DNA from: Gammaproteobacteria bacterium
GTDB taxonomy: Bacteria; Pseudomonadota; Gammaproteobacteria; GCA-001735895
DNA length: 64,000 nucleotides
Assembly: GCA_029862005.1 (NCBI GenBank)
Contig: JAOTYD010000007.1
Coordinates: 1 to 64,000, forward strand
Reading direction: 5' to 3'
The notes below the pieces were generated by a model. The model ran no database searches. It saw only the letters and a list, made by a program, of their open reading frames with translations, and was not told the origin of the DNA. Below are positions 1 through 64,000 of the stretch, piece after piece. Position 1 is the stretch's first letter; every line of letters starts with the position of its first letter. The translations under genes were made by a program, and so were the position numbers.

Positions 1-24
1 TACTTTGCCAACGACCACGGGTGA
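1..24 (+). CDS. IS3 orfA, 3' end only (partial)
   Basis: In frame 1 the window opens with residues YFANDHG followed by TGA at 22-24. A YFA-containing tail is common at the end of IS3-family orfA proteins, which carry the helix-turn-helix DNA-binding half of the transposase. The stop overlaps the GTG start of orfB in a GTGA arrangement, as in other IS3 elements, where a -1 ribosomal frameshift makes the OrfAB fusion. Only seven residues are visible, so the call rests on context. Confidence 0.55.
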   Translation, partial: YFANDHG

Positions 25-895
25 AGTACGCCTTTATCCGTGATCATCGTGGCGAGTTTTCGATTCGAGCGATGTGCCGGCTCTTTAAAGTGCATTTCAG
101 TGGTTTTTATGCCTGGTTGCACAAGCCAATGTCGGCCAGAGCGATCGAAGACCAACGATTGCTGAAGTTGATCAAACGATTCTATGTGGCAAGCGGGGCG
201 ACTTATGGTAGTCCCTGGATCCATCGGGACCTGCGCGAAGCCGGTGAAACCTGTAGCGTCCATCGTGTCGCTCGGATTATGCGAGAGAATAAACTGAAGG
301 CGCAGATCGGTTTCAAGCGCCGTCATATCAAGGGTGGCAAGTTGGCCAGCGTTGCTGCCAATCACCTGGATCGTAACTTTAGCCCGGATGCGCCTAACCA
401 GGCCTGGGTGAGCGACATCACGTACGTTCGGACTTATGAAGGTTTTCTATATCTGGCGACCGTGCTCGATCTGTTTTCACGCCGCATTGTCGGCTGGTCG
501 ATGGACAAAACGATTGATCGGCACTTGGTTCTCAATGCACTGTTGATGGCTGTTTGGAAGCGTCAGCCCAAGGAACCGGTGCTAGTCCATAGTGACCAGG
601 GTAGCCAGTATGCAGCGCGGATTATCTGGCATTCCTGAAGGAGAACACTCTAGAGCCGTCGATGAGTCGCCGAGGCAATTGTCACGATAACACAGTTGCA
701 GAGAGTTTCTTTGCCACATTTAAAAAGCTAGTGATCCAGAAAAAGATCTATGCGACACGCGACGAAGCTAGAGGTGAGATATTTAATTTCATCGAGATGT
801 TTTACAATCCGGTGAAGCGACATAGCCATACCGGTGGCGTGTCTCCTGCTAAATTCGAAGCGGACTATTTTTCGAAGCTAGAAGGCGTCTACTAA
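21..895 (+). pseudogene. IS3-family transposase orfB with a one-base frameshift
   Basis: OrfB is the catalytic integrase-like half of IS3 transposases. The N-terminal part (21-638) holds an HTH_21-like segment and the first two acidic residues of the DDE triad, in WVSDITYV and VHSDQGSQYA. Translation then runs into TGA at 636-638. Shifting by one base at about 618-622 restores an uninterrupted reading frame through the expected region into MSRRGNCHDN and the third catalytic residue in AESFF, ending at TAA 893-895. One G seems to be missing from the GG at 619-620. Either the copy is inactive or this is a sequencing or assembly error. The site is inside the catalytic core, so it is not the normal programmed orfA/orfB frameshift. 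Confidence 0.85.
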
Positions 896-919
896 ACCCT
901 GGGAAGTCCAGATAGCCAC

Positions 920-1312
920 ATGATCTTTCTTAACAGTGGGCCAGGAGATGATCGAACGTTAATCGAACATTTTAATGTCGAATGGTTGTTCGACGGTCTC
1001 ATTTTAGGCGTTATGTCAGATTCTTCTGGCAGTCTTGAAGTTGCAAGCAGTAGCCTCCTTGGAGCAGCAGGGACACTCTATCCTGTTTTACCTTTTAGTG
1101 CCCGAGGCCTGGAGGGTATCCCACCATGCCCTGCCTCGGATGACTGTTATAATGTTTCCGGAAATGCCTTGACATTGACCATGCGCGTTACCGAACCCGG
1201 TGACTGGATACGAGTAATTACCGCAAGCCGTGTGCCGGAACCTTCTATTATCGCGCTGTTTGGACTGGGCCTGTTAGTTTTAGGTTTCGCACGTCGCAAA
1301 GCGTGCAGCTAG
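920..1312 (+). pseudogene. PEP-CTERM sorting-domain protein, N-terminally truncated beside the IS
   Basis: The last 26 residues form a PEP-CTERM signal: VPEPS at residues 105-109, a hydrophobic helix at about 110-122, then an RRK cluster. Such proteins are exported and processed by an exosortase (EpsH/XrtA) in bacteria that make exopolysaccharide. Residues 20-100 look like a beta-rich extracellular domain with two cysteines (CPASDDC). There is no N-terminal signal peptide, and the open frame extends upstream only to the transposase stop at 893-895. I infer that IS insertion removed the 5' part. The ATG at 920 may be fortuitous. No exosortase gene is in the window. Confidence 0.7.
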
Positions 1313-1337
1313 TAACTGACCAGGTAAGTTAATATTA

Positions 1338-1365
1338 AAGCCATCTCATTCGAGGTGGCTTTTTT
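1338..1365 (+). terminator. Rho-independent terminator after the PEP-CTERM fragment
   Basis: A 9-bp stem, agccatctc / gaggtggct with one G-T pair and a 4-base loop, is followed by six T. It ends transcripts arriving from the IS and PEP-CTERM region. Confidence 0.8.
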
Positions 1366-1385
1366 ATGCCAGCATTTGGAGTTTA

Positions 1386-1406
1386 ACCCCATCCGTGATA
1401 TGGGGT
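1386..1406. repeat. Small perfect hairpin accccat / atggggt
   Basis: Seven-base arms at 1386-1392 and 1400-1406 enclose a 7-base loop. No T-run follows on either strand, so it is not a terminator. A second 7-base inverted repeat, agacata / tatgtct, lies at 1441-1447 and 1464-1470. Either could be an operator or chance. The rest of 1407-1486 shows nothing else recognisable. Confidence 0.35.
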
Positions 1407-1486
1407 ATGACTAGTCACCCCTAACCTCTCATCAATAAGCAGACATATCTGACTACAAGAAACTATGTCTTACTTTCAGTATCCTA

Positions 1487-1515
1487 TTGATTTTTTATGC
1501 AAAAAGGCGTACATT
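1487..1515 (+). promoter_or_regulatory. Sigma-70 promoter for the leader RNA / rimP operon
   Basis: TTGATT at 1487-1492 and TACATT at 1510-1515 are separated by exactly 17 bp. The predicted start is near 1520, at the beginning of the structured RNA. It is the only good promoter seen upstream of rimP. Confidence 0.6.
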
Positions 1516-1677
1516 CGCGCCCGCAAGTGGTGAAGAGGGATGCTTGACCAGAAGGGCGCAGGACGAGCCCGGCGGATTAACGCTCTCCGCTACCTAAATT
1601 TAACTGGCTAACGATGGGATCCAGGTCCAACGACGAGTCAGTAGTCAGTTAAAAGGCCCTATCAGGGCCTTTTTTAT
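1516..1677 (+). ncRNA. Structured leader or small RNA upstream of rimP
   Basis: About 160 nt between a good promoter and a strong terminator contain three further helices and no plausible ORF. Helix A pairs gcgccc (1517-1522) with gggcgc (1554-1559). Helix B pairs ggcgga (1571-1576) with tccgct (1586-1591). Helix C pairs aactggcta (1602-1610) with tagtcagtt (1642-1650) with one G-T pair. The terminator hairpin comes next. A structured rimP leader with a terminator is known in Gammaproteobacteria. This could be such an attenuating leader, since rimP starts 37 nt after the T-run, or an independent sRNA. I could not fold it into a tRNA or into 6S RNA. Confidence 0.5.
1651..1675 (+). terminator. 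Terminator / attenuator before rimP
   Basis: aaggccct, atc, agggcctt form a stem of at least 7 G-C-rich pairs followed by a run of T. It lies between the leader promoter and rimP, so readthrough or antitermination is needed if the operon uses the promoter at 1487-1515. Confidence 0.85.
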
Positions 1678-1713
1678 TGGTAAGTTTTTGAGTGGTTTTT
1701 TTAGGACGTAAAC

Positions 1714-2160
1714 GTGCGGGATTTAACGCAACTGTTTGAGCCGGTGGTCGAGTCGATGGGTTATGAACTGGTCGGCGTCGAGTTCCAGGGTTCGGGTCAC
1801 CACGGTACGCTGCGGGTGTATATCGACCGTGACAGCGGTGTCAGCCTGGACGATTGTGCGGCGATCAGCCACCAGATCAGCGGCATCCTCGATGTCGAGG
1901 AACCGATTCAGCAGGCCTATGACCTGGAGATTTCATCGCCAGGTATCGACCGGCCGCTGTTCAAGCTGGCGGATTTTGAACGCTTTGCCGGCAGCAAGGC
2001 GAAAATCAAGCTGGCAGTGGGCCAGCTGGGTCGCAAGAATTTCAGGGGTGAGCTACAGGGAGTGGCTGACTCGAAATGGGTAAAGATAGAGGTCGATGGT
2101 GAGACCTTCGATCTGCCTTATGCCGATATCGCCAAGGCGAATTTGGTCGGGGATATTTGA
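1714..2160 (+). CDS. rimP: Ribosome maturation factor RimP
   Basis: RimP binds the 30S precursor and assists late maturation of the small subunit. The 148-residue protein matches the family length of about 150. The N-terminal alpha/beta domain includes LRVYIDRDSGVSLDDCAAIS, with the conserved YDLEISSPGIDRPL near residues 70-85, followed by the small SH3-like C-terminal domain (ELQGVADSKWVKIEVDG). The start is GTG at 1714, with an AGGA-type ribosome binding site just upstream. It is the first gene of the rimP-nusA-infB-rbfA-truB operon, the usual gammaproteobacterial arrangement, and lies just after the terminator-containing leader. Confidence 0.95.
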   Translation: MRDLTQLFEPVVESMGYELVGVEFQGSGHHGTLRVYIDRDSGVSLDDCAAISHQISGILDVEEPIQQAYDLEISSPGIDRPLFKLADFERFAGSKAKIKLAVGQLGRKNFRGELQGVADSKWVKIEVDGETFDLPYADIAKANLVGDI

Positions 2161-2223
2161 ACTGGATTAAACCGATTGCCACGCAGGGCAGTCGAACATT
2201 TGAACATATTGAGATTAACGACG

Positions 2224-3762
2224 ATGGACAACAAAGAAATCCTGCTGGTAGCAGATACCGTCTCCAACGAGAAGGGTGTGGATCGCGAAATTATATTCGA
2301 AGCGATCGAGGCCGCGCTCGCGTCGGCGACGCGCAAGAAACATCAGCAGGATATCGAGGTGCGGGTCGATATCGACCGTATGACCGGCGACTACGATACC
2401 TATCGCCGTTGGGAAGTAGTCGAACCGGCAGAAAATGGCGGTCTCGAAGAGCCGCTGCGCCAGATAACGCTCGAGGCGGCGCAAGTCGATGATCCCGATA
2501 TCCAGCTCGGCGATTTTATCGAGGAGCAGATCGAGTCGGTCGAATTCGGCCGTATCGCGGCGCAGACCGCGAAGCAGGTTATCGTGCAGAAAGTGCGCGA
2601 GGCCGAGCGCCGCAAGGTCATCGATGCCTACGAGGACCGCGAGGGTTCACTGGTCATGGGGCAGGTGAAACGCGTCGAGCGCGGCAACGTCTACGTCGAT
2701 CTCGGTGACAATGCCGAGGGTTTTATTCCGCGCGAGGAAATGATTCCGCGCGAATCGGTGCGCCCCGGTGACCGGGTGCGTGGTTACCTGTACAAGATTG
2801 CCTCCGAAGTGCGCGGCCCGCAATTGTTTATCAGTCGTACCGCACCGGAATTCCTGGTCGAACTGTTCAAGCTCGAGGTGCCGGAAGTCGGCCAGGACCT
2901 GATCGAAATCGTGTCCGCGGCGCGTGATCCCGGCATGCGTGCCAAGATCGCAGTCAAGAGCAACGATCCGCGCATGGACCCGGTCGGTGCCTGTGTCGGT
3001 ATGCGGGGTTCACGCGTGCAGTCGGTCTCGAATGAACTCGCCGGTGAGCGCGTCGACATCATATTGTGGGACGAGAACGCCGCCCAGTTCGCAGTCAACG
3101 CGATGTCGCCGGCCGAAGTTGCCTCGATCGTCATCGACGAAGAATCCAATTCGATGGATATCGCGGTGCCCGAAGACAAGCTGTCGCAGGCGATTGGACG
3201 CGGTGGCCAGAACATCAAGCTCGCGAGCCAGTTAACCGGGTGGACGCTGAACGTCATGGACGAGGCCGCGGCCGAGGAAAAATCAGAAGGCGAGTCGCGC
3301 CAGCTGGTGGAAAATTTCATGAGCCAGCTCGATGTTGACGAGGAAGTGGCTATTATCCTGGTGCAGGAAGGTTTAACCACGATCGACGAGGTGGCCTATA
3401 TCCCGGAATCCGAATTGAATGAAATTGAAGAATTTGACGAAGAAATTGTGCAGGAACTGCGGGGACGGGCTCGCGATGCCCTGTTGACCATGGCGATTGC
3501 GCGTGAAGAAACCGCCGAGGCCGGCGAGCCGCAGGACGATCTGCTGAACATGGAATTCATGACCAGCGAGCTTGCGCATAAACTCTCGCGCATCGGCATC
3601 TGCACCATGGAAGACCTGGCCGAGCAATCGACCGAGGAACTCGAAGAGATCGAAGGCATCGATGCCGAGTTTGCGGGTAAGTTGATCATGAAGGCCCGCG
3701 AACCCTGGTTTGCCGAGGCAGAAGCCGAGCAGGTAAGCGCAGCGGCATCGGATGCAAGTTAG
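2224..3762 (+). CDS. nusA: Transcription termination/antitermination protein NusA
   Basis: NusA binds RNA polymerase and nascent RNA and modulates pausing, termination and antitermination. From ATG 2224 ([19 protein letters not shown], the conserved start) the protein has 512 residues against 495 in E. coli. An in-frame upstream start at 2176 would add 16 unconserved residues and was not chosen. Visible in order are the polymerase-binding N-terminal domain, an S1 domain ([20 protein letters not shown]), two KH domains (VGMRGSRVQ and [18 protein letters not shown]) and two acidic helical repeats near the C terminus, typical of the gammaproteobacterial form. infB follows after 17 bp. Confidence 0.97.
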
Positions 3763-3779
3763 CAAGTGGAAGGTAGATC

Positions 3780-6365
3780 ATGGCAAATGTAATTACAGCT
3801 AAACAACTTTCGGAAGTTATCGGCGTCAACGTCGAAAAACTGCTCGACCAGCTCAATACCGCGGGTGTTGACGTCAAGGACGAGAACGCCCCGATTTCTG
3901 ACGAAGACAAGATGAAGTTGCTGGAATCACTGCGCAGCAGCCATGGTAAGGAAGATTCTGAAGGTCCCAAGAAAATAACGCTGCGCCGCAAGAGCAAGAG
4001 TGAGCTCAGGGTTTCTGGCAGCTCGGGGCGTAACGTCACCACCAAGACGATCAACGTCGAGGTGCGTAAAAAGCGCACCTACGTGCGGCGTGCCGATATC
4101 GAGGCCGAGGAGGCCAAGGTTCAGCAGGAAGCCGAGGCCGAGGTTGAAGAAAAAACCAGGGACGAGCATGAGCAGGCCGAGGAGCAGGCCAGGCAGGCCG
4201 AGGAAGCGGCCCAGGTGCAGGCAGAGGCTGCCCGCGCGGCCGAGGAACAGGCGATTCGTGAAGAAGCCGAAAAGAAGGCCTACGAAAGAAGCCTGCAGGA
4301 AGTCGAGGCCGCGCAGAAAGCAATCGAGCAACAACGTGCCGAAACCGAGGCTGCTGAGGCCGCTGAAGAGGCGGCACGCGTCGCACTTGAGGCAGCCGCA
4401 GCCGCGAGTGCGGCCGCGACGACGGGCGAGAAAACCGGCAAGCATGGCAAGCACGATGACAAGAGTACCCGTTACGGGCGCAAGGAGCTGCATGTCAAGG
4501 AATCTGCCCATCAGCCGAACCGCAAGCAGAAATTCAAGAAGGGACAACGACAGGTACACGACATCAAGAATCTGCACGGGTTCGAGAAGCCGACCGCGCC
4601 GGTGGTGCGCAGCGTCGAGGTCCCCGAAGCGATCACCGTGGCCGAACTGGCACAGCGCATGGCCGTAAAGGCCGGTGACGTGATCAAGGTCTTGATGCAA
4701 ATGGGTACCATGGCGACCATCAACGAGGTGCTCGACCATGACACTGCCACGCTCGTGGTCGAGGAGCTGGGTCATAAGGTGGTTACCGCCGCCAGCGAAG
4801 ACGACTTCGAAAAGGAGCTGCTCGCGAGTACCGGCCAGGAGGGCAAGGACAAGGTTACCCGGCCACCGGTGGTCACCATCATGGGTCACGTCGACCACGG
4901 CAAGACCTCGCTGCTCGACTACATCCGAAAATCCAGGGTTACCTCGGGTGAAGCGGGTGGCATCACCCAGCACATCGGTGCTTACCATGTCGAAACCGAC
5001 AAGGGCATCATCACCTTCCTCGATACGCCGGGGCACGCCGCGTTCTCCGCGATGCGCGCCCGTGGCGCGCAGGCAACCGACATCGTTGTGCTCGTAGTCG
5101 CTGCCGATGACGGCGTCATGCCGCAGACCAAGGAAGCGATTCAGCATGCAGCGGCGGCGAAAGTACCTCTGGTCGTCGCCGTCAACAAGATCGACAAAGA
5201 GGACTCGGACCCGGACCGGGTCAAGAATGAACTCGCGGCGCTGGAAGTCATTCCCGAGGAGTGGGGTGGCGAGAATATTTTCGTCAATGTATCGGCCATT
5301 ACCGGTGACGGAATCGATAGCCTGCTCGACTCGATCCTGTTGCAGGCCGAGGTTCTCGAGCTTGAAGCGGCCGAAAAAGGCAATGCCAAGGGTATTGTGA
5401 TCGAAGCGTCTCTCGACAAGGGTCGTGGTCCCGTGGCAACGGTGCTGGTGCAATCGGGATTGCTGCAACAGGGGCAGATGCTGCTCGCCGGAACCCAGTT
5501 CGGACGGGTACGTGCGATGTATGACGAATCGGCCAAGGCGATCAAATCAGCGGGACCTTCCATGCCCGCGGTCGTGCTGGGCCTGTCGGGCGTGCCCAAC
5601 GCCGGCGACGAGGTCTTCGTCGTCGAAAACGAACGCAAGGCGCGTGAATTTGCCGCGACTCGCGAAGCCAAAACGCGTGAAAGCAAACTCGCTGACCAGC
5701 AAAAGGCCAAGCTGCAGGGTATGTTCGATGTCATGGCCGAAGGCGAAGTCGCTGAAACCAACGTGCTGATCAAAGCGGACGTGCAGGGTAGTTCCGAGGC
5801 AATCCGCGAGTCGCTGGAAAAACTGTCTACCGATGAGGTACGTGCCAAGCTGGTTTCGACCGGCGTCGGGGGTATCAATGAATCCGACGTTAACCTGGCG
5901 GCAGCGTCAAATGCTATCGTGATCGGGTTTAACGTGCGTGCGGATGCGGCAGCCAAACGTGTCGCCGGCGATTACGGGGTCGAAATCCGCTATTACAGCG
6001 TAATTTACGACATCATCGATGATATCAAGGCCGTGATGTCGGGAATGCTGTCACCCGAATCGCAGGAAAACATCATCGGCCTGGCCGAGGTCAAGGATGT
6101 CTTCCGGTCGCCGAAATTTGGCGATGTCGCGGGCTCGATCGTGATCGAGGGCGTGGTGCGCAAGGGTGCACCGATTCGCGTGCTGCGCGATAACGTCGTC
6201 ATCTACGAAGGCGAGCTGGAGTCGCTGCGACGCTTCAAGGATCCAGTCGAAGAAGTTCGCATGGGGACCGAGTGCGGAATCGCGGTAAAAAATTACAACG
6301 ACGTAAAACCCGGCGACCAGATCGAGGTGTTCGAACGTATCGAAGTGGCGCGCTCGCTCGACTGA
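3780..6365 (+). CDS. infB: Translation initiation factor IF-2
   Basis: IF-2 is the GTPase that brings initiator tRNA to the 30S subunit and promotes 70S joining. The 861-residue protein starts with the IF2 N-terminal fold ([20 protein letters not shown]). It continues with an Ala/Glu/Arg-rich coiled region at about residues 105-215. The G domain contains [12 protein letters not shown] (G1), DTPGHAAF (G3) and NKID (G4), followed by beta-barrel and C-terminal fMet-tRNA-binding domains. Length is near the E. coli 890. Several long open frames on the other strand, especially over the Ala/Glu-rich region, are shadows of its biased composition. rbfA follows 12 bp later. Confidence 0.98.
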
Positions 6366-6377
6366 GTGTGAATCGTT

Positions 6378-6746
6378 ATGCCCAAAGATTATCCGCGCAG
6401 TGAACGGATAGCCTCGCAGATCCAGCGCGCTTTAGCCGCGCTGATTCAAAGTGGCCTGAAGGATCCGCGCCTGTCGATGCCGAGCATACTCGAGGTTCAG
6501 GTCAGCAAGGACCTGTCGCATGCGCGGGTCTTCTTCAGCGTGTTGAATCCGGATGATGCCGGCGACTGTCTCGAGGCCCTGAACCGTGCCAGTGGATTCT
6601 TACAGCACGAAATCGGCAAGAGCCTCAAGGCCCGCATCACCCCGAAACTCAGCTTCATCTACGACGATACCGATATCCGCGGGCGCCAGTTGTCCGACCT
6701 GATCGACTCGGTTGTCGCAAACGACAAGATTAAATCCGGACGCTAA
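6378..6746 (+). CDS. rbfA: Ribosome-binding factor A
   Basis: RbfA is a small KH-fold factor that binds the 30S subunit near the 5' helix of 16S rRNA and is needed for maturation and cold adaptation. At 122 residues it is of normal length. Typical elements include the start PRSERIASQIQRALAALIQ, a central VQVSKDLSHARVFFSV strand, and LKARITPKLSFIYDDTDIRG near the C terminus. The stop TAA overlaps the ATG of truB by one base, suggesting translational coupling. Confidence 0.95.
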   Translation: MPKDYPRSERIASQIQRALAALIQSGLKDPRLSMPSILEVQVSKDLSHARVFFSVLNPDDAGDCLEALNRASGFLQHEIGKSLKARITPKLSFIYDDTDIRGRQLSDLIDSVVANDKIKSGR

Positions 6747-7669
6747 TGGGCAAGCAGCGCGGGCCCAGCGATTATCGGGATATCGACGCTATCCTGATTC
6801 TGGAGAAACCACCCGGCCTCAGTTCGAACCAGGCCCTGCAGCAGGTCCGCAAACTGTATCGCGCACGCAAAGCGGGGCACTGTGGCAGCCTCGATCCGCT
6901 GGCGACAGGTGTGTTACCGGTTTGCCTGGGCGAGGCGACCAAGTTTTCCAGCTACCTGCTGGGCGCCAACAAGACTTACCGTGCTTACTGTCGTCTCGGG
7001 CAGACGACGACGACCGGAGACGCCGAAGGAGAGGTGCTTGAAACGGTGCCTGTACAGGTAGACCCAACGCAGATCAGGCAGACGCTCGAACGATACGTCG
7101 GTGAAATCGAGCAGATTCCACCGATGTATTCCGCCCTCAAGCACCAGGGTCAGCGGCTTTACAAGCTCGCGCGCGCCGGTGAGCAGGTTGAACGTAAACC
7201 ACGTAAGATAAAGATTTACGATCTGACACTGCTGGCCTGCACCGACGATAGCCTGTCGATCGAGGTGTCCTGTTCCAAGGGGACGTATATCAGGACACTC
7301 GCCGAGGATATCGGAGCCGCGCTTGGATGCGGTGCCCATTTGACCGCGTTGCGACGCACCGCGGTTGGTAATTTTGCTGAATCGGCAGCGGTTACGCTTG
7401 AGGAGTTAGAGGAATTGCAGCACCAGGGCATGGATCGGATTGACGCATTGCTGCTGCCGGTTGCCAGTGCCCTGGCGCAGTTTCCCGAACTCGAGCTGGA
7501 TGCTGCGAGCTGCGTCGATATCTGCCACGGGAAACGGATTCAGCTGGGTCATGCTCGAGCATCCGGGCTGTGTCGACTGGTGTCCGACGAGGGCTGTTTT
7601 ATCGGCCTCGGTGAGGTCGGCCCCGAGGGCGAACTGAAAGCCAAAAGACTAATGAATACAGCTAGATAG
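6746..7669 (+). CDS. truB: tRNA pseudouridine(55) synthase TruB
   Basis: TruB converts U55 of the T-loop of most tRNAs to pseudouridine. The 307-residue protein contains the catalytic aspartate in GHCGSLDPLATGVLP (about residues 44-58). It also has the conserved KTYRA and RLGQTTTTGDAEG segments, CSKGTYIRTLAEDIG, and a C-terminal PUA-like region. The start overlaps the rbfA stop (TAATG). It ends the first gene block; a separate promoter precedes rpsO. Confidence 0.97.
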   Translation: MGKQRGPSDYRDIDAILILEKPPGLSSNQALQQVRKLYRARKAGHCGSLDPLATGVLPVCLGEATKFSSYLLGANKTYRAYCRLGQTTTTGDAEGEVLETVPVQVDPTQIRQTLERYVGEIEQIPPMYSALKHQGQRLYKLARAGEQVERKPRKIKIYDLTLLACTDDSLSIEVSCSKGTYIRTLAEDIGAALGCGAHLTALRRTAVGNFAESAAVTLEELEELQHQGMDRIDALLLPVASALAQFPELELDAASCVDICHGKRIQLGHARASGLCRLVSDEGCFIGLGEVGPEGELKAKRLMNTAR

Positions 7670-7692
7670 CACTATATGGTATGGCCCTCGCC

Positions 7693-7708
7693 AATAACCG
7701 GGGTTATT
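7693..7708. repeat. Hairpin aataacc / ggttatt between truB and rpsO
   Basis: A perfect 7-bp stem with a GG loop lies 24 bp after the truB stop and just before the rpsO promoter. It lacks a T-run, so it is not a classical terminator; it may stabilise the 3' end of the upstream mRNA. Confidence 0.4.
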
Positions 7709-7721
7709 CCGGTGAAAGTTC

Positions 7722-7750
7722 TTGTTACCACCTGCCCAGATAGGTAGAAT
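7722..7750 (+). promoter_or_regulatory. Sigma-70 promoter of rpsO-pnp
   Basis: TTGTTA at 7722-7727 and TAGAAT at 7745-7750 are spaced by 17 bp, 32 bp before the rpsO start. An internal rpsO promoter downstream of truB also exists in E. coli. Confidence 0.65.
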
Positions 7751-7782
7751 ACCTGCCTTTTTCGGGCCCACGAGGTTTATCC

Positions 7783-8052
7783 ATGTCAATGTCAGCTGAG
7801 CAGAAGGCTGCAATTATCGCTGATTATCAGCAAGGTAGCGGTGACACCGGATCACCCGAAGTGCAGGTGGCGCTATTGTCGCACCAAATCGGTCATCTTA
7901 CCGAGCACTTCAAACAGCATATTCATGACCATCATTCACGCCGTGGCCTGTTGAGGATGGTTAACCAGCGTCGCAATTTACTGGATTATCTGAAATCCAA
8001 AAATCAGCAACGATACAAAGACTTGATAGCAAAACTCGGATTGCGTCGTTAA
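7783..8052 (+). CDS. rpsO: 30S ribosomal protein S15
   Basis: S15 is a primary 16S rRNA-binding protein of the small subunit platform and forms an intersubunit bridge. At 89 residues it has exactly the E. coli length. The hallmark [16 protein letters not shown] and [20 protein letters not shown] segments are present, and the C terminus is GLRR. The ATG at 7783 gives MSMSAEQK, matching the family start. It is followed after 16 bp by pnp, the conserved arrangement in which polynucleotide phosphorylase lies downstream of rpsO. Confidence 0.98.
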
Positions 8053-8068
8053 TTAAGGTGAGAGAATA

Positions 8069-10171
8069 GTGAATCCAATCAAAAAGACATTTCAGTACGG
8101 CGCACACGAAGTCACGCTGGAAACCGGAGAAATTGCGCGCCAGGCCAGCGGTGCTGTAATCGTAAGCATGGCTGACACGGTCGTCATGGTCACCGTGGTG
8201 GCCACGAAGAGCGCTGATCCCGGCCGTGGATTCTTTCCACTGACGGTCGATTACCAGGAAAAGACCTATGCCGCGGGCAGAATCCCCGGTGGATTTTTCA
8301 AGCGCGAGGGTCGGCCCAGTGAGAAAGAGACACTGACCTGCCGCCTGATTGATCGACCGATCCGTCCGCTGTTTCCGAAAGGATTCATGAATGAAGTCCA
8401 GGTCGTCGCCAACGTGATTTCAATGAACGTTGAAGTGGATCCCGATATTCTGGCCTTGCTGGGTACATCCGCGGCTCTGGCCGTCTCCGGAATTCCATTT
8501 AGCGGCCCGATAGGCGCTGCCCGTGTTGGATATATTGGCGGCGAATACGTCCTCAACCCGACCAATAGCCAGGTCGCCGAATCGGACCTGGACCTGGTGG
8601 TTGCAGGTACCAAAAATGCAGTCCTGATGGTGGAATCGGAAGCCAACTGCCTGTCCGAATCGGTGATGCTGGATTCGGTGGTTTACGGTCATGAGCAAAT
8701 GCAGACCGCAATCCGGGCCATCGAAGAATTAGCCGCTGAAGTCGGAGTTGAAACCTGGGAATGGCAGGCACCTGAAACCGACGAAACCCTGGCTGAAAAA
8801 GTAAGCGCCCAGGGTGAGTCAGCGATTGCGCAGGCCTATACCATCGCCGACAAGATGGAACGCCAGAACAAACTGGGTGAAATCCGCACCGAAATAGTCG
8901 CTGCACTGGTCAGCGAAGCGGAAGATTCTCCGAGCGAAGAGGGCGTGCGCGGAGCAATCAGCAAGCTTGAAAAGAAAATTGTGCGCGGTCTCATCATCGC
9001 CGGTGAAAAGCGTATCGATGGACGCGATACCCGGACTGTACGCCCCATCCGCATCCGCACAGGCGTGTTGCCACGAACTCATGGCTCAGCCCTGTTTACA
9101 CGCGGTGAAACGCAGGCACTGGTGGTGACGACCCTCGGCACCGGGCGTGATGCGCAGTTAATCGACGCTATCGAAGGAACCCGTAAAGAAAATTTCATGA
9201 TGCATTACAACTTTCCGCCTTCGAGCGTCGGTGAAGTCGGGCGCGTGGGCTCTCCCAAGCGTCGCGAGATCGGGCATGGCCGCCTCGCCAAGCGCGGCGT
9301 GCAGGCCGTGATGCCACACCTGGATGACTTTCCCTACGTTATTCGCGTCGTCTCGGAGATTACCGAATCAAACGGCTCTTCGTCGATGGCGAGCGTCTGT
9401 GGCGCCAGTCTCGCGCTGATGGACGCGGGCGTTCCTTTAAAGGCACCGGTTGCGGGTATCGCGATGGGCCTGATCAAGGAAGGCGATGATTTCGCAGTAC
9501 TGTCCGATATCCTCGGCGACGAGGATCACCTCGGCGATATGGATTTCAAGGTTGCCGGTACCAACGATGGCGTTACCGCGCTGCAGATGGATATCAAGAT
9601 CGACGGTATTACGACCGAGATTATGCAGCAGGCGTTGGACCAGGCCCGCGAAGGTCGGCTGCATATTCTCGCTGAAATGGCCAAAGAGCTGAGCGAAAGC
9701 CGTGCCGAGATGTCCGAATACGCGCCGCGACTGATCACCTTCCGTATCAATCCAGAAAAAATTCGCGATGTCATCGGTAAGGGCGGGGCAACGATCCGTT
9801 CGATTACCGAGGAAACCGGCGCCACGATCGAAGTGGACGATGATGGCATGGTAAAAATCGCATCGGTCGAAAAAGCCGCCGGTGACGAGGCCCGTCGCCG
9901 TGTCGAGCAGGTTACCGCAGACGTCGAGGTTGGTGTGATTTACGAAGGCAAGGTTGCCAAGATCATGGACTTTGGGGCTTTCGTGAACATTCTTCCCGGA
10001 AAAGACGGGCTGGTACATATCTCGCAAATTTCAGATGAGCGTGTCGAGAGCGTCAGCGACAAGCTTTCGGAGGGCGACATGGTAAAGGTCAAGGTGCTCG
10101 AAGTGGATCGGCAGGGCCGCATACGCCTGAGTATGAAAGCCGTTGCCGAAGGAGAGGCCGCGACAGTTTAG
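8069..10171 (+). CDS. pnp: Polyribonucleotide nucleotidyltransferase (PNPase)
   Basis: PNPase is the 3'-5' phosphorolytic exoribonuclease of the degradosome and also a polymerase of RNA tails. The 700-residue protein starts at GTG 8069 after AGGTGAG. Order: first RNase PH core, helical domain, second RNase PH core ([34 protein letters not shown]), a KH domain ([19 protein letters not shown]) and an S1 domain ([20 protein letters not shown]). Length is near the E. coli 711. A strong terminator follows at 10198. The C terminus lacks a long extra tail. Confidence 0.98.
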
Positions 10172-10197
10172 CGCATACTGGTAATTTTGTTGTAGCG

Positions 10198-10224
10198 AAG
10201 GGGAAACAGCGTTTCCCCTTTTTT
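10198..10224 (+). terminator. Rho-independent terminator after pnp
   Basis: A perfect 10-bp stem, aaggggaaac / gtttcccctt with loop agc, is followed by a T-run. It closes the rimP-to-pnp block. The following 10225-10330 shows no further feature. Confidence 0.92.
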
Positions 10225-10330
10225 ATGTTCGTTATAAAATCGATTCAAAGATCACTGGTCCCGATCAGACAATGGCATAGGGAAGTCAGCAGCGCCTGGC
10301 AGGTTTTAAGGTTTGTTTGCTGTTAGACGG

Positions 10331-10543
10331 CTAAATAATCTTGAAGATGGTGCCGCAATAGGGGCACCTGGCCTCGCCGCCATTTTCCGCGACCGGTATG
10401 TACACCATCGGGTGTGAATTCCACAGGCTCGAGCCTTCCATAGGGCAGTGAATGGGCAGGTCGTCGGTCTTTACTTCGACCGCGGTTTTCGCATTGGGTG
10501 TTGAGTATGCGGACTGGTTTGATGCTGTGTCTGGATTGACCAT
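10331..10543 (-). CDS. Zinc-finger (zf-CHCC) protein, 70 aa
   Basis: This small protein ends in a CHCC zinc-binding module: CPMEGSSLWNSH supplies Cys and His, and ARCPYCGTIF supplies the Cys pair. The fold is shared with the NDUFS6-type subunit of complex I and with small bacterial proteins of unknown role. The first 30 residues are polar and unconserved-looking. It is the last gene of a minus-strand group glnE-ilvE-zf, seven bases after ilvE, so it is probably cotranscribed. The specific function is not known. Confidence 0.8.
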   Translation of the reverse strand: MVNPDTASNQSAYSTPNAKTAVEVKTDDLPIHCPMEGSSLWNSHPMVYIPVAENGGEARCPYCGTIFKII

Positions 10544-10550
10544 CGATTTC

Positions 10551-11474
10551 CTAATTTACGAAAGTTAGCAGGTCCAGGTATTTCTCGTTACGCCCGTGCA
10601 CCAGGTCAAAGTAGCCCGACTGCAGGCGCTCGGTAATCGGGCCGCGCTTGCCACTGCCAACCGGGCGGTTGTCGAGCTCGGCAATCGGCGTGACCTCGGC
10701 CGCCGTGCCGGTGAAAAAAGCCTCGTCGGCGATGTATATTTCATCACGGGTGAAGCGCCGTTCTATGATGTCGAGGCCCTGGTCTGCAGCGAGCTTGAAA
10801 ATGGTTTTGCGCGTGATGCCGTTCAGCGCCGTCGTGGTTTCAGGGGTATAGATTACGCTATCCCGGATCACAAAGATATTCTCGCCGCTACCCTCGGCGA
10901 CATAGCCCTCGGGATCAAGTAACAGGGCTTCATCGTAACCGTCTTTAAGGGCTTCACCGAGCGCCAGCATCGAGTTGATATACTGCCCGTTCGCCTTGGC
11001 CTTGGTCATCGCGATATTGGGGTGGTGGCGGGTGTGCGAGGAAGTCTTGATTCGAATACCTTTCTCCAGTCCTTCCTGGCCCAGGTAGGAGCCCCATTCC
11101 CAGGCGGCGACGATACAGTGCACGCTAAGATTGTCCGCGCGCAGCCCCATACCCTCGGAGCCGTAAAAAACCATCGGTCGTATATAGGCGCTGTCGAGCT
11201 TGTTCTCACGCACCGCGGCAATCTGTGCGTCGATCAGTTGCTGTTTGTCAAATGGAATCGCCATGCCGAGTACCTTGCACGAATCCAGCAGGCGCGTGGT
11301 ATGCGCGTCTAGGGCAAAGATCGCGGTGCCCTGGTCGGCATGGTAGGCACGCACGCCCTCGAAACAGCCCATGCCGTAATGCAAGGTATGGGTCAAGACA
11401 TGCACCGTGGCATCTCGCCAGGCGACCATTTCACCGTCAAACCAGATGACCCCATCGCGATCAGCCATCGACAT
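10551..11474 (-). CDS. ilvE: Branched-chain amino acid aminotransferase
   Basis: IlvE is a class IV PLP transaminase for the last step of valine, leucine and isoleucine synthesis. From ATG 11474 (MSMADRDGVIWFDGEMV, preceded by CAGGAG) it has 307 residues, matching the family. A longer in-frame version from 11522 would run into glnE and lacks conservation. Motifs include HTLHYGMGCFEGVRAY, YIRPMVFYGSEGMGL, the PLP region KAKANGQYINSMLALGEA and YVAEGSGENIFVI. The start codon lies one base after the glnE stop, so translation is likely coupled. Pairing of glnE and ilvE is seen in other Gammaproteobacteria. Confidence 0.96.
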   Translation of the reverse strand: MSMADRDGVIWFDGEMVAWRDATVHVLTHTLHYGMGCFEGVRAYHADQGTAIFALDAHTTRLLDSCKVLGMAIPFDKQQLIDAQIAAVRENKLDSAYIRPMVFYGSEGMGLRADNLSVHCIVAAWEWGSYLGQEGLEKGIRIKTSSHTRHHPNIAMTKAKANGQYINSMLALGEALKDGYDEALLLDPEGYVAEGSGENIFVIRDSVIYTPETTTALNGITRKTIFKLAADQGLDIIERRFTRDEIYIADEAFFTGTAAEVTPIAELDNRPVGSGKRGPITERLQSGYFDLVHGRNEKYLDLLTFVN

Positions 11475-11475
11475 T

Positions 11476-14307
11476 TTAATTCTCCTGCACGCTGAAACAC
11501 GTGTTCCAGCAGTTAATAACATGGTTTACCTGCTCGACAATCAAATCGGCTTCAACCTCGGCGGATTGATTTTGCAACACGGATTCGTGCAGCAACCGGT
11601 GATAGGTCTGGTAAATTTCAGCCAGTTGCGACTGCGAACTGGTGATCAGATTTAACCGAAACAACTCGTTGAGCAGGCGAATATTATCAGAATATAAACA
11701 ATCGGGGCCAATACTATTTGCGTGTGCCAGCACCCAGTATTGCACCAGGAATTCGATATCAACCATGCCGCCGCGCGATTGCTTCAAATCCCGGCGCTCA
11801 CCCTCCGGGGGTCGCTTGCTGAGATAGATTCGCTCCCGCATTTCAACAATGTCGCGACCTAATTTGTCGATATCCCGCGGTAGCCTGAGTACCGTTTCGC
11901 GAATACGATCAAACTCGGGTTTCAGCGCAAGCTCACCGGCAACCACGCGCGCGCGCACCAGCGCCTGGTGTTCCCAGGTCCAGGCCTTTTCCAACTGGTA
12001 GCGCTGGTAGGCCTGGGTTGACGATACCAGCAATCCCGACGATCCCTCCGGCCGCAGTCTCGAATCGATTTCGTAGAGCTTGCCCGATGCGGTCAGGACA
12101 CTGGTCATCGAGATAATTTTCTGCGCGAGGCGTGCGAAATAGACCGAGTTTTCGACACAATTTTCACTGCTCGTATGCTGCTGTTCGCCACTCGAATCAT
12201 GCAGAAAGATCAGGTCGAGGTCCGACTGGTAATGCATTTCGCGGCCGCCTAGCTTGCCGTACCCGACGATCGCAAAGTTGGCCTGTCGACGCGTATCCGA
12301 TTCGGTACACTCCGGTACGCCGTACTGCTGCTGCAGTGTTTTGCTGGCTAACTGGCAGACTGCTTCGAGTACGACTTCCGCCAGTTCACAGAGGTAACGA
12401 CTGACCTGGCTGGCGTCGATCTCCTGTGCCAGCTCGGCACAGGCAATTACCAGAGTCTGCTCGCGTTTGAATATGCGCAGGCTGTCGAGTTCGAGCTCGG
12501 CATCACCTTCGATGTTGTCAAGTTGTTGCTGTAAACGCTGCAGTAACTTTGGCTTGTCGAAGCGGTCTCGTTCACCCGCCTGGATCAGATTCTCAAGCAG
12601 CATCGGGTATTGCGAGACTTCTTCGGCTATCCAGGCGCTTTTCTCGAACAGGGAGGCCAGCTTTTGCAGCAGTGCCTGGTTTTGAAACAACAGCTCGAAA
12701 TAAACGCTACGTCCCGCAATCGACGAAAACAAACGCATGAATCGCTCAAACAAGATAGCCGGATGAGGGCAGGGCCGGATGGCCTCGATCAAAATCGGTA
12801 ACAGTGTGCTGAAGCGTTGTTTAGCCTTTGCCGACATGAAGCTCCAGGCTTTCGATTGTAAAAACCGATTGAGCAACTGGTTGATATCCCGGGCCTCATC
12901 GATTTTAGCGTTGGCGATAAATTCCCATTGCCTGCTGTCATCGATTGCCTCGTCGAAACCATCATCGATTACCGGCTCCGGACTCGCGACATCCTGCTGG
13001 AACAGCTCGCTGAAACAGTGGTAAACCTGATCGCGATGCTGCTGCAGTTTGGTGACAACCGCTGCCCAGTCGGTAAAGTCCATTGTCGCGGCGATGCGGA
13101 TCTGCTGCACGGGATTATCGGGTAAATCGTGGGTTTGCTGGTCGGCGTACATCTGGATACGATTTTCCAGCAGGCGCAGAAAACAATAAGCCTCGCGTAA
13201 TATATTTATCGTTTCGGTGTCAACGATCTGCTGAGCTTCGAGGGCATTAAAGCTGTCGAAGATACTGGTGTTTTGCAGTTGATGATTGCGTCCCCCTTTG
13301 AGGATTTGAAAAGCCTGGACAAAAAACTCGATTTCACGAATTCCGCCCTGGCCAACCTTTATATTGACACGCATCTTTTTTGATTTAGCCTGGGAATCAA
13401 TCTTTTGCTTGAGTGTGGCAAGTCCTTCAAACACGCGGTAATCATGGTACTTGCGGTAAACAAACGGTTTGATGATTGCTGCAAGGTAGCCACGACTGGC
13501 ATCGCTACCGGTCAGAATACGGGCCTTGACCATCGCGTACTGTTCCCACTCACGCCCGTGTAACTGGTAGTAATGTTCGAGCGCACTGTGATTCAGGGCA
13601 ACCGGTCCGGATTCCCCCCAGGGTCGCAGGCGCAGGTCGACCCGATAAACGAAACCGTCGGCGGTGGTTTCACTCAAGACCTGGGTGAACAGTTTAACCA
13701 GGCGACTGAAGTATTCCTGGTAACTCAATTGTCCGTAACCTTTGAGTTCCCCGTCACTGTCGTAACAGCAGATCAAATCGATATCGGACGAAAAATTAAG
13801 TTCGCCCCCGCCCAGTTTACCCATGGCGATAATATTCAATTCCATTTCATCGCCGTTCGAGTCCAGCGGCCGTCCGTGTTTTACCGAGAGCTGTTGCTGG
13901 CAGGCGTGCAAGGTTTCCCGGATCAGCTGATCGGCCAGGTCGCTTAAATGGCGCAGCGTCATCTCGACCGGGTTGGCGGCCACCACGTCCAGGTAAATGA
14001 TCTCGACCAATTTTTGATGGCGGTAGCGGCGCAACTGCTGCTTGACTTGCTCGAGATCAATCTTGCTGTCCGCGCCGGGATCGATAATAGTCGTTGCAGG
14101 CATGAATTCCTCAAGCTGAAGCAGGGACTTAATCCATTCCGGTCGTTGTTGCAGTTGTTGCAGCGCGTAGGGGCTTGCGATCGCAAGGCGTTCGATTTTG
14201 ACAATATCCTGCGATTGCGTCCTGGTTTCTTTTAAATAGGCAACAATTTCCTGCCACTGAAAGCGATTTTCGTCGAGCAGGTCTGGCTTTTCGGGAATTA
14301 CGTCCAT
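11476..14307 (-). CDS. glnE: Bifunctional glutamine synthetase adenylyltransferase/deadenylase
   Basis: GlnE adds AMP to, or removes it from, a tyrosine of glutamine synthetase in response to PII state and glutamine. At 943 residues it equals E. coli GlnE (946). Both nucleotidyltransferase domains are intact: the N-terminal deadenylylase with AMGKLGGGELNFSSDIDL and the C-terminal adenylylase with GYGKLGGREMHYQSDLDL, joined by helical linkers. The upstream regulators are also in the window: PII at 38638 and GlnD at 56431. A Fur-like site at 14317-14335 lies directly before its start codon. Confidence 0.97.
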   Translation of the reverse strand: MDVIPEKPDLLDENRFQWQEIVAYLKETRTQSQDIVKIERLAIASPYALQQLQQRPEWIKSLLQLEEFMPATTIIDPGADSKIDLEQVKQQLRRYRHQKLVEIIYLDVVAANPVEMTLRHLSDLADQLIRETLHACQQQLSVKHGRPLDSNGDEMELNIIAMGKLGGGELNFSSDIDLICCYDSDGELKGYGQLSYQEYFSRLVKLFTQVLSETTADGFVYRVDLRLRPWGESGPVALNHSALEHYYQLHGREWEQYAMVKARILTGSDASRGYLAAIIKPFVYRKYHDYRVFEGLATLKQKIDSQAKSKKMRVNIKVGQGGIREIEFFVQAFQILKGGRNHQLQNTSIFDSFNALEAQQIVDTETINILREAYCFLRLLENRIQMYADQQTHDLPDNPVQQIRIAATMDFTDWAAVVTKLQQHRDQVYHCFSELFQQDVASPEPVIDDGFDEAIDDSRQWEFIANAKIDEARDINQLLNRFLQSKAWSFMSAKAKQRFSTLLPILIEAIRPCPHPAILFERFMRLFSSIAGRSVYFELLFQNQALLQKLASLFEKSAWIAEEVSQYPMLLENLIQAGERDRFDKPKLLQRLQQQLDNIEGDAELELDSLRIFKREQTLVIACAELAQEIDASQVSRYLCELAEVVLEAVCQLASKTLQQQYGVPECTESDTRRQANFAIVGYGKLGGREMHYQSDLDLIFLHDSSGEQQHTSSENCVENSVYFARLAQKIISMTSVLTASGKLYEIDSRLRPEGSSGLLVSSTQAYQRYQLEKAWTWEHQALVRARVVAGELALKPEFDRIRETVLRLPRDIDKLGRDIVEMRERIYLSKRPPEGERRDLKQSRGGMVDIEFLVQYWVLAHANSIGPDCLYSDNIRLLNELFRLNLITSSQSQLAEIYQTYHRLLHESVLQNQSAEVEADLIVEQVNHVINCWNTCFSVQEN

Positions 14308-14316
14308 GTTAATGCG

Positions 14317-14335
14317 AATGAGAAGTGTTATTATT
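14317..14335. promoter_or_regulatory. Candidate Fur box
   Basis: The 19 bases AATGAGAAGTGTTATTATT match 15 of 19 positions of the form AATGAGAATTATTCTCATT, an often quoted gammaproteobacterial Fur site. It sits in the divergent region between glnE and a ferric-type ABC permease. A weak promoter, GTGTTA (14325-14330) and TATATT (14348-14353), would overlap it on the plus strand. It is 193 bp from the permease start and only 10 bp from the glnE start, so which gene it controls is uncertain. The remainder of 14336-14527 is AT-rich with no convincing gene. Confidence 0.4.
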
Positions 14336-14527
14336 TACGTTATTATCTATATTCATTAGTATCTGCGTTGTTATTTGCGATTTTTGCATGATTTACCGCA
14401 AGGCAAGTTTAGCGCCGAAACGAGTTCGCAAACCAGTAAATTTATCGGTATGCAGCAAACCAATTTTCCCGGTTCAGTCGCCACTTAACGTCCCTGAACA
14501 ACACCGAGTAGTAACCAGAAGAATACA

Positions 14528-16174
14528 GTGACCGCAAGCTACCCTTACCTGCAACGCGTTTGGAAACCGGGAATTCTACTGGTTGCCATCCTGTTCAGCC
14601 TGCCTATTTTTACGATCGCGAGTTTTATCATCCATCCTGCTAACGAGGTCTGGCAACATTTAATCAGTACGGTGCTTGGTGAGTACCTGCTGAACTCGGC
14701 GCTACTGATGCTGGGTGTCGGCTGTGGAACCCTGCTGATCGGTGTGGGCTGTGCGTGGTTGACGAGCGTATGCGAGTTCCCGGGAAAGCGTTTTTTTGCC
14801 TGGGCCCTGCTGTTGCCGCTGGCGTTTCCGGCATACATCATCGCCTATACCTATACCGGGATGCTCGATTATGCCGGCCCGGTGCAGACCTGGATCAGGG
14901 AGCTTACCGGCTGGGGTTTGCGTGATTACTACTTTCCCGAGGTGCGTTCACTTGGCGGCGCGGTGACGATGTTTTCACTGGTGCTTTATCCCTACGTATA
15001 CCTGCTTTCACGCGCTTCGTTTCTGGCGCAATCGGTTTGCGTGCTCGAAGTGAGCCGGACCCTGGGCTGTTCGGTCTGGGCCAGTTTTTATCGCGTTGCG
15101 ATACCGTTGGCGCGTCCTGCCATTGTCGCGGGTTTATCGCTGGCGCTGATGGAGACCCTGGCCGACTACGGCACGGTTTCCTACTTCGGACTGGGCGTTT
15201 TTACGACCGGAATTTTTCGCACCTGGTTCGGTCTTGGGGACGGTACCGCCGCGGCCAAGCTGGCAGCAATCCTGCTGATGTTTGTGTTTGTGCTGGTCGT
15301 CATCGAGCGCTGGTCGCGTCGGCAGGCCCAGTATCATCATACGTCTGGTCGCTATAGTGCCCTGCCGCAGTATCGGCTCAGCGGCTCTCGTGCCTGGCTC
15401 GCTTTTTGCGCCTGTTTTATCCCGTTATTGCTGGGTTTCCTGCTGCCAGCCTACCAGTTGGCTATCTGGGCGAAGGAAACCTATGGCTACATGATCGATG
15501 AGGCGTTTATAAAACTCACCTACCACTCCATCGCGCTCGCGTTAAGCGCCGCAGCACTCGCGGTCGTGCTTGCGCTGTTCCTGGGTTACGGCAAGCGGTT
15601 GTTCACGAGCTACACGGTGGCGGCTTCAATTCGTGTGGTGGCAACAGGTTATGCAATACCCGGTACCGTGGTCGCCGTTGGTGTCATTATTCCCTTTGCC
15701 TGGATCGATAACAGTGTCGACAGTGCAATGCGTGAACACTTCGGATTTTCAAGCGGACTGCTGTTAAGTGGCAGCCTGTTTGCGGTGATGTTCGCTTACA
15801 TGGTGCGTTTTCTTGCAGTTTCGATTCAGTCGATCGAGTCGGGGCTGACCAGGATCAAGCTGTCGATGGACGATGCAGCGCGTTCGTTATCCTATACACC
15901 ATTTGAAATACTATTGCGGGTTCATTTGCCGTTGATGAAAGGCACCGTACTGACGGCATTCCTGATCGTTTTTGTCGATGTCATGAAGGAATTGCCGGCA
16001 ACGCTGATACTGCGTCCCTTCAATTTCAATACGCTTGCCGTCAGGGCATTCGAGCTCGCATCAGACGAGCGGCTCGCCGATTCTTCTACGGCTGCATTAA
16101 TGATAGTTGTCGTGGGACTGGTACCTGTTATCCTGCTGAGTCACAGTATAAAAACCTCCCGGGCAGGTTCATGA
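14528..16174 (+). CDS. Ferric-iron type ABC transporter permease (FbpB-like)
   Basis: This is a fused permease of about 12 membrane helices with two binding-protein-dependent transport domains, the architecture of FbpB/SfuB/AfuB iron permeases (548 residues, typical). EAA-type loops are visible, for example EVSRTLGCSVWASFYRVAIP near residue 175 and DDAARSLSYTPFEILLRVHLP in the second half. It starts at GTG 14528 and overlaps the ATP-binding subunit by four bases (ATGA). Iron specificity is inferred from family type and the upstream Fur-like site; thiamine or sulfate-type substrates are less likely. No periplasmic iron-binding protein gene is next to it. Confidence 0.85.
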   Translation: MTASYPYLQRVWKPGILLVAILFSLPIFTIASFIIHPANEVWQHLISTVLGEYLLNSALLMLGVGCGTLLIGVGCAWLTSVCEFPGKRFFAWALLLPLAFPAYIIAYTYTGMLDYAGPVQTWIRELTGWGLRDYYFPEVRSLGGAVTMFSLVLYPYVYLLSRASFLAQSVCVLEVSRTLGCSVWASFYRVAIPLARPAIVAGLSLALMETLADYGTVSYFGLGVFTTGIFRTWFGLGDGTAAAKLAAILLMFVFVLVVIERWSRRQAQYHHTSGRYSALPQYRLSGSRAWLAFCACFIPLLLGFLLPAYQLAIWAKETYGYMIDEAFIKLTYHSIALALSAAALAVVLALFLGYGKRLFTSYTVAASIRVVATGYAIPGTVVAVGVIIPFAWIDNSVDSAMREHFGFSSGLLLSGSLFAVMFAYMVRFLAVSIQSIESGLTRIKLSMDDAARSLSYTPFEILLRVHLPLMKGTVLTAFLIVFVDVMKELPATLILRPFNFNTLAVRAFELASDERLADSSTAALMIVVVGLVPVILLSHSIKTSRAGS

Positions 16175-17217
16175 CTTCAAAACTGGACGTCGAAAAACTG
16201 GATGCCGGCTACGATGACCTGCAAGTCCTGAACCAGATCAGTTTTTCGCTGCGACCGGGTGAAATCGGATGCGTGCTGGGGCCCAGCGGTTGCGGTAAAA
16301 CCACGGTATTACGCGCCGTCGCCGGGTTCGAGCCAGCCTGGCGCGGACGCATTCTGATTGACGATACCGTGGTCAGTTCGCGCAAATTCAATCTGCCGCC
16401 CGAAAAACGCAATATTGGCATGGTGTTCCAGGATTTTGCGTTATTCCCGCACCTGCGAGTCGAGGATAATGTCCGCTTTGGTCTGAAGGGAATGAACCGG
16501 CGCGACCAGCAGACTCGAATCCAGGAGATGCTTGCGATTGTCGGCATGCCAGCCTATGCGCAGGCGTATCCTCATCAGCTCTCGGGTGGGCAGCAACAAC
16601 GAATTGCGCTGGCGCGTGCGCTGGCACCGCGCCCGCGAATCCTGCTGCTGGATGAGCCTTTCTCGAACATGGATGTCGAACTTCGCGAGCAACTGGCGCG
16701 CGAGGTCAGAAGTATCCTGAAGCAGGAGAATAATACGGCCATGCTGGTAACCCATGATCAAAACGAGGCATTTGCCATGGCTGACCAGATTTGTGTCATG
16801 AACGAGGGCCGTATCCTGCAGCAGGGCAGTGGTTATGATCTTTATCACAAGCCGACGAATCGGTTTGTCGCCGATTTTATCGGCCAGGGTGTCATCATTC
16901 CGGCCACGGTTGAAAATCAAACCACTGTCAAAACCGGCCTTGGTGTGATTCAGGGCAACAGCAGGATCGAGGCTGAAACCGGTACGATGGTGGATATCCT
17001 GATTCGACCGGACGATGTCATTCACGATGATGAGTCAGAGGATTCGGCGATCGTCGTCGAAAAGGCATTTCGAGGTGCTGACTTTTTATATTTTTTACGC
17101 ATGGATAGTGGAATTGAAGTAATGTGCCTTGCACCCAGCCACCATAATCATAAAATTAACGAACGTATCGGGATTCGGCTTAACGTTGACCACCTGGTCA
17201 TCTTTCCCCGCAGCTAG
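16171..17217 (+). CDS. ABC transporter ATP-binding protein (FbpC-like)
   Basis: This is the ATPase partner of the preceding permease. Walker A is GPSGCGKTT, the signature is LSGGQQQRIALARAL, Walker B is ILLLDEPF, and the switch histidine is in LVTHDQNEA. After the ATPase domain comes a TOBE-like C-terminal region (about residues 240-348), as in FbpC and PotA-type subunits. At 348 residues the length fits. The start overlaps the permease stop by four bases, so the two are translationally coupled. The substrate-binding protein must be encoded elsewhere. Confidence 0.9.
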   Translation: MTSKLDVEKLDAGYDDLQVLNQISFSLRPGEIGCVLGPSGCGKTTVLRAVAGFEPAWRGRILIDDTVVSSRKFNLPPEKRNIGMVFQDFALFPHLRVEDNVRFGLKGMNRRDQQTRIQEMLAIVGMPAYAQAYPHQLSGGQQQRIALARALAPRPRILLLDEPFSNMDVELREQLAREVRSILKQENNTAMLVTHDQNEAFAMADQICVMNEGRILQQGSGYDLYHKPTNRFVADFIGQGVIIPATVENQTTVKTGLGVIQGNSRIEAETGTMVDILIRPDDVIHDDESEDSAIVVEKAFRGADFLYFLRMDSGIEVMCLAPSHHNHKINERIGIRLNVDHLVIFPRS

Positions 17218-17242
17218 GATCGAACTCACACTTCGAGATTTA

Positions 17243-17617
17243 ATGATCAGCAAAATACTTATCACTCTGGCAGTCATCGTGGCATGCATGTGGATGCTGT
17301 CGGCGCGAACGAAACCGGTGCTGAAAACGATTCCAAATCCTGGCGCCGAGCGCAAGAAAATGTTGGTGCGTAATGCGGCAATTGGATTTATGGTGATCAT
17401 GGCCGTTGCCGCCGGAACCATGATTTACCTTGAAGCCGATAAGCGCGGTTCGGTTGTCACCGTGCATGTCATCAACACGCAATCCGGTGCCACGAAGTCT
17501 TACCAGGCCATGAAAAGTGACATTCAAAGCGACGGATTCACGACGCTGGATGGTCTGCAGGTGTTTGTCGCCGGAATCGAGCGCATTGAAATTGAAACCC
17601 GTAGCGCTACCGAATAA
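17243..17617 (+). CDS. Small membrane protein of unknown function
   Basis: I do not recognise this 124-residue protein. It has two predicted membrane helices (about residues 2-18 and 46-62). Between them is a short basic cytoplasmic or periplasmic segment with NPGAERKKML. After them comes a soluble C-terminal domain of about 60 residues with beta character (GSVVTVHVINTQSGATKSY; FVAGIERIEIETRS). ATG 17243 is chosen because it begins at the first helix; the frame extends further upstream into the ATPase gene without support. It lies 25 bp after the ABC ATPase and may be the third gene of that operon. It ends three bases before the convergent adk gene. Confidence 0.65.
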   Translation: MISKILITLAVIVACMWMLSARTKPVLKTIPNPGAERKKMLVRNAAIGFMVIMAVAAGTMIYLEADKRGSVVTVHVINTQSGATKSYQAMKSDIQSDGFTTLDGLQVFVAGIERIEIETRSATE

Positions 17618-17619
17618 GA

Positions 17620-18255
17620 TCAGACCCGGTCCTTGATCGCCTCCATGACCGTCGTCATATCTGAACTGGGAACCGATACCAGCAAACCTTCATCGCGGTA
17701 AAACGATACCAGCGGGGCAGTCTGTTCGTTATACACCTGCAACCGGTTTTCGATCGCCTCCTCGGTCTCGTCATCACGTTGTACAATTTGACTGCCGCAG
17801 ACGTCACAAACACCATCCACCTTTGGCGGCTTGGACTTGACGTTGTAGATCTCACCGCAGTTGGTGCAGGTGCGGCGGGTGGTTAGCCGGTCGATAATCA
17901 CATCACGAGGGATATCGAGCTCCAGCGCGCAATCGAGCTTTTCTCCAAGTTTCGCCAGCAGGGCTTTCAAGGCTTCGGCCTGGGGTATAGTGCGCGGAAA
18001 TCCATCGAGCAGGTATCCCTGCTTGCAGTCTTCTTCCTGCAGGCGTTCTTCCATGATTCCCATGATGAGCTCGTCGGTGACCAGGTCACCGGCCTTCATC
18101 GCCGCTTCCGCCTGTTTTCCAAGTTCTGTGCCGGCGGCAACCGCACTCCGCAGAATATCGCCGGTGGATATCTGTACCGACCCGTCATGCTGCATCAAGG
18201 CTTTCGCGATCGTACCCTTACCGGCCCCGGGCGGTCCCAACAGGATGATTTTCAT
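17620..18255 (-). CDS. adk: Adenylate kinase with zinc-type lid
   Basis: Adk interconverts ATP + AMP and 2 ADP. From ATG 18255 (MKIILLGPPGAGKGT) it has 211 residues, the long-lid form. The P-loop GPPGAGKGT, the AMP-binding QISTGDILR, DGFPRTIPQA and the lid are all present. The lid carries CTNCGEIY and CDVCGS, a four-cysteine zinc site. E. coli and other enterobacterial enzymes have His/Ser/Asp/Thr at these positions, so this enzyme probably binds zinc structurally. It faces the small membrane protein gene convergently. Confidence 0.97.
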   Translation of the reverse strand: MKIILLGPPGAGKGTIAKALMQHDGSVQISTGDILRSAVAAGTELGKQAEAAMKAGDLVTDELIMGIMEERLQEEDCKQGYLLDGFPRTIPQAEALKALLAKLGEKLDCALELDIPRDVIIDRLTTRRTCTNCGEIYNVKSKPPKVDGVCDVCGSQIVQRDDETEEAIENRLQVYNEQTAPLVSFYRDEGLLVSVPSSDMTTVMEAIKDRV

Positions 18256-18338
18256 TATTTCCCCCAACTTGAATTGAAATCAGACACTTCATTCTCCGGT
18301 TTTATCCCGCCTTGGCAAGGGCCAATTCCCGGGGGCGA

Positions 18339-18764
18339 TCAACTTGTCTGGGCGCCCGTTACCGTAACGGTGATGTTACGCCGGTGCGCCCGATAGCGGT
18401 GTTCCCACAGAAAAAGGCCCTGCCAGGTTCCGAGTGCGAGCCTGCCTGCCCGTATCGGAATCGTGATTTCGGACTGGGTCAACACTGAGCGTATATGTGC
18501 GGCCATATCGTCGGGGCCTTCCTGGTCATGGAGGTATGCCGGGTCACCGTCGAGAACCAGTTTCGCGATATAATTTTCCAGGTCACGGCGCACGTTGCTG
18601 TCGGCATTTTCAGTGATTATCAGCGATGCGCTGGTGTGATTCACGAAAACATGGCATAGCCCCTGCTCGACACCGCAAGATCGCATGAACTCCTCGACCT
18701 CGCGGGTAATGTTGATCGTCCCGCGCCCCTCGGTCTGAACCGTTATCGTTTGCTGCTCAATCAT
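18339..18764 (-). CDS. yjbQ: YjbQ family (UPF0047) protein
   Basis: The family has a small beta-barrel trimer fold, and members have been described as having weak thiamine-phosphate synthase activity; the physiological role is unclear. The 141-residue protein shows the conserved HVFVNHTSASLIITENAD and HDQEGPDDMAAHIRSVL regions. GRLALGTWQGLFLWEHR is also present; its His/Asp/Glu residues are likely metal ligands. Length is typical (about 140). It is a single gene on the minus strand, 83 bp upstream of adk in the direction of transcription. Confidence 0.9.
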   Translation of the reverse strand: MIEQQTITVQTEGRGTINITREVEEFMRSCGVEQGLCHVFVNHTSASLIITENADSNVRRDLENYIAKLVLDGDPAYLHDQEGPDDMAAHIRSVLTQSEITIPIRAGRLALGTWQGLFLWEHRYRAHRRNITVTVTGAQTS

Positions 18765-18820
18765 CCGATAATTTTAACATCCGAGCCTCACTTCAACTAA
18801 TAGTAAGCCATTGTCCGTAA

Positions 18821-18948
18821 CCACCTCGGGACATGTTACGCAAAAGACGCTTCCAACCGGCGCACGCGCCGGTTGGTCCATCCATGGAACCGCTTGGAGC
18901 GCGGCGTCCCTGCCGCGCTACACTTTTGCGTAACATGTCCCGAGGTGG
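18821..18948. repeat. Nested palindromic element with 26-bp perfect terminal inverted repeats
   Basis: The outer arms 18821-18846 and 18923-18948 are perfect 26-base reverse complements (outer ends ccacctcggg / cccgaggtgg). Inside are two more perfect hairpins: ccaaccggcgc / gcgccggttgg at 18853-18876 and agcgcggc / gccgcgct at 18898-18919. The whole 128 bases can fold as one long stem carrying two side hairpins, a cloverleaf-like shape. It contains no ORF. This is the architecture of a MITE or complex REP/BIME-type intergenic repeat. No clear flanking target duplication is visible. No second copy was noticed in this window. Confidence 0.8.
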
Positions 18949-19081
18949 CTACTCATGAGGTGACAGAATTCGGTAAAGGTCTATTTCTGAGCACGCTTAC
19001 AGTCGAGGTGGGAGTTCTGAAAAGCTGAATCAGAGCTCGAACCGTTGGAAATGGTTTATAACTGAGATGGTGTGCTTGGGA
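18949..19081. other. Intergenic remainder between palindromic element and nadB
   Basis: With the element, the gene-free stretch between yjbQ and nadB is 317 bases. Apart from the palindrome I see no gene, promoter or terminator in 18765-18820 or 18949-19081. Confidence 0.6.
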
Positions 19082-20698
19082 TTAGATCGAGGCGAGTTTG
19101 GCGGGTTTTTGTTTGAGTTGCTGGGGATCGAGGATGGTTGGGCCGAGGTACTCGTCGCTGGTTTCGGGGTAGTCGAGCGTGAAATGCAGGCCGCGACTCT
19201 CTTTGCGCATCAGCGCGGAGCGGATGATCAGGTCGGCGACCACGACCAGGTTACGCAGCTCCAGCAGATCGGGGGATACCTTGTAATTGCCGTAGTACTC
19301 GTTGATTTCGCTTTTCAGCAGGTCGGTACGATGCAGGGCGCGCTCGAGGCGCTTGTTGGTGCGCACGATACCGACGTAGTCCCACATGAAACGCCGCAGT
19401 TCATCCCAGTTGTGGGCCACGACGATGTCTTCATCAGAATCGGTAACCTGGGATTCGTCCCAGCGCTCAAGCTCAGGCAAAGCGGCAGCGGTATCGATTT
19501 CCGAGGCAATTTGTCGTGCCGCGGCCCGGGAAAACACCAGGCATTCGAGCAGGGAATTGCTGGCCATCCGATTTGCACCGTGTAATCCCGAGTAGGTAAC
19601 CTCGCCGATGGCATAGAGATTATCCAGGTCCGTGTGTCCATCAATATCAACCATGACACCGCCGCAGGTGTAGTGGGCTGCAGGAACGACCGGAATTGGT
19701 TGTCTGGTGATATCGATGTCATATTCGAGGCAGCGCCGGTAAATGGCCGGAAAGTGGGATTTGATGAAAGCCCGGCTTTTATGACTGATATCGAGGAAGA
19801 CGCACTCGATACCCAGGCGTTTTATTTCATGATCGATTGCGCGCGCCACGGTATCACGTGGAGCGAGTTCGGCGCGTTCGTCGAAACGCCGCATGAAGCG
19901 TTCCCCATCGGGCAGCAATAACTTACCGCCTTCACCGCGAACAGCCTCGGTAATCAAAAAGGTCCTGGCTTCGGGATGGTAGAGACAGGTCGGGTGAAAC
20001 TGGTTGAATTCCATATTGGCGACCCTGCATCCGGCACGCCAGGCCATTGCAATGCCATCGCCGGTGGAGCCGTCAGGATTACTGGTGTAAAGATATGACT
20101 TGCTCGCGCCACCGGTGGCGAGAATAAATTTATGTGCTTTGAATACATCGACATGCTGGTCAAAACGATTGTAAGCATATAGACCTGCGCATTTACCTTC
20201 ATTGCGAATCAGGTCAACAGCGATATGTTGATGGAAAACCTTTATATTGCGCCTTTCGGCGATATGCGCCTGCAGGGTTTGCTGCATGGCCTTGCCAGTG
20301 GAATCGGCGACATGTACGACCCGGCGCTTGCTGTGCCCCCCTTCGCGGGTCAAATGGTAGGCACTGTCAATAATTTCCGGGTTGTCCAGAGAAAACGGCA
20401 TGCCGAGATCGGCCAGCCATTCGATGCATTCGGCGCCATTGGCGGTTACAAAATTAACCACGGATTCGTCGCACAAACCCGCGCCGGCACCGAGGGTGTC
20501 CCGGGTATGCAAATCGACACTGTCTTCAGGATCGAGCACCGCGGATATTCCACCCTGGGCCCAGTAGCTCGAAGTCTGTTCGAGCGGTGTCTTGGCCAGA
20601 ATTGCAATTTCGATCGATGTGGGCAAATGCAATGCCGCAGCGAGGCCTGCCGTACCGGATCCGATAATGACAACGTCGAACTTGTGCTGATTACTCAT
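19082..20698 (-). CDS. nadB: L-aspartate oxidase
   Basis: NadB is the FAD enzyme that oxidises aspartate to iminoaspartate, the first step of bacterial NAD synthesis. From ATG 20698 (MSNQHKFDVVIIGSGTAGLAAALHL) it has 538 residues, matching E. coli (540). The dinucleotide-binding GSGTAGLAAAL, SSYWAQGGISAVL, NQFHPTCLYHPEARTFLITE and HGANRMASNSLLE segments are all intact, followed by the C-terminal helical domain. The upstream extension to 20746 is unconserved and was not used. It is divergent from rpoE, the same neighbourhood as in E. coli and Pseudomonas. Confidence 0.97.
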   Translation of the reverse strand: MSNQHKFDVVIIGSGTAGLAAALHLPTSIEIAILAKTPLEQTSSYWAQGGISAVLDPEDSVDLHTRDTLGAGAGLCDESVVNFVTANGAECIEWLADLGMPFSLDNPEIIDSAYHLTREGGHSKRRVVHVADSTGKAMQQTLQAHIAERRNIKVFHQHIAVDLIRNEGKCAGLYAYNRFDQHVDVFKAHKFILATGGASKSYLYTSNPDGSTGDGIAMAWRAGCRVANMEFNQFHPTCLYHPEARTFLITEAVRGEGGKLLLPDGERFMRRFDERAELAPRDTVARAIDHEIKRLGIECVFLDISHKSRAFIKSHFPAIYRRCLEYDIDITRQPIPVVPAAHYTCGGVMVDIDGHTDLDNLYAIGEVTYSGLHGANRMASNSLLECLVFSRAAARQIASEIDTAAALPELERWDESQVTDSDEDIVVAHNWDELRRFMWDYVGIVRTNKRLERALHRTDLLKSEINEYYGNYKVSPDLLELRNLVVVADLIIRSALMRKESRGLHFTLDYPETSDEYLGPTILDPQQLKQKPAKLASI

Positions 20699-20766
20699 AT
20701 AGTAATCTCTGAAAATGGGCTGCCAGTATAGTGAAATCCTGCACAACTCAAAACCCCGGAGTAGGC

Positions 20767-20794
20767 AGAACTTTTTATTATATAATCTGTCTCT
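20767..20794 (+). promoter_or_regulatory. Candidate sigma-E autoregulatory promoter of rpoE
   Basis: AGAACTT at 20767-20773 resembles the sigma-E -35 box GGAACTT. TCTCT at 20790-20794 follows after 16 bp, near the consensus -10 TCTGA/TCTAA. A sigma-70-like TATAAT at 20781-20786 overlaps but has no good -35. Sigma-E genes commonly have autoregulated promoters. Confidence 0.4.
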
Positions 20795-20858
20795 ATCGCG
20801 GGGATCAGATTAAAAAATTCTGTTATTTCCTCAAACTATAATTAAACCAGGGATATAA

Positions 20859-21434
20859 ATGGGGACTAATCTGCTCGATGCAGAGTTGGTGAAACGGGTA
20901 CAGGCCGGAGAGACCGACGCCTTTGATATCCTGGTGCAAAAGTATCAGCACAAGGTGATCAATTTGGTCGGCAGGTTTGTGTCGGATCCGGCGGAGTGCC
21001 AGGATATTTCCCAGGATGCCTTTATCAAGGCGTTCAGGGCGATCGGCAATTTTAGGGGTGATAGCCAGTTTTACACCTGGCTTTACCGAATTGCGGCCAA
21101 CACGGCTAAAAATCATCTTGCATCACGTGCGCGGAAGTCGCCCGGTTATGCGGTAGATGTCGATGATGCCGAGCATTTTGAGGGTGAGTCCGGACTCAAG
21201 GAATTTGCCAATCCTGAAAATCTGCTGCTGACGGATGAAATAAGGGCAACGATTTTCAGCGCGATTGAAAAATTACCCGATGATTTGAAGTCGGCAATTA
21301 CCTTGCGTGAACTCGATGGTTTGAGCTATGAAGAGATTGCAGAGGTCATGGATTGTCCTATCGGCACGGTTCGATCCAGAATATTTCGTGCCAGAGATGT
21401 AATAGATAAGGAACTTAGACCCCTATTAGAGTGA
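20859..21434 (+). CDS. rpoE: RNA polymerase sigma factor RpoE (AlgU)
   Basis: This is an ECF sigma factor for the envelope stress response. The 191-residue protein has exactly the E. coli length. Region 2 is visible in DAFDILVQKYQHKVINLVGR and QDISQDAFIKAFRAIGNFRG, with WLYRIAANTAKNHL. Region 4 shows LPDDLKSAITLRELDGLSYE and GTVRSRIFRAR. It is followed by rseA, rseB, rseC and mucD in the order of the Pseudomonas algU-mucABCD locus, so its activity should be controlled by RseA sequestration and RseA proteolysis. Confidence 0.97.
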   Translation: MGTNLLDAELVKRVQAGETDAFDILVQKYQHKVINLVGRFVSDPAECQDISQDAFIKAFRAIGNFRGDSQFYTWLYRIAANTAKNHLASRARKSPGYAVDVDDAEHFEGESGLKEFANPENLLLTDEIRATIFSAIEKLPDDLKSAITLRELDGLSYEEIAEVMDCPIGTVRSRIFRARDVIDKELRPLLE

Positions 21435-21462
21435 CTAAGTACCTGAATATATCAGACATAAT

Positions 21463-22116
21463 ATGAATGATGGCTTAATGCGGGACCAGGAAATGACAGA
21501 TCAAGACGAAAAATTATCGTTCCTTTTGGACGATCATCCCGGCGAAAACGCCGATACAAACCTCGAAGAGGTGATGGGTGACGTTAATTTGCAGTACCGT
21601 GCGCGGCGCTACCGGATGATTGGTGAGGTCATACGACACGAACTACCGGAAGCGATTGATACGAATTTCCACATCAATGTCATGGCGCAAATTCGTAACC
21701 AGGAGTCAGATCCGGTAACCGGGTCAGCAGTGCCGGAAACAAACGCGGGAAATACGTCGATTCTGAGCTGGATCGGATTGAAACCTTTCGCTGGCCTGGC
21801 GGTGGCAGCCAGTGTCGCGATTGTTACGGTTGCATTGTGGCAACCGCTCAAGCAAGAGTCGGGGCAGGGCGATACCGGCCTCGTTTCGGCCGAACAGCAA
21901 AAAATTCAGCAACTGGTCAGGCAACAGGTCCCGGGTGGCGTGGTCACGGCTTCAACCCAGGTGCAGCCGCTCGGCATGCGCTGGAAAGTAGAGCGTGATA
22001 TGCCCGAACTGCAACAAAAGCTGAATGCATACCTGGTGACGCATACCGAGTACTCCAATTCGATGCAAAGTTTAATTCCACAGGCCCGCGTGGCGGGATT
22101 CGATTCACAACAATGA
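21463..22116 (+). CDS. rseA: Anti-sigma-E factor RseA (MucA-like)
   Basis: RseA is a single-pass inner membrane protein that holds sigma-E inactive until cleaved by a DegS-type protease and RseP. Up to 217 residues are encoded. The N-terminal cytoplasmic domain has LSFLLDDHPGENADTN and a YRMIGEVIRHELP segment that fits the sigma-binding region. One membrane helix lies at about residues 108-126, followed by a periplasmic domain rich in Gln. The start is uncertain: ATG 21463, or ATG 21493 (MTDQDEKLSFLLDD), which better matches the family. It lies 28 bp after rpoE. Confidence 0.9.
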   Translation: MNDGLMRDQEMTDQDEKLSFLLDDHPGENADTNLEEVMGDVNLQYRARRYRMIGEVIRHELPEAIDTNFHINVMAQIRNQESDPVTGSAVPETNAGNTSILSWIGLKPFAGLAVAASVAIVTVALWQPLKQESGQGDTGLVSAEQQKIQQLVRQQVPGGVVTASTQVQPLGMRWKVERDMPELQQKLNAYLVTHTEYSNSMQSLIPQARVAGFDSQQ

Positions 22117-22129
22117 CCCGAGAGCAAGC

Positions 22130-23095
22130 TTGACTAATTTATCGACGAGACTGCTTCCGATCCTGATATCTTCGCTGGCTAGCCTGCCGGTTTTTGCCGA
22201 TCCGGCGATGGATTGGGTCCAGAAAATGTCTGACTCGATGCGAAACCTTAACTACCAGGGCGATTTCGTTTACGTGCATGAAAACCACCTTGAAAGTATG
22301 CAAATTTCGCACTACCGGGATGAGCATGGCGAGAAGGAACGACTGGTTTCGCTCAACGGCGAGGCCCGTGAAGTCATTCGCGATAATCAGAATCTGACCT
22401 GCATCTGGCCCTCGAGCCGTAAGGTGGTCGTTGACCTGTCACGTAAAAACAGTTTTTCACCCATATTTATTCCGGAGGATATTGCCCGGCTGGAAAAATT
22501 CTATGAAATGAAGCTGCTGGGAAAGGACCGCATTGCTAACATGGATACCGTTATTGTTCATATCGACCCGAAAGACAACTACCGCTATGGCATGAAGTTC
22601 TGGATCAACGAGCAAAACGGGTTAATGATGGGATCGAACCTCATCAACGAAAACGGAAAGGTCGTTGAGAAAGTCATGTTTACGAACCTGAAACTGTTTA
22701 CCGGTGATGATAAACCGGTGATAAACACGATGCCGCAGATCGACGAGAACTACACCATGCTGCGCTACCACAGTGGAGACAGCTCGAAATCGTTTGCGGC
22801 GGATAGTTCGTGGCAGCTGGGGCGAACACCCGGTGGCTTCTGGCGCGAATCGGTGATGAAACGAAAAGTTCCCGGCACCGAGCACTTCGTACATCAAATG
22901 ATCTATACCGATGGCCTGGCCTCGCTTTCGATATTCATTGAACGCCAGACAGGTGTCACCCACCAGGGCGGCACGTCAATGGGCGCGGTCAACGCTTTTA
23001 TCCGAATTCTTCATGATTACTCGGTGACTGCAATCGGCGAAGTGCCGGCGTTAACCGTAAAAGAGGTCGCCGAATCGATATCCTACCGGCAGTAA
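22130..23095 (+). CDS. rseB: Sigma-E regulatory protein RseB (MucB)
   Basis: RseB is periplasmic, binds RseA, shields it from proteolysis and senses mislocalised lipopolysaccharide or lipoprotein. The 321-residue protein begins at a TTG codon (22130) after GAGAGC, with a signal peptide ending near FADP (residue 24). The N-terminal lipoprotein-like domain (NLNYQGDFVYVHENHLESM) and the C-terminal domain (GWRL-type region here FWRESVMKRKVPGTEHFVHQ, then YTDGLASLSIFIE) match MucB. It follows rseA by 13 bp. Confidence 0.95.
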   Translation: MTNLSTRLLPILISSLASLPVFADPAMDWVQKMSDSMRNLNYQGDFVYVHENHLESMQISHYRDEHGEKERLVSLNGEAREVIRDNQNLTCIWPSSRKVVVDLSRKNSFSPIFIPEDIARLEKFYEMKLLGKDRIANMDTVIVHIDPKDNYRYGMKFWINEQNGLMMGSNLINENGKVVEKVMFTNLKLFTGDDKPVINTMPQIDENYTMLRYHSGDSSKSFAADSSWQLGRTPGGFWRESVMKRKVPGTEHFVHQMIYTDGLASLSIFIERQTGVTHQGGTSMGAVNAFIRILHDYSVTAIGEVPALTVKEVAESISYRQ

Positions 23096-23205
23096 TAGTT
23101 ATCATGAAGTCGCCGATCGGGGGTACAGCCCACAGGTGTAACTTGCGGCCGCGTCAAATAGAGATCAAAATCAGCTTTTCTTTATAACGAATTAATCCTG
23201 CTCGA

Positions 23206-23658
23206 ATGATTACCGAAACAGCGATTGTCACCCGCCGTGATGGCAGACTGGTTGAACTGGAGTTGCAACGGAACTCGACCTGTGGCCAATGCGAACTTAG
23301 TAAGGGCTGCGGTACCGGTGCTCTCGGCCGTTTGCTCGGACATCGCAGCAAACCAATACTGATCGAAACCGACCATCAACTGGAGCCCGGTGACCGACTG
23401 GAGCTGGGATTATCTGAATCCGCGCTGGTCAAGGCCAGCCTGACGATTTATGGCTTACCGCTTCTGGGTATGGTTTGCGCGGGATTGCTGGCCGCCCTGG
23501 TCGCTGCGCCGGAAGTGATAGTCGCGCTGGCCGCATTGGCCGGTTTTTTTGCGGGCTATAAATTAGCCGGTTTTCTTACCAATGCACTTGACGCTGAGCA
23601 GTTGGCACCCTATATCGTTGATATCATCGTGAACCCCGAACTCCATTCGAGGTCATAA
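23206..23658 (+). CDS. rseC: Positive regulator of sigma-E, RseC/MucC family
   Basis: RseC is an inner membrane protein with a cysteine-rich cytoplasmic N terminus. It is linked to sigma-E control and, through its relatives, to electron-transfer complexes. In this 150-residue protein the Cys cluster is CGQCELSKGCG (about residues 26-36), matching the family pattern. Two membrane helices follow at about residues 80-98 and 101-119. A gap of 110 bp separates it from rseB, but orientation and order are the standard ones. Confidence 0.9.
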   Translation: MITETAIVTRRDGRLVELELQRNSTCGQCELSKGCGTGALGRLLGHRSKPILIETDHQLEPGDRLELGLSESALVKASLTIYGLPLLGMVCAGLLAALVAAPEVIVALAALAGFFAGYKLAGFLTNALDAEQLAPYIVDIIVNPELHSRS

Positions 23659-23688
23659 GATTGTATTTATAATTTTTGGGAAGTTTTA

Positions 23689-25104
23689 ATGAAATATCTA
23701 AGCAAGCAAATTTATCAAATCGTTTTTGCCGTTGTTCTGTTCATGCCGTTGGTGGCTCAGGCTGCATTACCCGATTTCACGAGAATTGTCGACCAGGCCA
23801 AGGATTCAGTGGTCAATATCAGTACCAAGTCAAAACCAAAACCCACCAGGTCCCGCGAATACGAAATTCCCGAGCTGCCTGAAGGATCGCCATTCGGAGA
23901 ATTATTCGAAAAGTTTTTTGATCGCGATGAATTCGATCGCAGGCGACGTGACGCGCAATCTCTCGGTTCCGGATTTATCGTCTCCAAAGATGGTTATATT
24001 TTAACCAATCACCACGTTATTGAAGGCGCAGACGAAGTAATCGTGCGCATGTCCAACCGCAGGGAATATGTCGCTAAAATCATTGGATCCGACGAGGCAT
24101 CCGATATCGCGGTGTTAAAGGTCGAGGCCGATGACCTGCCGGTGCTGGAGTTTGGTGATTCCGACAAGCTTAAGGTCGGTGAATGGGTGCTTGCGATCGG
24201 ATCGCCTTTCGGATTCGACCACAGCGTAACCGCGGGGATCGTCAGCGCCAAGGGTCGCAGCCTGCCCAGTGACAACTATGTTCCCTTCATCCAGACCGAC
24301 GTCGCGATAAATCCGGGAAATTCCGGTGGACCGCTTTTCAACCTGGATGGCGAGGTCATCGGTATTAACTCCCAGATATACAGCCGTACCGGCGGTTTCA
24401 TGGGATTGTCTTTTGCGATCCCGATCGAAATGGCGGTTGACGTCGCCAACCAGATTAAAGAGACCGGTTCGGTCTCGCGGGGCTGGCTCGGCGTATTGAT
24501 ACAGGAAGTTACCCGGGAGCTCGCAGAATCATTTGGTATGGACAATCCGCACGGTGCCCTGGTTGCCAAGGTACTGGATGACAGTCCCGCTGCCCAGGCC
24601 GGGCTCGAAGTCGGCGATGTCATCGTTGAATTCAACGGCAAGAAAGTGATGCGCTCGAGTGGATTACCGCCTTTGGTGGGTCGGGCCAAGGTTGGCGAAG
24701 AGGCACGGGTTACGGTGATACGTGACAAGAAACGGCGTACCATCGGCGTTCAGATAGCCGAGTTGCCAACCGCGATAACCCAGGCTTCATTCACCCCGAA
24801 AGAAGAGAAAACAAAGGAAGGTTCAGCTCTCGGCATGAAGGTTGAGGCCTTGAGCAGCGAAGCCAGCAAGCGGCTAAAAATAGAAAATGGCGTACAGGTT
24901 GTTGAAGTAGATGAATACGGACCAGCCAGTGATGCCGGAATTATCAGGGGTGACGTCATCACCATGATCGATAACCAGGAAATCGATTCGCTGGATGACT
25001 TTGCGGTGATTACTGACGAATTAAAATCAGGCAAGTCGGTGGCACTATTAGTGCAACGCCGTGCCGGACCGGTATTCCTCGCGATACGTCCGGAAGACTC
25101 GTAA
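23689..25104 (+). CDS. mucD: Periplasmic serine protease MucD/DegP-like
   Basis: This HtrA-family protease/chaperone degrades misfolded envelope proteins. The 471-residue protein has a signal peptide (cleavage near AQAALPDF). The trypsin-like domain has its triad in LTNHHVIEGADE (His), ASDIAVLKVE (Asp) and INPGNSGGPLFN (Ser), and two PDZ domains begin near residues 265 and 375. Placement after rseC corresponds to Pseudomonas mucD. Its 3' end overlaps, in another frame, the reading frame of the next small gene. Confidence 0.96.
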   Translation: MKYLSKQIYQIVFAVVLFMPLVAQAALPDFTRIVDQAKDSVVNISTKSKPKPTRSREYEIPELPEGSPFGELFEKFFDRDEFDRRRRDAQSLGSGFIVSKDGYILTNHHVIEGADEVIVRMSNRREYVAKIIGSDEASDIAVLKVEADDLPVLEFGDSDKLKVGEWVLAIGSPFGFDHSVTAGIVSAKGRSLPSDNYVPFIQTDVAINPGNSGGPLFNLDGEVIGINSQIYSRTGGFMGLSFAIPIEMAVDVANQIKETGSVSRGWLGVLIQEVTRELAESFGMDNPHGALVAKVLDDSPAAQAGLEVGDVIVEFNGKKVMRSSGLPPLVGRAKVGEEARVTVIRDKKRRTIGVQIAELPTAITQASFTPKEEKTKEGSALGMKVEALSSEASKRLKIENGVQVVEVDEYGPASDAGIIRGDVITMIDNQEIDSLDDFAVITDELKSGKSVALLVQRRAGPVFLAIRPEDS

Positions 25105-25372
25105 GCTTCGGCGACTGACTGGCGCAAGCCGATTGGAGCTTACTCTCTACTACCGGGAACAATGCCATCTGTGCGATGCGATGCGCAAAGCACTGGTGGT
25201 ATTTGCCCGAAAAAATCCCTCGGTGAGCTGGAATGAGCTGGATATTGACCGGGATACGGAATTGATCCGGCGGTTTGACGCCCGGGTTCCAGTACTGTGC
25301 TACGGTGATACCGAAATCTGCCATTTTTTTTTCGATGAATCGGCATTGATAGCGGTGATGGCTTTAGCGTAA
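25061..25372 (+). CDS. Glutaredoxin-like protein (DUF836 type)
   Basis: The core [20 protein letters not shown] with a CxxC active-site-like pair, followed by [16 protein letters not shown] and [10 protein letters not shown], is a small thioredoxin-fold protein of the glutaredoxin-like DUF836 family. The start is uncertain. GTG 25061 lies inside mucD and gives 103 residues with an unconserved basic leader. TTG 25133 would begin immediately before the fold. The location between mucD and lepA suggests cotranscription with the sigma-E operon. Substrate and reductant are unknown. Confidence 0.75.
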
Positions 25373-25469
25373 ACTCACCGGGTTTTTTCATCCAGGGCCA
25401 GATCTTTATACGCTGGCAAATCACCAAGTTCGCGAAATCATCAAGCCGGGCAGGGCGGCTACTATACTT

Positions 25470-27266
25470 ATGCGCATGGAGTTAATACGCAATTTTTCCA
25501 TTATTGCTCATATCGATCATGGAAAATCCACGTTGGCTGATCGGTTTATTCAGCTATGCGGGGGATTGAGTGAGCGCGAAATGGAGGCGCAGGTGCTGGA
25601 TACGATGGATCTGGAGCGTGAACGCGGTATCACGATTAAGGCACAAAGCGTCTCGCTCAATTACAAGGCTCGCGATGGCAAGCTGTACACTCTCAATTTC
25701 ATCGATACGCCGGGCCATGTGGATTTTTCCTACGAGGTGTCGAGATCGCTCGCGGCCTGCGAAGGCGCCTTGTTGATAGTCGATGCCTCCCAGGGCGTCG
25801 AAGCGCAAAGTGTCGCCAATTGCTATACCGCTATCGATCTGGATCTCGAGGTAATCCCGGTGCTGAACAAGATAGATTTGCCCGCTGCCGAACCGGATCG
25901 CGTAAAACTCGAAATCGAGGAAATCATTGGACTCGATACCTCCGAGGCAATCCAGATCAGCGCCAAAACCGGGATTGGAATCGAGGATTTACTGGAGCAG
26001 ATCATCGAAAAGATTCCGCCACCGGGTGGTTCGGAAGACAACCGGACCCAGGCGTTGGTGATTGACTCGTGGTTCGATAATTACGTCGGAGTCATTACCC
26101 TGGTGCGCGTCATGGAGGGTCAGATAAAACCCAAACAAAAAATCAGGATGATGTCGAGTGGACAGGAATTCCTGGTCGAAAAGGTTGGAATCTTTACACC
26201 CAAACGCAAGGAAACCGAAAAACTGCAGGCCGGAAGCGTTGGATTTATCATAGCGGGTATCAAGGACATCGAATTGGCCCGGGTGGGCGATACCATTACG
26301 CTGTCGCAACAACCGGCCGACGAGGCGCTGGCAGATTTCAAACAGGTGCAGCCGCGCGTATTTGCCGGCCTGTTCCCGATTAGCTCTGATGATTACGAAG
26401 ATTGCCGCGAGGCGCTTAAAAAACTGAAGCTAAACGATGCCGCGTTGCAGTTTGAACCTGAAACCTCGCAGGCGCTCGGCTTTGGATTTCGCTGTGGCTT
26501 TCTAGGCATGCTGCACATGGAGATTGTGCAGGAAAGGCTAGAGCGGGAATACGACCTTGACCTGATTACCACGGCACCGACCGTTGTCTACCAGGTTGAA
26601 ACGACGGCCGGTGAACTGGTCGAAATCCATAATCCCGCGGATTTACCGCCCATCAACAAGATCAATGAAATACGCGAGCCGATTATTCAGGCCAACATAC
26701 TATTGCCGGAGGCTTATATTGGCGCGGTCATTTCACTTTGTATCGAAAAAAGGGGAGTACAGAAGGACATGCAGTTCCTCGGCAACCAGGTATCGCTGGT
26801 TTTCGAGCTGCCGCTGAGTGAGGTGGTCCTCGACTTTTTTGATCGCCTGAAATCGGTCAGTCGTGGCTACGCATCATTTGACTACGAGTTTCTGCGCTTC
26901 GAAGCATCGAACCTGGTTAAACTCGATGTGCTGATCAACACCGAAAAAGTGGATGCACTGTCACTTATCGTGCATCGCAGCAATGCGGATTACCGGGGAC
27001 GGGAGCTGGCTTCCAAAATGAAAGAACTGATTCCCCGGCAGATGTTCGATGTGGCGATACAGGCTGCTATCGGCTCTAATATTATTGCCCGCACGAATGT
27101 CAAGGCGTTGCGTAAGAACGTGACGGCTAAATGTTATGGTGGTGATGTCACGCGCAAGCGGAAATTGCTTGAGAAGCAAAAAGCCGGTAAAAAGCGTATG
27201 AAACAGGTCGGCAGCGTCGAGATTCCACAAGACGCTTTCCTTGCAGTATTAAAAGTAGATAGCTAA
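25470..27266 (+). CDS. lepA: Elongation factor 4 (LepA)
   Basis: LepA is a ribosome-associated GTPase related to EF-G, involved in translation or 30S biogenesis. The 598-residue protein has the standard length. The G domain shows [39 protein letters not shown] and LNKIDLP. The LepA-specific C-terminal domain includes RAKCYGG-type sequence ([18 protein letters not shown]). ATG at 25470 or 25476 can serve as start. It is followed by lepB after 33 bp, the conserved lepA-lepB pairing. Confidence 0.98.
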
Positions 27267-27299
27267 TTACTGTTGTCGCACGAGGTAGAGACATACTGA

Positions 27300-28130
27300 A
27301 TGGTCCATTTTGATTTCGAGTTTTTATTGTTAATACTGACCGCGGTGACCGGCGTAATCTGGCTTGCCGATGTGCTCCTGCTGGCACGTTTGCGACAGCA
27401 ACCCGCGACCAGCAAGATTAAAAAGGAACCGCTTGTAATTGAGTACTCGCGGGCTTTTTTTCCGGTCCTGATAGCAGTTCTGGTACTGCGTGCCTTCCTG
27501 TTTGAACCGTTTCGCATACCGTCGGGCTCGATGATGCCGACGCTGCTGGTGGGTGATTTTATCCTGGTTAACAAGTTTACCTATGGCTTGAGAATGCCGG
27601 TCTGGCAAACCCGCATTACCAGGGGTAGTAAGCCGAAGCGTGGCGATGTGGTCGTTTTCCGCTATCCTCAGGATGAGTCACAGGATTATATTAAGCGAAT
27701 AGTGGGATTACCCGGTGACCACGTTGGATACTATAATCGACGTTTATCGATTAATGGTAAGCAGCTGGATATCAAGGCTGACGGTGTTTACGAGGGACTG
27801 GGTGATTTGAACAAAATGCAGTATGCGAACGGATGTGACCGTGCCGGTGCCGATTGCCAGGTATTTCTAGAGCGGGTTGACCAGGCGGAGTACACAGTCA
27901 TGACCAATCCAGGATCTACATTTGGTGTTAATGGTGAACTATTCGTACCGGAAGGGCATTACTTCGTGATGGGGGATAATCGCGATCACAGTAATGACAG
28001 CAGAATCTGGGGTTACGTACCCGAAGATAACCTGGTTGGAAAGGCTGTCATGATCTGGATGCACTGGGACTGGCGTAAAGACGGCACCGGGCTGGAATTG
28101 TCCAGGGTTGGCCGTAAAATTTCGAACTGA
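27300..28130 (+). CDS. lepB: Signal peptidase I
   Basis: LepB cleaves signal peptides of exported proteins at the periplasmic face. The 276-residue protein has two N-terminal membrane helices (about residues 5-27 and 52-70). The catalytic serine is in RIPSGSMMPTLL and the lysine in DYIKRIVGLPGD; the conserved FVMGDNRDHSNDSRIWG box follows. Length is somewhat shorter than E. coli (324), as in Pseudomonas. A DUF4845 gene and rnc follow closely. Confidence 0.96.
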   Translation: MVHFDFEFLLLILTAVTGVIWLADVLLLARLRQQPATSKIKKEPLVIEYSRAFFPVLIAVLVLRAFLFEPFRIPSGSMMPTLLVGDFILVNKFTYGLRMPVWQTRITRGSKPKRGDVVVFRYPQDESQDYIKRIVGLPGDHVGYYNRRLSINGKQLDIKADGVYEGLGDLNKMQYANGCDRAGADCQVFLERVDQAEYTVMTNPGSTFGVNGELFVPEGHYFVMGDNRDHSNDSRIWGYVPEDNLVGKAVMIWMHWDWRKDGTGLELSRVGRKISN

Positions 28131-28140
28131 GGAAATGATG

Positions 28141-28524
28141 ATGAATAGATCAACGAACTCAAAACGCCGACAAAGAGGTATGTCCAGTTTTGGCTGGATT
28201 GCCGTGTTCGGTATATTCGCATTACTACTGCTAATGTTTTTCAAGGTTTTCCCGTTTTATTACGGTAATTATCAACTCAGGGCGGCATTGGACGGTTTGG
28301 CACAAGATACACAGATAGATTCGAAATCCAAGAAAGCGATCTGGCTATCCCTGCAAAAACGTCTATTCATAAATGAAGTCAGGGCCATCCGGCGAGAACA
28401 TGTGACCATGGAACGCAAGGATGGTAAAACCACGGTAACTATCGACTACGAAGTCAGAGATAATTATCTTGGGCCCCTGTTTATCGGCGCCCATTTCGTT
28501 GAAAGCGTAGTGATTGAGCGGTGA
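28141..28524 (+). CDS. DUF4845 membrane protein
   Basis: This 127-residue protein has one N-terminal membrane helix (about residues 16-35, GWIAVFGIFALLLLMFFKVF) after a basic RRQRG segment, then a small periplasmic domain. Proteins of this family sit between lepB and rnc in many Gammaproteobacteria, as here; the function is unknown. Three ATG codons occur in a row (28135, 28138, 28141). The third has the best spacing to the GAGG ribosome binding site. Its stop overlaps the GTG start of rnc by four bases. Confidence 0.85.
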   Translation: MNRSTNSKRRQRGMSSFGWIAVFGIFALLLLMFFKVFPFYYGNYQLRAALDGLAQDTQIDSKSKKAIWLSLQKRLFINEVRAIRREHVTMERKDGKTTVTIDYEVRDNYLGPLFIGAHFVESVVIER

Positions 28525-29192
28525 ATGCAGAAGAATTCTGCGCACTTACCGGATATCAATTCAGGCAGCAGGATTTACTGGATCAGGCGCTGACCCATCG
28601 CAGCTACTCGCGCAGCAATAACAACGAACGCCTCGAGTTTCTCGGCGACAGCATTCTCAACCTGATCATTTCAAATCATATTTACCTGCGCTTCACGGAT
28701 GCAGACGAGGGAGACCTGAGTCGTCTGCGTGCTTCCCTGGTAAAAAAAGAAACCCTGGCGCAGGTCGCCACGGGAATCGGACTGGGAGATCATATTCACC
28801 TGGGGGGCGGGGAACTGAAAAGTGGCGGTTATCGCCGTGCATCCATTCTTTCTGATGCACTGGAAGCGATCATTGGCGCCGTTTACCTGGATAGCGATTA
28901 CGAGCAGGCCGAAACCACGGTTTTGCGTCTCTTCGAGGCACATTTACAAGGTATCGATGAAAGCGCCAATCTGCGAGATCCCAAGACGCAACTTCAGGAA
29001 TACCTGCAGGCGCATAAAAAACACCTCCCCCGTTACCTGGTTGAGCAAACCAGCGGTAAATCTCATGATCAGGTCTTTACCGTCAGCTGTAACGTTTCTG
29101 ACCTCGATATGCAAACCGAGGGCAAGGGCTCGAGTCGCAAGAAAGCGGAACAACGGGCTGCACAAAAAGTACTGGACCAGTTGAAAATATGA
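28521..29192 (+). CDS. rnc: Ribonuclease III
   Basis: RNase III cleaves double-stranded RNA and processes rRNA precursors. The 223-residue protein carries the signature NERLEFLGDSILN with catalytic Glu and Asp. A second acidic patch is in LSDALEAIIGAVYLD. The C-terminal double-stranded RNA-binding domain spans about residues 153-222 (DPKTQLQEYLQ; KAEQRAAQKVL). It starts at GTG 28521 and overlaps era by four bases. The rnc-era-recO-pdxJ-acpS order is standard. Confidence 0.98.
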   Translation: MNAEEFCALTGYQFRQQDLLDQALTHRSYSRSNNNERLEFLGDSILNLIISNHIYLRFTDADEGDLSRLRASLVKKETLAQVATGIGLGDHIHLGGGELKSGGYRRASILSDALEAIIGAVYLDSDYEQAETTVLRLFEAHLQGIDESANLRDPKTQLQEYLQAHKKHLPRYLVEQTSGKSHDQVFTVSCNVSDLDMQTEGKGSSRKKAEQRAAQKVLDQLKI

Positions 29193-30088
29193 TGGATGCG
29201 TTTCGCTGTGGGTACGTTGCACTGATCGGCAAACCCAACACTGGCAAATCGACCTTAATGAATGCACTGGTCGGACATAAACTCAGCATCACGGCGCATC
29301 GACCGCAAACCACTCGCCATCAAATTCTAGGGATCAAGACGACCGAGGCCTACCAGTGCATTTTCGTTGATACCCCCGGACTTCATGATGCCAATAAAAA
29401 GGCAATCCACCGTTACATGAATCGTGCTGCAACCAGTATGCTGGACGATGCTGACCTGATCTGCGTGCTGCTCGACGTATCGAATTTTACCGGGGAAGAT
29501 GAAAAGATCCTGCAGCGTGTGGCGAACTATGGCAAGGTGCTGGTTGTGCTCAACAAGATAGATCAACGAAGTCGCGAATCCTGCTTGCCGGTGATGCAGA
29601 AAATCTCGCAGCAGGTACCTGATTTTGAATGTATCCCGGTGTCGGCACTGAACGGGGATAACCTGGAGCGCCTGGAGCAATTGATAGTGGCGTGTTTGCC
29701 GGTTGCCGTGCCGCAGTTTCCGGATGATCAGCTGACCGATAAATCGATGCGATTTATCTGCTCTGAAATTATACGCGAAAAGCTGTTTCGCGAGCTTAAA
29801 CAGGAATTGCCCTACTCGATTACGGTTAACATCGATTACTATACCGAGGAAGTCGATATCACGCGCATATCGGCAACCATCTGGGTTGAACGCAAGTCGC
29901 AGAAAGCGATAGTCATCGGAAAAAACGGAAGCCTGCTGAAAAAAATAGGGTCCCTGGCACGCGCCGATATAGAAAGGCTGGTTGAAACAAAAGTGTACCT
30001 GCAGCTTTGGGTGAAGGTACGCACAGACTGGTCTGATGACGAACAGTCGCTGGCGGCTTTTGGCTATTCGGATGGAAGCCAGGGTTAG
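29189..30088 (+). CDS. era: GTPase Era
   Basis: Era is an essential GTPase that binds the 3' end of 16S rRNA during 30S maturation. The 299-residue protein shows GKPNTGKSTLMNALVG (G1), the switch region HRPQTTRH, DTPGLHDANKKA (G3), NKID (G4) and SALNGDNL (G5). A C-terminal KH domain contains KAIVIGKNGSLLKKIG. The ATGA overlap with rnc and the overlap of its 3' end with recO indicate translational coupling. Confidence 0.98.
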   Translation: MMDAFRCGYVALIGKPNTGKSTLMNALVGHKLSITAHRPQTTRHQILGIKTTEAYQCIFVDTPGLHDANKKAIHRYMNRAATSMLDDADLICVLLDVSNFTGEDEKILQRVANYGKVLVVLNKIDQRSRESCLPVMQKISQQVPDFECIPVSALNGDNLERLEQLIVACLPVAVPQFPDDQLTDKSMRFICSEIIREKLFRELKQELPYSITVNIDYYTEEVDITRISATIWVERKSQKAIVIGKNGSLLKKIGSLARADIERLVETKVYLQLWVKVRTDWSDDEQSLAAFGYSDGSQG

Positions 30089-30770
30089 CGACCAGTTGTC
30101 TTTTATTCTGCGTCGGCGCGACTGGCAGAATACCAGCCTGATGCTGGATTTTTTTACCCGGGACCATGGATGTATCCGCGCCATTGCCAGGGGTGCACGT
30201 CGTAACCCGGCAAAAGCGCCGTACCAGCCCTTTGCAATGCTGAGTATCAGCTGGGTGGGCAGACAGGAACTAAAAACCCTGACCGCTATCGAAGGTCAGT
30301 CGCTGCCGGTCGATGAAAAAAACTACCTGGCATTGTTATATGTGAATGAATTACTGGCCGCGTTACTGCCGCAAGGGGAAGCTAATCCGGATGTATTTGC
30401 CAGCTACCAGTTACTATTACAGCATTCGACGGGTGAAATAGGCGAAGCCGAATTACGAAAATTTGAACTCGAATTGATGCAGTTACTCGGCTATTTTCCC
30501 GAGCTGTCACGGGATGCGGCGAGCGGCCTGGAAATCAGGGCAGACGCTTTTTACCAGTTTGTCATCAATAGTGGTTTTATCAGCTGCTCGAACGCTGCCA
30601 GGGATTCCGTGAAAGGACAGGTCGTGATCGACTGGTCCACAGGTGATTACGGCAAGCCGGCCGTACTGCGCCTCGCCAAAACGGCGCTGCGGAGTACTAT
30701 TGACTTTAACTTGCATGGAAAAACGCTAAAATCGCGCGATGTTTATCTTGAAATGATGAAACGAAAATGA
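30072..30770 (+). CDS. recO: DNA repair protein RecO
   Basis: RecO helps load RecA onto SSB-covered single-stranded DNA in the RecFOR pathway. The 232-residue protein has the N-terminal OB-fold ([38 protein letters not shown]) and a helical C-terminal part ([32 protein letters not shown]). The ATG at 30072 starts the conserved region and overlaps the end of era by 17 bases; the in-frame start at 30036 is not supported. It overlaps pdxJ by four bases. Confidence 0.95.
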
Positions 30771-31507
30771 CGAGCACGGTAACCCTGGGTGTCAATATTG
30801 ATCATGTCGCAACGCTGCGTCAGGCACGCGGCACGCGTTTCCCCGACCCCGTATATGCAGCCCAGGTGGCCGAACATTCAGGCGCTGACTCGATCACCTT
30901 TCACCTGCGGGAAGATCGACGTCATATCCAGGAACGCGATGCGCTACTGCTCAAGCAGGTGGTCAATACCAAGCTCAACCTGGAAATCGCCATTACCGAC
31001 GAAATGATAGCGTTTGCGACGGATTTCAGGGCTGAAGACGTTTGCCTGGTACCGGAAAAACGCGAAGAACTCACGACCGAGGGTGGCCTGCATGTCGCCG
31101 GCCAGGTTGAACAGGTGCGATCGGCCTGTACTCGCCTGGCAGAAGTCGGAACCCGGGTATCACCCTTTATCGACGCGAGTCGGGACCAGATTGACGCCGT
31201 AATCGAATGCGGTGCGCCGTGTATCGAGATTCATACAGGACACTATGCGGATGCGCATGGGGATGAACAATTACGTTTGCTGGAAGAAATAAACGAGGCG
31301 GCGGCCTACGCGCATGCGAAAGGTTTGCAGGTCAATGCGGGTCACGGGCTGAATCGACATAACGTAACCCCGATAGCGGCGAATCCGCTGATAACCGAAC
31401 TGAATATCGGACATGCCATTATTGCCGATGCTGTTTTCCTGGGCCTGGAGCAGGCGATTCGGGATATCAAACGACTGATTATAGACGCGAGAGCACGGGG
31501 ATCATGA
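30767..31507 (+). CDS. pdxJ: Pyridoxine 5'-phosphate synthase
   Basis: PdxJ condenses 1-deoxyxylulose 5-phosphate with 3-amino-1-hydroxyacetone 1-phosphate to give PNP, the vitamin B6 precursor. The 246-residue TIM-barrel protein shows [68 protein letters not shown] and NAGHGLN, all family hallmarks. It overlaps both neighbours by four bases. Several PLP enzymes are in this window (IlvE, CysM, CBS, CGL). Confidence 0.98.
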
Positions 31508-31881
31508 TTGTCGGTATTGGGGTAGATATTGCGGAAACGGCCCGTTTCGAAAAATTGAGTTCGAAGTTTGGTGCTCGTTTTGCGCGTCGTATTTTAACGG
31601 ATGATGAACTCGTGGAGTTCGATCGACGCCGACAGTCGAATAATTATCTCGCCACGCGATTTGCCGCGAAAGAAGCGGCTGCCAAGGCGCTCGGAACCGG
31701 AATCGGCGAGCAGTTCGGGTTCCACTCGATTCAGATCGACAATAACGAACAGGGGAAACCTCAGCTTCGATTCATTGGCAGCGCGACTGATCTGGTTTCC
31801 CGCCTGAAAATCAAAAATGCAATGATCTCGTTATCCGACGAGAAACATTACGTGGTCGCGATGGTGGTGCTCGAGTCCTAG
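31504..31881 (+). CDS. acpS: Holo-[acyl-carrier-protein] synthase
   Basis: AcpS transfers the 4'-phosphopantetheine arm of coenzyme A to apo-ACP. The 125-residue protein has the family length. [16 protein letters not shown] carries the metal-binding Asp, and [21 protein letters not shown] carries the conserved Glu/Lys helix. [16 protein letters not shown] ends the fold. It is the last gene of the lepA-to-acpS run. Its stop overlaps by four bases the convergent 3' end of the BarA-type kinase gene. Confidence 0.97.
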
Positions 31882-34604
31882 CTTGATACGCCGTCTGCTT
31901 CCATTTGCTCGAGGTAGCGATCAACCTCCCGTTTTACGGCACTTAACTCGGAATTCAGTTTGTGTACCGACTGATCGAGCGACCCGTTGCCGCTGCTTGC
32001 CAGGGATTGTTCGAAACCTAATAACTTGCGCTTCAAGCGTGGCAGGCTGGTATAGCAGGTAACCCCGTGAAGCTTGTGCACGATTGCTGCAAGTCGATCC
32101 TGATCGAGCTGCGCCAGGGCCATTTCGAGTTGAAGCTGTTGATCCGGAATATCGCGCTGCAGAATTTCAAATATCTGCTTGAGCAAAGATTCGTTGTCAG
32201 CCGACAAGGCTAAAGATCTCGCATAGTCTAGCGAGCAGTCCGGATTTGAATCTTCAAGCTCGGATTTTATCGTATCGGGCAGTTTTCGACGTGGTTCACT
32301 ATCGAGCAAGCTGCGAAATTTTTCCTCGTCGAGGGGCTTGCCAAGAAAATAATCGAAGCCCTGCTCGATCAATTTTCCAGCCTCGTCGTTTACCACGTTT
32401 GCCGTCAAGGCGATGATCGGCGTCTTATCCGCCGGATTTTGCTTGCGTATCATGCGCAACAGGTTGACACCGTCGATATCGGGCATCTGTATATCGAGAA
32501 TAATCAGGTCAAATGTCTGTTTCCGGTAATACTGCAGCGCCTCTGTTCCATTCTCGGCTGCTACAACCCGGTGTCCCCAGAGCCGGATGAGTTCGCTGGC
32601 AAGTTTCAGGTTCACCGGATTATCGTCAACCAGCAGCACGTTTTTGCTGCGGACCGTTGGCCCGCGCTCGACCGGCGCCTGCTCTGGTAACTTCCCGGTC
32701 GCGCGGGCAACAATTTGTGCGATAGCCTGGCTGGTATTTATGACCGAAACGATTTCCGCATTGCCGGGTCGAACCGGCGATTGGCCACTTTCGTCATAGT
32801 CCATGACGATAACGCGGAGCTTGTTGTCAGCGACCAGGGCGACGACTTTTTCAAGATCGATACTCAGATGCCGTAAATCAAAAACCAGTAAATCTACGTG
32901 GGCGAGATTGCGCCGGATACACTGCAGGACCGGATCGCTGCCCTGTCGATTATCGACCTGGTGAGACTCGGTGTTGACGCCTGCGCGATCGAAAAGCGTA
33001 CGGACTTCCATCAGGCAATATTTATCGGCAGCGAAAATCATGGCCTTGCAGTCTTCGTTCGTGCTGGTGGTAACCTCCGGGGACCCGTCTTCGAGTCCTA
33101 AAGGCAGATTTAGCGTGAACTTCGAACCTTCGCCGGGTGTTGAAATCATTGAAATGTCTCCGCCCATCAGGGTCGCCAGGTTTTTACTGATGACCAGGCC
33201 CAGGCCAGTACCGGCAAAACGTCTGGTAGCGGAACTTTCAACCTGGCTAAAGGCCTGAAACAGCGATTGCTGGTCTTGCTCTGATATACCGATGCCGCTG
33301 TCTTCAACGGCAATTTCAATATCGACCCTGTCGAAACGCCTGTCTTTAAGACTGACCTTTATGACCACACGACCCTGATCGGTGAACTTGATCGCATTAC
33401 CGATGAGGTTTAGTAAGATTTGTTTGATTCTCAGCTTATCGCCAATAACACGGCGAGGCGTGTCACTGTAAATGATCAGGTTCAGATCGATATTCTTGGG
33501 TAACACGTTGATAAAAAGAATGTCGCGGGTTTGCTCAATCACTTCGTAAAGATCAAATGCCTCGCTGACTATTTGTAGTTTGCCCGATTCCATTTTCGAA
33601 AAATCGAGAATTTCGTTGACGATGTTGGTCAGGTCAGTGGTGGATTTCAGAATAATATCGACATGGCGCTGCTGAGACTGATCAAGCCTCGACTGGCTGA
33701 GCAAGCTGATAAAGCCCTTGATACCGTTGATCGGGGTACGGATTTCATGGCTCATATTGGCGAGAAATTCGGATTTGGTCCGATCGGCATTCAGTGCCTC
33801 GTCACGTGCCAGTCCCAGTTCACGATTTTTTGTTTCAAGGCTCGATATGGCCTCGTTAAGTTGCTGGGTCGCCTGCTGTATCCTTCGATTCAAAAGTCGG
33901 CGATTGGCCAGCAGGGCGTGCGTCATACGATTGAAACCCTGCTGTAATGCGCCAATCTCGTTCGGTTCTATCGGTTCAATCGTCTTACCGAGTTGGCCGG
34001 TTTCCACCAGCTTCAGGTGTGCCATCATTCGAAAAATCGGCTGTGTAATCCTGCGGCTGATAATCACGGTTAATATCACGGCCATCATCAAAATCGTGAC
34101 AAAAAACACGACTGCATCGGCAATGATCAGGCCGGTTGTCTGCTTTAACTGCTGGCGTGAAATATACAGGTGCACCCAGCCGAGAATGTCGGTCTTGCGT
34201 ACGTCGTCAATATCTGGTGCAAACACATCCGAGTGCTCGATACTCTGTGAGAGGATGGGCTGGTTAGAGTAGTAGTAGTCCGCAACATCCGATTGTTGGA
34301 AATCGGGAGAGACCGATTCTGTAATAAGATTTCCGTGCCGGTCGTAAATCGAGGCCAGAACAATATTGTTGCTGCCAACCGTTTGCGCCAGCAAATACTG
34401 GATTTGACTGTCGTTACCGGTAAACAGGTTAAATTCCGACGCACCGGCAATCTGGCGAGCGATTATCTGGCCCCTGCTTTGAAGCTGTTCATTAGCCTGC
34501 CCGATGCTGCCATTGATGTGTTGGTAGGTGAAAAACAGGTCGATAAGAAACACCGGGATAAGCGTGATCAGCAGAATCTGGTACTTGATGCCGAGGCGTT
34601 TCAT
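31878..34604 (-). CDS. barA: BarA/GacS-type hybrid sensor histidine kinase
   Basis: The 908-residue protein has the tripartite BarA/GacS layout. It has an N-terminal membrane helix, a periplasmic sensor domain (about residues 30-165), a second helix and HAMP. The HisKA domain carries the phosphorylated His in FLANMSHEIRTPING; an HATPase with SGIGISEQDQ follows. Then come a degenerate receiver-like segment, a true receiver (VLLVDDNPVN; LIILDIQMPDIDG) and a C-terminal HPt domain (HKLHGVTCY). In the known system it phosphorylates a GacA/UvrY response regulator, which drives small RNAs of the Csr/Rsm system; neither is in this window. Its start overlaps the upstream periplasmic protein gene by four bases. 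The neighbouring cysM-rlmD matches the gacS context in Pseudomonas. Confidence 0.93.
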   Translation of the reverse strand: MKRLGIKYQILLITLIPVFLIDLFFTYQHINGSIGQANEQLQSRGQIIARQIAGASEFNLFTGNDSQIQYLLAQTVGSNNIVLASIYDRHGNLITESVSPDFQQSDVADYYYSNQPILSQSIEHSDVFAPDIDDVRKTDILGWVHLYISRQQLKQTTGLIIADAVVFFVTILMMAVILTVIISRRITQPIFRMMAHLKLVETGQLGKTIEPIEPNEIGALQQGFNRMTHALLANRRLLNRRIQQATQQLNEAISSLETKNRELGLARDEALNADRTKSEFLANMSHEIRTPINGIKGFISLLSQSRLDQSQQRHVDIILKSTTDLTNIVNEILDFSKMESGKLQIVSEAFDLYEVIEQTRDILFINVLPKNIDLNLIIYSDTPRRVIGDKLRIKQILLNLIGNAIKFTDQGRVVIKVSLKDRRFDRVDIEIAVEDSGIGISEQDQQSLFQAFSQVESSATRRFAGTGLGLVISKNLATLMGGDISMISTPGEGSKFTLNLPLGLEDGSPEVTTSTNEDCKAMIFAADKYCLMEVRTLFDRAGVNTESHQVDNRQGSDPVLQCIRRNLAHVDLLVFDLRHLSIDLEKVVALVADNKLRVIVMDYDESGQSPVRPGNAEIVSVINTSQAIAQIVARATGKLPEQAPVERGPTVRSKNVLLVDDNPVNLKLASELIRLWGHRVVAAENGTEALQYYRKQTFDLIILDIQMPDIDGVNLLRMIRKQNPADKTPIIALTANVVNDEAGKLIEQGFDYFLGKPLDEEKFRSLLDSEPRRKLPDTIKSELEDSNPDCSLDYARSLALSADNESLLKQIFEILQRDIPDQQLQLEMALAQLDQDRLAAIVHKLHGVTCYTSLPRLKRKLLGFEQSLASSGNGSLDQSVHKLNSELSAVKREVDRYLEQMEADGVSS

Positions 34605-35512
34605 GGCTGTAGATTGTCTATTCTGGACCGCAACTCGTGCTCCCCGGGAAGATCGATACCCAGGGCATTTGCGACGCGCAAATTGGTTGCAATGGTGTAG
34701 AACCTTGGAAATTCTAACGGATTGTCAGCGCGCGCCTGACTACTAAGTGTTTGATTCAGTAATTGCGCCAGGTGTCTGCCGATGTCTACCGGGGAAGAAA
34801 ATATCGATGCCACGGCACCGGATTTCACATGGGCGGGCGAATAACTGATGGCCGGCTTTCGATTCCGATAGCTGCTCAACAGCACGCCTTTTAGCGTGTC
34901 ACGATTGTAAATCGATTGTCGAGGTAACATCAGTAACGCATCGTTTTGACGCAATAGTTGCCTGAGTACCGGTAGCAGTTTGTTAGCCTGGTTTACCCGG
35001 TACTGGTTTAACTTCAGATTAAACTCATCCAGGATTTGCGCCTGTTCTCGGTCTAAATCGATTTCGCTTTCCTCGATGATACCGACGCGTTCGATACCGA
35101 GCATGAGCTTGCAAAAAGCCAGGTACCGATACATGGGTTGATCCAGTACGATGGTCAGGTCATCGTCAGGTTGCAGATGGTGGTATTGCTCCAGCGTTAT
35201 GTAGGCGTTAATCGAGCTCGCTTCGGTGCCGAGTTGATCGACCGCCTCAACTGCCGGCTGGCCCAGAGCGACAAAGAAATCATATGGATCCGAGCCGGAT
35301 ATTGCATCCGCGAGATGCGGGGCCTCGATGACTTTGAAACGTGTTGCTGAATCAACGTGACTGATCAGGGTTCGGATGGTTTGATCAAAATAGGCGTTAT
35401 CGCTACTTTTAACAATGATTACCTGGCTTGCCGCCTGCACGGTTGTGATTATGCCAGTGACCAGAATGATCAATGCACTGAGAATTGATCTGATAAAGCG
35501 GCGATGCAGCAC
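34601..35512 (-). CDS. Periplasmic ABC substrate-binding-like protein coupled to the kinase
   Basis: The 303-residue protein has a signal peptide (hydrophobic stretch IRSILSALIILVTGIITT, cleavage near VQA). Its fold-like pattern (DFFVALGQPAVEAV; ERVGIIEES; ALLMLPRQSIYNRDTLKGVL; GRHLAQLLNQ) resembles the COG2984/ABC_sub_bind family. GTG 35512 is preferred as start because it directly precedes the signal peptide and follows GGGGAA; a TTG at 35551 is also open. No permease or ATPase is adjacent. Because it is translationally coupled to the BarA-type kinase (four-base overlap), I infer that it may deliver a signal to that kinase rather than feed a transporter. Ligand unknown. Confidence 0.75.
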   Translation of the reverse strand: MLHRRFIRSILSALIILVTGIITTVQAASQVIIVKSSDNAYFDQTIRTLISHVDSATRFKVIEAPHLADAISGSDPYDFFVALGQPAVEAVDQLGTEASSINAYITLEQYHHLQPDDDLTIVLDQPMYRYLAFCKLMLGIERVGIIEESEIDLDREQAQILDEFNLKLNQYRVNQANKLLPVLRQLLRQNDALLMLPRQSIYNRDTLKGVLLSSYRNRKPAISYSPAHVKSGAVASIFSSPVDIGRHLAQLLNQTLSSQARADNPLEFPRFYTIATNLRVANALGIDLPGEHELRSRIDNLQP

Positions 35513-35633
35513 GATTCCATTCCCCGTTAAAGTTTTAATACCGCAAGACAAATGAATACCTGCTTTGGCATGCCTGACGCTATTAAAGTAAACTGTTTTT
35601 CTTAGATTCCGTCCTGGATTATCTCGTTTTTAT

Positions 35634-36521
35634 ATGATGTTTCTGCATGATTATATCGGAAATACCCCGCTGGTAACATTGCAGCGACTGAATGCTGGCA
35701 AGGGTAACCGGATTTCGGTAAAACTGGAGGGAAACAATCCTGCCGGCTCGGTCAAGGATCGGCCGGTTTTTAGCATGATACGGCATGCCGAGATGCGGGG
35801 AGAAATTGGCCCGGGCGATAGACTGGTCGAAGCGACCAGTGGCAACACCGGAATTGCACTCGCGATGGTTGCGGCGATGCGTGGCTATCACATGACCTTG
35901 ATCATGCCGGATAACATGAGCCACGAACGACTCACCACGATGCGTGCCTTTGGTGCTGAAATTATCCTTGTCACCCGGGAAGAAGGTATGATAAAGGCGC
36001 GTGATATAGCAGAAGATATGAACGCGCAGGGTAAGGCAAAAATGCTCGACCAGTTCGCTAACCCGGATAACCCGCTTGCGCATTACGAGACGACTGCGCC
36101 GGAGATCTGGGATCAGACGGAGTACGGAATCACTCACTTTGTCAGTGCGATGGGAACCACGGGCACAATTATGGGATGCTCGCGCTATTTCCGCGAGGTT
36201 AACCCCCGGATCGAGATAGTCGGTGTTCAGCCCGCGGACGGGTCTTCCATTCCCGGCATCAGGCGTTGGCCTGCAGAATATGTACCGCGGATTTTCCAGC
36301 CCGAGGCGGTCGATCGAATTATTGACGTGTCGCGCGACGAAGCCGAGGACTTTACCCGCCAGCTGGCCGCCAGGGAAGGGCTGTTTTGCGGTATTTCCTC
36401 CGGTGGCAATGTCTGCGCCAGCTTGCGCGTGGCGCAGGAATTGTCCGATGCCCATATCGTGACCATCATCTGTGATCGAGGCGATCGTTACCTGACAACC
36501 GAGGTCTTCAGCAATCCCTGA
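35634..36521 (+). CDS. cysM: Cysteine synthase B
   Basis: CysM is a PLP enzyme that makes cysteine (or S-sulfocysteine, with thiosulfate) from O-acetylserine. The 295-residue protein shows IGNTPLVTLQRL, the PLP lysine in NPAGSVKDRP, the substrate loop ATSGNTGIALA and GTTGTIMG. The C terminus GLFCGISSGGN is intact. Length and the location next to gacS/rlmD-type genes favour CysM over CysK. ATG 35634 or 35637 may serve as start. A large frame on the opposite strand here is a shadow. Confidence 0.95.
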   Translation: MMFLHDYIGNTPLVTLQRLNAGKGNRISVKLEGNNPAGSVKDRPVFSMIRHAEMRGEIGPGDRLVEATSGNTGIALAMVAAMRGYHMTLIMPDNMSHERLTTMRAFGAEIILVTREEGMIKARDIAEDMNAQGKAKMLDQFANPDNPLAHYETTAPEIWDQTEYGITHFVSAMGTTGTIMGCSRYFREVNPRIEIVGVQPADGSSIPGIRRWPAEYVPRIFQPEAVDRIIDVSRDEAEDFTRQLAAREGLFCGISSGGNVCASLRVAQELSDAHIVTIICDRGDRYLTTEVFSNP

Positions 36522-36534
36522 TACAGGCTTGAAT

Positions 36535-37300
36535 ATGAATGTTCTAGTATTTGATATTGAAACCATTCCCGACATCGATGGCTGTCGCAGGATATATGAT
36601 CTGCACGGTCTATCTGATGATGACGTGGCCAGGGCCATATTCCAGATACGACGCCAGCAGGCCGGCACCGAATTCCTGCGTCACCACCTGCATCGCATTG
36701 TTGCGATATCGACCGTGCTGAGCACCCGCGACCAGTTCAAGGTATGGTCGCTGGGTGACATCGACGCCAATGAGCAGGATTTACTGCAACGTTTCTTCAG
36801 CGGCATCGAGCGCTATACGCCACGCCTTGTTTCCTGGAACGGCAGTGGCTTCGATTTACCGGTGATGCACTACCGTAGTCTACTCTATCCGATTAACGCC
36901 GCGCACTACTGGGAAACCGGTCAAAATGACACCAGCTTTCGTTACAACAACTACCTGAATCGATTCCACGAGCGCCACACCGACCTGATGGATGTACTTG
37001 CGGCCTATCAGCCGCGTGCCAATGCGCCCCTGGACGAAATTGCCGGCCTTTGTGGTTTTCCCGGGAAAATGGGAATGAGTGGGTCAAAGGTCTGGGACGC
37101 TTACCAGCAAGGCCAGATCAAGGAAATCCGGGATTATTGCGAGACCGACGTGCTCAATACCTACCTCGTATTTCTTAATTTTGAACGTAGCCGCGGCAAC
37201 CTGGACCAAATCCAGTACCAGGCCGAATGCCAGCGGGTCCGGGACGAGTTGAAATCAACCGGCCAACAGCATTTGCTCGATTTTGAAGCCGCCTGGCACG

Positions 37301-37308
<8 letters not shown>
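36535..37308 (+). CDS. Predicted 3'-5' exonuclease related to PolB proofreading domain
   Basis: The 257-residue protein belongs to the DnaQ/RNase H-like DEDDy exonucleases of the DNA_pol_B_exo2 type. Motif I is VFDIETIPD, motif II SWNGSGFDLPVMHYR, and motif III DYCETDVLNTYLVF with the Tyr and Asp. It stands alone without a polymerase domain. Its biological role is not established; DNA repair or RNA processing are possibilities. ATG 36535 is preferred over TTG 36529. It overlaps rlmD by eight bases, so coupling is likely. Confidence 0.88.
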
Positions 37309-38976
<1,668 letters not shown>

Positions 38977-39025
38977 AAAGGCTAAAAATTTATTACCCTA
39001 ACCGTCCGTGGAACTCTAGATGTGA

Positions 39026-40405
39026 GTGAAATCGATGAGTGCGAACGCTAATTTTGAAAATGAGATTGCTGAACACGAGTCACATGGAGCTAAGGAAGAT
39101 ATAGCTGTCTCGGCAAGGCCAGGTGTAATCCTGCCCAAACCATGTAACACCCGCGTGACCCGCTCAGTTGTAACGCAACTGGACCGCTGGATTGCTAGGC
39201 AAATGCTGGAAGTGGTGGGAAATCCGCCCATTGTGTTAATTCTCTGGGACGGCGTCGCGGTTACACCGCCGGTCACGAATCCGATCGCGACTATTCGCTA
39301 TTACAATCGCAGCGCGATGATCAAAACCATTTTGAATCCCGAGCTTTATTTCGGCGATTTGTATTCGACCGGTCAGGCCACGGTCGAGGGCGATCTGGTC
39401 AGGTTTTCGGAGATTATCTATTCGAATCTCGAGGACGGCGGCAGAGGCGGCCGGTTTAAGCGAGCCATAATCTGGCTGGGACACCGACGCATTGCCAACT
39501 CTCACGATAAGGCCAAAGACAATATCTATCACCATTACGATATCGGTAACGATTTCTATAAGTTATGGCTGGATACCGAGGTAATGCAGTATACCTGCGC
39601 TTATTTCTCGGATCCGGAAATGACGCTCGAGCAGGCACAGGTAGAAAAGCTGCACCATGTTTGTCGTAAGCTGCAACTAAAGCCCGGCGACACCGTTGTC
39701 GAAGCGGGTTGCGGTTGGGGAGGGCTGGCACTGTTCATGGCAAAACATTACGGCGTGAACGTGAAAGCCTACAACATATCGAAGGAACAGGTCGCGCATG
39801 CGCATTATGTTGCGGATAAAGCAGGCCTGTCTGACAAGGTCCAGTATGTACTTGACGACTATCGTAATATCACCGGTCAATACGATGCGTTTGTATCGGT
39901 CGGTATGCTCGAACACGTCGGCAAGGGTGATTTCCCCACCCTGGGCAAGGTCATAGACCGTTGCCTGAAGCCGGAAGGACGTGGGCTGATTCACACGATT
40001 GGTCGTAACCGCCCCGCACCGATGAACGCCTGGATCGAGCGTCGCATATTCCCGGGTGCCTATCCTCCGAGCCTCAAGGAAATGATGGAGATATTCGAAC
40101 CGAACAGGCTTTCGATACTCGATGTCGAAAATCTGCGCCTGCATTACTCCAGGACGCTGCAACACTGGCTGCACAGGTACGAGTTAAACAGTGACAAGGT
40201 TCGTGCGATGATGGATGAGGAATTTGTCAGGGCCTGGCGGCTCTATCTTGCAGGCTCGATCGCGGCCTTCAACGTCGGCGAGTTGCAACTTTTCCAGGTT
40301 GTTTTTTCACGCAGCAGGAACAACGAGCTACCCTGGTCGCGTGCGCACCTTTACCCGGGCAAGACCCGCCAGTCAACGCCGAGGCAGGAACTGACCGACG
40401 CTTGA
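39026..40405 (+). CDS. Cyclopropane-fatty-acid synthase family methyltransferase
   Basis: The family transfers a methyl or methylene group from SAM to double bonds of phospholipid acyl chains. The protein is 459 residues long. After an N-terminal polar leader and lipid-binding-type domain (residues 1-165), the catalytic domain shows NIYHHYDIGNDFYKLWLD, QYTCAYFSDPEMTLEQAQ and the SAM site VVEAGCGWGGLALFMA. It also shows SVGMLEHVGKGDF and IHTIGRNRP. E. coli Cfa is 382 residues, so the leader is longer here. The start may be GTG 39026 or ATG 39035. It faces an FAD oxidase convergently. That pairing also fits enzymes making 10-methyl branched fatty acids, so the exact product is open. Confidence 0.85.
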   Translation: MKSMSANANFENEIAEHESHGAKEDIAVSARPGVILPKPCNTRVTRSVVTQLDRWIARQMLEVVGNPPIVLILWDGVAVTPPVTNPIATIRYYNRSAMIKTILNPELYFGDLYSTGQATVEGDLVRFSEIIYSNLEDGGRGGRFKRAIIWLGHRRIANSHDKAKDNIYHHYDIGNDFYKLWLDTEVMQYTCAYFSDPEMTLEQAQVEKLHHVCRKLQLKPGDTVVEAGCGWGGLALFMAKHYGVNVKAYNISKEQVAHAHYVADKAGLSDKVQYVLDDYRNITGQYDAFVSVGMLEHVGKGDFPTLGKVIDRCLKPEGRGLIHTIGRNRPAPMNAWIERRIFPGAYPPSLKEMMEIFEPNRLSILDVENLRLHYSRTLQHWLHRYELNSDKVRAMMDEEFVRAWRLYLAGSIAAFNVGELQLFQVVFSRSRNNELPWSRAHLYPGKTRQSTPRQELTDA

Positions 40406-40460
40406 GGCTTTTGCCATACCGGTGGATCGCTCTGATCGCTGCGATAGACAACGCGATAGG

Positions 40461-41798
40461 CTATTGCTTGAGCACGCACTTCTGGTAAAGATTCTTTAAT
40501 CGCCCCTGCGGGTCGTATTTCTGCTTGAGCTTGAAATACAGCTCGCCGTCATAGAGTTGCCAAAACCTGTCTTCGTCGTAGTAGGCGTCGGAATAGAGTG
40601 ACTTGACCCCGCCGAGCGCTTGAACTTTCGCTTCTATCTTGCGATTGAAATAGCCGCTTTCGTACTTTTCCGGGTTGGGGACGATGTCCCAGAAGCCGAA
40701 ATTGACGAAAAGTCCATCGCCGTGCAGCGGGTACAGTGGGTAACGTCGCGTTGGGTCGTGACCGCCAATGGGGCACATCCAGACCGGGCGAATACCGATC
40801 TCTTCGACAAAAAAACGCAGGAAATCGGCCGCCTTTGCGATTGGAATGTCTACATCCTGAACCACGCCCTCGGGACGACGGTCCAGTAATTTATTGATGG
40901 TCGCCGTCAGGCCTGTGCGATTGTTCCAGCGCATGACTTTTTGATACGTGATCGAATTCAACAGGCGAGGCCCCAGAATTAGCCGCATCGGCAGGTTTTG
41001 CACAAACAGGTTTTTCGAGCACCAGAACCAGTCCGTATCCCAGCGCCAGATATAGTCATGAACGCTCAGGTAGTCCTCGTGACGCTCCCGAATCGAGCGA
41101 AAGTACATTTTTAACCAGGTGTAATCGCTGGTGTAAGGCGCTGTTTCAGCAAATCTGCCGAGGGTCAGATAGAGTTCTCGATCATTGAATATCGAACCGT
41201 CAACGAAATCAACGTCGCTATTACAGGCCTCTTCAACGGCTAAGAAGTATTCTTCGATATCCGTGTAGCGAACGTGTTCGAGTTTGACGAAGGGTTCCAC
41301 CGGCATGGTCCGGGTGGTGAGTTTGAGGATATAACCCAGCGTGCCATAGGAGTTGGGAATGCCGAAGAACAGCTCCGAATGCTCATTCCCGGGTGTGCAG
41401 GTGACAACCTCGCCATCCGCAAGCAGGACCTCCATGCTCTCGATTGACTCGTGCGGCAGGCCATGACGGAAAGATGTGGATTCGATGCCGATGCCCGATA
41501 CCGCGCCACCGATCGTAATTGATTTCAGTTGTGGCACGACCAGGGGCATGCAGCCCTGCGCCAGGCAGGCATCGGCAAGTTGTGCATAAGTCGTCATACC
41601 CTCAACCTCGACAACCCGGTTTTCGGCATCGACTTCGAGTACCTGGTTGAGTGAACGTACGTCGAGTTTCGGACCCCCGGCCTGATCCCGGGTTCTGAAC
41701 AGGTTGGACGTCGTTTTTTCGAGGCGGATAGCCTCGCTATTACGCTGTAGCTGGGCGCTCAGGTTTTGTTTCTTTTGTTCGTAGGCCAAATCGGTCAT
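40461..41798 (-). CDS. FAD-binding oxidoreductase (DIMINUTO/DWF1-like)
   Basis: From ATG 41798 (MTDLAYEQKKQNLSAQL) the protein has 445 residues. The PCMH-type FAD domain is visible in VEVEGMTTYAQLADACLAQG, LKSITIGGAVSGIGIESTSF and SYGTLGYILKL. The long C-terminal part (about residues 220-445) includes RPVWMCPIGG and NLYQKCVLKQ. The family includes delta-24-sterol reductase-like flavoproteins. In a bacterium next to a Cfa-type methyltransferase it could act on a lipid double bond. It lies 48 bp downstream of tRNA-Arg on the same strand and may be read from the same promoter. Substrate is inferred only from context. Confidence 0.8.
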   Translation of the reverse strand: MTDLAYEQKKQNLSAQLQRNSEAIRLEKTTSNLFRTRDQAGGPKLDVRSLNQVLEVDAENRVVEVEGMTTYAQLADACLAQGCMPLVVPQLKSITIGGAVSGIGIESTSFRHGLPHESIESMEVLLADGEVVTCTPGNEHSELFFGIPNSYGTLGYILKLTTRTMPVEPFVKLEHVRYTDIEEYFLAVEEACNSDVDFVDGSIFNDRELYLTLGRFAETAPYTSDYTWLKMYFRSIRERHEDYLSVHDYIWRWDTDWFWCSKNLFVQNLPMRLILGPRLLNSITYQKVMRWNNRTGLTATINKLLDRRPEGVVQDVDIPIAKAADFLRFFVEEIGIRPVWMCPIGGHDPTRRYPLYPLHGDGLFVNFGFWDIVPNPEKYESGYFNRKIEAKVQALGGVKSLYSDAYYDEDRFWQLYDGELYFKLKQKYDPQGRLKNLYQKCVLKQ

Positions 41799-41846
41799 AA
41801 AGATGCCATTGCTGATAAGGTATTGACCTGCACCCGACAGGTGTGG

Positions 41847-41923
41847 TGGCGTCCCCGGCAGGAATCGAACCTGCAACCTACGCCTTAGGAGGGCGTCGCG
41901 CTATCCAGTTGTGCCACGGGGAC
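41847..41923 (-). tRNA. tRNA-Arg (anticodon CCT)
   Basis: Read on the minus strand, the 77 bases give a full cloverleaf. The acceptor is GTCCCCG paired with CGGGGAC, with discriminator G and encoded CCA. The D-arm region is tggcacaactggatagc. The anticodon stem is acgcc/ggcgt around loop ctcctaa (anticodon CCT), and the T-arm is GCAGG-TTCGATT-CCTGC. It decodes AGG. No intron and no integrase next to it. Confidence 0.97.
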
Positions 41924-42034
41924 GTTGATCGGAAATTATAGCAGTTAGGCCGTCTCGCGAAAATTGACGCTTTATGATCGAATACGGGATTCACGCAGAC
42001 AATCCCGTTTCTCACTTAACGCTGCTGAAGTCAA

Positions 42035-43033
42035 TTACTCCTGGTAGTAATAGTCGTACTTGACCAGCAGTTTGCGCATGAAATCCCAGGCCTCGTTGTA
42101 AGTCAGGCCGCTGTCATCGGGGATGATGATCTTGACGTAAAGATTTGCACCCTGTTCGCGTTTCAGTTGCGCCAGGCGAGTTTCGACTTCAGCCAGGCTG
42201 AGCCTGCTGAAATCCTTGTCGCCGGGTTGGCGGTAGCGAATTACGTTCCCGGATTCTCCCTTGACATAGTAGACTTCGGCAATGAACTTGCCCCTCGCGG
42301 TACGCGCGGGCTTGATTAATTCCTGATACTTGGACTTGACCGTTTCGTAGTCGCCTTTGAGCGTCAGCAGCTGCTGGTTATAGGATTCGATTTCCTTGTT
42401 CAGTAGCTGCTTGTCCTGTGTTAACTGCGCGATACTCTGTTGTTGACGAGTGCTGGATTCGGACAAGCCGGCAATCTGCTGGCGCGCGCTTTCGAGCTGT
42501 GTCCGGGCTTGATCGCTTTCCAGTTGCTGTTGAGACATCCGTTGATTCAATTCGGCAATCTGTTGCGACAAGGCCTGGGATTGTGCGTTCGCGGCGTCGA
42601 TTTCGAGACCGGCCGCTTCGAGTTGTGACTGGGATTGCTGCACCGTGAATTGCAACTCGGTATTTTGCAGCTCTATCGAGGCAATTCGGGTTTCCTGCTC
42701 ACGTATTGCGGTTTGCGCAAGATCAAGCTCCTCCTCTTTCTTCAACAGGCGCAGCCGTAAAATAGAGTTACTTTGTTCGGCATTGGCAAGACGTTCTTCG
42801 AGCGTCGCGTTTTCCAGCGTTGTCGACTCGATCATCTGCGACGCTATTTGTTCTGCCGTAATGCTTTCCTGCAGTTCTGCGACCAGCTGCCAGTTGCGCA
42901 CGACCAGCAGGCTGGTTGCCATCAGGAAAATCATCGTGATCACCATCATGATGTCGGTGAAAGACGGCCAGAAGCTGTTTTCGCCGCCAATCCCCGCGTG
43001 GCTGCCGCCGATAGATGGAAAGCCAGCATCCAT
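42035..43033 (-). CDS. ExbD/MotB-like protein with long coiled coil
   Basis: The 332-residue protein has one N-terminal membrane helix at residues 27-46. Asp27 in WPSFTDIMMVITM sits where MotB, ExbD and TolR carry their proton-binding aspartate. Residues 50-240 are an uninterrupted Gln/Glu/Leu-rich coiled coil. A small C-terminal alpha/beta domain (about 245-332: LAEVETRLAQL, LYVKIIIPDDSGLTYNEA) resembles the periplasmic domain of ExbD. There is no OmpA peptidoglycan-binding domain. Its partner is the ExbB/MotA-like gene six bases upstream in the transcript. The pair is probably a proton-driven inner membrane motor; what it acts on is unknown. Confidence 0.75.
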   Translation of the reverse strand: MDAGFPSIGGSHAGIGGENSFWPSFTDIMMVITMIFLMATSLLVVRNWQLVAELQESITAEQIASQMIESTTLENATLEERLANAEQSNSILRLRLLKKEEELDLAQTAIREQETRIASIELQNTELQFTVQQSQSQLEAAGLEIDAANAQSQALSQQIAELNQRMSQQQLESDQARTQLESARQQIAGLSESSTRQQQSIAQLTQDKQLLNKEIESYNQQLLTLKGDYETVKSKYQELIKPARTARGKFIAEVYYVKGESGNVIRYRQPGDKDFSRLSLAEVETRLAQLKREQGANLYVKIIIPDDSGLTYNEAWDFMRKLLVKYDYYYQE

Positions 43034-43039
43034 CGGTCT

Positions 43040-43981
43040 CTAACGCTCGCTGCCGAGCGTTGGCAGCCGAAAACCTTCACGCAGTATTTGTTTGATGGCC
43101 TCCATCTCGTGGTTCAGGTTGTCGATTTGCTGCTGGTTTGCGTCGATTGTCTGCTGCAGCGAAACGGCGGAGTCATGGTATAGCTGCTGGGTCTTTTTCA
43201 TGTTGTCGGTAGCGAAAATGACCGATTTGATCAAATCACCCATCTTGTGCAGGATATCGTCGCCAGAGCGCACGTACCGGGGTAGTAGATAAACCGAGGT
43301 CAGGTGTTCAACTCCGCTGAGAAAATGCGTTTGCACGTCATTCAGACGCGTATAGAAGTAGCCGAATATGCCATAGGCGACGATGGCGGTAATGGTGGTT
43401 GAAAGCGCGGTTGACATACCGGAGATCACCAGTCCCATACCGCCAAGGCTGGCATCGGCCGAGTCGATCAGGTCGGACGCACCCAGTAATGCAATCGACA
43501 GAGAAAGTATGGTGCCGAAAACACCGGTCAGGATTAGAATATTATTGATATAACGAATTAAGCCAAAATGCGTGGCTTCATCGGCGTTTAACATTGCCGC
43601 GAGCGCGCCATGGTTGATTTCACCGTTTGCCTTCTGGATAGAGCGCATCGTTACATGCCGCTTGGCAACAACCGAATTGGCCGGGAGGCCCTCCATGAGA
43701 TCAGGCTTTAGCGAGTCGACATTATTTACAAAAGCAGCGATGGTGGCTTCTTCACGACGATAGCGCAGCAGGTTATAAAAAATATTACCAAGCCCGATAG
43801 TCAGTAGCCCCAGGATCGTACTATTGATCGCAATCCCGATATTGGTCAGCTGGTTTTCAAAGTAAAACGGGTAGATCAGATCAAAATTAAGCGCGATCAG
43901 TATGATCACCGCGATTACAACGACACTGAACTGGGTAATGATCTTGGAGCTGAGACTGGTATGCAGACGCTGAACTTCCAT
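43040..43981 (-). CDS. MotA/TolQ/ExbB-type proton channel protein
   Basis: The 313-residue protein has hydrophobic segments at about residues 15-38, 45-68, 145-167 and 178-208. The last two (TGVFGTILSLSIALLG; GMSTALSTTITAIVAYGIF) match the conserved helices of the MotA/TolQ/ExbB family, including the channel-lining threonines. The C-terminal 70 residues are a predicted coiled coil (QQTIDANQQQIDNLNHEME). It is first in a two-gene operon with the coiled-coil ExbD-like gene. No TonB, TolA, OmpA or flagellar gene is near, so it is not assigned to those systems. Confidence 0.78.
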   Translation of the reverse strand: MEVQRLHTSLSSKIITQFSVVVIAVIILIALNFDLIYPFYFENQLTNIGIAINSTILGLLTIGLGNIFYNLLRYRREEATIAAFVNNVDSLKPDLMEGLPANSVVAKRHVTMRSIQKANGEINHGALAAMLNADEATHFGLIRYINNILILTGVFGTILSLSIALLGASDLIDSADASLGGMGLVISGMSTALSTTITAIVAYGIFGYFYTRLNDVQTHFLSGVEHLTSVYLLPRYVRSGDDILHKMGDLIKSVIFATDNMKKTQQLYHDSAVSLQQTIDANQQQIDNLNHEMEAIKQILREGFRLPTLGSER

Positions 43982-44061
43982 AGCGGGAATCTCTGGTTGT
44001 ATTAGTTCATCTCAATAGCCGGGCGAGCCCTGGCATTTAATAATGTTTTCTGTTGGAAGTC

Positions 44062-44085
44062 AAAACGGCCGTATGACGGGCCATT
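44062..44085 (-). terminator. Possible weak terminator downstream of CBS
   Basis: On the minus strand ggccc-gtcatac-ggcc forms a short hairpin followed by g and tttt, 22 bases after the CBS stop. The stem is short, so confidence is low. The remaining bases 43982-44061 hold only the presumed promoter region of the ExbB-like gene. Confidence 0.3.
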
Positions 44086-44106
44086 TGATATTCCGTATGG
44101 ATCCGT

Positions 44107-45474
44107 CTAGTGCGTGGTTTTGCGCAGATGATTGATCAGGTCGATCTGGGTAATCAAGCCGTAAAAGGTATCGCCATCGGCGATGATCGCAACCTTGTCT
44201 TCCTTGAACAGCGCGACGATGTCATCGATGCTTGCGGTTGGGGAGACTGTCTCGAGGCGGGTTACCATGACCTCGGCAACTTTCATCTGGAAGTTATCCT
44301 CGTCTTCGTAGATGCCGAGCAGAATATCGGACTCGTCTATTAACCCGACGATATGCCCATCGTCGACAACAGGCAATTGTGACACATCGAACATGCGCAT
44401 CCGTTTATAGGTCGTGAGCAGGTTGTCTTCGGAGGTGACGGTAACGACATCGCCGCTATCCATTGGCCGCGCGATAATGTCCCGCAAGTCACCGTGGCTT
44501 TCCCGTTCCAGCAAGCCCTGGTCGGCAAGCCAGGAATCGTTAAACGACTTGTTCAGATACTTGTTACCGGTGTCGCAGGCAAAGGTGAGTACCCGCTTCG
44601 GCGTGGTTTGTTCGCGACAATAACGCAATGCGGCTGCCAGCAGCGTCCCGGTAGATGAACCCGCGATAATGCCTTCCTTGCGCAACAGTTCACGCTGAGT
44701 TTGAAAGGCCTCCTTGTCGCTGATTGAATAACCTTTCTTGACCAGGCTGATATCGCAAATCGGCGGCATGAAGTCTTCGCCTATACCTTCGACCAGCCAT
44801 GAACCTGCCTTCGGTGTATGCCCGGTGTTAATCGTTTCAGCAAGAATCGAGCCTTCCGGATCGGCAACGATCATTTCACAACCGGGTGCATGCTCGTGAA
44901 AATACCAGCCAAGTCCGGTCACGGTCCCGCTCGATCCTACACCGACCACCATGGCATCGAGCTTGCCATCCATTTGCCGCAAAATTTCCGGTCCAGTATC
45001 GACTCGATGGGTTTTTGGATTGTTGGGATTCGAAAACTGGTCGATGAAATAAGAGTTCGGGATTTCGGCCGCGAGGCGCTTGGCATAGTCCTGGTAATAC
45101 TCGGGGTGGCCTTTCTGCACATCCGAACGGGTCAGGCGCACGTCGACGCCCATTGCGCGAATGTGACGTATCTTGTCCGGACTCATTTTGTCCGGAATGA
45201 CCAGGATCAGCTTGTAACCCTTTTGTGCGGCAACCAGACCGAGTCCCAACCCGGTATTCCCCGCGGTTGCTTCGATGATCGTACCGCCGGGCTTGAGTTT
45301 ACCTTCTTCCTCGGCGGCCTCGATCATGGTTACCGCGATCCGGTCCTTGATTGAACCCCCCGGATTTTCCGATTCCATTTTTATGAACAGGTCACAAGGG
45401 CCGGTATCAAACTGCTTGAGTTTCAGAATCGGCGTATTGCCAATCAGTTCAAGTACAGAATTATAGATCGTCAT
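44107..45474 (-). CDS. cbs: Cystathionine beta-synthase
   Basis: CBS condenses serine (or O-acetylserine) with homocysteine to cystathionine, the first step of reverse transsulfuration. The 455-residue protein has the PLP fold-type II catalytic core with the lysine in NPGGSIKDRIAV, ATAGNTGLGLG, VGSSGTVTGLGWYF and AGSSTGTLLAAAL. Two CBS domains follow at about residues 335-455 (VTVTSEDNLLTTYKRM; ETVSPTASIDDIVALF). The extra CBS pair distinguishes it from CysK/CysM. It is the last gene of an operon CGL-enolase superfamily-CBS. Confidence 0.93.
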   Translation of the reverse strand: MTIYNSVLELIGNTPILKLKQFDTGPCDLFIKMESENPGGSIKDRIAVTMIEAAEEEGKLKPGGTIIEATAGNTGLGLGLVAAQKGYKLILVIPDKMSPDKIRHIRAMGVDVRLTRSDVQKGHPEYYQDYAKRLAAEIPNSYFIDQFSNPNNPKTHRVDTGPEILRQMDGKLDAMVVGVGSSGTVTGLGWYFHEHAPGCEMIVADPEGSILAETINTGHTPKAGSWLVEGIGEDFMPPICDISLVKKGYSISDKEAFQTQRELLRKEGIIAGSSTGTLLAAALRYCREQTTPKRVLTFACDTGNKYLNKSFNDSWLADQGLLERESHGDLRDIIARPMDSGDVVTVTSEDNLLTTYKRMRMFDVSQLPVVDDGHIVGLIDESDILLGIYEDEDNFQMKVAEVMVTRLETVSPTASIDDIVALFKEDKVAIIADGDTFYGLITQIDLINHLRKTTH

Positions 45475-45494
45475 ATTCGGGTGCCATGATCGGG

Positions 45495-46604
45495 TTAAAA
45501 TCGTGAGCCATTATAACTGATTCGATAATTACTGAGGGCAATCCATTCGGGATCGATTTCGATTCCCCAGCCGGATTTATCAGTTATTAACACATTACCA
45601 TCCTTGATATGGAACTGTGGGCCGAAAATATTCTCCTGCCACGGGTAGTAGTCACTGCCCTCGATCGAGAATTCGACGTATTTGCCCGCGTTTTCGATAG
45701 CCGCCATGAAGTGTATCGAAAACAGGGTAACCAGGCTTAGATTCGCCGAATGGAGCGTACAGGGAATACCGGCCTGTTTGGCGTAGTCCGCAACCTGCAG
45801 CGTGCGGGTTATTCCACCCATGTAGCAGATATCGGGCTGCACGATATCAACCGCATGGCTATCAATCATCTGTTTCCAGACGATCATGTTGTTGTCCTGT
45901 TCGCCCCCGGTGACGTCGATATCGAGTGCTGTGCTCACTTCCCGGGTCCAATCAAGCTCCCAGTAAGGGCAGGGTTCTTCGTAATGGCTAATCCCGTAAT
46001 CGGCAAGTAGTTGTCCGACCTCGATCGCTTTCTGCGGCGTATAGCCGCTGTTCGCGTCCACCATCAGGGTGACGTCGTCTCCCAGGGTAGCGCGCATGGT
46101 TTTGACGATTTCCTCGGTACGACCGGGCCACTGATCGATATCATGTCCACATTCTTGCGCGATGCGGAATTTGAACGAGTGATAGCCGAATTCGTCGCGT
46201 AACGCGAGCATGCGCTCGGCTTCCTGTTGTGGAGTAATGTCGCGCTTCATGCTCGAGGCATAAACCGGAAACTCGCTGCGGTTACCACCCAGCAGCTGTT
46301 GCACACTTTTACCGGCGCGCTTGCCGCGGATGTCCCACAGCGCGGTATCGACACCACAAAGCGCACGGTACAGGTAAGTCCCCTGGAATTTGTGCTCGCG
46401 GTCGAGCACGGTGGCGGTAATCGCGTCGATGTCGGAGGCATCCATACCGAGTACGTGACAGGCGACCTGGCGGTGGACAACCTCGGCGGTAAGGTCAGCA
46501 TTGTAGGGCGATGCCTGTCCCCAGCCCTCATCCCCATCATCGGTGCGCACCCGCACCAGCGTTACGTACTCGGTGGCAAAGGTTTCGACGCTGGTGATCA
46601 GCAT
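45495..46604 (-). CDS. Enolase-superfamily enzyme (mandelate racemase/muconate lactonizing type)
   Basis: The 369-residue protein has the capping domain plus TIM barrel of the enolase superfamily. Metal ligands are visible as Asp in LMVDANSGY, Glu in HYEEPCPY and Glu in TGGEQDNN. A KxR motif in SFKFRIAQE could act as base. A His in CTLHSANLS with Asp in VQPDICYMGG forms the His-Asp dyad of the mandelate racemase subgroup. Such enzymes abstract a proton next to a carboxylate, usually as sugar-acid dehydratases or racemases. It lies 11 and 20 bases from its neighbours, between the two transsulfuration genes, so it is very likely cotranscribed. Its substrate is unknown. Confidence 0.85.
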   Translation of the reverse strand: MLITSVETFATEYVTLVRVRTDDGDEGWGQASPYNADLTAEVVHRQVACHVLGMDASDIDAITATVLDREHKFQGTYLYRALCGVDTALWDIRGKRAGKSVQQLLGGNRSEFPVYASSMKRDITPQQEAERMLALRDEFGYHSFKFRIAQECGHDIDQWPGRTEEIVKTMRATLGDDVTLMVDANSGYTPQKAIEVGQLLADYGISHYEEPCPYWELDWTREVSTALDIDVTGGEQDNNMIVWKQMIDSHAVDIVQPDICYMGGITRTLQVADYAKQAGIPCTLHSANLSLVTLFSIHFMAAIENAGKYVEFSIEGSDYYPWQENIFGPQFHIKDGNVLITDKSGWGIEIDPEWIALSNYRISYNGSRF

Positions 46605-46615
46605 GCGCTGTGTGC

Positions 46616-47785
46616 CTAGAGTCCGTCCAGTGCCTGTTTCAGGTCGGCAATCAGATCCTCGGCCGACTCAAGGCCCGTCGACAGGCGCACCAGGCCATCG
46701 GTAATACCGGCGGCAAGGCGCTCCTCTTTGGGCATATCGGCATGCGTCATGGTCACCGAGTGCGTGACCAGGGATTCGACCGATCCGAGGTTTTCCGCGA
46801 GACTCCAGAGTTGCAGGGTATCCATCAGTTTTTTACCGGATTCGACCCCGCCGTGAACGTCGAACCACAGCATCGAACCATGTCCGCTGGCCTGGCGGTC
46901 GGCGAGTTCTTTTTGCGGAAAGGATTCCAGCCCGGGATAGCATACGCGATCGACATTCGGATGGGTTTCGAGGAACTGGGCCACCTTGAGCGCGTTGACC
47001 GACTGTGCTTCGAGCCGGGTGCTCATGGTTTTGACACCCTGCAGCGTATAAAACGCGACCATCGGTGTCATGTTGCTGCCGAGGCAGTTGCGCACGAACA
47101 TGATTTGCTCGAGATGATCCTGGTTAGCCGCGGTAATGGAGCCGCCCACGCTGACGTTGTGGCCTTCCATGAACTTGGTGGTGCTGTGCAGGCTGATATC
47201 GGCACCGAGTTCGAGCGGTCTCTGGTAGTAGGGTGTCAGGAAAGTATTATCGACCACGTGTGGAATCCCGGCTGCCTGCGCTACTTCCGAAATCGCGGCG
47301 ATATCGGTTAGCTTGAGTGTCGGGTTTGCCGGGGATTCGGTAAAAATCAACTTCGTGTTTTCACGGATTGCGTTTTGCACATTTGCAGGATCGGAGGTAT
47401 CGACAAAACTGCATTCCAGCCCCCAGCGGTTCAAAACCTTGGTCGTAACGCGATGGGTTCCGCCGTAGACAACATCCGACAGAATCACGTGCTCGCCGGT
47501 GCCGACCATGCCGATGATGGTGCAGCTGGTGGCGGCCATGCCGGTCGCGAAACAGAGACTGCCGACGCCACCCTCGAGCGCGGTAATTTTAGCTTCGAGT
47601 GCTGCCACGGTCGGATTACCGGAGCGGCTGTAGGAATAGCCTTTTTCGAGGTATTGATCGACGGATTCCTGGACGTAGGTCGTGGTCTGGTAGATAGGCG
47701 TCAGGATAGCGCCCGTGACCGGGTCTGGCTTGACCCCGGCACGTACTTCGCGTGTTTTAAAGTGTCGATTGTCTTTGCCGCTCAT
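46616..47785 (-). CDS. Cystathionine gamma-lyase/synthase family PLP enzyme
   Basis: The 389-residue protein is a trans-sulfuration PLP enzyme of the Cys/Met metabolism family. Typical segments are TPIYQTTTYVQES, YSYSRSGNPTVAALE, CFATGMAATSC, VVDNTFLTPYYQRP and the PLP lysine in SLHSTTKF. VRLSTGLESAEDLIADL ends the protein. Family members include cystathionine gamma-lyase, cystathionine gamma-synthase, and methionine gamma-lyase. The operon with CBS favours gamma-lyase, completing homocysteine to cysteine conversion. It is the first gene of the operon and divergent from the molybdopterin oxidoreductase, separated by 108 bp. Confidence 0.9.
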   Translation of the reverse strand: MSGKDNRHFKTREVRAGVKPDPVTGAILTPIYQTTTYVQESVDQYLEKGYSYSRSGNPTVAALEAKITALEGGVGSLCFATGMAATSCTIIGMVGTGEHVILSDVVYGGTHRVTTKVLNRWGLECSFVDTSDPANVQNAIRENTKLIFTESPANPTLKLTDIAAISEVAQAAGIPHVVDNTFLTPYYQRPLELGADISLHSTTKFMEGHNVSVGGSITAANQDHLEQIMFVRNCLGSNMTPMVAFYTLQGVKTMSTRLEAQSVNALKVAQFLETHPNVDRVCYPGLESFPQKELADRQASGHGSMLWFDVHGGVESGKKLMDTLQLWSLAENLGSVESLVTHSVTMTHADMPKEERLAAGITDGLVRLSTGLESAEDLIADLKQALDGL

Positions 47786-47893
47786 CAGGATCCCCGGTTA
47801 TTGGTTCACAAAGGAGGGCGATTCTAGCATTAGTCAGACAAATTAAAAAAGCACATCGACTAGTGCTGGCACTGTTTAGGGCAATCTTGCAAA

Positions 47894-49990
47894 ATGTGTT
47901 GCATGAAGGCCGTAAACTATCCGCAGAGGGCCCATTCCACCTGCCCCCACGACTGCCCCAGTACCTGCGCACTCGAGGTCGAGCTGCTCGATGCCAACAC
48001 TATCGGTCGGGTTGCAGGTGCCAGGGACAATAGTTACACCGCCGGGGTTGTCTGTGCCAAGGTTGCCCGCTATGCCGAACGCATTCATCATCCGGCACGA
48101 ATCGGTCAACCGCTGCGTCGCCGCGGTGCCAAAGGCGAAGGCCGTTCGGCATTCGAAGCGATCAGTTGGGAGCAGGCGCTGGATGAGGTTGCCGAGGCCT
48201 TTGCCCGCACCATGCAAAAACACGGCAACGAAACGCTGTGGCCCTATCACTATGCCGGCACCATGGGCCTGATCCAGCGTGACAGTATCGAACTGTTCCG
48301 CAACCTGCTGAAAACGTCGCGCCAACATTCTACTTTTTGCATTACGCTCGCCGATGCGGGATGGCTCGCCGGTACCGGGGTAAAACGCGGCTCCGACCCG
48401 AGAACCATGGCGCATAGCGACCTGATCGTGATGTGGGGCGGTAATCCCGTTTATACCCAGGTAAACGTCATGCATCACGTTGCCAAAGCTCGCCGTGAAC
48501 GTAGTGCCAGGCTGGTGGTCGTCGATCCCTATCATACCGCGACCGCTAAAAAAGCTGACCAGCATCTGATGCTGAAACCCGGTACCGATGGTGCGCTGGC
48601 CTGCGCAGTCATGCACCAGCTTTTCGCCGATGATCTGGTCGATCGCGATTACCTGGATCAGTTTTGCGATGTGCCGCGCGAACTCGAGGATCACCTGCAA
48701 TCGAGATCACCCGACTGGGCGGCTGCGATTACCGGACTTGATGCGGAAGAAATCATTGAATTCGCGCGACATTATGGCAGCACCGAGCGCAGTTTTCTGC
48801 GTCTCGGGTACGGTTTCACGCGCTCGCGTAACGGGGCCGCAAACATGCACGCGGCGAGCTGTTTACCCGCCCTGACCGGGGCCTGGCGCTACCCGGGCGG
48901 CGGCGCGCTGTATGCCAATGGTGGCCTATACGCGATTGACCAGTCGATCATCAAGGGGCTCGATGTTCTCGATCCTGATACCCGTATCCTGGATCAATCG
49001 CGAATCGGTGATGTACTGTGCGGTAATCCCAGGGATTTGCAGGGAGGACCGCCGGTGAGCGCACTGCTGGTGCAAAATACCAATCCGGTCGTCGTCGCGC
49101 CCGAGACCCGCAAGGTGATCGAGGGTTTTGCACGCGATGACCTGTTTACCTGCGTGCACGAGCAATTCATGACCGAAACGGCCGCCATGGCGGATATCGT
49201 GCTGCCGGCCACGATGTTCCTCGAGCACGACGACTTTTACCAGGCCGGGGGACATACGCATGTGCAGGTCACCCGCGGACTGGTAAATCCGTTTGCCGAG
49301 TGTCGCAGCAATCACTGGGTGCTGGGGCAGCTGGCGCAACGACTGGGATTCGACCACGCAGGCTTCCGCAAGGAAGCGCGAGAACTGATCGATGAGAGTC
49401 TCAGGCTCAGCGGGCTTCCGGATGAGCAGACGCTGTACCAGGATCACTGGATTGACTGCGCGCCTGAATTTGAAACCGGTAACTTTCTCGATGGTTTCGA
49501 GACGCCTGATCGACGCTTTCATTTCAAGCCCGACTGGAGCCGGATAGGTCCTGACTACGAGCAGATGCCCGAACTACCGGATCACATGCCGGTGGCTAAT
49601 GATACCGACGATGAGCATCCTTTCCGCCTCGTCGCTGCACCTGCGCGCCAGTTTCTGAATACCAGTTTTACCGAGACCCAGACCTCGCAAAAGGCTGAAC
49701 ACAGGCCAACCCTGATGCTAAGGGCCGAAGATGCGGCGCACCATGGAATCGAAGATGGCGGCCTTGTCAGGGTCGGGAATCGCATCGCGGATATCCTGTT
49801 GCATGCAAAAATCTTTGATGGTATGCAGCCCGGAGTCGTCATTATCGAAAGCATATGGCCAAACCACGCCTTCATCGAAGGGCTGGGTGTAAACGCGCTG
49901 GTCTCCGCCGAACCCGGTTTACCGAACGGTGGTGCGATTTATCATGATACCGCGGTGTGGCTTAAGACAGAACCGGAGGAGGTAGTATGA
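47894..49990 (+). CDS. Molybdopterin-dependent oxidoreductase (DMSO reductase superfamily)
   Basis: The 698-residue protein starts with an iron-sulfur motif, Cys17-x3-Cys21-x3-Cys25-x28-Cys54 (STCPHDCPSTCALEVE; GVVCAK), typical of the [4Fe-4S] site in this superfamily. Molybdopterin-binding domains follow (SDLIVMWGGNPVYTQ; VQNTNPVVVAPETRKV; MADIVLPATMFLEHDD). A C-terminal molydopterin dinucleotide-binding domain is at about residues 570-690. No twin-arginine signal is seen, so it is probably cytoplasmic. Start is ATG 47894 or 47903. No electron-transfer subunit is adjacent. It overlaps the VOC gene by four bases. The substrate is unknown. Confidence 0.87.
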   Translation: MCCMKAVNYPQRAHSTCPHDCPSTCALEVELLDANTIGRVAGARDNSYTAGVVCAKVARYAERIHHPARIGQPLRRRGAKGEGRSAFEAISWEQALDEVAEAFARTMQKHGNETLWPYHYAGTMGLIQRDSIELFRNLLKTSRQHSTFCITLADAGWLAGTGVKRGSDPRTMAHSDLIVMWGGNPVYTQVNVMHHVAKARRERSARLVVVDPYHTATAKKADQHLMLKPGTDGALACAVMHQLFADDLVDRDYLDQFCDVPRELEDHLQSRSPDWAAAITGLDAEEIIEFARHYGSTERSFLRLGYGFTRSRNGAANMHAASCLPALTGAWRYPGGGALYANGGLYAIDQSIIKGLDVLDPDTRILDQSRIGDVLCGNPRDLQGGPPVSALLVQNTNPVVVAPETRKVIEGFARDDLFTCVHEQFMTETAAMADIVLPATMFLEHDDFYQAGGHTHVQVTRGLVNPFAECRSNHWVLGQLAQRLGFDHAGFRKEARELIDESLRLSGLPDEQTLYQDHWIDCAPEFETGNFLDGFETPDRRFHFKPDWSRIGPDYEQMPELPDHMPVANDTDDEHPFRLVAAPARQFLNTSFTETQTSQKAEHRPTLMLRAEDAAHHGIEDGGLVRVGNRIADILLHAKIFDGMQPGVVIIESIWPNHAFIEGLGVNALVSAEPGLPNGGAIYHDTAVWLKTEPEEVV

Positions 49991-50355
49991 AACAGCATGA
50001 GAAGCTTAACTATGTCGAATTGCCAGCGCGTGACCTGGACGCTACCAAACGCTTTTTCAACGAGGTATTCGGCTGGACATTCGAGGATTTCGGTCCGGGC
50101 TACTGTGCTTTCTCGGACCAGGGCCTGGATGGCGGATTCTATCGCTCGGAGCTTTATTCAAGCACGCTCAGTGGCGCCGCATTGCTGGTATTTTTCAGCG
50201 ATGACCTCGAGGCGACCCTGGCCAGAGTGGAACAGGCTGGCGGGCGCATCGAAAAACCGGTATTTGAGTTTCCTGGTGGGCGCCGATTCCATTTTAGTGA
50301 GCCCAGTGGTAACGAGTTTGCAGTCTGGGGCGACAAACCGGTATCGTCAGGCTAA
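49987..50355 (+). CDS. VOC superfamily (glyoxalase/bleomycin resistance-like) protein
   Basis: The 122-residue protein has the paired beta-alpha-beta-beta-beta modules of the VOC fold: LNYVELPARDLDATKRFFNE, WTFEDFGPGYCAFSD, then LLVFFSDDLEATLARVEQAG and PGGRRFHFSEPSGNEFAVWG. The final Glu-Phe region matches metal-binding positions. The family includes glyoxalase I, methylmalonyl-CoA epimerase and dioxygenases, so the reaction cannot be told. The start overlaps the molybdopterin gene stop (ATGA), implying coupling; the B12 protein follows after 61 bp. Confidence 0.85.
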   Translation: MKQHEKLNYVELPARDLDATKRFFNEVFGWTFEDFGPGYCAFSDQGLDGGFYRSELYSSTLSGAALLVFFSDDLEATLARVEQAGGRIEKPVFEFPGGRRFHFSEPSGNEFAVWGDKPVSSG

Positions 50356-50416
50356 TGCAGCGCATACTTCCCGATAATTGGGTCGCAGTTTGTCTCCAGT
50401 CAGATGCCCCTAAACC

Positions 50417-52156
50417 GTGGTGAAGGAAGCGATCGAGCGGGTCAGGCGAGCAGCGCAGTACGATCTGCCTGACCTCAACCGCCTGCGGCAGCAGGCCGTT
50501 GACCTGGCAACGCAGATCACTGTCGGTCGATCGGCATTCCTCGACGAATACGGCGTCCAGTCCGAGCTCGAGTACAAGCTGCAGGCAATGCGTGACAACC
50601 ACGTCATGTACCACGCGCATATCGGCATGAACGATATCGATGCAACCGTGCAGGCGCTGACCAGAATTCACGAGGAGTTGTCACTTAAGGGATATCGGCT
50701 CGACCGGGCAGGATTCGCAATCGATCGACGCATGGGTTTACCCCCCGGAATGCGTGCCGCGGCGGCGGCCGAAACCGGACCGATGCTGGTGCAGGATGAA
50801 GACTGGCGCAATATTGCGCAAGTGGCACCGATCCAGCCGCACTTCGGAGATTTCATGATCGGGCAGCCGGCTTCGGTTGGCAACGCGGTACAGGCGCTGC
50901 GAATTGGCTGTACCACGATTGGCAACCTGTCGCAGTATTTTACCTTTGAAGCACCCGGCTGGAGTGATACTGCCGAAACTGCTGCCCAGACTTACACTGC
51001 GATGGCCTTGCTGGGTGAGTTTCGCGAGCAGGGCGCGATGCTGCATTCCTACCTCGAAGACGGCTTTGGCGCCCTGTTCCAGCATTATTCGACCGTCGCA
51101 GCCTGGGCGATGCTGGAGCGTTACCTGGTTGAAGAACTCATTGGTACGCGCCTGACGCATTGTATCGGTGGCTTGACCCGGGATCCGGTGAAACGCGCCG
51201 GTTGGGTGCTGGCCTTGCACAAAATCCATCGCGGCGAGCAGGTTGGTTCAATGATTTACGGGGATACCCTCTCCTTTGGCCATGAATTCGAGAAGAATAG
51301 GGCGGTCACGGCGGAGTACCTGCTGTGGGATATCCTGGTGCAGTTGCATGCACCCAGCGGTCACGCGGTATTACCGCTGCCGGTGACGGAAGCAATCAGG
51401 ATTCCGTCGGCCGATGAAATCATTGAAGCGCAACTGTTCGGTCGCCAGGTGGAGGCGAGCGCGCGACGTCTCTACCCGCATGTCGATTTCTCGGCGGCGG
51501 AATCCTTTGCCGAAATCGTCTGCCGCGAGGGTGAGGATGTTTACCGGAATGCACTCTCGGGCCTGGCCGATCTGGGTGTCGATATCACCAATCCGTTGCA
51601 AATGCTTTACGTGCTGAAAAAGCTGGGAGCGCAGGGTTTCGAGCAACTCTTTGCTGCCGATCAGGTTGGCAGCCCCGAATTCGTGACCGATATGTACGCC
51701 ATGGCGCAGGGTGTTATCGACGAGTATCGCCCGATGTTCGCCGAGGCCACGTTTCGAGACCGGGTCAAGGGGAAACGTTTCCTGGTTGCCTCCAGCGACG
51801 TGCACGAGCATGCAGCCGGGGCGCTGGCACAGTTGCTCAGTGAAACCGATGCCGATGTCGTTTACCTCGGGGCCGAGCAGAATCCATCAGATCTGGTGGC
51901 CGCACTACTGGCGCAGCCGGTCGATGCCCTGTTGTTGAGTACCCACAACGGCATGGCGCTCGAGTATGCCAACCAGTTAAAACAGATGCTCGACGATGCA
52001 TCCCTGTCGCTGCCGGTTATTATCGGTGGCGTGTTAAACCAGAAGATCGATGCAGAAGCTTTGCCAATCCCGGTTGTCGATGACCTCAAGGCACTGGGTA
52101 TGCATCCCGCGATCAGTCTGCCCGGACTCACGCGGCTGCTGCCGGATAAAACCTGA
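50417..52156 (+). CDS. Cobalamin-binding protein, mutase-like
   Basis: The 579-residue protein ends in a B12-binding-type Rossmann domain (about residues 450-575). It has RFLVASSDVHEHAAGALAQL, LLLSTHNG and PVIIGGVLN at the positions of the DxHxxG, SxL and GG motifs. The first motif is unusual: D461-V-H463-E-H465-A-A-G468, so no exact D-x-H-x-x-G is present. The N-terminal 430 residues look like a TIM-barrel mutase or glutamate-mutase-like part (IGCTTIGNLSQYFTFEAPGW; HSYLEDGFGALFQHYST), but I cannot match it to a named enzyme. It starts at GTG 50417 or 50420 without a strong ribosome binding site. It is grouped with the Mo oxidoreductase and VOC genes. Confidence 0.75.
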   Translation: MVKEAIERVRRAAQYDLPDLNRLRQQAVDLATQITVGRSAFLDEYGVQSELEYKLQAMRDNHVMYHAHIGMNDIDATVQALTRIHEELSLKGYRLDRAGFAIDRRMGLPPGMRAAAAAETGPMLVQDEDWRNIAQVAPIQPHFGDFMIGQPASVGNAVQALRIGCTTIGNLSQYFTFEAPGWSDTAETAAQTYTAMALLGEFREQGAMLHSYLEDGFGALFQHYSTVAAWAMLERYLVEELIGTRLTHCIGGLTRDPVKRAGWVLALHKIHRGEQVGSMIYGDTLSFGHEFEKNRAVTAEYLLWDILVQLHAPSGHAVLPLPVTEAIRIPSADEIIEAQLFGRQVEASARRLYPHVDFSAAESFAEIVCREGEDVYRNALSGLADLGVDITNPLQMLYVLKKLGAQGFEQLFAADQVGSPEFVTDMYAMAQGVIDEYRPMFAEATFRDRVKGKRFLVASSDVHEHAAGALAQLLSETDADVVYLGAEQNPSDLVAALLAQPVDALLLSTHNGMALEYANQLKQMLDDASLSLPVIIGGVLNQKIDAEALPIPVVDDLKALGMHPAISLPGLTRLLPDKT

Positions 52157-52177
52157 GCGGTATATCAAGCTCCCGCC

Positions 52178-53755
52178 TCAGCCATAGGGTGGTGGCGCTC
52201 GCCAGTTGAATATTTTAGCGGCCCGCCGAATCGTTGCCTGCTGTTGTTTGAAGCGGTTGAACAGCGCCGCTGGGGCGTTCTCCGGACCACCAAGGGCCAG
52301 GTATATACCGAGTTCCGAATCGGCCGCTTTTTCGCCACCCACGAATACCGCGCTGTCATCTTTACACAATGCCGACAGTGCGCGGTAGAACTGCGCGCGT
52401 TGTTCGATCAGGAAATCGCGGGCTTGTCGAAACGCAGATTCACTATTACTGCTCATCGTGACCCGGTTGTGTGGATCGAGACCATAGGGATTAAGGTGAC
52501 CATAAACCAGGATCTGGCCGTCGATTTCACGGTTACCGTCAAAATAGTCTTCAACGCGCGCGATGTAATCACGATTAATCTCCCAAAGCTGCTCTACAAC
52601 TGCTGCAACCGCGTGCGCCGAAACCCGTATATTTGCATCGGAGTGATTCTTGTAGACCATGCGTCCGCTGGGCACCTGGGTTCGAGCGGTGTAGGGTATT
52701 GCCTCACGCAGCGCCCGCATTTCCTCCGGCTCGGTGAAGATTTCGGCATATTCGAGTCCGATTCCTGCAATCGTGTATTCCTGCGCCTGCGGGTCGTCCG
52801 CGAGGCTGATCAGGAACTCGTCAGCGGGCCGCTCGCTGTATCCATTGACGAAGACCAGTCCAGTGGCACCCGCGGCAACGCATTTTTGTTGCATGACCTC
52901 GGCTCGTTTTCGTGCGGGATGATCGGTTGCGCTGGAGAGCAGGGGCTGCATTGAACCCCTGCTGACGTGTTCGATTCCGAGAATGAGATCGTGGTTCCCC
53001 GTGCGCGACTTGACCGGTTCGCTATCCAGGTCAAGGAAGACATGAGGAGATAAGTGTTCGAGCAACCTGGCAAGATCAGCGGGGCGGTTTGAAACCGGCA
53101 GTGCAAACGCGACTTCGTTCGCCGGAAAGCGGCAGTAATTGCAGCGCACCGCGCAGACGATCCCACTCCAGCCGTAGGTACCGGCATACCCTCGCAGTTC
53201 ATCACCCTGGATGCTGACGATCGTGCTGCCATCGAAGAGCGCAATTTCGATAACGCTGTCGCTGAAGTATCTGCGTTGCGGGCCCATGCCCCCGGTCATG
53301 AAGGTGGCGCCAACGGCGGCATACAGGTAACTGGTTAAATCGGCGCCCGGCACCTTGAAACCCTGCCCGAGTTCCTGTACCAGCACGCGGTTCAACTGGT
53401 CCAGCGTAATCGCACTACCGGCACTGACCTGCTGATGCTCGGTATCAATGACGATTTCGTCGAGGCCGATGTCGGTTATCCCCGGGCGCGAAGCCCTGCT
53501 CACTCGCGGACCGAGTGGCGGATCAAAACGTAAGCCAACGACGGTTCCGGACGGTTTCCGGGCGGGCTGGAATATTCCGCCCCCGGTCGAGGTTCCGGAC
53601 ATGGGAACCAGGTAAATATCGCCTCCATGTAATTGCTTTAACTGGTTAATCGCGGTGACCACGTCAGCCTTAACAGGATAGGCAAAATCAAACTCTACCG
53701 GGTTGTTTTCACCGTCCGTTACCTGCTCAATGGGATTACCCAGGATCCTATCCAT
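52178..53755 (-). CDS. FAD-binding (PCMH-type) oxidoreductase
   Basis: The 525-residue flavoprotein carries the PCMH-type FAD domain. The pyrophosphate loop is in VPMSGTSTGGGIFQPA (about residues 50-65), and FKVPGADLTSYLYAAVGATF and YAGTYGWSGIVCAVR follow. The C-terminal half (about 230-525) contains ILVYGHLNPYGLD and FVGGEKAADSELG. It resembles glycolate/lactate-type or aryl-alcohol oxidases only in the FAD part. It starts 12 bases after the glnD stop on the same strand and may be read through from glnD. It converges on the B12-protein gene, and its substrate could belong to that pathway; this is inference. Confidence 0.8.
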   Translation of the reverse strand: MDRILGNPIEQVTDGENNPVEFDFAYPVKADVVTAINQLKQLHGGDIYLVPMSGTSTGGGIFQPARKPSGTVVGLRFDPPLGPRVSRASRPGITDIGLDEIVIDTEHQQVSAGSAITLDQLNRVLVQELGQGFKVPGADLTSYLYAAVGATFMTGGMGPQRRYFSDSVIEIALFDGSTIVSIQGDELRGYAGTYGWSGIVCAVRCNYCRFPANEVAFALPVSNRPADLARLLEHLSPHVFLDLDSEPVKSRTGNHDLILGIEHVSRGSMQPLLSSATDHPARKRAEVMQQKCVAAGATGLVFVNGYSERPADEFLISLADDPQAQEYTIAGIGLEYAEIFTEPEEMRALREAIPYTARTQVPSGRMVYKNHSDANIRVSAHAVAAVVEQLWEINRDYIARVEDYFDGNREIDGQILVYGHLNPYGLDPHNRVTMSSNSESAFRQARDFLIEQRAQFYRALSALCKDDSAVFVGGEKAADSELGIYLALGGPENAPAALFNRFKQQQATIRRAAKIFNWRAPPPYG

Positions 53756-53767
53756 TGCCGGACTGCC

Positions 53768-56431
53768 TCAGGCAGCTTTCTTCGCTTCGAGGGCGGTAAC
53801 CAGACCCTGTTCGAGGGCGTCCAGTATTGACTGATTGGTGATGGCCTTCCCATCGGGGGTCGTGAGATAGAAAATATCATCGATCTTTTCGCCCAGGGTT
53901 GAAATCTTCGCGTGCGTGATATTGATGTCCATTTCAGCGATGACATTGGCGATAACTGACAGCATGCCGGGCATGTCGATGGCGCTGATTTCCATTACGG
54001 TGCGGCCGTTCAGATAATCCTGCTCAAACTGAACCTCGGTCGGATGGTCGAAAGCCTTCAACTGCCGGGGTTTGCGCGTATTGATTTTGCCCTGGTAAAT
54101 CGAGTCCGATTCAAGCGCCTTGAGCAGGTTGTGCTCGATGCGCTCGATAATCTCTGGGTCGGTAACCGCCTGGTTATTCTGGTCCTGGATAATAAAGGTA
54201 TCCATGATTTTGTTATCCCTGGTGGTGAAGATTTCAGCGTTTAAAATGGATAAACCCATGGCTCCGAGGGTGCCCGTCACTTGCGAAAAGGTATGCGCGG
54301 CCTCATCACCATAAACGAAAACCTTGGTATTGCGGGTTTCGGTGGACTGGCGAATACTGACCAGCCTGGGTTGGTCAGTGTGACTTAGAATCGCATTGAC
54401 ATGCCATTTAATTTCCAGCGGATGATGTCGTAGAAAGTAATCGCCCGGCACCCGGTCGCAAACCGAATTGATTTGCACCACGCTAAACGGCAGGTCGGAC
54501 ATTTCCTCGAGTGCGGCATCGCGGTTTTCCTGGATGATTTCATCGATGTCGGGTGCGTGCTCGATGCCGCGCCTGATCACGGTTTTGGTCGCGCGGTACA
54601 ATTGTTTAAGCAGCGCGTCCTTCCAGTTGTTCCACAGCTTCGGATTGGTACTGCGAATATCGGCGACAGTCAGCAGGTATAGATAATTCAGCATATTCAT
54701 GCTGCCCACCTGGCGGGCAAAATCCCGCACCACGTCGGGATCACTAATATCTTTGCGCTGTGCCGTAACAGACATCAGCAGGTGATGGCGTACCAGCTGC
54801 GATACGATCCGTGTATCCTTGCGATTTAATTTGTGTTGTACACAAAACTGGGTCGCTTCTTCAGCCCCGAGCTCCGAGTGATCACCTCCCCTGCCCTTGG
54901 CAATATCGTGAAATAAAGCCGCCAGGTAGAGCAGGCAGGGATTTTCGAGCTTGCTGTAAACCAGGTTACAGAACGGAAACTCGTCCTCGTGTTTGTCGAG
55001 TGCAAAGCGGCGCAGGTTACGGATGACGAAGATCGTGTGCTGATCAACGGTATAGGCATGGAATAGATCGTACTGCATGCGCCCGGTAATCTTGCCGAAG
55101 GCGGGGATGTACGCCGCCAGAAAGCCGTAGGAATTCATGCGGCGCATCTGGTGGGTCATGCCGTTGGGCGCGCTCATCAGCTGCATGAACAAGTGATTGA
55201 CGGTGTCATCGCTTCGATATTCATCATCAACCAGGTAAAGATGTTCACGCACCAGGCGGATCGTCGACGCGGTAACACCTTCACAGCGTTCATTCAACGA
55301 GATCAGCAGGAATAGCTCAACCAGTGCTTCGGGGTGCGCTTTGAAAACATCAGGATTGGCGACCTCGATATAGTTGTTACGCAAGTTGAAACGTTCGTTG
55401 ATCGGTTTGATTTTGCGCTGCGATGCCGTTAACAGGATTTCTTCCCTGAAAATCTGCAATAACATTTCACTGAGTCGCTCGAGTTCCATGATGGTGCGAT
55501 AGTACTGTTGCATGAATTGTTCGATCGCCAGGTTGTGCTCGCCAGATTTGAATCCGAAATATTCGGCGACTTTTTTCTGGTAATCGAATAACAGGCGGTC
55601 TTCGCGGCGACCCGCCAGGCGATGCAGTGCAAAACGAACGCGCCACAGATGCTGTTGGCCCGTATCGAGCAGATCGAATTCCGCATCGGTGAGGAAGCCG
55701 TGTTCAACCAGCTCTTTGAAAGAAGCCGCATTAAAATGCCGCTTCGCCACCCAGCCAATAATCTGAATGTCACGCAGGCCGCCCGGGCCTTCTTTAATAT
55801 TGGGCTCGAGGTTATAAGCGGTGTCATTAAAGCGCAGGTGGCGATCATGTTGTTCTTCCAGCTTGGCTTCGAAAAACTTGCGTGATGACCACATTTTTCT
55901 CGGCGAAATCGCCTGCTGGTATTTTTCGTAGAGCCGGGTGTCGCCGTAAACCAGGCGCGACTCGATCATCGTGGTCATGACCGTGACATCGGATTTGCCT
56001 TCGCGAACGCAGTCCTTGATAGTGCGCACGCTATGCCCGACCTCGAGGCCGATGTCCCACAAAAAGGTCAGAAAAGCCGCGAGTACCTCCTGCTGGGCCT
56101 TGCCTGGCTTCTTTCCCAGCAGAATCATCAGGTCGATATCGGAACCCGGTAATAATTCAGACCTGCCAAAGCCGCCGACAGCCACCAGGCAGCAGTCACA
56201 TTGATCCTGATTAGCGATCAAATGCTGGAAACAGAATACGAGGACCCGATCGATCATCCCCGCGGTTCCATGGATCAGTTTTTCGACCGCGACGCCTTCG
56301 TCGAATTCACGGTAAATCTGCTGACGCGCAGCACTGAGGCCAGCCGCAATCGTTTTCGCGTTTAACTTGTCACCATCGAGGGCCTGCTGCAGATATTGCT
56401 CGATGACCCCGTTCACGGGTTCAGAATCCAA
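53768..56431 (-). CDS. glnD: PII uridylyltransferase / uridylyl-removing enzyme
   Basis: GlnD senses glutamine and adds or removes UMP on PII Tyr51. The 887-residue protein (E. coli 890) shows the nucleotidyltransferase motif GGFGRSELLPGSDIDLMILL. It also has a GlnE-like helical region with GPGGLRDIQIIGWV and an HD domain (LFHDIAKGRGGDHSELG). Two C-terminal ACT domains begin near residues 690 and 805 (MEISAIDMPGMLSVIANVIA). It overlaps the end of map by 11 bases. The map-glnD order is common in Gammaproteobacteria. Confidence 0.97.
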   Translation of the reverse strand: MDSEPVNGVIEQYLQQALDGDKLNAKTIAAGLSAARQQIYREFDEGVAVEKLIHGTAGMIDRVLVFCFQHLIANQDQCDCCLVAVGGFGRSELLPGSDIDLMILLGKKPGKAQQEVLAAFLTFLWDIGLEVGHSVRTIKDCVREGKSDVTVMTTMIESRLVYGDTRLYEKYQQAISPRKMWSSRKFFEAKLEEQHDRHLRFNDTAYNLEPNIKEGPGGLRDIQIIGWVAKRHFNAASFKELVEHGFLTDAEFDLLDTGQQHLWRVRFALHRLAGRREDRLLFDYQKKVAEYFGFKSGEHNLAIEQFMQQYYRTIMELERLSEMLLQIFREEILLTASQRKIKPINERFNLRNNYIEVANPDVFKAHPEALVELFLLISLNERCEGVTASTIRLVREHLYLVDDEYRSDDTVNHLFMQLMSAPNGMTHQMRRMNSYGFLAAYIPAFGKITGRMQYDLFHAYTVDQHTIFVIRNLRRFALDKHEDEFPFCNLVYSKLENPCLLYLAALFHDIAKGRGGDHSELGAEEATQFCVQHKLNRKDTRIVSQLVRHHLLMSVTAQRKDISDPDVVRDFARQVGSMNMLNYLYLLTVADIRSTNPKLWNNWKDALLKQLYRATKTVIRRGIEHAPDIDEIIQENRDAALEEMSDLPFSVVQINSVCDRVPGDYFLRHHPLEIKWHVNAILSHTDQPRLVSIRQSTETRNTKVFVYGDEAAHTFSQVTGTLGAMGLSILNAEIFTTRDNKIMDTFIIQDQNNQAVTDPEIIERIEHNLLKALESDSIYQGKINTRKPRQLKAFDHPTEVQFEQDYLNGRTVMEISAIDMPGMLSVIANVIAEMDINITHAKISTLGEKIDDIFYLTTPDGKAITNQSILDALEQGLVTALEAKKAA

Positions 56432-57188
56432 AATCGGGATGCAAGGTCAGAATTTCGAAACCATTCTCAGTCACCAGGTTGGTATGCTCCCATTGCGCCG
56501 AAAGGCTGTGATCCTTGGTAACAACGGTCCATTCGTCCGGCAGCAGCTTTACGTAACGTTTGCCCAGGTTGATCATTGGTTCCACGGTGAAGGTCATCCC
56601 AGGCTCCAGTACCAGCCCGGTGTCCGGCTTGCCATAATGCAGTACCTGCGGATCCTCGTGAAAAACCCGACCAATCCCATGCCCGCAATATTCGCGCACC
56701 ACGCTGCAGTTGTTTTTTTCCGCGTGTTGCTGGATAGCATGCCCGATGTCACCGAGGCGTACGCCGGGCTTGATCATTTCAATTCCGACTTTCATGCATT
56801 CGTAGGCGATGCGTGATATCCGTTGTCCCTGCACCGTAGGTTTGCCGACCAGGAACATGCGACTGGTATCGCCATGGTATTCGTCCTTGATGACGGTAAT
56901 GTCAATATTAATGATATCGCCATTTTTCAACTTTTTTTCGGCCGGAATACCGTGGCAAACAACATGGTTGACGGAGGTGCATATCGAACGCGGAAATCCC
57001 CGGTAGTTCAACGGCGCTGGCACGGTGGTCTGCTCATTGACCATGAATTCATGACAGATATCGTTGAGTTGTTGCGTAGTAACCCCGGGCTCGATATGGG
57101 GCTCGATCATGCGCAGCACGTCGGCAGCCAGGCGCCCGGCAACGCGCATTTTCTCGATTTCTTCACTGGATTTGATCGTGACACCCAT
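56421..57188 (-). CDS. map: Methionine aminopeptidase
   Basis: Map removes the initiator methionine from nascent proteins. The 255-residue type I enzyme has all five metal ligands: Asp in IINIDITVIKDEYHGDTSRM (two Asp), His in EYCGHGIGRVFHED, Glu in MTFTVEPMINLG and Glu in SAQWEHTNLV. Length is near the E. coli 264. It is divergent from rpsB, the usual map / rpsB-tsf arrangement, with 245 bp between. Confidence 0.97.
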   Translation of the reverse strand: MGVTIKSSEEIEKMRVAGRLAADVLRMIEPHIEPGVTTQQLNDICHEFMVNEQTTVPAPLNYRGFPRSICTSVNHVVCHGIPAEKKLKNGDIINIDITVIKDEYHGDTSRMFLVGKPTVQGQRISRIAYECMKVGIEMIKPGVRLGDIGHAIQQHAEKNNCSVVREYCGHGIGRVFHEDPQVLHYGKPDTGLVLEPGMTFTVEPMINLGKRYVKLLPDEWTVVTKDHSLSAQWEHTNLVTENGFEILTLHPDFGF

Positions 57189-57206
57189 AAAAACAGAGCT
57201 AACTGG

Positions 57207-57235
57207 TTGTTGAGGATACGGGATTATGGTATAAA
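57207..57235 (+). promoter_or_regulatory. Sigma-70 promoter of rpsB-tsf
   Basis: TTGTTG at 57207-57212 and TATAAA at 57230-57235 are separated by 17 bp. TGG directly before the -10 gives an extended -10-like element. A GC-rich stretch follows, as at strongly regulated ribosomal promoters. Confidence 0.7.
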
Positions 57236-57241
57236 GCGCGC

Positions 57242-57433
57242 GCCTTCGGCAACCGCCGCGGGAAATATACAGGACATCGGGCCTTGGCCCGTTGTTTTAA
57301 ACGACACACACATTCCATAACGCGCTTATGGGTGCCCGAATTTTACCAGAGAGCGGGTCGTAAGCGTCGGGTATGTGGAGGCTTAACCCGGGACAGTCGT
57401 ACAAGTGCTGTCCACAGACATCTGGAGAAACTT
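57242..57433 (+). ncRNA. 5' leader of rpsB (candidate S2 autoregulatory region)
   Basis: About 190 nt of untranslated leader separate the promoter from the rpsB ATG. A perfect stem, ggacag (57391-57396) / ctgtcc (57408-57413), lies just before the ribosome binding site TGGAGA (57423-57428). In E. coli the map-rpsB interval holds the known t44/rpsB leader, through which S2 represses its own synthesis. Homology with t44 cannot be confirmed by eye; position and structure fit. Confidence 0.45.
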
Positions 57434-58606
57434 ATGTCTAACGTCACCATGCGTGAAATGTTGGAAGCGGGCGTGCATTTCGGCCATCAAACCCGTTTCT
57501 GGAATCCAAAAATGGCTCCCTTTATTTTTGGGGAGCGCAACAAGATCCACATCATCAATCTCGAGCAAACCATGCCGCTGTGCAAGGACGCGGTTAATTA
57601 CCTCGGTAAAATCGCTTCCAAGAAAGGCAAGGTCATGTTTGTCGGCACCAAGCGTGCCGCCAGCGATTCCATAAGAGAAGAAGCGCAGCGTTGTGGCATG
57701 CCATTTGTCAATCACCGCTGGCTGGGTGGCATGTTAACCAATTTCAGAACGGTACGCGCCTCGATCAAGCGGCTCAAAGAACTGGAAGATATGGCCGAGA
57801 GCAATAGCTATGAAAAAATCGGCAAAAAGGAAATATTGCAACTCGCGCGCGAGCAGGAAAAGCTGCACAAGACCCTGGGCGGTATCAAGGAGATGGGCGG
57901 TTTGCCTGATGCCTTATTTGTTATCGATGTCGGTTACGAAAAAATTGCGGTACAGGAAGCCGCCAAGCTTGGCATTCCAGTCGTCGGCATTGTCGACACC
58001 AATAACTCACCCGAGAACATTGACTACATCGTGCCTGGTAACGACGACTCGATGCGCGCCATCAAGCTTTATACGAAGCTGGTAGCTGAAGCGATCCTGG
58101 AAGGCAAGCAGAGCATTGTTACCGCTGACGACGGTGAAGACGAACTCATCGAAATCAACGAAGAAGAGGTTGTCAGTGACAAGCCCGCGGTAAAAGTTAC
58201 TGCTCGCAAGACTGCTCCCGTAAAACAGGCCGCGGCGCCGGAACGGGAAGTTGGGCCTGACGCGCCTGCAGCAGCTGAAGCCCAGGACGTCGCGTTAGCA
58301 GACGAGTCGCCTGGCCAGCCAGAGCCAGAGCAAGCCGATGCAGAGGCGGTAACTGATGCAGATGCTGCGATGCCGGAGACGGCGGCCCCGGAAGCCAGTG
58401 CTGAACCGGCTACGACCCGAAAAGCGGCGACCAAGAAGGCGGCAGTGAAAAAGGCGGCGACTAAGAAAGCAGCGGTTAAAAAGGCAGCAGTCAAAAAATC
58501 GACAACCAAGAAAGCAGCGGCCAAAAAAGCAACAACGAAAAAAGCGGCAACCAAAAAGGCAACAACGAAAAAAGCGGCGACCAAAAAGGCCGCCAGTAAG
58601 GACTAA
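57434..58606 (+). CDS. rpsB: 30S ribosomal protein S2 with long histone-H1-like C-terminal tail
   Basis: Residues 1-235 are ordinary S2 ([52 protein letters not shown]). E. coli S2 ends at residue 241, but here the frame continues to 390. Residues 236-325 form an acidic Ala/Pro/Glu linker. Residues 329-390 are about 12 copies of a five-residue repeat KKA[AT][TVA], similar to the lysine/alanine tails of AlgP and histone-H1-like proteins. No stop codon or frame change interrupts it. ATG 57434 is chosen for its TGGAGA site and the conserved start. tsf follows 41 bp later. The tail may bind nucleic acid; that is inference. Confidence 0.95.
58418..58603 (+). repeat. 15-bp tandem repeats encoding KKAA-type pentapeptides
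   Basis: About 12 imperfect copies of a 15-bp unit of the form aaaaaggcggcgact encode the lysine/alanine tail of S2. Divergence at third codon positions with conserved amino acids suggests the protein repeat is maintained. The opposite strand shows an open frame here only because of the composition. Confidence 0.9.
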
Positions 58607-58647
58607 CCAGGCACCTGTCCAGTAGCAGGGAATAACGAGGTAGTGAA

Positions 58648-59520
58648 GTGGCTATAACAGCATCTCTAGTAAAAGAACTGCGCGAGCGAACCGGCTCGGG
58701 CATGATGGAATGTAAAAAAGCATTGGTCGAAACCGGTGGCGATATTGACGCAGCAGCAGAGCTGATGCGCAAGTCCGGCGCGGCCAAGGCCGACAAGAAA
58801 GCCGGTCGTGTCGCGGCGGATGGTGCGATCAAGATAAAGGTTAACGAGGATGGTAAATCGGCTGTTATTCTCGAGATTAATTCTGAAACCGATTTTGTCG
58901 CCAAGGATGATAACTTTCAGGCCTTCGCCGATGAAGTGCTGGAGACTGTTGCTCAAAATAGACCGGAATCCATCGACGCGTTGTCTGCATTGTCACTGGC
59001 AAGCGGTCAATCGGTGGAAGAAGCTCGCCAGACACTGATTGCCAAGGTTGGAGAAAATATCCAGGTACGCCGCTTCGAAATTCTGGAATCCGGTGACTCG
59101 ATTGCCGCTTATCTGCATGGCGCTCGCATTGGCGTGCTGGTTGATTCCAGCGCCGATGCCGATTTGGCTCGCGATATCGCCATGCACGTCGCGGCGGTTA
59201 ATCCGAAATTTGTCGATCAGGAATCTGTTCCAGCCGATTTTATTGCAAGCGAAAAATCGATACTGGTAGCACAAGCTGAATCCAGCGGCAAGCCGGCCGA
59301 GATTATTGAAAAAATGATTCAGGGCAGGCTTGATAAGTTGTTGGCCGAGGTAACCCTGCTGGGACAACCGTTTGTCAAGGATCCGGACCAGAAGGTTGCG
59401 GGGCTACTGTCGGATGCGGGTGCCTCGGTGAATCGCTTTATTCGCTACGAAGTGGGTGAGGGTATCGAGAAGAAAGTCGAAGATTTCGCCGCAGAAGTGG
59501 CCTCTCAGCTAAATGCCTGA
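58648..59520 (+). CDS. tsf: Elongation factor Ts
   Basis: EF-Ts exchanges GDP for GTP on EF-Tu. The 290-residue protein starts at GTG 58648 after AACGAGG. The N-terminal UBA-like domain with [20 protein letters not shown] is followed by the core domains containing [14 protein letters not shown] and [22 protein letters not shown] and the C-terminal dimer module are intact. It lies 41 bp after rpsB and is closed by a strong terminator. Confidence 0.98.
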
Positions 59521-59529
59521 CGTTAGCAA

Positions 59530-59555
59530 AGCCGCGAGAATCGCGGCTTTTTTTT
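59530..59555 (+). terminator. Rho-independent terminator after tsf
   Basis: A perfect 8-bp stem, agccgcga / tcgcggct with loop gaa, is followed by at least seven T. It ends the rpsB-tsf transcript. Confidence 0.93.
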
Positions 59556-59569
59556 GACGAAAAGCGCTG

Positions 59570-59604
59570 TTGACAAGTACTTTGCCGGGCAATGGACTTA
59601 TAAT
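59570..59604 (+). promoter_or_regulatory. Possible promoter before pyrH
   Basis: A perfect TATAAT lies at 59599-59604 and a perfect TTGACA at 59570-59575, but the 23-bp spacing is too long for an ordinary sigma-70 promoter. The -10 may work with a weaker -35. Because a terminator precedes it and pyrH starts 88 bp downstream, a promoter is expected here. Confidence 0.4.
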
Positions 59605-59691
59605 GCCGCGATGTTATTTTAACTCCCGCAGTTGTGGGCAAATTGTGCCGGCTTTACCGGGTCGATGAAGCCGGGCACAGATCACGATCCT

Positions 59692-60423
59692 ATGGCGAAA
59701 ATCAAACATAAACGCATATTAATAAAGCTCAGTGGCGAAGCGCTGCAGGGCGATAATGAAACGGGTATCGATCCAAGAATGATCGAAAAACTCGCCCTGG
59801 AGCTAGCTGTATTACACAACAACGGCGTCGAAATTGGCTGCGTCGTCGGTGGCGGCAACCTGATGCGCGGCGCTAACCTGGCGCTGAAGGGGCTGGATCG
59901 CGTTACTGCCGATCATATGGGGATGCTGGCCACGGTAATGAATGCATTGGCTCTGAATGACCAGTTACTGCAACATGGTGCGGCTGCCGCGGTCATGTCT
60001 GGACTCGAGATGCCGCAGGTATGCGAGTTTTATACGCAACGCGATGCCCGTCGACGCATTGCCGCCGGGGAGATCATTATATTTGCTGCCGGGACCGGTA
60101 GTCCTTATTTCACGACTGATACCGGGGCGAGTCTGCGTGCCATAGAAATACAGGCTGACCTGTTGATCAAGGCGACCAAGGTTGACGGGATTTATGACCG
60201 GGACCCGGTCAAAGACGGCGATGCAGTGCGCTACACGCACCTGTTTTTTGACCAGGCAATCGATAAACGCCTGGCGGTCATGGATGTCGCAGCAATGATT
60301 TTATGCAATGATAACGCGTTGGACCTGGTCGTTTGCGACATCAATCAGCCGGGAGCGTTGCTCGACCTGGCAAAGGGCAAGCAGGTGGGAACCCGGGTAA
60401 CCCGTAAAGAGGTAGAAAAATGA
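59692..60423 (+). CDS. pyrH: Uridylate kinase
   Basis: PyrH phosphorylates UMP to UDP and is allosterically controlled by GTP and UTP. From ATG 59692 ([20 protein letters not shown]) it has 243 residues, as expected. Motifs are [53 protein letters not shown] and MDVAAMILC. The in-frame extension to 59632 is not conserved. It overlaps frr by four bases (ATGA). Confidence 0.98.
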
Positions 60424-60977
60424 TAGAAGATATCAAACAAGATGCGCGCAATCGAATGGGCAAGAGCATCGAAGCCTTTAAAGCCGAACTCAGTAAGATC
60501 AGAACCGGCCGCGCGCACCCTAGTTTACTCAATCATATTACGGTTGATTTCTATGGCAGCGAAGTCCCGATTGGCCAGGCCGCCAACATAACGGTTGAAG
60601 ACGCTCGCACCCTTGCGGTAACGCCCTGGGACAAGAGCATGGTGCCGGTGATCGAGAAGGCGATTCTGACCTCCGATCTGGGGCTCAATCCGACCACGGC
60701 CGGTACCATTATTCGCGTGCCGATGCCGCCACTTACCGAGGAGAGACGTAAGGAACTGGTTAAGGTAGTACGGGAACTTGCCGAAAATTCACGAGTTGCG
60801 ATCAGAAATATTCGCCGTGACGGCAACAATGAACTGAAAGGCCTGTTGAAAGATAAGGACATTTCCGAGGATGAAGAAAGGCGGGGACAAGACCTCGTTC
60901 AGCAAGTAACGAATCAGTCTACCGACGAGGTTGAGTCATTGTTACAAACCAAAGAAAAGGAATTGATGGAAATTTGA
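60420..60977 (+). CDS. frr: Ribosome recycling factor
   Basis: RRF, together with EF-G, splits post-termination ribosomes. The 185-residue protein has exactly the family length. Conserved parts include [47 protein letters not shown] and [16 protein letters not shown]. It is coupled to pyrH by overlap; uppS follows after 21 bp. Confidence 0.98.
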
Positions 60978-60998
60978 TCGCGGTATTGAAAAGGAATC

Positions 60999-61739
60999 AT
61001 GACTTCGCAATCACAGGCATCGATTCCCGGCCACGTATGCATCATTATGGATGGCAACGGTCGCTGGGCAAAGAAAAGAATGATGCCTCGCAGTTTCGGT
61101 CATCGACAAGGTGTCGAAACAACCCGTCGAGTCGTTGAATATTTCGCAGGTGCTGGAATCAAGCACCTCACCCTGTTCGCATTCAGCAGTGAAAACTGGA
61201 ATCGTCCCGACGAGGAAGTACACGGGTTGATGGATCTTTTCATGCAGTCTTTGCAAAAATACTCAAGCGAGTTGCATGAAAAGGGTATCCGCATACGCTT
61301 CATTGGTAACCGGGCCAGGTTTTCTTCAGACCTGCAGCAACGGATCGACGAAACTGAAACCATGACCTGTGAAAACGATGTCATGACACTTAATATTGCG
61401 GCTAATTACGGCGGCCAATGGGACATCGTCAATGCAGCCCGGATCCTTGCCGAGCGGGTTAGTGCTGGCGAATTATTGCCGTCGCAAATTGACGAGCAGC
61501 TTTTCAGACAGGAACTTTCACTGGGTGACAGTCCGGATCCCGATTTATTCATTCGCACTGGGGGTGAGCAGAGAGTCAGCAATTTTCTGCTATGGCAGCT
61601 CGCTTACACAGAATTTTATTTTTGTGACCGGCTCTGGCCCGAGTTTTCGGACGATGATATGCGTCTTGCTTTGTCCGAATATGCTCGACGGCAGCGTCGT
61701 TATGGCAAAACGGGCGAGCAGATAGAGGCCGCACACTAG
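60999..61739 (+). CDS. uppS: Undecaprenyl diphosphate synthase
   Basis: UppS (cis-prenyltransferase) makes the C55 carrier lipid for cell-wall and O-antigen synthesis. The 246-residue protein shows HVCIIMDGNGRWAKKR, GHRQGVETTRRVVEY, LFAFSSENWNRP, NIAANYGGQWD and PDPDLFIRTGGEQRVSNFLL. Its stop overlaps the cdsA start (TAGTG). Confidence 0.98.
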   Translation: MTSQSQASIPGHVCIIMDGNGRWAKKRMMPRSFGHRQGVETTRRVVEYFAGAGIKHLTLFAFSSENWNRPDEEVHGLMDLFMQSLQKYSSELHEKGIRIRFIGNRARFSSDLQQRIDETETMTCENDVMTLNIAANYGGQWDIVNAARILAERVSAGELLPSQIDEQLFRQELSLGDSPDPDLFIRTGGEQRVSNFLLWQLAYTEFYFCDRLWPEFSDDDMRLALSEYARRQRRYGKTGEQIEAAH

Positions 61740-62554
61740 TGCTCAAGCAGCGCATTATTACCGGGATTGTTCTTGCGGTCGTGGTAATCGGTACAATTTT
61801 GGTACCCGATACTTTCTGGGTCAGCCTCTTGTTCGTCGCAATGCTTTTCGCGGCGACCACCGAATTGTTGCGGCTGACGATCAAATCGCCCGCTGTGGCG
61901 ACTGCAATTGCTTCGGGTGCATTTGTACTGCTTTTCTGGTGGTCGCTAACGCAAGTCAATCCACTGCTGATTTACTGGCAGGCACTGGCAGGAATGGCGT
62001 TGTGGATATTGATCACGTTTGGACTGATGGCTTATCGACACAGCGGTCGCTTGCCGCTGCTGGTGCGGGTGCTCTTGCTTGGTCTCGGACTGGACCTGTT
62101 GTGGATTTGTTTACATGGTCTTATCTACCTGCATTACGTGTATGGTGCCGGGATGCTGCTTTACATGTTCAGCCTGGTCTGGATTGCCGATATTGGCGCC
62201 TATTTCAGCGGACGAAGGTTCGGTAAACACAAGCTGGCCCCGACCATCAGCCCGGGCAAGACCTGGGAAGGTTTATGCGGTGGCCTTGTCGCCAACCTGT
62301 TCTGGATACCGTGCGTGTATCAACTGAGTTCGGGATGGGGTTTGGGATTAGCGGAATTTTTCCTGATCAGTGTGGCAACGTCGTTGATTTCGGTCGTTGG
62401 TGATTTATTTGTAAGTGTTCTCAAGCGAGAAGCCGGCGTGAAGGATAGCGGCAAGTTGCTGCCGGGGCACGGCGGTGTGCTGGATCGTATCGATAGCCTG
62501 ATCGCCGCGTCTCCGGTATTCGTCGCTGGTACTTTTCTGGCGGGGTCGTTATGA
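61739..62554 (+). CDS. cdsA: Phosphatidate cytidylyltransferase
   Basis: CdsA makes CDP-diacylglycerol for phospholipid synthesis. The 271-residue integral membrane protein has about seven or eight helices. The C-terminal signature reads LFVSVLKREAGVKDSGKLLP then GHGGVLDRIDSL. It starts at GTG 61739 and overlaps uppS by one base and dxr by four bases. Confidence 0.96.
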   Translation: MLKQRIITGIVLAVVVIGTILVPDTFWVSLLFVAMLFAATTELLRLTIKSPAVATAIASGAFVLLFWWSLTQVNPLLIYWQALAGMALWILITFGLMAYRHSGRLPLLVRVLLLGLGLDLLWICLHGLIYLHYVYGAGMLLYMFSLVWIADIGAYFSGRRFGKHKLAPTISPGKTWEGLCGGLVANLFWIPCVYQLSSGWGLGLAEFFLISVATSLISVVGDLFVSVLKREAGVKDSGKLLPGHGGVLDRIDSLIAASPVFVAGTFLAGSL

Positions 62555-63714
62555 AGCAGATTACGATGCTGGGTGCGACCGGGTCGATCGGGCAATCCAC
62601 GCTCGATATTGTTGCACGACACCCCGACCGGTTTCGACTTTATGCACTGACCGCGAATAGTAATCATCAAAAGATGGTGCAACTGTGCCGTCAGTTTGAA
62701 CCAGATTTCGCGGTGATGCGTGATCCCGACAGTGCCCAGCAGCTGCACGAGTCGATCGCAGATCTGGCAACTGAAGTTCTGGCTGGCGAAGATGGGCTGG
62801 CCAGGGTTGCCGCAGCTGATGAAGTCGATGTTGTCGTCGCTGCCATCGTCGGGGCGGTGGGCCTGATGCCGACCTTGTCCGCGGTTCGCGCGAGCAAGCG
62901 CGTGTTACTTGCCAACAAGGAAGCCCTGGTTATGGCAGGGGCCCTGTTCATGGATGAGGTTCAGCGATATAACGCTGAGCTGTTGCCGGTTGACAGCGAA
63001 CATAATGCAATTTTTCAGTGTCTGCCGCCAGGATCGATTGGTAAGGGCGTTGCGGGTGAGGGTGTACGGAAAATTTTCCTGACCGGTTCGGGTGGGCCAT
63101 TTCGGGATACCGAGCTAGAATCGCTCGAAAACGCCACCCCGGAACAGGCCTGTGACCATCCGAACTGGGATATGGGACCAAAAATATCGGTGGATTCAGC
63201 TACTATGATGAACAAGGGGCTGGAATTGATCGAGGCCTGCTGGATGTTTGCTGTCGATCATACCGAAGTTGAAATTCTGCTGCATCGGCAAAGCATAGTA
63301 CACTCCATGGTTGCGTATAATGATGGTTCGGTCATTGCGCAAATGGGCAATCCTGATATGCGAACGCCTATTGCCAATGCCCTTGCGTGGCCCGACCGGA
63401 TGGAAAGTGGAGTTGAACCATTGAATTTTTTGCAGGTCAGTCACCTGGATTTCTCGCAGGTCGATGACAGGCGATACCCATGCCTTGCATTGGCGCGAGA
63501 GGCCTGGCATCAGGGTGGTACCAGCACGACGGTATTGAACGCTGCAAACGAGATTGCAGTTGAACATTTCCTGAACAGGCAGATAAAATTTACCGAGATT
63601 CCGAAAATGATTACCAGAGTCATGGAGCAGGCAGCAAGCTTACCCGCTGATGATCTGGACGTTATACTGGAAGCGGATTTGAATGCGCGTGAACTGGCAC
63701 GCAAGCTTATTTAA
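62551..63714 (+). CDS. dxr: 1-deoxy-D-xylulose 5-phosphate reductoisomerase
   Basis: Dxr (IspC) makes methylerythritol phosphate with NADPH in the MEP isoprenoid pathway, which feeds UppS. The 387-residue protein shows [20 protein letters not shown] (NADPH site), [40 protein letters not shown] and [20 protein letters not shown]. The standard uppS-cdsA-dxr-rseP order is kept. Confidence 0.98.
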
Positions 63715-63731
63715 ATACGGAACTGAGCAAT

Positions 63732-64000
63732 ATGGACTTCCTTGGCATTATCTACAGTATTCTCGCCTTCATAGTGGCAATCGGCGTGCTGGTTACCGTG
63801 CACGAATTTGGTCATTTCTGGGTTGCTCGCAAGCTGGGCGTCAAGGTATTACGATTTTCGGTTGGTTTTGGCAAACCAATGTGGCTCAAAAAAGCCGGTG
63901 CCGATGAAACTGAATACGTGATTGCCACGATCCCCCTTGGTGGTTACGTCAAGATGCTGGATGAGCGCGAAGGCGACGTAGCGGAACACGAACTGGAGCG
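63732..64000 (+). CDS. rseP: Site-2 protease RseP, 5' part (runs off window)
   Basis: RseP is the intramembrane zinc metalloprotease that makes the second cut in RseA and so releases sigma-E. The 89 visible codons from ATG 63732 give a first membrane helix with the zinc motif HEFGH in [29 protein letters not shown] and [14 protein letters not shown] follow, typical of the family. The gene continues beyond 64000. Its target RseA is encoded at 21463 in this window. Confidence 0.96.

Follow-up and report, generated by a model that had tools for sequence, protein, structure and literature searches.

Two adjacent genes, here called A and B, lie on the minus strand of the window, by which we mean the whole 64,000-nucleotide stretch analysed (positions 1 to 64,000 of contig JAOTYD010000007.1, our C7, of a gammaproteobacterial genome). 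A is upstream of B, with 6 nt between the open reading frames. An earlier note on this DNA had described a compact two-gene operon of a channel and an Asp27-bearing partner, and both frames are indeed found there. The features of the locus are as follows.

43040..43981, minus strand: gene A, 313 aa, predicted MotA/TolQ/ExbB-type proton-channel subunit in a clade of its own
43511..43513, minus strand: codon of A Thr157, aligned with TolQ Thr146 (equivalent of ExbB Thr148), invariant in 58 sequences
43394..43396, minus strand: codon of A Thr196, aligned with TolQ Thr179 (equivalent of ExbB Thr181), invariant in 58 sequences
43061..43084, minus strand: C-terminal LREGFRLP motif of A (residues 300-307) with an invariant GFR, closing a cytoplasmic helix whose length is nearly constant
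42035..43033, minus strand: gene B, 332 aa, putative axle subunit with a transmembrane aspartate, a coiled coil and a C-terminal head
42896..42973, minus strand: transmembrane helix of B (residues 21-46) with the FWPSFTD motif, matched to the ExbD transmembrane helix by hhalign at E 2.3e-4
42953..42955, minus strand: codon of B Asp27, invariant, aligned with the ExbD/TolR aspartate and by homology probably proton-carrying
42314..42895, minus strand: predicted coiled-coil arm of B (residues 47-240), its length varying by whole heptads across the family
42038..42313, minus strand: head domain of B (residues 241-332), TolR/ExbD-like in fold and the most conserved part outside the transmembrane helix

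A cysteine synthase/cystathionine beta-synthase-type gene (44107-45474) flanks the pair on one side, and a tRNA-Arg gene (41847-41923) and an oxidase-type ORF lie on the other.

At the N terminus of the A protein are two hydrophobic helices; a cytoplasmic loop follows, then a further two transmembrane helices and a long C-terminal helix. The window protein matches PF01618 at E 0.008, below the curated cut-off, and the ZorA2 profile at E 7e-6; among its relatives, 47 of 58 match PF01618 at E<=0.01. Profile comparison of A with ExbB/TolQ (hhalign, E 1.3e-5) aligns the two pore threonines, and Thr195 is likewise invariant in the 58 sequences. A structural model of A (pLDDT 83) matches chains of ExbB, TolQ, ZorA/ZorAB and PomA in Foldseek, mostly with probabilities of 0.9-1.0. 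As judged from the modelled channel fold, the pore threonines and the adjacent aspartate-bearing partner, A belongs to the MotA/TolQ/ExbB proton-channel superfamily. In a tree with ExbB/TolQ, MotA, ZorA and PRK09039-type channels, A forms a single clade (support 100/99) and does not group with ExbB/TolQ; the sister group of the clade is uncertain because of long branches. The GFR motif of the tail, held at a near-constant distance from TM4, is likely a cytoplasmic docking or assembly motif. In two genomes A lies at the end of open frames of 813 and 827 residues, which we considered as a clue to a fusion and set aside, as the N-terminal parts have no Pfam family and look like chance GC-rich read-through.

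Residue 27 of B is an aspartate within SFWPSFTDIMMV. In the published motor the essential residues are ExbB Thr148 and Thr181 and ExbD Asp25 (PMC12905483). The aspartate of FWPSFTD in B and Thr157 and Thr196 of A are conserved in all examined members that have the region, so a variable Asp27 or a lack of the pore threonines, which by the earlier note would have refuted the proposal, was not seen. Profile libraries return coiled-coil noise and a weak ZorB transmembrane match for B and nothing more, in agreement with the earlier view that B is not of the short ExbD form and lacks an OmpA domain. A Pfam family for the head was not found, and PF02472 (ExbD) is weakly matched by 4 of 56 B relatives. 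The model of the head (pLDDT 86) runs strand-strand-helix-strand-helix. Among the PDB matches listed for this model, TolR (5by4) leads in probability and TM-scores (0.77; 0.51/0.56; 3.0 A), while by Foldseek E-value it ranks 44 (E 0.51). Sequence comparison of the head with ExbD gives an hhalign E of 0.12, not significant, with a plausible register. Sequence searches of solved structures gave chance matches only, and a viral fold library gave no significant match to the head. The head is thus tentatively named TolR/ExbD-like for its fold, on the strength of the TolR probability and TM-scores. The earlier statement that an ExbD-like domain caps the coil is supported by fold, and not by significant similarity of sequence. 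The sequence result and the low rank of TolR by E-value count against the explanation we favour below.

No TonB, Tol, flagellar or Zorya genes were found near A and B, as had been noted before, and searches of the genome itself placed no ExbD/TolR, ExbB/TolQ/MotA, MotB or TonB gene on C7. The ExbBD genes, the TolQR-type genes, a TonB locus with two ExbD and the MotAB-type genes of this genome are all on other contigs; an ExbB, two ExbD and a TonB share contig C6, and the MotAB loci are on C2 and C16. The presence of separate Tol, Ton and MotAB genes elsewhere makes A-B an additional, stand-alone unit. It could be argued that B, as a lengthened ExbD, supplies energy to an unlinked TonB of the genome, so that a TonB- or TolA-type partner would still be needed. 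TonB is present on other contigs, and in general tonB often lies apart from exbBD (PMC12204202). Against this, candidate ExbBD genes on C6 are at hand for such a TonB, and A lies outside the ExbB/TolQ clade. The arm also speaks against it, since ExbD is not known to have an arm as long as that in B. We regard this explanation as unlikely.

The same genome carries a second, unrelated channel/axle pair on another contig (G000:C5:4000-12000; L242:3588-6796). There a 319-aa ZorA-like channel, on a long branch beside ZorA, adjoins a 770-aa protein that begins TQWASYSDLFMVLAFIFLV and continues into a very long coiled coil; the pair was assigned to no known family.

The A-B pair is real and widespread: it is conserved in many Gammaproteobacteria and in a second class of proteobacteria. 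Among the 57 nearest genomes, nearly all members of the genus, to which the Olavius algarvensis Gamma 3 endosymbiont belongs, and of the family carry both genes, almost always in single copy, and the absences are mostly incomplete assemblies or contig ends. A profile of A finds the gene in 55 of 369 genomes spread over the class, in 26 families by family code. The best match per genome is at E <= 3e-57 in those 55, and intermediate scores are absent from the 369-genome sample; by sequence, A is a discrete family. When the search was extended to the phylum, a second class of Pseudomonadota contributed f207 and f227, two families with E-values of 1e-84 to 1e-119. Remote channels of another type appeared as well, at E 1e-6 to 1e-12. 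A search of plasmids and phages gave no match.

B follows A directly and on the same strand in all complete gammaproteobacterial loci collected; the breaks in this pairing are contig-edge truncations and one B with an in-frame stop in a draft genome. The sole exceptions found are four genomes of one genus of the second class. In two (G438 and G588) nadD directly follows A, and in the other two (G432 and G618) a headless copy of B does; all four have an intact B with a head elsewhere. In the DNA around the distant B of G438, G432 and G588 there is no neighbouring A, and this B keeps the aspartate motif, the heptad phase and the head. Retention of both genes despite their unlinking argues for a functional pair. 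The headless copies beside A (L236:10207-10944 and L263:216-962) end in a charged tail, and each genome keeps a full B elsewhere. Not every copy of B has a head, then, which we count against the explanation favoured below. Co-loss of the A tail and the B head in one lineage was considered and dismissed, as A keeps GFRLP and an intact B is present elsewhere.

The neighbourhood was surveyed over 108 flanking genes at 30 representative loci. No conserved third gene was found among them; the commonest Pfam family, D-Tyr-tRNA deacylase, occurs 3 times. TonB, TolA, TolB, Pal or a defence module did not accompany A-B at any of these 30 loci. Constant company of that kind would have spoken against the stand-alone transducer of the earlier note, a reading that is supported here. 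The nearest neighbour is co-directional about half the time (15 of 28 on one side, 13 of 30 on the other). Recurrences of dtd, his genes, MlaC and a lipid A acyltransferase in the flanks are lineage-specific, and we rejected these genes as conserved neighbours. PADLOC gave three single hits of a generic kind in the flanks.

A Zorya-like anti-phage defence motor also has to be weighed, as A has a weak profile match to ZorA and the transmembrane helix of B one to ZorB. ZorAB itself has 5:2 stoichiometry and a long tail. Against ZorA, however, A reaches about 24 bits, where the best true ZorA proteins score 130-258, and it sits in a separate clade; on these two grounds we rejected membership of Zorya. 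B lacks the peptidoglycan domain of ZorB, and its long coil is in the axle rather than in the tail of the channel. Nor do single-copy presence almost throughout the genus and family, housekeeping neighbours, the lack of a defence module and absence from plasmids and phages suit a defence system. A defence role for the pair is highly improbable.

The arm of B, about 190 residues, is free of proline and cysteine and rich in Q, E and L. Its length was measured as a spacer between two independent anchors, the aspartate of FWPSFTD and the proline of the head motif. In the first 69 loci the spacer takes 20 distinct lengths, and these fall at 5 mod 7 in 62 loci and 2 mod 7 in 7, with no other phase (chi-square p 1e-12, related sequences not being independent). 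With 13 loci added from the other class, 73 of 82 are at 5, 8 at 2 and 1 at 6 mod 7, over a range of 173-572 residues. The 2 mod 7 class is what would be expected of one stutter, a loss of 3 residues or a gain of 4. Sixteen distinct lengths within one phase class require at least 15 whole-heptad changes, despite the kinship of the sequences. Hydrophobic residues recur at two positions three and four apart (a/d), in an equal register in the first, middle and last thirds of the arm. A heptad-locked spacer and a constant a/d register together point to one continuous two-stranded coiled coil, and we infer that the arm runs in a single fixed register from the membrane to the head. At its usual length of 22-35 nm it could plausibly reach across the periplasm.

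Whole-heptad steps are expected of any uninterrupted coil between folded ends, and thus speak for rigidity and register and not for force transfer. In SMC proteins, function suffers when the heptad phase of a force-transmitting arm is broken (PMC5344682). The conserved phase would suit a rod whatever its purpose, including a passive one whose coil sets the distance from the inner membrane to the wall while the channel-like part is vestigial. Long coiled coils often serve as spacers of that kind. Across 26 families, however, the proton residues do not vary, the family reaches a second class, and arm length, which a spacer should conserve, is not conserved. We consider a passive role very unlikely.

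In two B frames, of 623 and 705 aa (L136:10641-12509 and L138:8123-10237), the arm is 488 and 572 residues long, respectively, and keeps perfect heptad phase. If straight, these arms would measure 69-82 nm, too long for an ordinary periplasm. We count them against a reading of the arm as a radial rod, and thus against the explanation we favour.

The arm of B and the tail of A bear on a further alternative, a static or stator-like anchor. The coil and head would merely fix a gated proton channel to peptidoglycan, A would turn around B, and the GFRLP tail would act on a cytoplasmic partner, much as MotA acts on FliG. The TolR head binds peptidoglycan, as anchoring would have it. So does the MotB head (restated in PMC12905483). 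The tail of A, near-constant in length with an invariant GFR at its end, looks like a docking site. On the other hand, no gene for a cytoplasmic partner is conserved among the 108 flanking genes of the 30 loci, and a phase-locked rod of 22-35 nm is not needed for anchoring. Short linkers suffice for MotB and TolR to reach the peptidoglycan. An anchor is possible and, in our judgement, rather unlikely.

ExbBD and TolQR hand their energy to a separate TonB or TolA. We favour, as the reading that is probably correct, a self-contained proton-driven motor of the 5:2 type in which the B axle carries its own output arm and head and neither TonB nor TolA takes part. By homology, five A subunits would surround a B dimer, and Asp27 of B would carry protons past Thr157 and Thr196 of A. 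The two transmembrane helices of B would continue as an uninterrupted parallel coiled coil that ends in a paired TolR/ExbD-type head. A stiff, phase-locked rod could then deliver the motion of the motor to peptidoglycan or to an outer-membrane or periplasmic partner bound by the head; both the kind of motion, rotation or pulling, and the target of the head are ones we infer. A stronger version, in which two proteins make up a complete trans-envelope rotary machine with the B dimer as axle and drive shaft and torque passed to the wall or outer membrane, is, we think, less likely than not.

The pair is of interest for several reasons. Wrap-and-pull and other models still compete to explain how the proton flow of 5:2 motors becomes work at the outer membrane (reviewed in PMC12905483). 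With a motor that has its output arm built into the axle and works without TonB or TolA, rotation could be told apart from pulling, and a natural, heptad-locked series of arm lengths makes that question testable. If the rotary version is true, heptad phase becomes a measurable constraint on how such motors deliver work. More generally, the pair is a widespread, apparently core envelope system, seemingly undescribed, that could reveal a new proton-driven envelope function. We found no paper naming it in a limited library, which is not proof of its being undescribed, and a pair with a coiled coil and a TolR-like head is not described in the available parts of PMC12505986 or PMC12204202.

The closest known systems are ExbB-ExbD and TolQ-TolR (PF01618/PF02472), with which A-B shares the channel fold, the two pore threonines, the transmembrane aspartate, a two-gene core and, tentatively, a TolR-like head fold. 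In contrast to them, A has an extra N-terminal hydrophobic helix and a clade of its own, B has its roughly 190-residue coiled coil between transmembrane helix and head, the pair is not associated with TonB, TolA, TolB or Pal, and the window proteins fall below the Pfam gathering cut-offs. The MotA-MotB flagellar stator (PF13677, with an OmpA-like head) resembles A in its four hydrophobic helices, two of them before the cytoplasmic loop, and B in its transmembrane aspartate. Unlike MotB, B has no plug or OmpA domain; no flagellar genes are near, and A is in a separate clade from MotA. Zorya, discussed above, shares the 5:2-type pairing, a long helical tail and weak HMM similarity.

The PRK09039 'peptidoglycan-binding protein' and its ExbB-like neighbour (NF006542/NF006543), of alphaproteobacterial type, also consist of a channel and an adjacent partner with a WPxFxD-type transmembrane aspartate motif and a very long coiled coil. 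PRK09039 ends in an OmpA-type peptidoglycan domain, whereas B ends in a TolR-like head. B scores 13.2 bits against the PRK09039 NCBIfam model (cut-off 305), true members of that pair score 785-854 bits on NF006542, and PRK09039-type channels are distant, at about 31-38 bits on the A profile, and fall outside the A clade. Two loci (L240:4735-8127 and L241:7205-10302) with a channel and a PRK09039 coiled-coil/OmpA protein look like an analogous, uncharacterised transducer with another head.

A 2025 survey places the non-flagellar channels in a group of generic ion transporters, whose extensions are diverse and mostly unknown and include some very large periplasmic domains (PMC12505986). Pairs of TolQ-like proteins and TPH-vWA transducers were predicted in 2025 to be two-part motors whose aspartate-bearing axle also carries the output domain and itself transduces force (PMC12204202). 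At one locus (L239:3967-5673), cut off by the contig end, a distant MotA-like channel precedes a partner that has a short arm and a von Willebrand A-like stretch, and this pair resembles the published ones. The output of TPH-vWA proteins is a vWA fold; B has no vWA match and carries instead a long coiled coil and a TolR-like head.
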